This document shows, one piece after another, positions 1 through 40,088 of a stretch of DNA of 40,088 nt. The notes beneath the pieces are model-generated. The model worked only from the letters and a program-made list of their open reading frames with translations. It was not told the DNA's origin and searched no databases. The stretch is taken from NCBI RefSeq assembly GCF_017921895.1, contig NZ_JAFIDN010000017.1, positions 1-40,088 of the forward strand, in the 5' to 3' direction. The DNA is from Natronogracilivirga saccharolytica (GTDB lineage: Bacteria > Bacteroidota > Rhodothermia > Balneolales > Natronogracilivirgulaceae). Position numbers and translations under genes: made by a program. The first letter of the stretch is position 1, and each line of letters starts with the position of its first letter.

Positions 1-114
1 GTTCTGGGTATATCACTTTTAGATAAAACACCCGTTGATGAGTTGCTTAAAAACGTGAACTATCAAGTTGTCAAAGAACCGAATTACAACCAATTGTCCC
101 TTAACTTATTTTAA
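1..114 (+). CDS. IS4-type transposase, C-terminal end (partial)
   Basis: The window opens inside this gene: frame 1 is open from the first base to TAA at 112-114, giving 37 residues. The tail, with an ISLLDKTPVDELL segment and an NQLSLNLF end, resembles the extreme C-terminus of IS4-family transposases common in Bacteroidota, which typically finish with LLDKTP...NQLxLF. The catalytic domain lies outside the window, so intactness cannot be judged. The bases just after the stop (GTGGACAGCAATG) may belong to the terminal inverted repeat; this is inference. The 224 bp from here to the next gene are AT-rich and show no other gene. Confidence 0.6.
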   Translation, partial: VLGISLLDKTPVDELLKNVNYQVVKEPNYNQLSLNLF

Positions 115-338
115 GTGGACAGCAATGTTTTTTGATTTTTTCGAATGTATTCATTAGCGGGTTAGAACACTCTTTAAATCACTATTTCGCAATGAATTAT
201 TTTAATTCACGAACATCGTCTACCGGTTTTCTATAAAGTTGCTTATCTCCAATTGATTGTAAGATTTCCGGGAATCTTTACAGGCCTCTCCATATTGCCT
301 GCAAGCTACGGCAGAACTTTAATTGAGGACTATCCAGC

Positions 339-968
339 CTAAGGGGTTATTTTTTTCCCACATTTAGAACAAAAGTTTGATTTTCTTGATACCTCTGATT
401 TGCAATAAATGCAAGTTGCTCTTCTAAAGTCATTTCCACAGTTCCAACAAAAACTGTCATCTACAGAAACCCTTACTTTGCATCTCTTACATTGAAACTC
501 TTGTTTCTGTTTTTGATTAATAGAACTCCTAATTGGCACATTATCAGAATTTTGACCAGTTTGCTGCGTGTTATTCTGTTTATACTTTTTTGGATTTGGA
601 CCGTATTTATTTGAATGACTCTGCCCTTCTTTTAAATATGTAATTAAGATCCATATCCAGCCAATTATGGGAATGAGACCAATTAAAAACATCCATCCAC
701 TATATCCAACATCATGAAGACGTCTAACACTTACTGATAACCCGGGGACAAAAATGATAACTGCATAAATCATACTAAAAAACCCCGTTGCAGCATCTGG
801 ATCATAAGTACCAGCAAAATGATCTAAAATCAATATCATTGAAGCAACTATAAAATTAGACAGTGCAAAACCCCAAAACTCCCAACGCCTCGCTCTTCCA
901 TTAAAATCTGCAAACCGCTTGAGAACGTGTATATAGTATTGAATAATTAAAGCTAAGAACCACGCCAT
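339..968 (-). CDS. DUF805 membrane protein with C-terminal double zinc ribbon
   Basis: A 209-residue protein in two parts. Residues 1-115 form a DUF805 domain with about three or four membrane segments and the family signatures: an FNGRARRWEFW segment near residue 22 and PGLSVSVRRLHDVGYSGW near 75. After a polar Q/N-rich linker (about 115-155) come two zinc ribbons, each C-x2-C-x10-C-x2-C (CKRC...CWNC and CIYC...CSKC). DUF805 has no established biochemical function; the cytosolic ribbons suggest protein or nucleic-acid binding (inference). It starts at ATG 968 on the minus strand. It sits between an IS remnant and a truncated surface-protein gene, and its AT-rich composition contrasts with the GC-rich genes at 1.4-5 kb. 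Confidence 0.85.
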   Translation of the reverse strand: MAWFLALIIQYYIHVLKRFADFNGRARRWEFWGFALSNFIVASMILILDHFAGTYDPDAATGFFSMIYAVIIFVPGLSVSVRRLHDVGYSGWMFLIGLIPIIGWIWILITYLKEGQSHSNKYGPNPKKYKQNNTQQTGQNSDNVPIRSSINQKQKQEFQCKRCKVRVSVDDSFCWNCGNDFRRATCIYCKSEVSRKSNFCSKCGKKITP

Positions 969-1000
969 ATTATATATGATTTATATCAATTACTTAGCAG

Positions 1001-1210
1001 TTATAATACACCCCTAGTCTTGGTCTCATTCGCATCAATATCGGCAATCTGGATAAAGTGCTTGTCCGTATGATTACGGATGTCCTGAAGCTGCTCAACG
1101 GTTTCAATCTGATACGGATCATCTTCGGTGCCTGATCCTCCGGCAAACTGGGCTGTGGCTGTTGTAGCGCTAAATACGCTTATTGTGGCAAATAGTATCA
1201 GGTGTTTCAT
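1001..1210 (-). pseudogene. 5' fragment of a GLUG-type secreted surface protein
   Basis: The frame encodes 69 residues: a clear signal peptide (MKHLILFATISVFSATTATAQ) followed by GGSGTEDDPYQIETVEQL and a short stretch ending ADIDANETKT. This is the usual opening of large GLUG-motif surface proteins of Bacteroidota/Balneolota, in which the D-A-x-E-T segment is followed by hundreds of residues of repeats. Here the similarity stops near position 1020 and a stop follows at once, so the gene has lost its 3' part. The original ribosome binding site (AGAGGAG, about 5 nt before ATG 1210) is intact, so a short secreted peptide could still be made. Confidence 0.6.
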
Positions 1211-1378
1211 ACCGCTCCTCTTGGTTATTATGCATAAATCCCCGTGCAGATGAACAAGCTCTGTATATAAGTGTAGGACTTTTCAATGACAAATTCACGA
1301 AAATCTGTAAAAACCACCTATCCACCACAACGGGTGCCTTCCAATAGTGCCTATCCGGTATAAATTTTCGACTTGCTC

Positions 1379-1410
1379 AAAAAAAAAAGAACCCCGCCGC
1401 AGCGAGGTTC
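1379..1410 (-). terminator. Rho-independent terminator of the leftward operon
   Basis: On the minus strand a 9-bp stem (GAACCTCGC / GCGGGGTTC, one G-U pair) with a 4-nt loop is followed by a run of ten T. It lies about 10 bp after the stop of the Sak4-like ATPase gene and closes the leftward transcription unit. Confidence 0.85.
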
Positions 1411-1419
1411 GGTTAAGGG

Positions 1420-2313
1420 TTAGGGTTCGTGGTTCAGCGAGCCGGCCAGTGTCTGCTGCTTGCGCTTCATCCCGTCGATGAGCGTGCGGTAGTCATCCTC
1501 GCCCAGCCGGCCTGGGTCGCTGTGCTCCCCACCGCTGATGTACCTGCAGAACTCGGCCTTCTTGGCCTCCCAGTCATCGTAGATTTGGGCGCCCAGAGCT
1601 TCAAATTCGGACAGTAACGCCTTTTCCGGGCCAACAAGGCCCTTACCTCCGCCAAGCCATCCGGCAATGTTCTGTCCGGTCTGCTCGGTGATCAGGAAGA
1701 TCTTATCCGTGAACAATCCGGTGCGGTCTTTGTCGGCCATGGCCTGATGAGCTGCATCGAGTTGAAAGACGGTCGTGAACTCGTATTCCACCCCGTCACG
1801 CATGATGGGAGCCAGACCGATTTTCCTGGGCACCGACTTGCCTTTCTCGTTTTTCTCGACCACATACTCGGTCTTCGAGCGCAGACAGGCAATCAGGTGG
1901 ACATCGGACTGCAGAAGCGCGTCAAGGATGGCCTTGTACTGTTTGTTGGCATCAGCCCAGTTGCCGAACGAGTTGCCGCCGCGTTTGTCCAGGGCGTCCT
2001 TGTACTCCAGAATCCCTTCCCAAAAGTGCGAAGCCGAATCCAGGATGATGACCTCATAGCCCAGCTCCACGGCCTGATAAATCGCTTTAACGAACTTGTC
2101 GTTGGTGAAGGGCGGGCTGATGGGCGCGACGTCGAAATCGAAGTCATCGGCATACAGGCTCGCCGAGTTGTTTTCGGTGTCGAGTACGGCAATCCTGCCG
2201 CTTTCGGCCAGACCGGTGGCCAGCCTCAGCGCCGAGTAGGTCTTGCCCGACCCGCTCGGCCCGGTAATGGCCAGCTTGATTTTGGCGCTGCTTCGTTTGG
2301 CTTTTTGAAACAT
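1420..2313 (-). CDS. Sak4-like phage-type AAA/RecA-fold ATPase
   Basis: A 297-residue P-loop ATPase of the AAA_24 / phage nucleotide-binding type, related to Sak4 single-strand annealing or recombination ATPases. The Walker A motif GPSGSGKT lies at residues 18-25, the Walker B strand VIILDS at 88-93, and a polar sensor-like segment (LIACLRSKTEY) near 140-150. I chose ATG 2313 because AGGAGGT lies 4 nt upstream; an in-frame ATG at 2388 has no such site and adds an unlike N-terminus overlapping the upstream gene. It is last in the cluster, after the Gp157 gene, a pairing seen in temperate phages and phage-like elements. The expected role is ssDNA handling in recombination or replication of the element. 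The exact subfamily is inferred. Confidence 0.8.
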   Translation of the reverse strand: MFQKAKRSSAKIKLAITGPSGSGKTYSALRLATGLAESGRIAVLDTENNSASLYADDFDFDVAPISPPFTNDKFVKAIYQAVELGYEVIILDSASHFWEGILEYKDALDKRGGNSFGNWADANKQYKAILDALLQSDVHLIACLRSKTEYVVEKNEKGKSVPRKIGLAPIMRDGVEYEFTTVFQLDAAHQAMADKDRTGLFTDKIFLITEQTGQNIAGWLGGGKGLVGPEKALLSEFEALGAQIYDDWEAKKAEFCRYISGGEHSDPGRLGEDDYRTLIDGMKRKQQTLAGSLNHEP

Positions 2314-2350
2314 AGTTACCTCCTGTTTGTGATTCATGGTTGTGATGCGT

Positions 2351-2902
2351 TTATGTGATGCGAAGGTGAGTGCCCCGGTCGCCGACATAGGCCAGCCGGT
2401 TCAACTCGGACTGCTCATTCAGTAGCGACTCGCGCAGGCGGTCCTTGTCGGCCTCCACGCGGATCTTCTGGAAAGCCTCGGGCAGATCCTCCGGGGCGAC
2501 GCCTTCATGCAGCTCCACGGGAAGCTTGCCGCCGTTGCGGCCTACGCTTACGGTGAACCGACCTGTTTCGACCTTGGCGGTGCCCTGATGCTCCAGATAG
2601 ACCTTGAGCCGCTCTTTGAGCCCAGAGGCCTTGTTCTTGTAGGCCGTGGCTCTCTGAGCCAACCTGCGGGCCTCTGAGGCAATCTCCTCGTACTTTTCGA
2701 CCAGATAGCAGTAGGCGTCGATCTTGTCGGACTGTTTGGCCTCATACTCGGCCAGCCACTGGTCGATCGTCTCGGTTAACTCTCCGTCATGCTCTTCGAT
2801 GAGCGACTCCAGGGCAGCGAAGGACTCGCCGATGGCAAACAGCGATTCCTTGGTCTTGGCCGTGGTGGTCTTCGGGGCGTTGTTGGTGGTTATGGTAGTC
2901 AT
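2351..2902 (-). CDS. Siphovirus Gp157-family protein
   Basis: A 183-residue acidic, largely alpha-helical protein. After a Thr-rich start it has a helical, coiled-coil-like core (about 20-110, ending ARRLAQRATAYKNKASGLKERLK), then a beta-rich segment (KVETGRFTVSVGRNGGKLPV) and a charged tail. This architecture and the RFTVSVGRNGG segment match the Gp157 family (PF05565), phage proteins often encoded beside Sak4-like ATPases or SSAPs and of uncertain function. The start at ATG 2902 is supported by AAAGGAGG 3-4 nt upstream; its A overlaps the TGA of the preceding gene (ATGA), indicating translational coupling. A longer frame to 3031 is a shadow of that upstream gene. Confidence 0.85.
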   Translation of the reverse strand: MTTITTNNAPKTTTAKTKESLFAIGESFAALESLIEEHDGELTETIDQWLAEYEAKQSDKIDAYCYLVEKYEEIASEARRLAQRATAYKNKASGLKERLKVYLEHQGTAKVETGRFTVSVGRNGGKLPVELHEGVAPEDLPEAFQKIRVEADKDRLRESLLNEQSELNRLAYVGDRGTHLRIT

Positions 2903-3303
2903 GAGTCCTCCTTTGGTTTGCGTTGAACGATGTTGATGACTTGGTAAGCTGTGAAGTAATAGACGTCCACGATATTGGTGCCGACAAGCAATCGGACTTG
3001 GTAGGCCTGCTCCTCTTTGGCATAGGACCAACCGTCGATGATGCGGACGTCGTAATACTGACCGGCCATGCGGGCGACGATGGTGCGCAGCGAGGCAAAG
3101 TCGCTGTCGCCGGACAGTAGGATAGCTCGTTCCAGAGGCCGCTTGTGATGCCAGTCGGGCTCAAAGACCCCTCCTGTTGCCTCGTTGAGCTGTACGCTGA
3201 ACTCCTGGACCACCGGACTCATAGACCCGGTTTGGCTGGAGCCTGCCGCGGCCAGCACGTTCAGGGCGATGACCGCGGCGGTGATGATGGTTTGCATAGG
3301 CAT
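2899..3303 (-). CDS. Small secreted or membrane-anchored protein of unknown function
   Basis: Encodes 134 residues if started at ATG 3303 (ATG 3297 is two codons in). The N-terminus MPMQTIITAAVIALNVLAAAGS is a probable signal peptide or single membrane segment. The rest is soluble and of mixed charge, with an LLSGDSDFASLRTIVARM stretch and a Tyr/Val-rich C-terminal half. I do not recognise a family. LSGDSDF followed by a helix faintly recalls the Asp motif of NYN/PIN-type nucleases, but an N-terminal membrane segment argues against it. The 3' end carries the Shine-Dalgarno of the Gp157 gene and the stop/start overlap is ATGA, so the two are coupled. No good ribosome binding site precedes its own start. 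Confidence 0.55.
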   Translation of the reverse strand: MPMQTIITAAVIALNVLAAAGSSQTGSMSPVVQEFSVQLNEATGGVFEPDWHHKRPLERAILLSGDSDFASLRTIVARMAGQYYDVRIIDGWSYAKEEQAYQVRLLVGTNIVDVYYFTAYQVINIVQRKPKEDS

Positions 3304-3469
3304 GGTATTTCGGTTTGGTGATGGGTGTAATGGTGATCTTGCCACCGCTCACATGCCGAAGCATGCGGGCAATGGCGTGGCTGTTTTGCCGGTACAGGGC
3401 CATGGCAGCCCCAGCGGTTTTCAGAACCAGCAGCAGGTTCATGGTCATGCGAACCCAAAGTGGTATCAT
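3161..3469 (-). CDS. Possible small hypothetical protein, overlapping
   Basis: An alternative leftward frame of 102 residues beginning MIPLWVRMTMNLLLVLKTAG, hydrophobic at the start and then basic. It would fill the 200-bp gap between the DUF932 gene and the secreted unknown, but runs about 140 bp into the latter in another frame. Its C-terminal half is Arg/His-rich, as expected of a shadow frame. The first 40-50 codons could be a real gene remnant or leader. No convincing ribosome binding site is visible. Confidence 0.2.
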   Translation of the reverse strand: MIPLWVRMTMNLLLVLKTAGAAMALYRQNSHAIARMLRHVSGGKITITPITKPKYHAYANHHHRRGHRPERAGRGRLQPNRVYESGGPGVQRTAQRGNRRGL

Positions 3470-3503
3470 GGATTTTATGGTTAGGGGTTGCGGTTGACGG
3501 CGG

Positions 3504-4244
3504 CTACAGCTCGAATACGCCGCTGAGTTTTCGCTGGAGTTCGGCCCGCCGTGGCTTGTCCACATCATGGCTGATGTGATAGGTCAGCCGGTTGTAGGCC
3601 TCCCATTGCGAGGCGGCCAGGGACTGCTGCGGGTCAAGCACCTCGGCAATGCGCTTTTTGCCGAGCGAATGCTCAAGGCACTGGTAGCGATCCCGGCTCA
3701 GGGTGGACTCTTGCAAGTACCGGACATGGCTTTGGACAGCCTCGATCCGTTCGGCGGCATCGTCGAAGGCTACGGCGAGCCGGTCGAAGGCAAATCCCTT
3801 GGTATGGCGCCCGTAGAACGAGCCCAGAATGTTGCCCAGGACCATGCCGTTGCTGCAGGCCAGCCGGATAGCCCCGAAGAACACGCGGACCCCTTCGCTC
3901 ATATCGTAGCTGTTATGCAGGTACATCGACAGTGGAATCAGCGACTCGCCGTCATGCATAGCCAGGTCCGGAAAGGTGATCTGCAGGCGCATCCGGTTCT
4001 TTTCGGCGAACGTGTGCGATGGGTCGATGTACCACCGGGTCTGCAGGGCGTGCACCTGCTGCAGAAACGGCTCAATGACCTGGCGGTTCGGCACCAGCTT
4101 GTAGGTGTCCTTGGCGACCGAGATGAGTTCATCTTGGCCATTGCCGGGGCTGACGATCGCCTTGTAGCCGGATACGGGCTGGCCGTTACCGGTCAGGGCA
4201 ACCTCCCGCTCTTCGACGGGAAAGTAGAAGTGTTCGAGTTCCAT
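3504..4244 (-). CDS. DUF932 (phage/plasmid-like) protein
   Basis: A 246-residue protein of the DUF932 family, widespread on plasmids, phages and integrative elements and without an established function. Visible family features are the N-terminal Y-K-A-I and D-E-L-I-S-V-A segments, K-D-T-Y-K-L-V-P-N-R, and the central LHNSYDMSEGVRVFFGAIRLACSNGM segment, whose H-N-S-Y-D and R-x2-C-x-N-G-M cores are typical. The start at ATG 4244 has TGGAG about 8 nt upstream; a longer in-frame ATG at 4373 adds a low-complexity segment without family resemblance. It lies between the RadC-like gene and the Gp157/Sak4 pair in one leftward unit, so a role in element maintenance or DNA metabolism is likely (inference). 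Confidence 0.85.
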   Translation of the reverse strand: MELEHFYFPVEEREVALTGNGQPVSGYKAIVSPGNGQDELISVAKDTYKLVPNRQVIEPFLQQVHALQTRWYIDPSHTFAEKNRMRLQITFPDLAMHDGESLIPLSMYLHNSYDMSEGVRVFFGAIRLACSNGMVLGNILGSFYGRHTKGFAFDRLAVAFDDAAERIEAVQSHVRYLQESTLSRDRYQCLEHSLGKKRIAEVLDPQQSLAASQWEAYNRLTYHISHDVDKPRRAELQRKLSGVFEL

Positions 4245-4400
4245 AGTTGTACTCCATTTAGGGTTGATAGGATCTGCCATGCCCCCTGCCGGCCCGATGT
4301 GGCTTGGGCGCAGCATGGCAGGACATGGCAGTGATTTGGATGGTAGCAGGGGATGCCGGAAGAGCGTTGGCACCCGAGCGTAAGGGGAAGGGTTGGCCGG

Positions 4401-4922
4401 CTACATCAGCCCGCTTTGGCGGCAGGATACCGAGTCCGTGGCGGTCAGGATGATGTGATCTTCTACGGAGATGTCCAGCAGCTTTCCAGACTCGACCAGC
4501 TTCTTGGTCAGGTTTATATCGGCCCGGGAGAAGTTGGTGTTGCCGGAGGGGTGGTTGTGGGCGACAACAATGGAGTGGGCATTGGCCAGCAGGGCAACCC
4601 GGAAGACATGGGCCGGTTCGACGACGGTGGCCGTCGCCCCGCCTCTGCTGAGTTTGCACCAGCCCAGGCATTTTTTCGAGGCGTTGAGAATAAGTACAAC
4701 GAACTCCTCGCAGATTTCCATGGCATCGCGGTCCCAGATGCTGCGCAGGTACTCCACAGCCGCCTCGGGCGTGTTGATCTGTGGTTGGCGGCCGGGATTG
4801 CCCGAGCGGTACTTGAGCTGGACTTCGGCCAGTTGTGAGTGTTCCACAGCACAGTTGTCGATGTTGGGTGATAAGGTCATAGCGATTGGATTTAAGTGAA
4901 GGTGAGAAAGGAGCCATGACAT
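4401..4922 (-). CDS. RadC-like JAB (JAMM) domain protein
   Basis: A 173-residue JAB/MPN-domain protein of the mobile-element RadC type. It contains the full JAMM metal signature: Glu in EEFVVLILN near residue 73, then H-x-H-P-S-G-N-x6-D (VAHNHPSGNTNFSRAD, His near 122 and 124, Ser near 127, Asp near 135). It lacks the N-terminal helix-hairpin-helix part of chromosomal RadC, as is usual for plasmid and ICE copies. Despite the name, a DNA-repair role for RadC is not established. AAGGGAG lies 4 nt before ATG 4922; ATG 4880 is an alternative giving 159 residues. It is the first gene after the terminator at 5132 and probably leads the DUF932-Gp157-Sak4 group. Confidence 0.88.
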   Translation of the reverse strand: MSWLLSHLHLNPIAMTLSPNIDNCAVEHSQLAEVQLKYRSGNPGRQPQINTPEAAVEYLRSIWDRDAMEICEEFVVLILNASKKCLGWCKLSRGGATATVVEPAHVFRVALLANAHSIVVAHNHPSGNTNFSRADINLTKKLVESGKLLDISVEDHIILTATDSVSCRQSGLM

Positions 4923-5131
4923 GGCGCTCCCTTGGTTCAAGGGCATATCCTGCCCACACATAAGGGGAGCGGGAGTGATGAATAGCGGGGTATTGCCCAG
5001 AGCCGTGGCCAGCTAGCCGTAGCATGATGCAATAGTGCTTGACCATGCAATGTTCCATTCGTGGGCTTATGGATGCGGCCGTGAGCGCAGCGGGCGGAGC
5101 CCAAAAGCGTAGCCCGCAAGCGTGGCTACAG

Positions 5132-5160
5132 AAAAAAAAAGACACCCCTGAGGGTGTCTA
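5132..5160 (-). terminator. Rho-independent terminator after the small-gene pair
   Basis: The minus-strand hairpin GACACCC / GGGTGTC with a 4-nt loop is followed by nine T. It starts a few bases after the stop of the 57-residue gene, separating the two small genes from the RadC-DUF932-Gp157-Sak4 unit. Confidence 0.85.
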
Positions 5161-5165
5161 ATGAG

Positions 5166-5339
5166 CTACTGATTGAGTAGCTGTTTGAGTTTGCGAAGCT
5201 CTTCTTGAGTAAGAGCTTCTTGCTCACGATACGTAGCCTTTTTAGCTACACCTTTTACTTTATCATAGCCAGTCTTATAGACTGACCATGAACGATGTAC
5301 GAAGTACACCGTGGCGGCTACTAATGCAAGTTCGATCAT
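5166..5339 (-). CDS. Very small protein with N-terminal hydrophobic segment (57 aa)
   Basis: A minus-strand frame of 57 codons. ATG 5339 is preceded by CGGAGGT, about 5 nt away, and the frame ends at TAG 5166 just before a strong terminator. The protein begins MIELALVAATVYFVHRSW, a short membrane-like helix, and continues as a charged helix rich in Lys, Glu and Gln (TQEELRKLKQLLNQ). I do not recognise a family. Good RBS, terminator and tight spacing (15 bp) to the upstream small gene support it as real. A single-span membrane peptide or phage-type accessory protein is possible; no function is assigned. Confidence 0.6.
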   Translation of the reverse strand: MIELALVAATVYFVHRSWSVYKTGYDKVKGVAKKATYREQEALTQEELRKLKQLLNQ

Positions 5340-5354
5340 AACGACACCTCCGAG

Positions 5355-5492
5355 TTAACGAGTGAGATATTGATAGGCGAATTTGACGCCACACTCCTTG
5401 GCTACCTGGTGAGCCTCTATTACTGCTTCCAAGTCATCAGCGCTTTGGAGCAGCCAAATTGGGTGATCAGTGTAGTCTTCGATTGATTGCAT
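5355..5492 (-). CDS. Very small soluble protein (45 aa), unknown
   Basis: Encodes MQSIEDYTDHPIWLLQSADD followed by 25 more residues ending KFAYQYLTR. I chose ATG 5492 because GGAGGT stands 5 nt upstream; an in-frame start at 5540 lacks a site. It is acidic, has two Trp/Tyr-rich patches and no hydrophobic segment. It forms a two-gene unit with the 57-residue gene 15 bp downstream, both with strong Shine-Dalgarno sites, closed by the terminator at 5132-5160. No family recognised; size and setting resemble phage early accessory genes. Confidence 0.55.
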   Translation of the reverse strand: MQSIEDYTDHPIWLLQSADDLEAVIEAHQVAKECGVKFAYQYLTR

Positions 5493-5971
5493 GGTGCACC
5501 TCCAGATTGGGTTGAAATTGACAGCGGCTGCGACGTCCACAGCCGGGTGTAGGGGGAATGGTTGGGTTAAGTATGGTTTTCAACGAAATCCGGAAACTAC
5601 ATCCGAATCCGACCCCCGCCCCCTTTTTACACATATCTCCCGTCCACACTCTTAGGGGTAAAAAGGCGCCGGAGCTGCGATAAGAGAGCCGCCATGCCCC
5701 CAGGTCAGCGAACCCCTGCCACGGCTATTCATGAGGGCTTGCCTCTGTTACGCCACGGCCGGCTTGTGGTTAGGCTTAATCAGAGAATTAGTATTGCAAC
5801 ATAGTTGCATGCACATATACTGTACAGGCTTTTCGCGCGCGTAGAGGGGCCTCGCACAGAGGGTGGGGGAGTAACATAACCGGTGCAATCAACTTGACAG
5901 ACCTTTACTGCTGTCCACAACAACAACCAAACGATAGCATAACTCCAAGAAATAGCGTACCGACATACTTA

Positions 5972-6007
5972 CTGCAGAAACTGCAAGAACTGCAAGAACT
6001 GCAACCC
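5972..6007 (+). repeat. Iteron-like tandem 9-bp repeats (CTGCARRAA)
   Basis: Four head-to-tail units of 9 bp: CTGCAGAAA, CTGCAAGAA, CTGCAAGAA and the partial CTGCAACCC. A closely similar array in the opposite orientation lies at 7379-7411, inside the 5' end of the DUF3987 gene. Shared units at both ends of a replication gene suggest a binding site for one element-encoded protein. Confidence 0.6.
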
Positions 6008-6063
6008 ATCTCCAAACCCCGACCACCTATCAATCCTTGGTAAGTCGGGGCTTGGAGGGTGGG
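6005..6063 (-). terminator. Long hairpin downstream of the DUF3987 gene
   Basis: The stem is TCCAAaCCCCGAC (6011-6023) with GTCGGGGcTTGGA (6044-6056), extendable outward by C/G-rich pairs. It starts about 5 bp after the DUF3987 stop. It has no T-run, so it is either a non-canonical terminator or an origin-associated hairpin. Confidence 0.4.
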
Positions 6064-6067
6064 TATA

Positions 6068-7450
6068 TCACTTGCGTTTTCGATAATGACCGTGTTTTAT
6101 GTTCTTAAAGTCGGCCATGTAGTTAGAAAGCCAGCCATCACATGTTCGTTCTGGGACTCCTAACTCGCTTGCAATTTCCTGAGCTTCACGAGTAGTAAAT
6201 TCACCCGGTAGTGCCTCATAAAATTCTCGATACCTTTGACTTTTATTAGACAGGTTGTTCGATCGGGGAAGAAATCCAATCATTTGGTTTGTATGGTTAA
6301 CAAACATTTTTGACAGTTCCACGCCAACATCTATATCATCATTTTCAGGAATGACTCTCATACCTGGAAATATATCTTCCCCTTTCTCAAAGTGTCTGTA
6401 TACAGCCAGTGCACAGGCAATTCTTAGAACATGGTAAGGTGCCCTGCGATTTGAGCTTAGCAGAAGATCCGGAAGCCCATAGTCCCTAATCTTATTATTA
6501 ATTGCTTTAAATACGGAATCAAGAGAGCTCCAATATTCAGTACTTAACTGAAAATCCAGAGGTGAACTTAATTTGTCCAGTTCAGTGAATATCTTGTAGA
6601 ACATCTTGGCGTTTTTTCTCACTTCAGTATCCAAGGAAGTGCCAACTCGCTTTGGTGCATGTGATTGCCATTCTGTATCTCCCTCGAATGTGTATAGTCC
6701 AAAGCGAGACAGTAATCCGTTTTCGGGATTTTTGAACATTCGATTAAACTGGACGGGAGTTCCCGTAAGACATATAGAAAAATTTGGTTTTTCTATGTAG
6801 AGACAGTCTTCTTTCCTGTTAATAGAAACCGTTTCGTGTTGGAAACCTTTCAGAAGTACGTCAGAGTAGTTCCCCCATTCTTTATCCATGGCATTCAGAA
6901 GAGTGTCTATTTCAGTTTCGATGACCAGCCCTCTGCCTGAATTTTCATGGAGCCTATCAAAGAAAGCCCTGTCAGAAGAGTTCGCTGGTATGAAAAAAGC
7001 CTTCTGCCAGGGTTTATCGCTTCTTGCCTTATTATCAGCAGAGGCCGTATTCAAACCTTTGTTTTCTACTGCTGCCTGTTTGTACAACTCATCCTGCAAT
7101 GGTTCGCCTAATTTCTTGGCTTTGCTGGCAATTCCCTTACCTGAGGCTGGCGGTGCAATGATCATTACAAACAGCTGCGGATGAATAATACCGGTACTAT
7201 GTAATATGTCTATATTTTTCATATGTGCTGACAATACAGACAAGGCCGCCAAGAAGAATACATCCCTTTGATTACGGTTAGTAATTGCAAAGCACATCTG
7301 CCTTAGCCCATCAGGTAGCTTGTAGTAGATGTTTTCAGGCAACGCCGTAGCTTCTCCGACCTCTCGGATAATAGTTACATTTTCTGCAGTTCTTGCATTT
7401 TCTGCAGTATCTGCCTTCTTACCTGCTGTATTAGTGTTGTTCATAAACAT
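6068..7450 (-). CDS. DUF3987 helicase/primase-like protein of a mobile element
   Basis: A 460-residue protein of the DUF3987 family found on Bacteroidota integrative elements, usually beside an excisionase and an integrase. A P-loop-like motif (IIAPPASGKG, Lys near 105) and an acidic strand (LVIETEIDTLLNAM, about 175-190) indicate a RecA/helicase-type fold. The C-terminus has an HTH-like segment (FTTREAQEIASELGVPERTCDGWL). The expected role is replication or mobilisation of the element. The first 25 residues (TAENARTAENV) are encoded by 9-bp repeats and look like DNA-level sequence that happens to be translated. The start at ATG 7450 has AAGGAT 6 nt upstream; ATG 7444 is two codons in. A Bacteroidota-type -7 box lies 26 bp upstream. 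Confidence 0.85.
   Translation of the reverse strand: MFMNNTNTAGKKADTAENARTAENVTIIREVGEATALPENIYYKLPDGLRQMCFAITNRNQRDVFFLAALSVLSAHMKNIDILHSTGIIHPQLFVMIIAPPASGKGIASKAKKLGEPLQDELYKQAAVENKGLNTASADNKARSDKPWQKAFFIPANSSDRAFFDRLHENSGRGLVIETEIDTLLNAMDKEWGNYSDVLLKGFQHETVSINRKEDCLYIEKPNFSICLTGTPVQFNRMFKNPENGLLSRFGLYTFEGDTEWQSHAPKRVGTSLDTEVRKNAKMFYKIFTELDKLSSPLDFQLSTEYWSSLDSVFKAINNKIRDYGLPDLLLSSNRRAPYHVLRIACALAVYRHFEKGEDIFPGMRVIPENDDIDVGVELSKMFVNHTNQMIGFLPRSNNLSNKSQRYREFYEALPGEFTTREAQEIASELGVPERTCDGWLSNYMADFKNIKHGHYRKRK
7379..7411 (-). repeat. Second iteron-like array inside the DUF3987 5' coding end
   Basis: On the minus strand the units CTGCAGAAA, ATGCAAGAA and CTGCAGAAA follow each other with 9-bp period. 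They match the array at 5972-6007 but point the other way. They encode the repeated T-A-E-N residues of the protein's N-terminus. Confidence 0.55.
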
Positions 7451-7475
7451 GATAGATCCTTATCTTTAAGGTGAG

Positions 7476-7483
7476 CAAAATTA
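7476..7483 (-). promoter_or_regulatory. Candidate Bacteroidota -7 box upstream of the DUF3987 gene
   Basis: The minus strand reads TAATTTTG, an exact fit to the TAnnTTTG -7 consensus of Bacteroidota sigma-ABfr promoters, 26 bp before ATG 7450. No clear -33 TTG element is present, so the call is tentative. Confidence 0.35.
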
Positions 7484-7518
7484 TAAAGCTTGTCCTCCGA
7501 AAAGGGCAGGCTTTTTTT
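7484..7518 (+). terminator. Hairpin plus T-run, plus-strand orientation
   Basis: Stem AGCTTGTCCT / AGGGCAGGCT, fully paired if G-U pairs are allowed in the plus-strand RNA, then seven T. No plus-strand gene lies upstream. It would block antisense transcription entering the integrase/excisionase part, or be a structured leader of the DUF3987 message. Confidence 0.4.
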
Positions 7519-7694
7519 ATGTACTTCACACGCTCCCACCTCAACTTGCCAGATCATAATCCGGCAAATTTACCTATGACACCTCGAGCTTGGATTCTAA
7601 ACAGGATTGGATGTCACTTCCCAACCAGAACACAGCTTGGGTCCAATCTTTTTCCAATCTCCCCAGGACCGGCTCTTTTTTTTTTGCATATCCA

Positions 7695-7982
7695 TCATGA
7701 GCACCTCCCGCTTACCTTACCACGATTCAAAAACTCTTCGACTTCATCAATGTCATATCGAATAGTCTTGTTATGCTGGTGATAAGGGAGTTGTCCGGAA
7801 TCACGTAGATGCTGCATGTGTCTCCTTGAGCAGTCCAGCATTTCCATTACTTCATCTGTGGTGAGCCACTTTTTTCGGGTGGCTTTCTGAAAGGCAGGCG
7901 GAATGGTCTCTTTGACTGTTTTTTCTACGGCCTTTTGAATAAACCGCTCTAAATCTTCTCGGGTAGGGATATAAGCATTCAT
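7695..7982 (-). CDS. Excisionase-like helix-turn-helix DNA-binding protein
   Basis: A 95-residue protein with a charged helical N-terminus (about 1-40) and a MerR/excisionase-type HTH domain (HTH_17): TRKKWLTTDEVMEMLDCSRRHMQHLRDSGQLPYHQHNKTIRYDIDEVEEFL. The K-x-W-L-T-T-D-E-V opening and the I-R-Y-D-x-D-E-V-E-E-F-L close are typical of Bacteroidota excisionases. It lies between the DUF3987 gene and the integrase region, the normal place for a directionality factor controlling excision. I chose ATG 7982 (TTGGAAA upstream); ATG 7991 adds three residues. Confidence 0.85.
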   Translation of the reverse strand: MNAYIPTREDLERFIQKAVEKTVKETIPPAFQKATRKKWLTTDEVMEMLDCSRRHMQHLRDSGQLPYHQHNKTIRYDIDEVEEFLNRGKVSGRCS

Positions 7983-8097
7983 GATTTCCAATGTTTTGTT
8001 TTCATTTAATCAACCTATTGAAAATCTAAAAGCACTTAAATCTGGAACACAAGACCCTACCTATCTGGAAATCTATCTGGATCTTTTAAAATACTGT

Positions 8098-8778
8098 TCA
8101 GGTAGCGTCATCATTGGGTACTTTCAGACCAGAGCTGCGAGCATAAAACTCGATCCAGTTCCTCTTTGTATTTTCCGATCCAGCATACCTGCTGCAATTA
8201 TCTACGATTGGCTTTACACGTCGATGAATATCAGTAATCTTTTCTTTAAATATATATTCAGCCGCTATTCTCATTACAGGAGCAATTTCATCCACATTGT
8301 ATCGACCGGATATATTATGGCTCCGGTTAACAAACTTTTCAGCAATACTTTTTGGATCAGGCAATTCCCAGTAAGGCCTGTCTATCCGCTTTTTTTGATA
8401 CTGATCCTCATACTCATTGAATTTTTCCAGGACATATTTCCTGATTCTTAAGAAACCGACGGGCTCTCTGAATTCTTCCTCATTCTTAAGAGCATGTCCC
8501 AACAACCCCGATCTATAGTACTGTTTGTAGAGTTGATCACAATAAGTCTTAGCCTCTTTCAGCCATACATAACGACCGAAAATCACATCTGCATCATCTT
8601 TTTGCTTGATCTTTGCCACCTCATCTCTTACCAGACTTAACTTGGTCATTGCTTCTTGATCCAAGTCTAAAAAATTAAATTCAATCAGATGGTCTTGTAT
8701 ACCTTGCCCTGGTAGGCCGATAAGCTCTTTAGGTGGTTTTACCTGATAGTGAGAGCAAACCCATTTCAGTTTGTCCAT
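8098..8778 (-). CDS. Conserved-looking helical protein next to the integrase, unknown
   Basis: A 226-residue soluble, charged, probably all-helical protein with many Lys/Glu/Tyr residues, beginning MDKLKWVCSHYQVKPPKELI. No catalytic motif, metal site, signal peptide or membrane segment is visible, and I do not recognise the family. It lies 34 bp downstream of the integrase and upstream of the excisionase-like gene on the same strand, so it is probably co-transcribed and may assist recombination, regulate it, or be accessory cargo. Its AT-rich composition matches its neighbours at 6-10 kb. Confidence 0.7.
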   Translation of the reverse strand: MDKLKWVCSHYQVKPPKELIGLPGQGIQDHLIEFNFLDLDQEAMTKLSLVRDEVAKIKQKDDADVIFGRYVWLKEAKTYCDQLYKQYYRSGLLGHALKNEEEFREPVGFLRIRKYVLEKFNEYEDQYQKKRIDRPYWELPDPKSIAEKFVNRSHNISGRYNVDEIAPVMRIAAEYIFKEKITDIHRRVKPIVDNCSRYAGSENTKRNWIEFYARSSGLKVPNDDAT

Positions 8779-8812
8779 ATCGATTTCAATCTATCTTGAA
8801 GTTTTCGATCAT

Positions 8813-10045
8813 TCAAAAAACTTTACTCATCGCCTTATCAGCAAGTTTTTCATCAAGGCTTTTTAAGTAGCTCTGCGTAGTCTCGATCTTGGTATGCCGA
8901 AGTGTCTGCATTAATTCATAAACATCCAGCCCGGACTCCACAGCATGCTGAGCAAAACTGTGACGGGAAACATGAAAAGAGACGCTCCCTTCAATGATTA
9001 ATTCCGGGCAGTCATTTTTCTCCAGCTCTTCATTTACCAGCTCGACAATCTTCTTCAAGTTTTTATTCACTATGACGTTCCGAGAACTGATAGCCTTGCG
9101 CAAATCCAATAGATCGTATTTCTTTTTGCTGTTCAGGAACGGGAAAATATATTCATCTTTGGATCCTGAGTATTCAGATAAAATTGCCTTGTGATAGTCG
9201 CTAAGCTTTGTGCTGAACGGCTTTTCATTTTTATTCATATTGTAAGACAGCCGGCCGTTCTTTACATTTTCCCACTTTAAACAACAAATATCGCCAAACC
9301 TGATCCCGCCACTATAAAAGCTGAACAGAAAGGCATTCCTTGCATGCCAAAGGGCTGATCCCGTCGCAAGGTTTAGTTCCTCGATGGCCTTTATTTGTTC
9401 AATATGCAATTTGGTTTTCTCACTATCCTTGACTCGTTTTGCCCCTTTAAAGTTAATAAAAGGATCCTCTCTCATAAGGTAGGCCTTCATGGCCATTTTG
9501 AGAACTCTTCGAATTATCTTAAAGGTTTTATTGATCGTATTACCCTTATTTTCGAAAGTTCGGGAAATGTAAGATTCAAACTTCTCCAGATAAGCGGTGT
9601 CTATCTGGCTCAGAGGCAACAAACGCTCCCCCTCAAAGCTTTCAAGTTTTTTTAGGACAACCTTGAGCGTTTTGGACTGATGATACTTTCCGGTCGCTAC
9701 CAACTCATCATACCACTCATCAGCCAGGTTAAAGAAATCCCCCTTTTTCCCAACCTGTATCCTCTCTCTAATTGCTTTCGCAGAAACCTTACCACCTCGC
9801 CCAAGCTCCGTTTCTGCATTTTGAGCTTCTTTGATTCTTTGTTGTAATTTTTCGTTCAGAGTATCCGGGTTTGGGTGATTACGCCGAACCATTTCCCTTT
9901 TTTGATTCCAGCATTTTTCCTGGACCGATACACCCGTACTTATATAGCGATGCTTTCGGTTATCAGTTATTCGCAGGTATATCGGGCATTCCCCGTTGCG
10001 TTTTTTAGCATCTTTTCTTAGGTAAAGATGAATAGAAGTCGCCAT
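8813..10045 (-). CDS. Tyrosine recombinase (integrase) of the element
   Basis: A 410-residue site-specific integrase of the Bacteroidota type. Residues 1-90 are an Arm-DNA-binding domain (IHLYLRKDAKKRNGECPIYLRIT), about 105-200 a SAM-like core-binding domain, and 210-405 the catalytic domain. The catalytic set is present: Arg near 249 (SGGIRFGD), a Lys in the NMNKNEK beta-hairpin, His358 and Arg361 (HVSRHSF), His384 (LRHT) and Tyr393 (QSYLK). It should be active in integration and excision. It is the first gene at the right end of the element, with direct repeats just upstream (10116-10137) and a tRNA-like attachment core 200 bp upstream. Start ATG 10045; no strong Shine-Dalgarno. Confidence 0.95.
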   Translation of the reverse strand: MATSIHLYLRKDAKKRNGECPIYLRITDNRKHRYISTGVSVQEKCWNQKREMVRRNHPNPDTLNEKLQQRIKEAQNAETELGRGGKVSAKAIRERIQVGKKGDFFNLADEWYDELVATGKYHQSKTLKVVLKKLESFEGERLLPLSQIDTAYLEKFESYISRTFENKGNTINKTFKIIRRVLKMAMKAYLMREDPFINFKGAKRVKDSEKTKLHIEQIKAIEELNLATGSALWHARNAFLFSFYSGGIRFGDICCLKWENVKNGRLSYNMNKNEKPFSTKLSDYHKAILSEYSGSKDEYIFPFLNSKKKYDLLDLRKAISSRNVIVNKNLKKIVELVNEELEKNDCPELIIEGSVSFHVSRHSFAQHAVESGLDVYELMQTLRHTKIETTQSYLKSLDEKLADKAMSKVF

Positions 10046-10115
10046 TGCACTTTTATATTCTCGAGTAGCTTTTTCGGTTTATCTGTGCAATGAATATAAA
10101 GCCAACAACAACTAC

Positions 10116-10137
10116 TGTAAAACAATTGTAAAACATT
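10116..10137 (+). repeat. Two tandem 11-bp repeats (TGTAAAACAAT / TGTAAAACATT)
   Basis: Two head-to-tail copies with the common core TGTAAAACA lie 70 bp upstream of the integrase start, between it and the putative att core. One-helical-turn spacing suits paired binding sites, such as integrase arm sites or an excisionase/repressor operator (inference). Confidence 0.5.
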
Positions 10138-10244
10138 TTTTGTATTTACTGCTATTTTGCATGTGTCAGAAAATCACTTTATATGTTGAAAAATGGGCTT
10201 TTTTCATTAATACGCTTCGATTTTCTACTTCTAAATGAACAGAA

Positions 10245-10265
10245 TTCGAGTCCTGGTGGGGTCAC
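10245..10265 (+). other. Putative attachment site: 3' end of a tRNA gene
   Basis: The sequence begins with a standard T-loop (TTCGAGT), continues with a 5-nt T-stem 3' strand (CCTGG) and a 7-nt acceptor 3' strand (TGGGGTC), then a discriminator A. The preceding bases do not pair with the T-stem, so only the 3' end of the tRNA is present, as left behind when an element integrates into a tRNA gene. No second copy was seen in the window; the intact tRNA would be at the other end of the element. Confidence 0.55.
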
Positions 10266-10456
10266 TTGCCAACGTCGCCCAGGGTATTTATTATTAATAT
10301 CCTGGAAGCTTTTATGGCAATATGTTTTGGTGAAAAGTAATAATATTGTACGTATTCTCTCTTTTAGATTGGCCCGGTTTTATGGAAGGAGGTCACATTT
10401 ATCGTAAAAAAATCTCCGGGGCTGACTTGTTCACATCCGCACAATCATCAATCAAC

Positions 10457-11467
10457 TTAATGAGCATCACGCGGACAGCGAACAGAAAGTCCTTTCCTCA
10501 TATACAAACCATATGAACTACCAGAGCTTAAGCCTTCATTGTAACTTAACCGGTAATAATACATTTGATGTTCATCCCAACCGCTACGGACATTATCCCA
10601 CCAAAGACCCGATTCGCCAACGAATCGGAAACGGCCACCAAAACTTCGCATACCACCTGGTACGGCATTAAAGCCATAATTATCAATTCCAAAATGGAGG
10701 TCGTGTGATTCCCAGCGGGGATGTTCATCAGTAGACCATGGCTCACCATAGGGGCTGTCTATTTGCCTGCGTGATTTAAGCATATTGCTGTTAAACATTG
10801 TATCGATATCGATTTCATCTCTTTGCCACGGATCGTGGTATCTTGCCGCAACCCGGTCAAGTGCAGGCCAACTACTTGAAACTTCCCATCCATCGGGGCA
10901 TAATCCACGACTGTCTTCGACTGCAAAGCCATTGTACAATTTACCATAGGCTCGCATCACGTCTTCCTGAGAGTCAAGCCCCTCAATATCCTCGTGAGGC
11001 TGCACCGAATACGCACCTTTACCAGTTTTGGTTTTACCATCGTAGGTATCGTCACGCCATTGGGCCCGGCTGGCAGCATGAAATATTTCCGAACCGTCCC
11101 GGTAATGTGTCACACGCAGATTTTCTGCCATCCATTCAACATCACCTATGACGACGGTTTTGTATTCATTGCCATCGATATCAGTAACCGTTCCGGTTTC
11201 AATATCGTCACGAAAAACGGCCGTTACGGTTGCATCGGATGAAATGGTAAACCTTTCAATGTATACATCGCCTTCATGATCACCTTCCCAGCGGTCAAAT
11301 CGCCAGCCTTCGGCCGGTCTGCCTGTAACTTGATATTTATACAGGCAAAGTAATGAAATCCGGCAATTATTCACATAATAATAGAAAAGTTGAGCAGTCT
11401 GCTGATTTAACAGAGCCACAAACCTGTTTAAGGGTATCATTTTTTTACCGGATTTGATCTCTTCCAA
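10457..11467 (-). CDS. FISUMP-domain surface protein, 5'-truncated (probable pseudogene)
   Basis: From about residue 46 the frame shows the end of an InlB-type B-repeat (AEGWRFDRWEGD...ATVTAVF) and then a full Fibrobacter succinogenes major paralogous domain: DIDGNEYKTVVIGDVEWMAENL at its start, YNGFAVEDSRGLCPDGWEV in the middle, and a Tyr/Gly-rich C-terminus with GLSVRCPRD at the end. Such proteins are normally exported. Here there is no signal peptide, and the first 45 residues are unrelated and look like chance coding sequence. The break falls inside the B-repeat (near 11332), so the 5' part has been deleted. It is the first feature right of the element's probable attachment site. Confidence 0.7.
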   Translation of the reverse strand: MEEIKSGKKMIPLNRFVALLNQQTAQLFYYYVNNCRISLLCLYKYQVTGRPAEGWRFDRWEGDHEGDVYIERFTISSDATVTAVFRDDIETGTVTDIDGNEYKTVVIGDVEWMAENLRVTHYRDGSEIFHAASRAQWRDDTYDGKTKTGKGAYSVQPHEDIEGLDSQEDVMRAYGKLYNGFAVEDSRGLCPDGWEVSSSWPALDRVAARYHDPWQRDEIDIDTMFNSNMLKSRRQIDSPYGEPWSTDEHPRWESHDLHFGIDNYGFNAVPGGMRSFGGRFRFVGESGLWWDNVRSGWDEHQMYYYRLSYNEGLSSGSSYGLYMRKGLSVRCPRDAH

Positions 11468-11515
11468 AATTCGTTATTCAGACCAGGCGGCATCCGTTTT
11501 TGCCGGTACCGCCGG

Positions 11516-11986
11516 TCAGCGTACCAGCGGAAGGAGCGTGCGAAGCAGCCCGACCGTTTTCTCATATATGTCAGAATCCTTTGATGCACGCGATCCGGCG
11601 ATATTCAGAACAGCCGGACGCACATCTTCCAGCCATTTCCGGGCCGTTGTCACGGCCTGATCGTGACTCAGACCGGAAAGATCGAGATGCAGCCAGGGTT
11701 TGCCCAGCTCTCCGGCCTTGACTTTGGTATACAGGGAGCCGCCTTCCAGCGGTCCGTGCGAGACAATAAGGGTGGCATCCGAATCACGGATGTTCCATTC
11801 CGTGCGCATCTCAACCTCTGCATCCGGTGTCTCCTTCAGATCGGGATAGCGTTCTGGAATCTCGCCGTCTTCGGCATACCGGCCTTTCGGCACCCATCCG
11901 CCGCAGGGAATCCCGAGTTCAAGAGCCGCATCGAGTGCGGCACGGTCGGCACCGGTTTGTGCTCCTGAAATGATTTTCACCAGCAT
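11516..11986 (-). CDS. Putative molybdenum carrier (cpYpsA-related, MoCo-carrier family)
   Basis: A 156-residue Rossmann-like protein of the putative molybdenum carrier family (PF12694), distantly related to YpsA and LOG nucleotide-binding proteins. Diagnostic segments are the N-terminal ISGAQTGADRAALDAALE, GGWVPKGRYAEDGEIPERYP, a NIRDSDATLIVSHGPLEGGS core and the C-terminal LNIAGSRAS motif. The family is named for molybdenum-cofactor binding in an algal homologue; the bacterial role is unproven. I chose ATG 11986, matching usual family starts; a GTG at 12013 would add nine residues. It stands alone on the minus strand, divergent from the PfpI-like gene. Confidence 0.8.
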   Translation of the reverse strand: MLVKIISGAQTGADRAALDAALELGIPCGGWVPKGRYAEDGEIPERYPDLKETPDAEVEMRTEWNIRDSDATLIVSHGPLEGGSLYTKVKAGELGKPWLHLDLSGLSHDQAVTTARKWLEDVRPAVLNIAGSRASKDSDIYEKTVGLLRTLLPLVR

Positions 11987-12424
11987 ATCACTTTCCGATT
12001 TATCATCCGGCACGTCTCTGCTCTTTTATCATAAATCACGTCGCAGGTCTTCATTGCACACATGATAATGAATTGCCTGAATAAATATCACCATTGCAAT
12101 TCTATGCGCATCATGCAGATTCAAATACACTTGAAAAAAACACCGCTGTTTAGCGATATTGCACTGTACAGTATTACATCAGTACTCTTTTCGGTTTGAG
12201 GATACCAATATCATATGCGGATATCCTCATCGTTGAAGAGTTCAGAGTGGATTATTTCAGGCAGCATTAATGGCAACATATTTACAGGCAGCATTCATGA
12301 CAACAATATTTCACGTGATTGCAGCCTGAAGCAGCAACTGTCCGGGTCCGTATGAGTATTTATTCTGATTATGGTTTCCCGGACACCAACAACACTATTT
12401 GCAACCAACTCCAAGGAGGAAGTT
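11987..12424. other. 438-bp divergent intergenic region
   Basis: No gene seen. It separates the leftward molybdenum-carrier gene from the rightward PfpI-like gene and should carry both promoters. It contains a tandem imperfect repeat (12258-12312), an inverted repeat GAGGATA...TATCCTC (about 12198-12228), and a CTGTACAG palindrome near 12163. Confidence 0.5.
12258..12312 (+). repeat. Tandem imperfect direct repeat (27/28 bp x 2)
   Basis: Two adjacent copies, 12258-12284 and 12285-12312, share CAGGCAGCATTnATGnCAACA followed by an ATATTT tract and differ at only a few positions. They lie about 115 bp upstream of the PfpI-like gene and could be operator half-sites; no known regulator motif is recognised. 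Confidence 0.5.
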
Positions 12425-13051
12425 ATGAAAGCATTGAATAAGTGGTTTTTTCCTGCATTTCTCACACTGGCACTGTTACTGACGGCCGGATGCGGCGAGC
12501 AGCAAGTCGAAGACATGGCCGGGGAGCCCGGTGAGCTTGAGGGCAAGCGTGTCGCCTTCCTGATTACCGAGGGATTCCATGACGGCGAAACCCTTTTCCC
12601 GATGGGATATCTCATCAATCACGGTGCACAGGTCACCATGATCGGTATTGAACGCGGATCCTATACCGCATACAACAGCGATGTCACCGCAAGAGTCGAG
12701 CGTACTATCCATGAAGTAACCCCCGAAGACTTTGACGCCCTTGTCATCCCGGGCGGCCACTCACCCGGCAACCTGCGGGAAAATGAAGATGTGATCGCTT
12801 TTGTCGAGGCATTTGTCGGGACTGACAAGCCGACAGCGGCCATCTGCCATGGTCCGCAGGTACTGGTTACGGCCGGTGTGGTTTCGGGACGCAATCTCAC
12901 GGGTGTCGGGGGCATCAGTGATGAAATCACCGAAGCAGGCGGAAACTTTGAGGATACTGAAGTGCTGGTGGACGGCAATATCATCACATCCCGTGTGCCG
13001 GATGACCTTCCGGCCTTCAGCCGGCAGATAGCCGAGTCACTGATGAATTAA
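12425..13051 (+). CDS. DJ-1/PfpI family protein with lipoprotein signal
   Basis: A 208-residue class I glutamine-amidotransferase-like protein. Residues 1-23 are a lipoprotein signal (LLLTAGC, acylated Cys23), so it is probably anchored outside the cytoplasm, unusual for this mostly cytosolic family. The DJ-1/PfpI core follows: KRVAFLITEGFHDGE with Glu49, DFDALVIPGGHSPGNLR, and the nucleophile elbow AAICHGPQ with Cys141 and His142. Family activities include glyoxalase/deglycase-type chemistry and proteolysis, so the reaction cannot be named. The start at ATG 12425 is fixed by AAGGAGG 6 nt upstream. A terminator follows at 13176-13211, so it is monocistronic. Confidence 0.88.
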   Translation: MKALNKWFFPAFLTLALLLTAGCGEQQVEDMAGEPGELEGKRVAFLITEGFHDGETLFPMGYLINHGAQVTMIGIERGSYTAYNSDVTARVERTIHEVTPEDFDALVIPGGHSPGNLRENEDVIAFVEAFVGTDKPTAAICHGPQVLVTAGVVSGRNLTGVGGISDEITEAGGNFEDTEVLVDGNIITSRVPDDLPAFSRQIAESLMN

Positions 13052-13175
13052 CAATCGACCGGCAAACGACCGGCGATCATCCGGGCGGACAGGAAACCGG
13101 CAATACTCACGCGCCCGGATTGACTCCGGCATATACATTCCGGTTACGTCAGGTATATCATAACTAAAACCGCTT

Positions 13176-13211
13176 CCGGTGGTATATGCGCCACCGGGGC
13201 GGCTTTTTTTT
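13176..13211 (+). terminator. Rho-independent terminator
   Basis: Stem CCGGTGG / CCACCGG with an 8-nt loop, then GGCGGC and eight T. It serves the PfpI-like gene and lies between two convergent genes. Confidence 0.8.
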
Positions 13212-13226
13212 GCTGCCCCGTTATGA

Positions 13227-14627
13227 TCACTCAACAGGTGTTAGTGTGCCGGTCTCTTCAAAGAAGATAAACGCATTGTAGCGCTGAGGCATGACCGTAT
13301 TGACAAAATTCTGGGATGCATCCTGTTCCGGATTGTAAACCACGCCTACCGCCCGGTTTCCCCTTGGCTCGATGAGCGCCTGGTGGTCATCGGCATCATC
13401 AAACAGCATCAGCAGCGGTGATATACCGGCCTGCTGCATGATCGATTCGTAGCTGCCCTCCACGGCATCCGGAATCTGCATGGTCTCCATCTGCCCCTCC
13501 CACTGGCGTCCGGCAAGCACTTCCCCGCGGTAGGTTCCGAATCCGACAGCATAGACCCGGTCTTCCCCGAGCTCTTCCCGGGCAATCTGGCCGATATTCC
13601 GCATTCCGGCGCGGCTCATGTCGGTAGCCCGGGCGTCTCCGATATGGGTGTTGTGCGCCCAGACGATGCCGCGGGCGCCATCTCCGTACAGATCGAGCAG
13701 GTTATACGCCGCATCATAAAAATGGTCGACGCGGTGGTTCCAGGAGGCCGGTCCGCGTTCAAGATTACCGCGGATGTGCCGTTCTGCAAAAACCACCATG
13801 CGCGAGCTCTGCCAGGCCCGCACAAAATGGAGGGAATCGGCATCCATATACTCATCAAACTGCATTTCAAGAATTTCGTGGGCCGATTCAAGGTCTTCGG
13901 AACAGTCATCGCCGGTCTGGTGCACCGACTGCAAATAGGATTGCATGTCGGGGTGGCGGGTAAAACAGCCGTAGTAGCTGCTGACCGATCCGGCGGCGTC
14001 GGGATCGTGCTCTTCCAGAAACGCCAGCACATCATCCATCCCCTCTTCATGTGCGTAAATATCCATACCGTAGAAACCGGAACGCTCAGCCTCGGGCCGG
14101 TCTTCATTATATTCGTGCATCCACTCAATCAGTTCACGCACCTCTTCGTTGTTCCACATCCACTGAGGCCACCGGTGGAAGTTGGCCAGGACCTCGCGGC
14201 TGCCGGATGGCTCCTCTTCCAGATGCTTTACATGCAGATTGACGTGATAGGCAAGCGGCCAGTCCCCCTCAACAATGATAAAATCGAAGCCGTGCTCTTC
14301 GATAAGCCGCCGGCTGATTCCCGCACGCCAGGTATAATATTCGGATGTGCCGTGCGAAGCTTCCCCCAGCAGCACCAGCCGCTTATCCGAGGCGCGCTCG
14401 ATCAGTGGATCCAGTTCATCCACGCCTGATACGGCGATGCCATGGTCACGGACATGCGCAACTGCCCGTTCGATGTCCGAAGTTTCCGACATACGATGAA
14501 GTCCGGATGCCTCCGCTTCCCCTGCATACGCCAGGGAACCGGCCGGTACAAAAGCCAGGAGGGTCCCGAAAAGCAGAATTCCGGTTAAACGTCTGATTGA
14601 TATTGTATTACTGATGCGGATCGTCAT
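13227..14627 (-). CDS. Erythromycin-esterase-family hydrolase, exported
   Basis: A 466-residue protein of the erythromycin esterase family (PF05139), related to EreA/EreB and succinoglycan-biosynthesis-type homologues. It starts with a signal peptide (ISIRRLTGILLFGTLLAF...LAYAG), so it acts outside the cytoplasm. Family motifs include LVLLGEASHGTSEYY with Glu89 and His92, FIIVEGDWP near 117-123, and GIVWAHNTHIGDA near the middle with paired His. Most family members are not resistance enzymes, so macrolide hydrolysis should not be assumed. I chose ATG 14627 because it directly precedes the signal peptide; the longer frame to 14702 adds an unrelated hydrophobic stretch. No strong Shine-Dalgarno. 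Confidence 0.88.
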   Translation of the reverse strand: MTIRISNTISIRRLTGILLFGTLLAFVPAGSLAYAGEAEASGLHRMSETSDIERAVAHVRDHGIAVSGVDELDPLIERASDKRLVLLGEASHGTSEYYTWRAGISRRLIEEHGFDFIIVEGDWPLAYHVNLHVKHLEEEPSGSREVLANFHRWPQWMWNNEEVRELIEWMHEYNEDRPEAERSGFYGMDIYAHEEGMDDVLAFLEEHDPDAAGSVSSYYGCFTRHPDMQSYLQSVHQTGDDCSEDLESAHEILEMQFDEYMDADSLHFVRAWQSSRMVVFAERHIRGNLERGPASWNHRVDHFYDAAYNLLDLYGDGARGIVWAHNTHIGDARATDMSRAGMRNIGQIAREELGEDRVYAVGFGTYRGEVLAGRQWEGQMETMQIPDAVEGSYESIMQQAGISPLLMLFDDADDHQALIEPRGNRAVGVVYNPEQDASQNFVNTVMPQRYNAFIFFEETGTLTPVE

Positions 14628-15219
14628 AATAAATGCTATCTGAAATGATTGGTTTGAAAGCATGATACAAATTTCTGGCCATTGCTGCAGAATTTGCGGC
14701 ATCAGAAAAAAAAGTCGAAATTTGTTTTGCGTTTATCTCCACAAGTGTTATATTTCATGTGCGCTCAAGTAGCGTCTCTCTTGATGAATAGTTTAGGGCG
14801 GTACACCTGATACGTGTATCGCCCTATTTTTTTATCCCCCTGCCTTTTTGCCCCCTGCAGAACCTGTTCCGGCCCGCTATCCGGCACGCTTTGCCAATAA
14901 CCGCACCTTCTGCAAGATCTTCCTTTTACGCTCTGCCGCACTTGTCGCTGCCGAAAAATCTTCCTCCCATGCTCTGCAACATCCGTAGCTGCCGCACAAT
15001 TATGCTGTCACGCTTGCTCATTTCTGTTATATTGTCCTGGAAACAATTGACCGGCAAGCAGCATGTCACCGCTTCATTTTTTTGAAAACAAGTGAATCTT
15101 TTTTGATTGTCATCCGTACCAGTGAAACAAAACCGGTTCCCGATCCGGCGATCTGATATCGGAGCCACTGACATCTGCTTCCGGAATTTTTTGTTGATAC
15201 ACCGAACCTATCAGGAATT
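14628..15219. other. 592-bp divergent intergenic region with an orphan terminator
   Basis: It separates the leftward esterase gene from the rightward partner-switching operon. No convincing protein gene. The notable feature is a strong plus-strand terminator at 14795-14833 with no upstream ORF; the 90-150 nt before it could be a small RNA. The segment 14834-15219 shows nothing beyond promoter-like AT-rich stretches near 15075-15105. Confidence 0.5.
14795..14833 (+). terminator. Orphan rho-independent terminator
   Basis: A 12-bp stem (AGGGCGGTACAC / GTGTATCGCCCT, one G-U pair) with a 7-nt loop is followed by seven T. It faces rightward, but no rightward gene precedes it for over 1.7 kb, so it probably ends a non-coding transcript or insulates the downstream operon. 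Confidence 0.75.
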
Positions 15220-15573
15220 ATGAGCACATTTGAGATCAGCAACCGTACCCGTTCCGATGTCATTATCATGGATATTCAAGGGGAGCTGGATGCCCATACC
15301 GCACCCCGGCTTGAAGAAAAACTGCAAAAACTTATTGATGAAAAATCCGTACAAATAGTAGTAAACGGCACCGGACTGGAGTATATCTCCAGCGCGGGGC
15401 TGGGCGTGTTCATGGCTTATATCGAGGAAATCCGTGAATTAGGCGGTGATATCAAAATCACCAATTTGAAGCCAAAAGTATTTAATGTTTTTGATCTGCT
15501 GGGTTTTCCGACTCTGTACGATATTCTCGATACAGAAGAAGATGCCCTGAAACGATTTCAGCAGTCTGTGTGA
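15220..15573 (+). CDS. STAS-domain anti-anti-sigma factor (RsbV/SpoIIAA-like)
   Basis: A 117-residue single STAS domain. It has the usual N-terminal beta strands (VIIMDIQGELDAHTAPRLEEKL) and the phosphorylation loop LEYISSAGLGVFMAYIEEI. The phosphoacceptor is Ser57 or Ser58, Ser58 aligning with the Ser of the D-S-T-G-L-G motif in RsbV. When unphosphorylated it should bind the RsbW-like kinase encoded next and release that kinase's target; phosphorylation reverses this. It is first in a three-gene rightward operon with its kinase (60 bp downstream) and the SpoIIE phosphatase. Confidence 0.92.
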   Translation: MSTFEISNRTRSDVIIMDIQGELDAHTAPRLEEKLQKLIDEKSVQIVVNGTGLEYISSAGLGVFMAYIEEIRELGGDIKITNLKPKVFNVFDLLGFPTLYDILDTEEDALKRFQQSV

Positions 15574-15632
15574 CAACCCGAACGTGAGCATCACTCAAAT
15601 TTATTTCAGCAACTTTTCAATGAGGACCCAAC

Positions 15633-16052
15633 GTGCCCTCCATCCGGCAACATAGCATGCGTATCAGCGCCTCGACCGACGAGCTCGAAAAGATCCGAAG
15701 TTTCGTCGCCTCGCACGCCGGGGAGTTCGGCTTCAGTGAAACCGATGTCAATGACATCGTACTTGCCGTGGATGAAGCCTGCACCAACATCATCAAGCAC
15801 GCCTATGAGTGGAATCCGGAAAAAAACATCTCCGTCTCGGTAGCTTTCCGCAACAATGAAATGCTGGTCTCCATCATTGACGAAGGCAAACCATTTGATC
15901 CGGGCAGCTACCAGACTCCCAAACTGGAAGAGCAGCTGAAAAATAAAAAAAGAAGTGGCTACGGTATCCTTCTCATCCGTAAATTAATGGACAATGTGGA
16001 ATACCGGAAAAGACAGTCCCGCAACGAAATCCGGATGACCAAAAAACGCTGA
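15633..16052 (+). CDS. RsbW/SpoIIAB-like serine kinase (HATPase)
   Basis: A 139-residue GHKL-type ATPase of the anti-sigma kinase kind. Visible are the N box (VLAVDEACTNIIKHAYEW), the G1 box (SIIDEGKPFDP) and the G2 box (SGYGILLIRKLMDNVEY). It should phosphorylate the STAS protein and sequester an output partner, classically a sigma factor. Translation appears to start at GTG 15633, preceded by GAGGA about 8 nt away; ATG 15657 is an alternative. It lies between the STAS and SpoIIE genes (22 bp from the latter). No sigma-factor gene adjoins the trio, so the target is unknown. Confidence 0.9.
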   Translation: MPSIRQHSMRISASTDELEKIRSFVASHAGEFGFSETDVNDIVLAVDEACTNIIKHAYEWNPEKNISVSVAFRNNEMLVSIIDEGKPFDPGSYQTPKLEEQLKNKKRSGYGILLIRKLMDNVEYRKRQSRNEIRMTKKR

Positions 16053-16074
16053 CCCGTCACTAAAATGGAGTACC

Positions 16075-17787
16075 TTGTCTGAACCGAAGGAAATCCGAGA
16101 CGACAGGAGAAGCCAGTTCGGCCTCCAGACGATCCTGGATACCAGCAGACTGCTCATCGAGTCGCACGATGTCGATTTTGTGCTGAACAATCTGCTTCTG
16201 ATCTCCATGGGCAAGATGATGGTGACGCGGGCCGCCGTACTGTGGTACGAACCGCGCAGCAAATCGCACCCGGTCATGATGAAGAAAGGCCGCCTGGATC
16301 TGCCGGAGCGCGTGGCGATCCCCAGAAGTCTGTTCAAAAACCGCAGCTCCCTCTTTTGTGCCGATCACGAAGAACTGCAGCCGCTGCAGCAGGCGGGAAT
16401 ATCATTGCTGGTGGCCATCCGCCACAGCGAACGCCATCTCGGCATCCTTGCACTGGGTCCGCGAATCGGGAACCAGCCCATATCCGCTGAGGAGATCGAA
16501 ATCCTCGAAAGCCTGGTATTCATGTCCGGCATCGCCGTTGCCAACTCCGAACTGGTCAGCGAACTTCGAACCACCAACAGGAAACTGGACTACAAAGTCC
16601 AGGAGCTGTTCACGCTGTTCGATCTGAGCAAGGCCTTCAACGCCTCCATCGACCGGGAGGAAATCAAAAGGATATTCCGGTTCACCCTGCTCGGACAGCT
16701 GTTTATCAGAAAATTTGTGATGATACTGCAGCGGGAGGGCTCGCCGGTCCCGGTTACCCAAAACGGACTATCCCGGGCTCTTTCAGACGATGAGATGACC
16801 ATCCTTTCGGGTTTTGAAAAGAACATCGTCCGGGTGGATGATGAGCTTCTTGCAAAGCACCCTTTTCTGCGCGAGCTGGACCTGCATCTTGTGCTGAGAC
16901 TCAACAACGAAGGCGGCGAGCCGGCCGTGCTTGGACTTGGAAAGCGGGCCAACGGCAAGGAGTATGAGCCCGCCGATTTCAACTTCCTGATATCGATCGG
17001 CAATCTGGCTCTGATGTCGATCCAGAAAACATTTCTTCTTGAGGACCGGATTGAGAAGGAGCGGATGGAGGAGGAGTTGCAGCTTGCCCGATCCATCCAG
17101 CAAAAGCTGTTCCCTGATGCGCCTCCCGAAACGCCGAACCTCAAAGTCTCGGCAAAAAATGTCCCTTCCTATCAGGTCGGCGGTGATTATTACGATCTGA
17201 TAGAAGATGTGAGGAGCAATCTCATTATGGCCATTGCGGATGTGACCGGCAAGGGAATTCCGGCTTCACTGCTCATGGCCAATCTGCAATCGGTGCTGCA
17301 CATACTTCAACCGTTCGACATCGGATTATCCGAGGCCACCGGACAGATCAATTCACTGATCTACCAGAATACTCCGAGCGATAAATTCATCAGTTTTTTC
17401 TGGGGCCGGTTTGATCACAAGGACCAGGTGCTGCATTACGTGAATGCCGGACACAACCCGCCGCTTCTGATCCGGAGCAACGGTGACATCAGCCGTTTGT
17501 CGGAAGGCGGTGTGCTGCTCGGCGCGATGCCGACGCTGACCCCCTACAAGGTCGGACAAGCAGTCATGGGCGAAGGCGACATTCTGGTCCTCTATACGGA
17601 TGGCGTGACGGAGGCGATGAACGAGCTGGATGAGGAATTCGACGAGCAGGGCTTGATTGACAGTGTGCTCAGCAGGCGTGAGCAGGATCCGTCCGGAATT
17701 CTGGCCGGTATTATTTCGGACGTAACGGATTACTGCGGCAACCGTATCAGCGATGACCTGACGCTTATCGTTTGCAAAAGAACGTAA
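16075..17787 (+). CDS. GAF-SpoIIE serine phosphatase (RsbU/RsbP-like)
   Basis: A 570-residue protein with one or two GAF-like sensor domains (about 15-160 and 180-320), a charged helical linker (IEKERMEEELQLARSIQQKL, about 325-350) and a PP2C/SpoIIE phosphatase domain (about 355-570). Metal-binding Asp positions of the phosphatase are visible: GGDYYDLI near 368, ADVTGKGIPASLLM near 387, LYTDGVTEAMNE near 506 and DDLTLIV near 560. It should dephosphorylate the STAS protein in response to a signal sensed by the GAF part. There is no membrane segment, so sensing is cytosolic. The likely start is TTG 16075 (GGAG 6 nt upstream); the next ATG would remove part of the first GAF domain. Confidence 0.92.
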   Translation: MSEPKEIRDDRRSQFGLQTILDTSRLLIESHDVDFVLNNLLLISMGKMMVTRAAVLWYEPRSKSHPVMMKKGRLDLPERVAIPRSLFKNRSSLFCADHEELQPLQQAGISLLVAIRHSERHLGILALGPRIGNQPISAEEIEILESLVFMSGIAVANSELVSELRTTNRKLDYKVQELFTLFDLSKAFNASIDREEIKRIFRFTLLGQLFIRKFVMILQREGSPVPVTQNGLSRALSDDEMTILSGFEKNIVRVDDELLAKHPFLRELDLHLVLRLNNEGGEPAVLGLGKRANGKEYEPADFNFLISIGNLALMSIQKTFLLEDRIEKERMEEELQLARSIQQKLFPDAPPETPNLKVSAKNVPSYQVGGDYYDLIEDVRSNLIMAIADVTGKGIPASLLMANLQSVLHILQPFDIGLSEATGQINSLIYQNTPSDKFISFFWGRFDHKDQVLHYVNAGHNPPLLIRSNGDISRLSEGGVLLGAMPTLTPYKVGQAVMGEGDILVLYTDGVTEAMNELDEEFDEQGLIDSVLSRREQDPSGILAGIISDVTDYCGNRISDDLTLIVCKRT

Positions 17788-17862
17788 CGCTCCTGTGTTT
17801 GCCCTTCTTCAGAGCCTGAAGTTGTTATGCAAACCCCTGGAATCCCCGCTGCCAGTGCAGAC

Positions 17863-19368
17863 TCAGTTTGTCCGGCCCAGATCAGAAAGTGTCGGGATAT
17901 TGCGATCCTCAAAATTGGCGGCAAGGCTTGCCACGGCATGATAGCGCTCGTACCGGTTCATCACATCTTCCACATAATTCACCGTCTCAATTCCTCTCTT
18001 GAATCCGTAGCGGGCGTGCTGATAGTATTTCCTGTTCATCAGCTTTAGCAGGGCATCGGCGATGTTCTCCCATTCATCCGGATCATTGCCGAGCTGTACT
18101 GCCAGCCGCCGCGCATCAGCGATGTGTCCCATACCGACATTGTAGCTGGCAAGAGCAAAGGCGTACTGGTTCAGGGAGTCAAGATGCGCGTAGCGATTAA
18201 GATGTTTGTCCAGATAGCGGACGCCTTCACGGATATTGATTTCCGGGTCGTAAAGCAATGCTTCGTTTTCCACCCGGGAAAAACGCGGAATGATTTGCAT
18301 CAGGCCGATCGCACCGGCCCAGCTCTTGGCATTGGGATCGAAACGTGATTCCTGAGCCATGACTGCCAGAACCAGTTTCCAGTCAACTCCGGCATCAGCG
18401 GCGATATCTTTCACCAGGTCATCATAAGCCGATATGTACCCGGTGTGTACCATGTCATATCTGCGGTTCTCAAACCGGGAGGCATGTCCCTGCTCTTCAA
18501 AATAGCGGCGATTCAGAATGTTGAGGAATGCGGACCGGAGCACCCTGCCGTCCGACTCACGGATGCGGAAATGCTCCTGAATGAAGTCGTCCATTTTTTC
18601 TTTGAGCTCCGGAGCATTTTGCCGGGCAGCCCAGGCTATGGTATCCTGCTCCGATACAACGAGTCCGGACTGCACACCTTCAATGTAATTGGCAGCAACA
18701 TGGTACAGATTGTCATCGGCGATGGTGGCCTCCATCCGTCCTTCTGCCACCTCAAGCATCAGGGCTTCGGTGTTCCAGTCCTCACTTACGACATCAATGT
18801 TGACATCCAGTCCCTGCTCACGAAGCTGCTGGAGTGTGGTGAAGTAGGAACTGTTGCGGCGCACGCTGACGGTTCTTCCTTCAAGCTGTTCCGGATCTTC
18901 TACCGGCTCATCCAGGTCCGAGCTTACAAGAACCTGGTTGACAAAGTTATACGGCTTTGAAAAGGTGACATGCGGCTTCCTGTCCCCGGTAATGGCGTAA
19001 TTTCCGGCTATGATATCACCTTTGCCGCGATTCAGCAGTTCAATCGGATCATCATCGGATGTCAGCAATACTACCTCCACCTTGAGATCATGCTTGTCGG
19101 CAAACCGCGAAACCAATTCATAATCAAAGCCGCGATCCATACCGCGATGCAGAAAGTAGGAACTGGAGTTGTACCGGGTAATCATCCGGATGGTTCCGCG
19201 CTCTTTGATCTCTTCAAAGTCAAAAGCAACCGGCTCCGAATATTCCACCACATCCTCATGATGTTCATCCTCTCTCCCGCAGGAGGTCACACCGGTTGCG
19301 AAGAGCAGCAGAACTCCAAGTCCTGCACTTTTTCCTATCGTATCTATATGTTTCGGCCTGATTCGCAT
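17863..19368 (-). CDS. mltF: MltF-like membrane-bound lytic murein transglycosylase
   Basis: A 501-residue lipoprotein with an MltF layout. The signal sequence ends in VTSC (lipidated Cys near 30). A solute-binding-type domain (SBP_bac_3, about 55-275) is regulatory in MltF. An SLT domain (about 310-450) carries the catalytic Glu340 in MAQESRFDP, followed by GAIGLMQI and the ALASYNVGMGHI motif. It cleaves peptidoglycan with 1,6-anhydro-muramic acid formation at the outer membrane. Length and order match the family. It is convergent with the SpoIIE gene (75 bp apart, no clear hairpin) and lies alone on its strand. Confidence 0.9.
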   Translation of the reverse strand: MRIRPKHIDTIGKSAGLGVLLLFATGVTSCGREDEHHEDVVEYSEPVAFDFEEIKERGTIRMITRYNSSSYFLHRGMDRGFDYELVSRFADKHDLKVEVVLLTSDDDPIELLNRGKGDIIAGNYAITGDRKPHVTFSKPYNFVNQVLVSSDLDEPVEDPEQLEGRTVSVRRNSSYFTTLQQLREQGLDVNIDVVSEDWNTEALMLEVAEGRMEATIADDNLYHVAANYIEGVQSGLVVSEQDTIAWAARQNAPELKEKMDDFIQEHFRIRESDGRVLRSAFLNILNRRYFEEQGHASRFENRRYDMVHTGYISAYDDLVKDIAADAGVDWKLVLAVMAQESRFDPNAKSWAGAIGLMQIIPRFSRVENEALLYDPEINIREGVRYLDKHLNRYAHLDSLNQYAFALASYNVGMGHIADARRLAVQLGNDPDEWENIADALLKLMNRKYYQHARYGFKRGIETVNYVEDVMNRYERYHAVASLAANFEDRNIPTLSDLGRTN

Positions 19369-19721
19369 ACATTAATCGGAAACCTGATCGCCAATATTAT
19401 TGCTGTACCGGATGCTGCATGATCAGCAATGTTGTATCTTGTGTGTTTCGTCTCCCTGTCTCAGTCACGCGGGTAGCGTCGCTTTGTCCCGTATCGCTCT
19501 TTCCTGGTTATGACGATCTTATTTCCTGATTTTGATTGCCTGCTAAATTGCGTTTTTGTTAACGTAATCTGTTTCGCTATTAATACACGTAAAATACGGC
19601 GTTTTGTTCCGCCGGAGTATTAGATGTTTTTAATTGATAGCGGTTCCAGCCCTGTTTTTTATTAGAATCCGCCAATCAAACGTAATATTTTGCTCACGTT
19701 TGCTTACGAACCCGCCGGCGC
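19369..19721. other. 353-bp intergenic region, no gene seen
   Basis: AT-rich sequence between two leftward genes. A weak inverted repeat (TACGGCG / CGCCGgaGTA, about 19596-19620) without a T-run is the only structure; it may help end transcription of the EamA gene or precede mltF. Confidence 0.4.
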
Positions 19722-20645
19722 TCACTTTTTCTTGTATCTGCGTGATGCCCACGTCATCACCACCCCGCAGAGTATAATGGCCATGGCGGGAAAGGTCAGA
19801 ACGGGCGGCACTTCCGAAAAAATAAGCCAGGCCAGCACCGTGGCGAAAACCGGCTCGGTGAGGATGAGTGTGGCAAGAAGGGTTGGCGCCACAAACTTGA
19901 CGGCATAGTTCATTGAACCGTGACCGATGATCTGCGGACCCAGCGCCAGCGCGATTCCCGCCAGCCAGACTGCCGGCTCCACCGGGATTCCGCTGCCGGC
20001 AATGACTGCCGCTGCCAGACATGTCAGCCCGGTCGCCCCGTATACGCGGAAGACATAGTTGAGCCAGTCGGACTTCTGCCTGAGCTGCTGGCTGATCAGA
20101 AAGTAGAGAGCAAAAAACAGGGCTGCGATGAGCGCATAGAAATCGCCGAGTAGCGCATGCTCAAACATGGTAACCGACTGCGCATCTGAATAACCAAGCA
20201 GCACCGATCCCGAAAACGCCACCATCACCCCCAGCCATACCAGCGGCGGGAAGACGCGTTTGAACAGTCCGGCTTCGATCAGAATAAGGATTACGGGATG
20301 AATGGTGACCAGTATGGATGCCGAGGCGATGGTTGTATTCTGCAGGGCCAGGATCCAGAAAATGAAGTGAAACCCGAGCAGCATTCCCGCAACAGCGGCC
20401 CTGACTTTATCTCCCGTATCATAAAACGTATCGGCCTTGCTTTTCCGTAACAGCCAGAACGGGAGCAGCACCAGAGCGGCGCTCATGGTCCGGATGGCGG
20501 CAAATGCAAACGGGTCGGCATCTCCGGCCGATCGCACAAGGATGGGAGCAAATGCAAACATTGCCATCCCGGCAATCAGCATCAGGATCAGCTTTGGTGT
20601 CACCAGATGAAAACGGTCGCCGATGCTTTGGTCATGGGCACTCAT
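19722..20645 (-). CDS. EamA-family (DMT) transporter
   Basis: A 307-residue integral membrane protein with about ten hydrophobic segments arranged as two EamA repeats (about 15-150 and 165-300). The first opens with LILMLIAGMAMFAFAPILVRSA and contains FAAIRTMSAALVLLPFWLL; the second ends GVVMTWASRRYKKK, a typical positive C-terminus. DMT proteins export metabolites, amino acids or drugs; the substrate cannot be read from sequence. Its start (ATG 20645) is 16 bp downstream of the DUF4293 gene stop, so the two are probably co-transcribed. A second, different EamA gene lies on the other strand at 21296. Confidence 0.88.
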   Translation of the reverse strand: MSAHDQSIGDRFHLVTPKLILMLIAGMAMFAFAPILVRSAGDADPFAFAAIRTMSAALVLLPFWLLRKSKADTFYDTGDKVRAAVAGMLLGFHFIFWILALQNTTIASASILVTIHPVILILIEAGLFKRVFPPLVWLGVMVAFSGSVLLGYSDAQSVTMFEHALLGDFYALIAALFFALYFLISQQLRQKSDWLNYVFRVYGATGLTCLAAAVIAGSGIPVEPAVWLAGIALALGPQIIGHGSMNYAVKFVAPTLLATLILTEPVFATVLAWLIFSEVPPVLTFPAMAIILCGVVMTWASRRYKKK

Positions 20646-20661
20646 GCGCGGCAGCGGGTTT

Positions 20662-21069
20662 TCAGCGGATGCGATCCATCGACCGGACCAGTTCCTCGTC
20701 TTTCCATATATAATGGAGTGCCATATACTGAAGCAGTACGCCCAGCACCAGCAATCCGACCGAAAGCGCCTCTTCGATCAGGTTCATCCCGATGTGCCCT
20801 ACCGTAAAAAAGACGCCGACCGCCATACCGACCGCAATAACCTGGAACAGCATGGCCCGCTTGACCCAGCGCATTTGGTTCTGCCGGTCGCGGAACAGGA
20901 AAATAGTGTACAGAGTGAGTGCTATCGAAAACAGCAGCGCCGCGATCAGGCCGTTGCTCAGCCATCCGCTGGGATCCAGCATGGCATGAGAAAACATGGG
21001 GGTAAAAGCGAAGCCGATATTGACGGGGAGAATAAGAAGGAGAAACAGACTTTGAATGCGTTGTATCAC
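20662..21069 (-). CDS. DUF4293 family membrane protein
   Basis: A 135-residue protein with four predicted membrane segments. It begins (V/M)IQRIQSLFLLLILPVNIGF, matching the standard opening of the Bacteroidota DUF4293 family (I-Q-R-I-Q-S/T-L-x-L-L-L), and contains a charged cytosolic loop FLFRDRQNQMRWVKRAMLFQ. Function unknown. The start is therefore probably GTG 21069 rather than the far-upstream frame opening at 21225. It is the first gene of a probable two-gene unit with the EamA transporter and is divergent from the second EamA gene across a 226-bp gap. Confidence 0.8.
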   Translation of the reverse strand: MIQRIQSLFLLLILPVNIGFAFTPMFSHAMLDPSGWLSNGLIAALLFSIALTLYTIFLFRDRQNQMRWVKRAMLFQVIAVGMAVGVFFTVGHIGMNLIEEALSVGLLVLGVLLQYMALHYIWKDEELVRSMDRIR

Positions 21070-21295
21070 GATTGGAATTGTTTTTCTGCAAAAATAGTAC
21101 TTGTACAAGGAGTTGGTTTTACACAGTCGGATAAAATACAAAATTTCGATATCATACGCGCGATGTCCTCTGCGGAGGAATTCCGCGGACTGATGCAGGG
21201 TCCGGCCCGCCGGCGAAAACGGCACCCGGCGGACAGCAGATCAGGCAGTACCAGGTCACAAACAGGCAGGAAACAGGCAGCAAACACAAATACGA

Positions 21296-22195
21296 ATGGC
21301 ATCCAAGACATCCGGAAGATCACTTGCAGAGCTGTATCTGATGTTCATCGTCATCGTCTGGGCGCTGAACTTTTCCGTGGTCAAGTACAGCCTGGACGAC
21401 ATCGATCCGCTTTCATTCAATGCCTTCCGCTTTGTGCTCGCAATTATTCTGATGTGGGTGGTGGTCTGGATTAAAAACCTGAAGATCCGCATTGAGCGCC
21501 GCGATATCTGGAAGGTGGTTTTGCTGGGCCTGCTCGGCAACCTGATCTATCAAATGCTGTTTATCATAGGCATCGACCGGACATTCGCCTCCAATGCCGC
21601 GGTCATGCTCGGGATGATTCCGGTCTGGATTGCCGTTTTTTCACATTTGTTCACTTCGCAGAAAATGTACCGGGTGCAGGCCATTGGAGTTCTGGCGGCA
21701 TTTACAGGAGTGGCTTTGATTATGGGCGGCGGTGAAGAGGGGCTGACCTTCCGGTCCGAAACGCTGGCCGGTGATGCCATCATCATTTCAGCAGCCATGG
21801 TATTTGCCGTTTATACGCTGCTTTCGCGGTCACTGCTCGAAAAATACTCCCCGCTGACTCTTGCCACGAGTGTGATGAGCATCGGCGGCACGCTGCTGAT
21901 CATTGTGGCGATCCCGTCGCTGATCCGGCTTGATTACAGCGCCATATCGGTGCATGCCTACGGCGGAGCGGCCTACAGCGGCGTATTTGCCATCGGTCTG
22001 GCCTACCTGATCTGGAACTTCGGAATCAAGAATGTGGGCGCCATCCGCACGGCGACTTATCAGAACCTTGTGCCCGTTCTGGGAGTCCTTTTCGGGCTCA
22101 TTTTTTTGGGTGAAAAACTGCATATTTTGCAGTATCTTGGTTGTTTGTTAACAGTAGGTGGAATCATGCTCTCCCGCTATCAGAAACCCGGCTAA
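21296..22195 (+). CDS. EamA-family (DMT) transporter
   Basis: A 299-residue membrane protein with ten hydrophobic segments in two EamA repeats. It opens ELYLMFIVIVWALNFSVVKYSL and includes NAFRFVLAIILMWVVVW; the second half contains SGVFAIGLAYLIWNFGIKNVG and the family-typical NLVPVLGVLFGLIFLGEKL before the last helix. Substrate unknown. It is not a close duplicate of the EamA gene at 19.7 kb. It starts at ATG 21296 and ends 75 bp before the polysaccharide export gene. Confidence 0.88.
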   Translation: MASKTSGRSLAELYLMFIVIVWALNFSVVKYSLDDIDPLSFNAFRFVLAIILMWVVVWIKNLKIRIERRDIWKVVLLGLLGNLIYQMLFIIGIDRTFASNAAVMLGMIPVWIAVFSHLFTSQKMYRVQAIGVLAAFTGVALIMGGGEEGLTFRSETLAGDAIIISAAMVFAVYTLLSRSLLEKYSPLTLATSVMSIGGTLLIIVAIPSLIRLDYSAISVHAYGGAAYSGVFAIGLAYLIWNFGIKNVGAIRTATYQNLVPVLGVLFGLIFLGEKLHILQYLGCLLTVGGIMLSRYQKPG

Positions 22196-22269
22196 CGGCA
22201 GGGCTTTATCCGTAAGCGGTATATTATTTTTCAAATCATCAGCTGAATATTCTCACACGTACCATAACA

Positions 22270-24012
22270 GTGCCTCTCATGTTGTACCAACACAGCCTTG
22301 TGCCCCTGACGGCACTCTCCCTTCTGTTCGTTCTGATTATTGGTCTGCTGCCATCCGGCCTGGAAGCCCAGGACAACGAACGACGCCGCTCGATGCAAAT
22401 TCAGATGAGCCCGGAAATTGAATCCAATTTATTTTTCGATGAACTCGGCCTCGAAATGACGCTGGCACGTTTTCATGAAACCTACCTGGACATCGATACA
22501 TACGAGCTGGGCCCCGGTGACCTGCTCGGACTCACCCTCAAGGGCAATGTAAGCGGAATTTTTCGCGGCATGCGGGTAAACAGTCATGGAGCCATACTGA
22601 TTCCGCGCGTAGGTTCGGTGAAAGTCGACGGACTTCTTTTTGATGAGGCCAGGGAGCTGATTGAAAGCAAAGTTCAGGAAGAGCTGCCCGGAACGTCGAT
22701 TTCCCTGACACTTGAACACCCCAGAAACCTGAAAGTAAATGTTGTGGGCAACGTCCCGTTTACCGGTCCCCAGATCGTGCTGGCTCAAACCAGGGTAGAC
22801 CAGGCAGTCTATCACTCTTTTTTCGAGCCGGTGGCGGATGATCTTGAGGACGAGATCATGCTTGCAAATAAATATCCTCAGGAATTTATCGAGAGCAATC
22901 AATATGCGATCCGGAACATCGTAATCAACCGGAAGGACGGCTCACAGGTTACCGCTGACCTGTACCGGTATCTCAAAACCGGTGACGAAAGTGCCAACCC
23001 GGTGGTCAAAGAGGGGGATATCATCAATATCCAGGAACTTCACGACCATAACCCGCGTGTTTCGGTTTCGGGAGGTGTAAATCAGGACCTGGAACTGGAG
23101 TACCGGTCCGATGACACGATCGACCGCCTGATCAAGATGGCCGGCGGCCCCACATACGATGCCGCCGAAGACTACATCCGTGTCAGCCGCGTCACAGAAG
23201 AAGGCGCCCGGGACATCGTTCTGGACGACTCCGCCTCCATTGCCGGATTCGACCTGCAGCCCAACGATCGTGTGATTATCCCGTACGATCGTGACAAACG
23301 CCGCACCGAAAATGTCCAGGTTTTTGGTGAAGCCAACTACACCGGAAGATTTTCTATAAAGGATGGTGAGACCACATTGTATGAATTGATGGAGAAAACG
23401 GGGGGACTTACCTCCATGGCGCTTCCGCAGGCGGCCTATCTGATGCGGACCCAGCCCGGCCGGACCGAATACGGCATCCGTCATGCATTTGACCCGCGTG
23501 CACTGACCCGGACCTCCGATCAGGTGATGCAGGGATTTGAGTATCTGGATCTGGAAGCCCAGCTTATCCGAAACCGGGTCTACATTGACCTTACCGATGA
23601 AGATCAGCTTAAAGATGTCACCCTGTATCATGGCGACCGGCTGCACATCCCGAAAAACGAGGGTACGGTATTTGTGTTCGGACAGGTAAACCAGCCCGGT
23701 TACTATAATTTTGACGAGGACAAGTCGAGCAGCGACTTCATCAGCAAAGCCGGCGGATTTGCACTCTCGGCCGAAGAAGACCGGGTTTTTGTAATCAAGG
23801 CGCAGACCAATTCCTGGCACCGGCCGGACGATACCATCATTGAACCCGGAGATCTCATTTTTGTCGACAGAGAGCCGTTTGACGAACTCCAGGCAGCCCG
23901 GACCTACGACATGCAAAAGCGCGCCCAGCGCAACAGCAATATTCAGCTGGTCATGACCGGCCTGACCACCATTACCAGCATCATCACTGCCTACATCGCC
24001 GTGACCCGATAA
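22270..24012 (+). CDS. Wza-like SLBB polysaccharide export protein
   Basis: A 580-residue outer-membrane polysaccharide exporter. After a signal peptide (SLLFVLIIGLLPSGLEAQ) comes a Poly_export domain (about 75-160, beginning TYELGPGDLLGLTLKGN), then several SLBB domains, seen as repeated VxVxGxVNxxG segments: LKVNVVGNVPFTGPQIV, PRVSVSGGVNQDLELEY, NVQVFGEANYTGRFSI and TVFVFGQVNQPGYYNF. The C-terminus has a hydrophobic segment (VMTGLTTITSIITAYIA) that may span the outer membrane like the Wza helix. It exports capsule or EPS together with the Wzz-like protein two genes on. No lipobox is evident. GTG 22270 and ATG 22279 are both possible starts. Confidence 0.9.
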   Translation: MPLMLYQHSLVPLTALSLLFVLIIGLLPSGLEAQDNERRRSMQIQMSPEIESNLFFDELGLEMTLARFHETYLDIDTYELGPGDLLGLTLKGNVSGIFRGMRVNSHGAILIPRVGSVKVDGLLFDEARELIESKVQEELPGTSISLTLEHPRNLKVNVVGNVPFTGPQIVLAQTRVDQAVYHSFFEPVADDLEDEIMLANKYPQEFIESNQYAIRNIVINRKDGSQVTADLYRYLKTGDESANPVVKEGDIINIQELHDHNPRVSVSGGVNQDLELEYRSDDTIDRLIKMAGGPTYDAAEDYIRVSRVTEEGARDIVLDDSASIAGFDLQPNDRVIIPYDRDKRRTENVQVFGEANYTGRFSIKDGETTLYELMEKTGGLTSMALPQAAYLMRTQPGRTEYGIRHAFDPRALTRTSDQVMQGFEYLDLEAQLIRNRVYIDLTDEDQLKDVTLYHGDRLHIPKNEGTVFVFGQVNQPGYYNFDEDKSSSDFISKAGGFALSAEEDRVFVIKAQTNSWHRPDDTIIEPGDLIFVDREPFDELQAARTYDMQKRAQRNSNIQLVMTGLTTITSIITAYIAVTR

Positions 24013-24055
24013 CTTTTTTCCGCAAACAGTCAAAATCTGCGGATACCACATTCGA

Positions 24056-25351
24056 ATGAAGCTACTTTTTTTATCACAGTATTATCCACCCGAAACCGGC
24101 GCCGGCGCTACCCGAGCGGAAACGCTCCGAAGGTACCTTGCCGGGCTTGGATGGGAGATTGACATACTGTGCGAGCTTCCCAACTATCCGGATGGTGAGA
24201 TTCCCGAGGAATTCCGCGATCGTTTTTTTCACGAGACACTCGAAGAGAACGGCAGCTCAGTAGTGCGGACCTGGGTCATCCCGACCCGCCGCGAGAATTT
24301 CTTCCAGCAGATCCGGATGTTCGCCTCCTGGATGTTCAGCAGTTTTCTATACGGGCTGATGAACCCGAAGAAATACGATGCCGTGTATGCCACGTCCCCT
24401 CCCATATTCGGCGCCATTTCCGGATTGATGCTGGCACGGCTGTACCGCATCCCTTTTTTCTTTGAAGTCCGCGATCTATGGCCTGATGCCGCCCTCGAAA
24501 CGGGTCAGGTCGAGGAGAAAAGCCTGGTCTACAAAATCAGCAAATACATCGAGCGTGTGCTTTACCGGCATGCCGACCTGGTCATCCCGGTTACCAGGCG
24601 TTCCGAGGAACTGATAAAAATCACGGAGCCGGAAGCACGAACGCATGTCATTTACAACGGGGTGGATGTCAGCCATTTCCGGAGAGTGGATAAGCCTTAT
24701 GATATCATAGACGAGCCGCTGCGCCGCGATGTGTTCCGGGTGGGGTACGCCGGGACCATAGGTGTCATCCACGATCTCGAAACGGTTGTCCGCGCGGCTA
24801 AAATGCTGGAAGATGAAGAAGATATCGAGTTTTTGCTGATCGGCGACGGCAGCCGTTCGCACCAGCTCAAAAAAATGCTCGACGAACACCGGCCGAAGAA
24901 CATCCGCTGGATCGGAAGCAAATCACACAAGACGATTCCGGCGTATCTGTCCACATTCGACCTTGCCCTTAATCCGGTCTTCGACACCCGTGTTTTTGAA
25001 TCCATACTTACCGTCAAGTTTTTCGAATACCTTGCCTGCGAGGTACCGGTGATTTCCACGGCGCGGGGCATTCTCAAGGAGGTGGGCGAGATCAGCAAGG
25101 CGGCGGTCACCCTCCCGCCGGAGGATCCCGAAGTACTTGCCCGCACCATCCTCTCACTCAAAAAAGACGAAAAAAAGCGTGAGCAGCTGCGCTCGAACAG
25201 CAGAACTTTTGTAGAAACCTACTTCGACAGAAAAAAATGGGCCGGCGAACTGTCGGAAGTACTGAAATCGCGTCTGAACCGGTCCACCGATTCACCAACT
25301 CCTCACCACTCTCTTCACAAAGACATATCCAGTTCCGGATATAACTGGTAA
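24056..25351 (+). CDS. Glycosyltransferase family 4 (WbuB-like)
   Basis: A 431-residue GT-B glycosyltransferase. The N-terminal domain opens with MKLLFLSQYYPPETGAGATR, the signature of WbuB-type enzymes (glycosyl_trans_4_4), and has FFEVRDLWPDAALETG. The C-terminal GT4 domain contains HVIYNGVDVSHF, RVGYAGTIGVIHDLETVVRA, a LLIGDGS strand and FFEYLACEVPVISTARG. It transfers a sugar from a nucleotide donor to the growing lipid-linked repeat unit on the cytosolic face. The donor cannot be named; amino-sugar specificity is common among relatives. It lies 44 bp after the exporter gene and 5 bp before the wzz-like gene, clearly one operon. Confidence 0.9.
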   Translation: MKLLFLSQYYPPETGAGATRAETLRRYLAGLGWEIDILCELPNYPDGEIPEEFRDRFFHETLEENGSSVVRTWVIPTRRENFFQQIRMFASWMFSSFLYGLMNPKKYDAVYATSPPIFGAISGLMLARLYRIPFFFEVRDLWPDAALETGQVEEKSLVYKISKYIERVLYRHADLVIPVTRRSEELIKITEPEARTHVIYNGVDVSHFRRVDKPYDIIDEPLRRDVFRVGYAGTIGVIHDLETVVRAAKMLEDEEDIEFLLIGDGSRSHQLKKMLDEHRPKNIRWIGSKSHKTIPAYLSTFDLALNPVFDTRVFESILTVKFFEYLACEVPVISTARGILKEVGEISKAAVTLPPEDPEVLARTILSLKKDEKKREQLRSNSRTFVETYFDRKKWAGELSEVLKSRLNRSTDSPTPHHSLHKDISSSGYNW

Positions 25352-25356
25352 GCACT

Positions 25357-26598
25357 ATGAGCAAAGAAGCAAAAAAAGACGAAATTCAATTGCTGGATGC
25401 CCTGATTGTTCTGGCAAAGGACAAATGGCTGGTTTTCAAGATCGTTTTTTCGGTCACCCTGATCGCCCTGATCATCAGTCTGATCTGGCCCCAAACCTAC
25501 AAATCGAGTGCCACGGTACTGCCGCCGGACCAGCAGCAGACCTTTTCCGGCATTGCCGGAATGCTGGGCGGAATGGTGCCGATGAACCTGGGCACCGAAC
25601 CGCAGGTGAATCCGGAGGCCATGCTGACCATCCTCAACAGCCGGTCCATGCGGGTGGCACTGATCGATGAATTTGATCTCTATGAGGTGTACGAAAGCGA
25701 TATTATTGAAGAGTTGCTGCTGAAGCTGGAACAGAATGTTTCCATAGAGGAAAGCCGTGAAGGCGGATTCGGTTTCAATCCCATAACATCCATTCGTATT
25801 TCCATCACAGACCGGGAGCCGGAACTTGCCCAGGCGATGACACGATTCATGGTAGAACGGCTGGAGGAGACGGTCAATGAACTCAACCGGATGAATGCGT
25901 TCGAACAATACGATATCCTGGCCGAACGCTACGAACGAAATGTGCGCGAACTTGAAGAGGCCGAACTTGCCCTGAAGGAGTTTCAGGAGACGTACGGACT
26001 GATTGAAGTGGAAAAGCAGGCTGAGGCGATCATCGACAATCTGGCTGACATCAAATCACAAATGATTGAAACTGAAATCGCCATGAATGTGATGAGGGAG
26101 AGTGTCAGTGAGAACAATCCCGAACTGCGCAACCTCAGACGCACCTATCGCGAGCTGGACAAGAAGTACAACGAGCTTGTACAGAAAAGCGACCAGGAAG
26201 CCCGGACTGCGGATGTGGTTCATCCCATTCTGGATATGCCCGAACTTGCCCTGCAGTACTATCGCCTTTACAGAGAGGTTACGGTCCAGAACACCATCTA
26301 TGAAACCATTTATCCGCAGTATGACTTTCAGCTGACCATTGCCGAGGCCGACAAGCGCGGTGTTCAGGTTCTTGATGAAGCCCATCTGCCGACGTACAAA
26401 GATGCACCGAAACGGGCGTTTATTGTGCTGGGCGGAATGGTATTCAGCATTTTTGTTTCTTTCATGCTTGTGTTCTACCGCCACACCATGGCCGTCGGAC
26501 GCGAAACCAATTCGGCGCGCTATCAGCAGATCCGGGAGCTGCAGGAGAACCTGCGATTTTCCTTCCGAAGAAAGAAGAACAATAATGAAGACCGGTAA
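25357..26598 (+). CDS. Wzz/chain-length determinant protein
   Basis: A 413-residue polysaccharide co-polymerase with a first membrane segment at about 28-48 (FKIVFSVTLIALIISLIWP), a Wzz domain opening with TYKSSATVLPPD, a long periplasmic coiled coil (about 180-300) with a GNVR-like region, and a second membrane segment near 350 (AFIVLGGMVFSIFVSFMLVFY). There is no C-terminal tyrosine kinase domain; the tail is short and basic (RFSFRRKKNNN). It sets chain length and couples synthesis to the Wza-like exporter. ATG 25357 follows the upstream stop by 5 bp. Confidence 0.9.
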   Translation: MSKEAKKDEIQLLDALIVLAKDKWLVFKIVFSVTLIALIISLIWPQTYKSSATVLPPDQQQTFSGIAGMLGGMVPMNLGTEPQVNPEAMLTILNSRSMRVALIDEFDLYEVYESDIIEELLLKLEQNVSIEESREGGFGFNPITSIRISITDREPELAQAMTRFMVERLEETVNELNRMNAFEQYDILAERYERNVRELEEAELALKEFQETYGLIEVEKQAEAIIDNLADIKSQMIETEIAMNVMRESVSENNPELRNLRRTYRELDKKYNELVQKSDQEARTADVVHPILDMPELALQYYRLYREVTVQNTIYETIYPQYDFQLTIAEADKRGVQVLDEAHLPTYKDAPKRAFIVLGGMVFSIFVSFMLVFYRHTMAVGRETNSARYQQIRELQENLRFSFRRKKNNNEDR

Positions 26599-26607
26599 CA
26601 TCCGCTT

Positions 26608-28065
26608 GTGTCTTCCCTCTTTGACCATATTGCCGTAAAAGACAACCGCACAGAATGGCTGATTGCCGGCGGGGTAGTACTGGTCTTTGCCTTTTTCAGG
26701 CTGGTGACCTGGTCGATGGGGCTGCCCCCGCTTGACCTGGTTGCCCTTGCCGGTCTCATTTTCGTTTACGGGATTACCCGCACGGTAACGCAACCTGTAC
26801 TGCTGCTGATTCTTATCACAACCGGCTCACTGCTGGGCAATCTGATCCTGATTGTCGAAGACGGACTGATCCCGTTTTCCCTTTTCCAGATCTTCTACAT
26901 TTTCGGATTGCTGGTGTTCGTCATGCGTTGGTTCATGACCGGCTTTGAACCGATCCGCAAAACAGGATTTGAACTGGAGATCGCTCTGTTCTTCTCACTC
27001 ATCTTTTTATCCATTATCTGGACCCCTGATGCCGAAAAGGCTTTTCTGCATGCCCTGCGGGTTCTGGTCCTCTCAGGGCTGCTTTTCCTGTTTGTCAACT
27101 GGATCAAAAAGCCGCAGGAAATTGTCTGGGTGATCTATTCGATGATTGCGGTAGGAGCTGTAATCGGTGCCATAGCTATCATCGAAACCATTAACAATCC
27201 GATTGCCATTGTGCAGGACATGTACACCGAGGGTACGCGGCTGGCCGGACGCGCCCGCATCGGACAGGTGGATCCCAACATTTTCGGCTCGCTCTTTTTT
27301 CTGCCGCTGGCCTACCTGGCGTCACAGACATTTTCCGGCATATCTTACTGGAAACGAGTATTAAGCGCTCTGTTCTTTCTGATTTTATTTGCCGCTGTTC
27401 TGGTCACCTTTTCAAGAAGCTCCTGGGTTTCGGTTCTGGTTATGCTGATTTTCCTTGCCGTCTTTTACCGGCAGTATAACCTTTTTCTTTTCGGTGCCGC
27501 GGCGGGTATCATACTGGTAATTGCCGTTCCGGAACTGCAGTATCTGCTGCAAAATATTTTTAACCGCTTTATAGACCTTTTTTCGGGCGAAGTTGACACC
27601 TCCAACTTTATCCGTATCATGCTGCTGGACGGCTCCCTCCGTATCTTTTTTGACAGCTGGCTGCTGGGCGTAGGCTGGCGCGGGTTTCCCGATGCATTTC
27701 TCTCCTATTACAACCTGCAGGAAACACTCGGAGTGTATGAGCCCCACAACGTTATATATCAGGTATATTCCGAACTCGGATTGATCGGGCTGATTATCTT
27801 CACCTTTATCGTTTACAAGATATTCGCCATGGCATGGCACAATATCCGGTTGAGCAAAACTCTCGCACACAAAAACATCGCAGTCGCTCTTTTTGCGGCT
27901 TTTCTTGCCTATGCCGTTTTTTATCAGTTTATCGGGTTTGGCTTTCTTGACAATCAGTTATGGATCACCACCGGACTCATTATCGCTCTGAATTACTACC
28001 TCAGAAACCAAAATGATCCGGATGAAGCAACATCATCAGCGCAGGAAAAAATAACAGCTGCCTGA
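26608..28065 (+). CDS. O-antigen polymerase/ligase family protein (Wzy/WaaL)
   Basis: A 485-residue integral membrane protein with about 10-12 hydrophobic segments and the Wzy_C / O-antigen ligase signature (PF04932). VTFSRSSWVSVLVMLIFL precedes a large periplasmic loop, and YEPHNVIYQVYSELGLIGLI has the conserved His-Asn and E-x-G. In a Wzx/Wzy locus it most likely polymerises repeat units at the periplasmic face; a ligase role cannot be excluded from sequence. It begins at GTG 26608, 9 bp after the Wzz gene, and is followed 18 bp later by a glycosyltransferase gene. Confidence 0.88.
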   Translation: MSSLFDHIAVKDNRTEWLIAGGVVLVFAFFRLVTWSMGLPPLDLVALAGLIFVYGITRTVTQPVLLLILITTGSLLGNLILIVEDGLIPFSLFQIFYIFGLLVFVMRWFMTGFEPIRKTGFELEIALFFSLIFLSIIWTPDAEKAFLHALRVLVLSGLLFLFVNWIKKPQEIVWVIYSMIAVGAVIGAIAIIETINNPIAIVQDMYTEGTRLAGRARIGQVDPNIFGSLFFLPLAYLASQTFSGISYWKRVLSALFFLILFAAVLVTFSRSSWVSVLVMLIFLAVFYRQYNLFLFGAAAGIILVIAVPELQYLLQNIFNRFIDLFSGEVDTSNFIRIMLLDGSLRIFFDSWLLGVGWRGFPDAFLSYYNLQETLGVYEPHNVIYQVYSELGLIGLIIFTFIVYKIFAMAWHNIRLSKTLAHKNIAVALFAAFLAYAVFYQFIGFGFLDNQLWITTGLIIALNYYLRNQNDPDEATSSAQEKITAA

Positions 28066-28083
28066 CCATCTAACGGGATCTAT

Positions 28084-29349
28084 ATGGCAAATCAAAGACC
28101 CCAAAAACACCTGATCGTTCTCAGTGCCAGCTATCCATTCGGGAATGGAGAAATTTTCCTTGAAAATGAACTCCCGTTTCTCGTCGAACGATTCGGACAT
28201 ATCTTCCTGCTGCCAACGTTTTCGTACGGTTCCCCGAGAAACCTTCCGGATGGTGTGACCCTGCTCCCCCCGGAACCACCTTCACAGTGGCGGCTATTGG
28301 AGTTTATTCGCGGCTTTTTGTCATCCGGGGGTATGTTTTTACCTGAATGGAAACGTGCATCGGGCCATCCCTTTTCACCGTATCAATTCTATCTCACATC
28401 ACGGACACTGGGGATTGCGCGCCGGATGGAACAGCGCATACTGAAGACCATTGCTTATTATAATCTTAAGGATGGCATCATTTATTCCTACTGGATGCAG
28501 CAGGCGTGCATGGGGGGAATCATGGCGGCCCGAAAGCACAGCTGGACGGTGGCAACCCGTGTACACGGCGGCGACTTGTACACCGAGCGATATGCCGGCA
28601 ATTTTTTGCCGTGGCATGAATGGAAAGTGCGCAATGCGGATTATATTTTTCCGGTATCACAAAACGGCCGTGATTATCTGGCGCAGCGATACCCCGGCTG
28701 TGCCGGTAAGATCCGTCTGATGAAACTGGGTGTCAGCGGTCCGGCCAGAATTCCGCCGGATCCTTCCCCCAAAACAAAAACCGATGCCGGTCCGGAGTCG
28801 TTGCATCTGGCTTCCTGCTCCTCAGTAATCCCGTTGAAACGGGTGGATCACATTCTTGAGACGGTGCACAAACTAAAAGAACTGTTACCCGCCCTGGAAA
28901 TTCGCTGGACGCATATCGGAAACGGTCCGCAATTCTCATCACTGCAAAACCGTGCCCGGAGCATCACCCGTGAAGGTCTGCGAATCGACCTGAAAGGCCA
29001 CCTCCCGAACAATGAGGTCAGACAATTCTACCAGACCGGCGGAATCGACCTGTTCGTAAACTACAGCACATCAGAAGGGCTACCGGTAAGCATCATGGAG
29101 GCGTTCAGTTGCGGCATACCAGCGGCAGCTCCGGATGTTGGGGGCATTCCCGAGATTGTAGACAAATCGAACGGACTGTTATTCGACCCGGACACTCCCC
29201 CTGAAATCCTTGCAAAGCAGATAAGTGACCTGTACCGGTCCGGCGCACTGTCGGATATGCGTACTTCAGCAAGAATAAAGTGGGAACAGGAGTTCCGGCT
29301 TGAAAGCAACTATCAAAAGTTTGCCGATTTTCTTTATTTTGAACTATGA
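28084..29349 (+). CDS. Glycosyltransferase family 4
   Basis: A 421-residue GT-B enzyme similar in layout to colanic-acid/amylovoran-type transferases (WcaL/AmsK-like). The N-terminus LIVLSASYPFGNGEIFLENE is typical, as is RVHGGDLYTERY. The GT4 C-terminal domain shows LHLASCSSVIPLKRVDHILE, LKGHLPNNEVRQFYQ, and an E-x7-E motif in SEGLPVSIMEAFSCGIPAAA followed by DVGGIPEIVDKSNG. It adds a sugar to the repeat unit of the surface polysaccharide. It is the last biosynthetic gene of the rightward operon, 79 bp before the CotH gene. Confidence 0.9.
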   Translation: MANQRPQKHLIVLSASYPFGNGEIFLENELPFLVERFGHIFLLPTFSYGSPRNLPDGVTLLPPEPPSQWRLLEFIRGFLSSGGMFLPEWKRASGHPFSPYQFYLTSRTLGIARRMEQRILKTIAYYNLKDGIIYSYWMQQACMGGIMAARKHSWTVATRVHGGDLYTERYAGNFLPWHEWKVRNADYIFPVSQNGRDYLAQRYPGCAGKIRLMKLGVSGPARIPPDPSPKTKTDAGPESLHLASCSSVIPLKRVDHILETVHKLKELLPALEIRWTHIGNGPQFSSLQNRARSITREGLRIDLKGHLPNNEVRQFYQTGGIDLFVNYSTSEGLPVSIMEAFSCGIPAAAPDVGGIPEIVDKSNGLLFDPDTPPEILAKQISDLYRSGALSDMRTSARIKWEQEFRLESNYQKFADFLYFEL

Positions 29350-29427
29350 CCTCGCACCCGCTGCTTTTTCCCTGCAAAAAGATATTTTGTTACACAGCGA
29401 TAATACTATCATACAGGGAACCATAAG

Positions 29428-30846
29428 ATGATCAAAAAACTCCTGCTTTCCCTCCTTTTTTTACTGGCTTGCCTTGTTTCCGCTCAAGCTTCGACACCCA
29501 CTGTGGCAATCAATGAAGTGATGGCATCCAACGGATCCACCGTGTTCGATGAGGACGGCGATGCCGAAGACTGGATTGAACTCTACAATTACGGTGATGA
29601 ACCTGTTGACCTGCAATGGTTCGGGTTATCGGATGACTATGAAAATCCATACCGCTGGATTTTTCCCGATGTTACTATCGATCCCGGCGAGTTTCTGCTG
29701 ATCTGGGCTTCCGGCAAAGACCGGACGGATCCCGACCAGCCGCTGCACACCAATTTTGCCATTGCATCCGCAGGCGAGGAAGTTCTGCTCACTTCGGTCG
29801 ACGGTGAGCGTATCGACGAACTGCAACCGCTAAAACTTCCAACCGATCTCTCTGTCGGGCGCAAACCCGACGGTGTCGGTGACTGGTATTTTTTTGAAGA
29901 CCCCACCCCCGGTCTGCCCAACACAACAGAAGGATACCAGCAGGTGCTTACGGAACCGGTGTTCAGTAAACCACCCGGGCACCACACCGGATCCATCGAA
30001 CTCGATCTGACCCACCCCGATGATCATGTAACAATTTATTACACTACCGACGGAAGCCGGCCGGACAGCGATTCCGACGTCTGGGAGGGACCGAAAACAT
30101 TACAAGACCGCACCAGTGAACCGAATGACATTTCGATGATCCGCACAACCAATTCCGACACGCGCTCGGAAGGATGGAATGAACCCGGCGGACCGGTGCC
30201 CAAAGCCCATACTATCCGGGCCATAGCCAAACGTGATGGTCATCTGCCAAGCGCTGTAAACACCCACAGTTTTTTTATCGATGAAAACGGGTCGGTATCT
30301 CATGGGCTGCCGGTGTTTTCACTTGTCACGGACCCGGAACATCTGTTTGACCACGAAACCGGTATTTATGTTCCCGGAGCAGACGGCGAATCGGGTGAAG
30401 TTCATCACGGAAATTTTGAAAACCGTGGACACGATTGGGAGCGAAAAACGTCTCTCGAGTTTTTTGAGACAGATGGCAAGCGGGTACTGGCCACAGATAT
30501 GGGACTCCGCATTCACGGCGGATGGTCCCGTCGCAATGCTCAGAAGTCCGTCCGGATATATGCAAGAAACGAATACGGAGACAACAGGTTTTACTACTCA
30601 TTTTTTCCCGATCTTCCTTACAATCAATACAACCGGCTTATCCTTCGCAATTCCGGCAATGACTGGGCTTACAGCCTGTTCCGCGACGGCCTGGCGCAAA
30701 CGCTGATCTCTCATCTTAACTTTGACACCCAGGAGTACCGGCCGTCCGTAGTCTATATCAACGGCGAATACTGGGGCATTCACAATATCCGGGAACGGTA
30801 TGACCAACACTACCTGAAACGTGTTTACGGCTTGCAGGAAGATGAA
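29428..30846 (+). pseudogene. CotH-kinase/lamin-tail secreted protein, 5' half (split by an IS)
   Basis: The first 473 codons of a large secreted protein. Residues 1-21 are a signal peptide, about 25-135 a lamin-tail domain (VAINEVMASNG...DEDGDAEDWIELYN), about 165-270 a chitobiase/CHB_HEX-type domain (VTIYYTTDGSRPDS), and from about 290 a CotH kinase-fold domain with LRIHGGWSRRNAQKSVRIY and VYINGEYWGIHNIRERYDQ. CotH proteins have an atypical protein-kinase fold. At 30846 an IS begins; the frame runs 17 codons into it and stops at TGA 30895-30897. The rest continues at 32276 in the frame expected after IS removal. The intact protein would be 1111 residues, exported and T9SS-sorted. It follows the polysaccharide genes on the same strand. 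Confidence 0.85.
30839..30846 (+). repeat. Target-site duplication, left copy (AAGATGAA)
   Basis: An 8-bp direct repeat identical to 32268-32275, immediately outside the IS left end. Eight base pairs is the usual duplication length of ISL3-family elements. Confidence 0.92.
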
Positions 30847-30879
30847 GGATCAGTTGCATTCTCTGGGGAGAAGCCAGTT

Positions 30880-31812
30880 TTAGGCATAAATTTTTGAAAG
30901 ACGGAAGAGAAAGAATTCAGCATCTGTCACACCACGTTGTATAGCCCGGAACTGCTTGACCTTGGCATTGAAAGATTCGGCTGATGCATTGGTGGACCGG
31001 TTCAAAAAGAAGTTTGCGATATTCTCAAGATAATGCTCAATGGTGTAAGCCATGCGCCGGAAGCCTTTGATTTTATGCTTCTTTGACTGGGCAATCCACT
31101 GTTGGAGTTGCTCTTTGCCATGAATTCGATTCTGCTGTTTTTTATAGATTTGATTTAGCTTGAGCCTGTGATCGTGAGCTTGTTTCAGCTCCGGATACTG
31201 CTCAAAAAGTATCTTCATGCGCATCTGTTGATTCAAGGTCCATTTGCCGGAATGCTTGAACAGCGCATACCGGCTTCGGGCCAAGAGTTGTTTGCGAGTA
31301 TCACCGTTATGAAATACTTCCGGCCGATAGGATTCTCCTTGCTTTTTAGCCTCTTTAATGGCCTCGTTTTCGGCTTCTATGGCCTCCCAGCGCAGTTTTA
31401 CACGAAGGTGTTGAAGGACTTCGTGTCCGAGTTTTTCTACGTGAAAGCGGTCTATGACCAAATCGGCATTGGGAAACAGCTCGCGTACGGCTCCGGCCAT
31501 GTTCTCGGCCATATCCAGGGTGACTTCTTGGACCTGCATGCGTTTATGCTGCGGGATCCGACTGATTTGAGCTACAATCTCATCGGTTTTGGTACTACCT
31601 ATACTGGCCACCAGCGCTCCTTTTCGCCCCTTAGCCGCCTTATTCGTTAAAAACGTGTACAATTCGCCTTTGCTCACACTCAGCTCATCCAAACTTAATT
31701 TCTTACCGATATTTTCCGGAAATACCAGATACTCCGAGGCGTGTTTGCGAGCCGGCCAGTCCTCATAACCACTGACATCCTTGTATTCCCGATAGACCAG
31801 ATGATAGTTCAC
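30880..31812 (-). CDS. ISL3/ISAon1-type transposase, catalytic ORF
   Basis: A 310-residue DDE transposase region of the ISL3 family. LSLDELSVSKGELYT holds the first Asp, VTLDMAENM and LVIDRFHVEKL further conserved Asp/His positions, and the C-terminal SAESFNAKVKQFR the Glu. It would cut and rejoin the IS ends. It starts at GTG 31812 by frame, but this has no ribosome binding site and lies 14 bp beyond the stop of the upstream ORF; its frame is in fact open from about 31869, overlapping the N-terminal ORF by some 40 bp in the -1 frame. It may therefore be made as a frameshift fusion of about 430-440 residues, the usual ISL3 size. Confidence 0.88.
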   Translation of the reverse strand: MNYHLVYREYKDVSGYEDWPARKHASEYLVFPENIGKKLSLDELSVSKGELYTFLTNKAAKGRKGALVASIGSTKTDEIVAQISRIPQHKRMQVQEVTLDMAENMAGAVRELFPNADLVIDRFHVEKLGHEVLQHLRVKLRWEAIEAENEAIKEAKKQGESYRPEVFHNGDTRKQLLARSRYALFKHSGKWTLNQQMRMKILFEQYPELKQAHDHRLKLNQIYKKQQNRIHGKEQLQQWIAQSKKHKIKGFRRMAYTIEHYLENIANFFLNRSTNASAESFNAKVKQFRAIQRGVTDAEFFLFRLSKIYA

Positions 31813-31826
31813 TCGGTAAAGGCCGG

Positions 31827-32216
31827 CTATCGTTTTAATCGATTCGGTTCGCGTTTCGATGAGTACCTTTTAAAAAAAGCCGAGAACTCACTGGTGATTT
31901 TCCGGCTGCCGAGAAGGTGGCTGTAGTCATTGTATATTATACGGTTAGGGTCTTTCTTATGGCGCCAACGCCTGCGCTTGATACTCAGATATACGTTCTT
32001 GTTTCGAATCGGAAAGTCGATGAGCTTCTTTGGCTCGGTAAACCCCTTGCTCTCATACTCGGCAGGATCATAGCTTTCCGGCAGCTGATTCTTCTCGGCC
32101 AAGTGAATGTGAATATATTTTTCATCCTGACCCTCGGTTCCCTGCTCGATCTTCTCTATATCAAAATGATCCAGCATTCCTTCCGGTAATATGAGTTCGG
32201 CTATTTGTTTTTCCAT
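31827..32216 (-). CDS. ISAon1-type transposase N-terminal region protein
   Basis: A 129-residue ORF beginning MEKQIAELILPEGMLDHFDI. It holds the N-terminal part of the transposase: an acidic start, a basic middle (YLSIKRRRWRHKK) and a probable helix-turn-helix-type DNA-binding segment. I chose ATG 32216 because the related element at the window's right edge has the same ATG at the same distance (about 50 bp) from its end; TTG 32222 adds two residues. A TTTTTTTAAAA tract (minus strand, 31868-31878) lies where its frame begins to overlap the catalytic ORF. Confidence 0.82.
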   Translation of the reverse strand: MEKQIAELILPEGMLDHFDIEKIEQGTEGQDEKYIHIHLAEKNQLPESYDPAEYESKGFTEPKKLIDFPIRNKNVYLSIKRRRWRHKKDPNRIIYNDYSHLLGSRKITSEFSAFFKRYSSKREPNRLKR

Positions 32217-32267
32217 GCTCAAGTATACTGCTTTTCCTGCTCACTCCCCAAGATTTGCAATTGACCC

Positions 32268-32275
32268 AAGATGAA
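32268..32275 (+). repeat. Target-site duplication, right copy (AAGATGAA)
   Basis: Identical to 30839-30846. Joining 30846 directly to 32276 restores the CotH reading frame (Q-E-D-E / V-D-L-L-T-G). Confidence 0.92.
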
Positions 32276-34192
32276 GTGGACCTGCTTACGGGAAGGCACT
32301 ATGCTGATCCCGGAGATAATGAGCACTGGCTTGCCATGCGGGAGTATGCCGACGAACATGATCTGTCCGAGGAATCCCATTTCAGACATATGACCACACA
32401 GATGGATATGGACAGCTATCTGGACTATTATGCCTCCCAAATCTTCTATGCCAACAATGACTGGCCCCACAATAATATCGACTATTTCCGCAAGCGGGTT
32501 TCTTACGATTCCACTGCCGAACCGGGTCATGACGGTCGCTGGCGCTGGATGATGAGAGACCTTGACCGCTCCTTCAATCTCAGTACCCAGGATGATTTTG
32601 ACATGATTGAATGGGTCACTTTGAAAGAAGATGGCAGATATGGCGAAGAATGGCCCAATCTGCTGCTCCGCAATCTGCTGGAAAATGACCAGTTCAGGAT
32701 ATCCTTCATCAACCGTATTGCCGATCTTCTCAACACAACATTTCAAAAAGATCGCCTTACTTCCGCTATTGACAAACAAAAAGCCATCATCGGCACGGAA
32801 ATTGAAAACCAGGTGCTCAGATGGCAGAAACAAGGCTCAAAACAAGGGTGGATGGCGCATTCTGCCGGTGTCAATGCCATGTACCGCTTTGTTGAAAACC
32901 GTGAAGGCCATCTTCGTGAACATGTCCGCAAACATTTTGACATCGAATCCGATGTGAACCTGACGCTTGATGTTTCGGATCCTTCCGGAGGTTACATTGC
33001 TGTCCATAACACGGACATCAAGAGCAGCACCCCCGGTGTTGAAAACAATCCATGGCCATGGTCCGGCAGCTATTTTCAGGATGTCCCTGTAACAATGAAG
33101 GCAAAAACATGGCCGGGTTATACCTTCTCACACTGGGAAATTGCGGATTCCACAGCCCATGAAGAAACCATTACCCTGCCGATGTATTCTGACACTTCAA
33201 TCAAAGCTGTCTTTCAAGAAGATGACAAAGAATTATTCCCCGAACCGGTAGTTTTAGCGGATACCGATTTTACGTTCGATTACTGGCCGGCAGATACCAC
33301 CTCAGGCCATTTCCCCGATCATATGGCTTTTGTATATATGGATGAGCCGGAACCACATGAGTATGCCGGGATATCCGGTTACACAGATGGAGATTATGAT
33401 CTTGAGGACAGAACACGCATCAATGGTCTTGGAAATGACGGTTTTGCCTTTATCAACACCAGCAATCCCGATGGTAATCCGGGATATCCCGGAACACGGC
33501 TTGGAGGGGCATTGCTGGCCCTTGACACCAGGACCAGCGACCCTGTTTCCGTAACATTTCAGGCCGGAACCGTGCGTCCAAATTCCCGCGTGTACAATCT
33601 GAGACTGCAATATCGTCTTGGGGATGACGGTGAGTTCCGCGATGTAACAGACGGGGACGGGGAACCGGTTGAGTACCTGAGAAACGAAGAGGCCGGACAC
33701 AATCAAACCATTGGCCCTGTCAAACTTCCGGAAGAACTAATGGACAAGGCCTATGTCCAGCTCTTATGGCGATATTATTACAGTGGGACCCGGCTCGATG
33801 CTGACAGCGGTCAGCGTTCGAAACTCAATATTTCCAAAATAACCGTGGTGACGGAAGAGCCGGATGAAGACGAAAATGGCGAAAATGGCGAAAATGGCGA
33901 CAATGACGACAAGAATGGACAATTGCCGGAAAAACTCACATTGAAGCAGAACTATCCAAACCCTTTTAATTCACAGACAAATATTGCGTTCGAACTTCCG
34001 GATGCAAGTCACGTAATGCTTCAGATTTTTGATGTAACTGGACAATTGATGATGACTTTACGACAGAGATCATATGAAGCAGGCACACACACCGTGCAAT
34101 TTGATCCCGGCAATATATCAAGCGGCGTTTATATTTATCGTCTTCAAACAGACTTTGGAACCGAATACAAGAAAATGACTATTCTGAGGTAG
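32276..34192 (+). pseudogene. CotH-kinase secreted protein, 3' half with T9SS sorting domain
   Basis: Codons 474-1111 of the interrupted gene plus the stop. The rest of the CotH kinase region is visible: DWPHNNIDYFRKR and GRWRWMMRDLDRSFN, the latter carrying the conserved Asp near residue 561. An InlB-type B-repeat (TMKAKTWPGYTFSHWEI...SIKAVFQED), an immunoglobulin-like region and an acidic linker encoded by 9-bp repeats follow. The protein ends in a T9SS type A sorting domain: LKQNYPNPFNSQTNIAFELP, LQIFDVTGQ and SSGVYIYRLQT. A frame opens at TTG 32255 inside the IS, but it has no signal peptide, so a functional product is unlikely. It is convergent with the methyltransferase gene, only 6 bp away. 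Confidence 0.85.
33872..33907 (+). repeat. 9-bp minisatellite (GAAAATGGC x3 + variant)
   Basis: Three perfect GAAAATGGC units and the variant GACAATGAC encode the E-N-G repeats in the acidic linker just before the T9SS domain. Copy-number change would alter linker length without shifting frame. Confidence 0.75.
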
Positions 34193-34198
34193 CAAGAA

Positions 34199-34969
34199 TC
34201 AGGCAGAATAAGGTTCCTGTAACCTGATCAGCGCCATCCAGCTATATTTTTTTGTAAACGGCAGCGATTTGATTATCAGACTGTCAAAACTGTTCAGGAG
34301 TTGAAAACTGAGAGAATGTAACCTGTTTCCCGGTATAAATGCCGAAAGTATGCTGGTAATATGCTGAAAGTCAGTATTTACATTTCCAAAATAGCGTTGG
34401 GACACTTCAATATCGGACATTAACAAGGGATGTTCATCATCACTGCGCATTTTCGGCGTCAGGCGCCGGTACAAATTAATAAACGGGTTGTGACCAAGGG
34501 GTTCGATAAAGACTGCGAGTCCCCCTGGTTTGAGAACTCTGGATACTTCTTTGAATGCCGATTCGGTATTAAGGTGGTGAATGATTCCTTTGCCGCAAAC
34601 CACATCAAAATAGTTGTCGTCATACTCCATTGATTCCGCATTCATCACGCTCAGGTGAGTATTGCTGTATGGTTTCCCCAGCCGTTCCCGGGCCTGACTG
34701 ATGGCCACATCCGAAATATCAATACCATGGCACTCGGCAGCTATGTCAACCCAGTGCGGAGTGTTGATATTCGGCCCGCATCCGATTTCCAGCACCTTGC
34801 TTCCCTCAGCACGCTCTTTTACAAGCTTCATGTAACGTTTATCAAACTCTGCCTTGAGCCTGCTATACTTTTTGGCAGCTGCCCTGGAGTCTGATTTAGA
34901 AGAATAGAGGTCATCATGGAATGCTTTTTCTCTTTTCAGTACTTCATCTTGTGTTTCACGTTGATTCAT
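34199..34969 (-). CDS. Class I SAM-dependent methyltransferase
   Basis: A 256-residue Rossmann-fold methyltransferase (Methyltransf_11/25 type). Motif I is KVLEIGCGPNINT, followed by the acidic strand GIDISDVAISQARERL, motif IV-like DVVCGKGIIHHLN and post-motif EVSRVLKPGGLAVFIEPLG. It uses S-adenosylmethionine; the acceptor is probably a sugar or lipid-linked glycan, judged only from the neighbouring polysaccharide genes. The start at ATG 34969 has AAAGG 4 nt upstream. It lies downstream of the flippase gene on the same strand, 110 bp away. Confidence 0.88.
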   Translation of the reverse strand: MNQRETQDEVLKREKAFHDDLYSSKSDSRAAAKKYSRLKAEFDKRYMKLVKERAEGSKVLEIGCGPNINTPHWVDIAAECHGIDISDVAISQARERLGKPYSNTHLSVMNAESMEYDDNYFDVVCGKGIIHHLNTESAFKEVSRVLKPGGLAVFIEPLGHNPFINLYRRLTPKMRSDDEHPLLMSDIEVSQRYFGNVNTDFQHITSILSAFIPGNRLHSLSFQLLNSFDSLIIKSLPFTKKYSWMALIRLQEPYSA

Positions 34970-35079
34970 GCCTTTAAATTATGTAGTTACGTATCGATTT
35001 ATTTTGGCTTCCATTTATTGCCTGTACACAGAATACAAGATTACTGAGAGAATAAATAAAGCTCCGAAATATGAATTAA

Positions 35080-36372
35080 TTATACATACCGCTCGGCTTT
35101 TTTTGCAAGTAAATAATACCAGAGTATCAGATAGGTGCTGAACACAACCCCAACTGTTGCATAAAGAGTCAACGCAATCCAGACACCGTCCATGTAGATT
35201 CCGGCAGAAAGCGCCAGCAGACGGAACATGAGGTAAACAACATCAATAAGAAACGCTTTTTTTTGCCTGCCCAGCAGAAGCGGAATAAAATTGAGCGGGG
35301 TAACTAAAAAAACCAGAAATACAAACGGGGTTAATATACGCACAAAATAACCGGTCATTTCCCATCCCGGACCGAGGAACCAGGAAAACAGGGGCGGACT
35401 GACCAAAAACAACAATAAAAATGGCAGAATTCCGATTGCAGTAAGCAGCAGCAAGGTACTTTTAATAAACGGAATAAGCTGCTCCTGGTTGCCGTATTTT
35501 TCTGAAATTCGCTGGCTGAAAACCTGGTAGGCAGCCTTTCCGACAACCTGAACCGGTGAATAAAGTGCCCGGTGTGCCATCGCGTAAAAACCGGCAATAG
35601 CTTCGGAAAACCACGTGTTGAAAAGCAGGACCGGAAAGTTATTTGATACCGATGTAGTCAATGCATGAGGGGTATTGTAAACCGGAAAATCTCGATAGCG
35701 TCTGGCCATAGCGACCATGCGCCGGGGCGTTACACCCGCAGTGATAGACGATCCCATTTTTTGACGTTTCCACAGCAGAAAAATCATCCCCAGAAAATCA
35801 CCTGCAAATTTCCCGATAACCAGTCCGGCCTGCTGCATCTGCAAAAAGCCCATACCAATCTGCGAAGCAGCGGTTGCCGAGGAAGCTGTGATCTTGCCTG
35901 TTGCAATAAATCCGTACTTTTTTTGCCTGTTCAGGCTGAAAGTCAGAATCATGAACATACTGTAAAAAACAACCGAAGCAGGCAGAAAAAAGATCAGAAG
36001 ACCAATTGCCTCTATGTTAAGTATTTCTGCAATGGGTCTGTGAAACAGAGCAAGCAAAGACAAAAGTACAACCCCGCTTGTCATTGTCAGTGAGATCGAA
36101 AGAATAGTGATATTATTGGCTGCAGACAGGCTTTTAGGAATCAATGTTGCATATTCATACCTGAAAGAAGCAACACAATAACAAATCATTACCATTGACA
36201 GAAAAGTTGCATATACACCCATCTCCTCAGGTGTATAAATTCTGGTCAGCACCGGTAAAACTGCAATACCTAGCAGGTGGGCAAATCCGGTCCCCGACAT
36301 CATTTTGCCAAGGTTTTTTACAAAACCGCTTAAAAGTACCTGATTTTTAAAATTTGAATAATTCCAAGACAT
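35080..36372 (-). CDS. Wzx-type oligosaccharide flippase
   Basis: A 430-residue membrane protein with about 12-14 hydrophobic segments of the MOP/Polysacc_synt superfamily. The opening FVKNLGKMMSGTGFAHLLGIAVLPVLTRIYTPEEMGVYATF is the classic Wzx start (conserved R-x-Y-x-P-E-E-x-G-x-Y). It flips lipid-linked repeat units from the inner to the outer face of the cytoplasmic membrane, supplying the Wzy-like polymerase encoded at 26.6 kb. I chose ATG 36372; an in-frame GTG at 36408 adds twelve residues without family resemblance. It shares the leftward strand with the propeller protein and GT4 gene upstream, 110 bp away. Confidence 0.9.
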   Translation of the reverse strand: MSWNYSNFKNQVLLSGFVKNLGKMMSGTGFAHLLGIAVLPVLTRIYTPEEMGVYATFLSMVMICYCVASFRYEYATLIPKSLSAANNITILSISLTMTSGVVLLSLLALFHRPIAEILNIEAIGLLIFFLPASVVFYSMFMILTFSLNRQKKYGFIATGKITASSATAASQIGMGFLQMQQAGLVIGKFAGDFLGMIFLLWKRQKMGSSITAGVTPRRMVAMARRYRDFPVYNTPHALTTSVSNNFPVLLFNTWFSEAIAGFYAMAHRALYSPVQVVGKAAYQVFSQRISEKYGNQEQLIPFIKSTLLLLTAIGILPFLLLFLVSPPLFSWFLGPGWEMTGYFVRILTPFVFLVFLVTPLNFIPLLLGRQKKAFLIDVVYLMFRLLALSAGIYMDGVWIALTLYATVGVVFSTYLILWYYLLAKKAERYV

Positions 36373-36481
36373 AGTGCGGAAAATATGTAGAAATGGCCAT
36401 ATTACCACACCAAATGTACTCTTTCACTATATGATGATCCGTGTTATGAATCGCCAGATTTTTCCCTGGTTTTAACCTCCT

Positions 36482-37732
36482 TTACACTTTCATTGTGCAC
36501 AACGACCGGGTACCTGTATGTGCAGAATCAAAACAGACCGCCTCACCGTAGCGATCCCACCTTGGATGAAGGTCACATCGCCAGTTATGATATGGATTTG
36601 AAGATTGGAACTTCCTGGGATGAATCAGATATGCCAGCTTTTCCAGCTCTTCTTTTTCCATATCATATTTTAAAAGTGATATACGGCGAGTCCGGTCAGG
36701 GTAGGTATCTGTGATAACGAAACGTTCATCCGGCGAAACAGATGGATGTCCGTCAGAAAGCAGTACATCAGGGCCGATAATTTTAAAAGAACCTGTCTGA
36801 TCAGTAAACAGGTAATAGGCATCACGATTATTCACCCGGCAATATGCCAGAATTTCCTCGTTGTTTCTCCATGCTACATGCGATACCATGTCTCTGGCCG
36901 GGAAGATATGCAGGTCTTTTCCCTGAATGTCCATGGATATCAGTCTGGAGTACCTGTTACGCACGTCTCCTTTAAACCATCGATGCATAAAAGTAAAACG
37001 ATTTCCGGAAGGGGAAAACAGAGCATGACTCACGAAGTGTTTTGCTCCATTCATCGATTCCTCAGGCGCCAATTCCACAAGACCGGCAATGCTCACCAGC
37101 TGGTCAATTTTCCCGGAATCAAGATTGATACGATATATACCCGATTCAGATGTGACAGGATTATTGAGATCAGGTTCATCAGTTTCATAAGGGTAGCCGT
37201 ATCCCGGCATACACTTCTGCACTCTGGCAAAGCTGTAGCCAATGCCGTATTGGCCGTCGCCGCTAATTGAGCTTATGGCTTCCGGCAAATCCCGAAGCGT
37301 CCCAGTATCAATACAGTAGATCCGAGAAATTGTTTTACCATGTGCAAAGTCATTGAACACTAACTGATTCAAGTTTCCTCGCCACTGCAGTTTGCATCCC
37401 TGGTGCCAGTTCCATGCACGGCTCTTGCACAAGGGGGTAAAAGTTTCCCAGTTTGAACCCGAAAAATAGCCGACCTCAACAGATTCTCCCTTTTCCGGCA
37501 TACGCAATGGAATATCATATCTGTTGGCAAGAAGCATGGTATTGTCGGCGGAAAAAGGACAGTGATCATGAAAACCAAAAAAATAACCTTCCCGGACGGT
37601 AATCGGATTTTTGCTCCAGACCTTCTTCACCGGTACCAAGTCAAAAAGACTCTGGTAGAAATCCCTGGCCAGTGACTTCAATGCCGGGCTTTTTTTAAGC
37701 CTGTCATAAACCAACCGCTCGAGTATATTCAT
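36482..37732 (-). CDS. Probable beta-propeller protein of the polysaccharide locus, unknown
   Basis: A 416-residue soluble protein without signal peptide or membrane segment. It contains at least four or five blade-like repeats, each with a G-x-x-x-x-F-S-P/S-x-D-G-like turn and aromatic strands: GFHDHCPFSADNTMLLANR, LFSPSGNRFTFMHRW, DGHPSVSPDERFVITDTY and DLHPRWDRYGEAVCFDS. The pattern resembles TolB/WD40-type propellers. It ends with HTGTRSLCTMKV. I do not recognise a named family; homologues with this opening occur in polysaccharide loci. Position between a flippase and a glycosyltransferase suggests a role in glycan modification or glycan-donor handling (inference). Start ATG 37732; 44 bp downstream of the GT4 gene stop. 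Confidence 0.7.
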   Translation of the reverse strand: MNILERLVYDRLKKSPALKSLARDFYQSLFDLVPVKKVWSKNPITVREGYFFGFHDHCPFSADNTMLLANRYDIPLRMPEKGESVEVGYFSGSNWETFTPLCKSRAWNWHQGCKLQWRGNLNQLVFNDFAHGKTISRIYCIDTGTLRDLPEAISSISGDGQYGIGYSFARVQKCMPGYGYPYETDEPDLNNPVTSESGIYRINLDSGKIDQLVSIAGLVELAPEESMNGAKHFVSHALFSPSGNRFTFMHRWFKGDVRNRYSRLISMDIQGKDLHIFPARDMVSHVAWRNNEEILAYCRVNNRDAYYLFTDQTGSFKIIGPDVLLSDGHPSVSPDERFVITDTYPDRTRRISLLKYDMEKEELEKLAYLIHPRKFQSSNPYHNWRCDLHPRWDRYGEAVCFDSAHTGTRSLCTMKV

Positions 37733-37776
37733 CTTGCATTGACTAAAAACAAGGTTATTCAGATCACATTTGCTTG

Positions 37777-38976
37777 TTACTTGATCCCACCATCAGCGGA
37801 TGTTTGACTCAAACCCGCAAGAATGGACTCCACCCGCTGTTTCCAGGTATGATTGTTTTCTACATATCTGCGGGCATCCAGCGCTTTCTCTTTTGACTTT
37901 TCCGGACTTTCGATTAAGTCCAGCATAGATTCAGCAAAGGAATCCGGATTCCCCACTTCATAATACCAGCCAAATCTGCCATTAATCAGCAGTCTTTCAG
38001 ATTGTGGTGTCCTGGCAGACAAAATGGGCCTGCCAGTGGACATGTATTCGAACATCTTAGTAGGCGAACCGTATGCTTTCTGAGCTGAATCCGAGTTAAT
38101 CAAAATATCCAGTTCACCTAAAATTCCCGGCATCTCTTCAAACGGTTTGGGGCCGTGAAACACAATACTTTCTGCATCACGATACCTGTTCTCAAGCTCT
38201 TGACGGTACGGTCCGTCACCATAAAAATGCAGTTGAAGATCGCTTTCACCTTTATAGATTTGCCGGGCCTTCAAAAAACCTTCAATAACATCATCCAGAC
38301 CGTACCAATTTTCTATCAGACCGGTATAGGCGGCTTTAAGGACCTTCCCTGGCTTTCGGTTAAGATTTTCCTCCCATTTTTTAAATCGACCCGGATTGAC
38401 GCCATTTGGAACAACAATCGTTCTTTTTGCGATGTTTTCCCCAAACAACTTTTTTACAGCATCATTGACAGGGTCGGATATCACAACAACAAGATCTGCA
38501 TAAGCAAAAAAACGTTTCTCCAGTGGGGCCATCCAGCCTCTTGTCTGACTGCCGAAACTATTGACTTCCAGTATAAGAGGTATATTGCCCAGCGCCTTTT
38601 TCAATGCCGGAAGCCAGTTCTGAAATCCTACTGAATATCGCATGTAACAGAATTCCGGAGATTCCGATGCCGCAATTTCCCGTGCACATCGAACCAGCCT
38701 GCGGCCCCAGCCTACTCTCCGGACAATGGAATTCTTCTCCAGAGGCAACGTAGTAATCTCTCTTCCTGGTCCTTCCATCAGGGATATTTTCTCATCCATT
38801 AAAACCCGGACGTGGTATCCCGCCTCAGCCAGTTCCGAGGTTACGCCATAGGCATGTGCAACATGACCGCCGACATTTTTATGTTGCGAAAAGAAACGGG
38901 GATAAGGAATAATATAAAGTACATTACCTTTGCTTCGTTCAACTGTTGTTTCTTTTGAAGTAACCTTCTTATTCAT
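37777..38976 (-). CDS. Glycosyltransferase family 4
   Basis: A 399-residue GT-B enzyme. The N-terminal domain has NVLYIIPYPRFFSQHKNVGGHVAHAYGV and LILEVNSFGSQTRGWM; the C-terminal GT4 domain has TIVVPNGVNPGRFKKW, AAYTGLIENWYGLDDVIEGF, LHFYGDGPYRQELEN and GSPTKMFEYMSTGRPILSA, the donor-binding region. It adds one sugar of the surface polysaccharide. It is first in the leftward group (GT4, propeller, flippase, methyltransferase). ATG 38976 has no strong Shine-Dalgarno; the first 15 residues (NKKVTSKETTVERS) are charged and may not be conserved. Confidence 0.9.
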   Translation of the reverse strand: MNKKVTSKETTVERSKGNVLYIIPYPRFFSQHKNVGGHVAHAYGVTSELAEAGYHVRVLMDEKISLMEGPGREITTLPLEKNSIVRRVGWGRRLVRCAREIAASESPEFCYMRYSVGFQNWLPALKKALGNIPLILEVNSFGSQTRGWMAPLEKRFFAYADLVVVISDPVNDAVKKLFGENIAKRTIVVPNGVNPGRFKKWEENLNRKPGKVLKAAYTGLIENWYGLDDVIEGFLKARQIYKGESDLQLHFYGDGPYRQELENRYRDAESIVFHGPKPFEEMPGILGELDILINSDSAQKAYGSPTKMFEYMSTGRPILSARTPQSERLLINGRFGWYYEVGNPDSFAESMLDLIESPEKSKEKALDARRYVENNHTWKQRVESILAGLSQTSADGGIK

Positions 38977-39201
38977 CTTTCATTCTATCTGCGTGAAGCT
39001 AAAAAATTGTACTGACATGGAAACAAATCAGAAAGCACGCCATTGACTCTTGAATTACCGGGAAAAAGAATGGCCCACTGCTAATCATAGACTCTATAAA
39101 ATAAAGCGGAGACTGCCTGAATGTACAGAACCTGCCGTCGCTTGTGGAAAAAAAGAGTCCTGCCATGACCAGCTTGCTTTAATCTTTTTTTCGAGATTAA
39201 A

Positions 39202-39336
39202 TTACCACCCAATGGGCAGATTGACAAACGGGCAACACAAAATTACTTTAGTAATTAGTTCCGGCTTGTAGTCCAAAAGAAGCAACGATGCGATTCGTTC
39301 ATGATCATAGTGGGTGAGTCGTTTATGTGTTTCCAT
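39202..39336 (-). CDS. Small ORF, possible transposase N-terminal remnant
   Basis: 44 codons from ATG 39336 (GGAG 9 nt upstream) to TAA 39202. The first 28 residues (METHKRLTHYDHERIASLLL onward) recall the N-terminal K-x-L-T-x-x-D/E-R-x-x-I-x-x-L-L segment of IS30-like transposase HTH domains. The last residues are unlike it, suggesting a truncated or frameshifted remnant. The IS30 assignment is a weak, by-eye resemblance. Confidence 0.3.
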   Translation of the reverse strand: METHKRLTHYDHERIASLLLLDYKPELITKVILCCPFVNLPIGW

Positions 39337-39499
39337 AGCGCAAGATCTCCATTTGTTGGAAATGTTACGTTAGAAACTTGAGACCAGCCGAAGTATAGTA
39401 ATTATAGTATATGTAAATAACATTATCGATCTGTGTATGTTAATTTAGTTACTAATTATTTTAACAACATAAGTTGCTTTTATCACGGTCTTTTTTAGA

Positions 39500-39563
39500 G
39501 GCCTTGCTTCCCGGCTACCCAGACTTATAATGAAGCTGGGTAACCGGTATATTAAACAAGGCC
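39500..39563 (-). terminator. Long hairpin 3' of the T9SS gene fragment
   Basis: The inner stem pairs 39511-39522 (CCGGCTACCCAG) with 39536-39547 (CTGGGTAACCGG); its one non-Watson-Crick position is a G-U pair in minus-strand RNA. The outer stem GGCCTTG / CAAGGCC closes it. It lies 20 bp after the leftward stop codon. There is no T-run, so termination is plausible but not certain. Confidence 0.45.
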
Positions 39564-39583
39564 AGACCTATCGGAAAACTTCC

Positions 39584-39962
39584 TTATTTCACCAATGTCA
39601 TTTGCCGGGTTTTTGTAAATTGTGAAGTAGTGATACGGAAAATATATATGCCACTTGCTAAATTTGTCGCATCGAACAAAACTTCGTGGCTACCAGCTTC
39701 CATCTGATCGTTAACTAATGTTGCCACTTTTCGACCCAAGAGGTCATAGACTTCCAGCCTTACATTACTGGTTTCTGGCAGGTCGTAACTTATCAAAGTT
39801 GTCGGATTGAAAGGATTTGGATAATTCTTATGTAATTTGCCAACCTTTGGCAAATCACCAGAATTATGATGCATCTTTTTATTATTTATAGGGTCGGCCT
39901 CTCCTCTATACATTTGATTAATCTGATTAAATACCTCTGAGTCAGGGTAATAAGAAAAAAGT
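39584..39962 (-). pseudogene. T9SS-sorted surface protein, C-terminal fragment
   Basis: About 125 residues up to the IS boundary at 39962. The C-terminus is a textbook T9SS type A sorting domain: LHKNYPNPFNPTTLISYDLP, VRLEVYDLLGRKVATLVNDQ, EAGSHEVLFDATNLASGIYI and a basic end (FTKTRQMTLVK). Upstream of 39963 the frame continues 20 codons into IS sequence to a start at 40024, so the present N-terminus is IS-derived and lacks a signal peptide. The rest of the original gene should lie beyond the IS, outside the window. Confidence 0.8.
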
Positions 39963-40088
39963 GGATCAGTTGCAAAAGTTGGGGAGAAGTATGAGATATA
40001 GTATACTTGAGGATGGAAAAACAACTACTCGAACTCATACTGCCCAAAGGGTTGCTGGATCACTTTGATATCGAGAAGATCGAGCAAG
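39963..40088 (+). mobile_element. Start of a second ISL3/ISAon1-type IS (partial)
   Basis: From 39963 the sequence GGATCAGTTGCA...TTGGGGAG repeats the terminal sequence of the IS at 30847-32267, and 50 bp inward an ORF starts with MEKQ, as in that element. Protein identity over the visible 25 residues is about 80%, so it is a relative, not a recent copy. It points rightward and runs off the window. The left flank AAAAAAGT (39955-39962) would be its target duplication. Confidence 0.8.
40013..40088 (+). CDS. ISAon1-type transposase N-terminal region protein (partial)
   Basis: ATG 40013, preceded by TTGAGG; the window ends after 25 codons (MEKQLLELILPKGLLDHFDI, then E-K-I-E-Q). It matches the N-terminal ORF of the IS at 30.8-32.3 kb with five or six substitutions in 25 residues, spaced the same from the IS end. 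Confidence 0.8.
   Translation, partial: MEKQLLELILPKGLLDHFDIEKIEQ

Follow-up and report, generated by a model that had tools for sequence, protein, structure and literature searches.

Probably recent insertion of an ISAon1-group element into a predicted secreted CotH gene of a Balneolales-type bacterium

The CotH protein of Bacillus subtilis is an active protein kinase, and its D228Q variant is inactive (PMC7821199). The insertion sequences (IS) of the ISL3 family are described as 1.2-1.5 kb in length, with imperfect inverted ends and an 8-bp target duplication, and the size, ends and duplication of the element reported here fall within that range (PMC5395568). The window (the whole stretch of DNA that was analysed, 40,088 nucleotides) was found to contain a gene of the CotH kinase family (PF08757) interrupted by this IS. 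The protein joined across the IS resembles the family in carrying a predicted full-length CotH domain. Unlike the B. subtilis CotH, it is far larger and appears to be secreted, with a lamin-tail domain (LTD), an Fn3-like domain and a T9SS sorting domain, and its gene is split. The locus is best read, at a probability of about 93%, as the recent transposition of a 1,421-bp IS of the ISL3 family (ISAon1 group) in a Balneolales-type bacterium. In this reading, the target was a hitherto uninterrupted gene whose CotH-domain product would be secreted and T9SS-sorted; 8 bp were duplicated and the gene was inactivated, the loss being tolerated and the IS probably stable.

The interrupted gene lies on the plus strand, with the N-terminal half (residues 1-473) at 29428-30846 and the C-terminal part (residues 474-1,111) at 32276-34192. 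When the IS and one copy of the duplication were removed by a script, the two parts were found to join into 1,111 codons without a stop or a frameshift. In the Pfam profile search, the joined protein contained an LTD domain at residues 20-132, followed by the presence of an Fn3-associated/chitobiase-like (Fn3_assoc/CHB_HEX) domain at residues 183-282, the CotH domain at residues 360-684 and a divergent InlB-like repeat with a score slightly below its cut-off. Residues 1-22 resemble a signal peptide by inspection alone. At the other end, residues 1033-1109 form a type A sorting tail of the T9SS (TIGR04183, 46.3 bits against a cut-off of 23; PF18962 also above its cut-off). The CotH profile scored 149 bits in the joined frame (cut-off 23.8), covering profile positions 1-320 of 322, as against 76 and 88 bits in the separate halves. 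The IS interrupts the frame behind residue 473, within the CotH domain. The N-terminal half thereby holds the putative signal peptide, the LTD and Fn3-associated/CHB_HEX domains and the first third of the CotH domain, followed by the presence of the remaining CotH domain, with a DLD motif, and the T9SS sorting domain in the C-terminal part. The open joined frame of 1,111 codons and the split within the kinase domain had both been put forward in the original prediction, and both were reproduced.

The CotH homologues compared were those of genomes of the same family and order, and twelve of them were aligned. The best relative (G006) was found to share 56% identity across residues 2-1111 of the joined protein, and the eleven others 43-50%. 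The full-length homologues compared were single ORFs spanning the joint. The joined protein thus matches its CotH relatives from end to end, as the original prediction had proposed, and the arrangement named there as contrary evidence, with the halves as separate genes in homologues, was not seen among those compared. The alignment contained 175 invariant columns, located on both sides of the joint, with an invariant K373 on the N-terminal side and invariant D568 and D570 (the DLD motif) on the C-terminal side. These three positions, judged solely from the invariant columns, are probably catalytic; a sequence search of the PDB gave no structure with an E-value good enough for mapping catalytic residues. 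In the genome, searched piecewise, 12 CotH loci were found (13 matches, two of which are the halves of the split gene), and the gene at 29428-34192 was the one among the 12 found to be cut by an IS. In another paralogue (L130, at about 472.7-476.1 kb of contig C1), a small indel close to a run of G (near L130:5085-5112) appears to shift the frame between the positions homologous to residues 317 and 321; it is either a mutation or a sequencing error.

The CotH gene is the last in a run for polysaccharide export and synthesis at 22270-34192 of the window. According to the Pfam assignments, the run was found to contain Poly_export (22270), followed by the presence of a glycosyltransferase (24056), Wzz (25357), an O-antigen ligase (26608) and a second glycosyltransferase (28084) upstream of the CotH gene. 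The homologues of G006 and G050 differ in their setting, lying in cassettes with VTC and DUF4956 genes, plus HlyD-like genes in G006.

The IS occupies 30847-32267 (1,421 bp), with its transposase on the minus strand. The inverted ends begin with GGATCA and GGGTCA, and the terminal repeats (GGATCAGTTGCATTCTCTGGGGAG / GGGTCAATTGCAAATCTTGGGGAG) are imperfect, with 17 of 24 bases matching. One of them adjoins the 3′ end of the transposase (30847-30870, plus strand) and the other the 5′ end (32244-32267, minus strand). On either side of the IS stands an exact copy of the 8-bp duplication AAGATGAA, at 30839-30846 on the left and 32268-32275 on the right. The IS boundaries and duplications first proposed were exact to the base. 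The probability of such an 8-bp identity arising by chance at precisely both ends was computed as about 1.5e-5. An assembly chimera or consensus error, with no real insertion, might be considered for a draft genome of 49 contigs in which contigs break with overlaps of about 127 bp at a related IS. However, a chimera would not yield a perfect 8-bp duplication at the exact ends of the IS, and the IS of the window is unique in the genome and was hence assembled through, unlike its repeated sister; this reading is considered extremely improbable.

The sister IS, whose ends are about 80% identical to those of the IS in the window, starts at 39963, and the contig ends inside it (window 39584-40088). 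It cuts off a minus-strand gene for a protein with a T9SS tail (39587-39962). The same sister was found at four contig ends (the end of C9, the end of C11, the start of C7 and the end of the window; L056, L057 and L058), with overlaps of about 127 bp. The four 8-mers flanking it all differ and do not pair into target duplications.

The transposase of the inserted element was found to consist of two parts, both on the minus strand. The upstream ORF (31827-32216, ATG at 32216) matched the ISAon1_upstream model NF049916 with 109.9 bits (cut-off 55), followed by the presence of a downstream frame (30880-31866) with a DDE domain, which matched the ISAon1_downstr model NF049917 with 432.5-443.7 bits (cut-off 250) and Pfam PF01610 (DDE_Tnp_ISL3). 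The element is assigned to the ISL3 family and its ISAon1 group, with which it shares the two-part transposase, the DDE_Tnp_ISL3 domain, the length (1,421 bp), the 8-bp duplication and imperfect terminal repeats of about 24 bp that begin with GG. The assembly contained one full-length match to it, and the other DNA matches were partial, with 68-81% identity except for one 32-base piece. Contig C5 carries one diverged full relative, and contig C14 holds decayed fragments. The nearest DNA relative within the order was positions 1590-1760 of L060 (G003, contig C42; SLOL01000087, a Balneolales MAG), with 91% identity over 168 bp; the match was rejected as a full relative of the IS, being merely a terminal remnant.

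The age of the insertion was bounded from the state of the two halves. Across the 3,333 coding bases of both halves no stop or frameshift was found, and 3.65% of random substitutions in the joined coding sequence were computed to create a stop. From stops alone, the neutral divergence since insertion is below about 2.5% (95% bound). With indels included, it is below about 0.4-1.0%, assuming 0.05-0.2 indels per substitution, a ratio which was our own assumption. These bounds hold unless the halves are still under selection, and they are not convertible to years. Because neither half has accumulated a lesion, a recent insertion is supported. The recent date claimed in the original prediction is therefore well supported by the lack of decay and by the intact single-ORF homologues across the joint.

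The claim that the insertion preserves the frame did not stand. The IS and one duplicate add 1,429 bp, which is not a multiple of three, and the N-terminal half was found to run 16 foreign codons into the IS and to stop at 30897. The frame is restored only by exact removal of the IS, as for any clean insertion. The C-terminal half lacks a signal peptide. The sole start codon close to its joint was a TTG within the end of the IS, and the transposase runs on the opposite strand, away from this half. The split gene is probably inactivated, because the N-terminal part is missing both the DLD-bearing portion of the kinase domain and the sorting tail, and the C-terminal part lacks the signal peptide. 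With 11 further CotH loci in the genome, the loss would be tolerated. An old insertion whose halves are maintained as two functional genes would agree with both halves being still open. Nevertheless, such a gene fission is hardly credible with full-length homologues that are single ORFs, a cut kinase domain, a C-terminal half with neither a signal peptide nor a start near the joint other than the TTG, and a transposase directed away from it.

The relation between the two transposase frames was compared in 41 distinct ISAon1 copies across Bacteroidota, with the window copy included (e.g. L048, L065, L100 and L173). In 39 of the 41 copies, the downstream frame stood in a +1 relation to the upstream one, and the junction, read in the upstream frame, was mostly TTY TTA AAA N; this +1 relation is a common feature observed here and not a published defining trait of ISAon1. 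The two exceptions were one copy with both parts in the same frame and the window copy, which alone is -1. The recoding site of the window copy (TTTTTTTAAAAG, 31867-31878, minus strand) is one T longer than the usual site of the family and contained a run of seven T nucleotides, GCT TTT TTT AAA AGG, in the assembled sequence. Two other copies (L098 and L102) also contained a seven-T run, but in a phase that keeps the +1 relation, whereas in the window copy the run stands in the other phase. The IS is nevertheless kept in the ISAon1 group, because the curated models and its other features fit, and it is read as a mutated copy of that group and not as a different family.

No conserved start codon was found at the beginning of the downstream ORF in the ISAon1 copies compared, for which reason independent initiation was rejected; the group probably makes its transposase as a recoded fusion protein. 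Canonical -1 slippery heptamers were also rejected, since the relation of the family is +1. On that premise, the window copy probably does not yield the full transposase by the usual route. It is tentatively suggested, at somewhat less than even odds, that the ISAon1 transposase is made through a conserved +1 recoding, mostly at TTY_TTA_AAA_N, and that the window copy would be a natural one-base expansion which blocks or alters the site. The +1 step could possibly arise by a slip of tRNA-Lys from AAA to AAN, or by the loss of one A through slippage of RNA polymerase. In the library searched for ISAon1 and for ISL3 frameshifting and slippage, no paper described this recoding site. The IS may have been mobilised before the T was gained, or in trans by the sister element.

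The original prediction had also allowed for a reversible on/off state. In such a phase-like switch, the IS would excise precisely and leave a fraction of the cells with a whole CotH gene. The perfect target duplication and the undamaged halves would permit such a restoration on exact removal, although both are expected of any recent insertion. DDE insertion sequences seldom excise precisely. The transposase of the window copy is framed -1 and not in the +1 of its family, no other copy of this IS was found in the genome, and no empty site was seen. A phase-like switch is therefore unsupported and very unlikely. In the preferred reading of a recent, inactivating insertion, the IS is probably stable in place, given the extra T at its recoding site and the lack of a second copy in the assembly.

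The event is an ordinary one of a known kind, a textbook knock-out in which an IS has hit a single member of a large set of paralogues. Its use lies in being an IS insertion that can be dated, and it indicates that the loss of a CotH gene which closes a polysaccharide locus is possible where 11 other CotH loci persist. The one-base slip in the frame-shift signal is the sole mildly unusual detail of the event in the window, and the conserved +1 frame transition in the widespread ISAon1 group of Bacteroidota is the most interesting by-product of the analysis.
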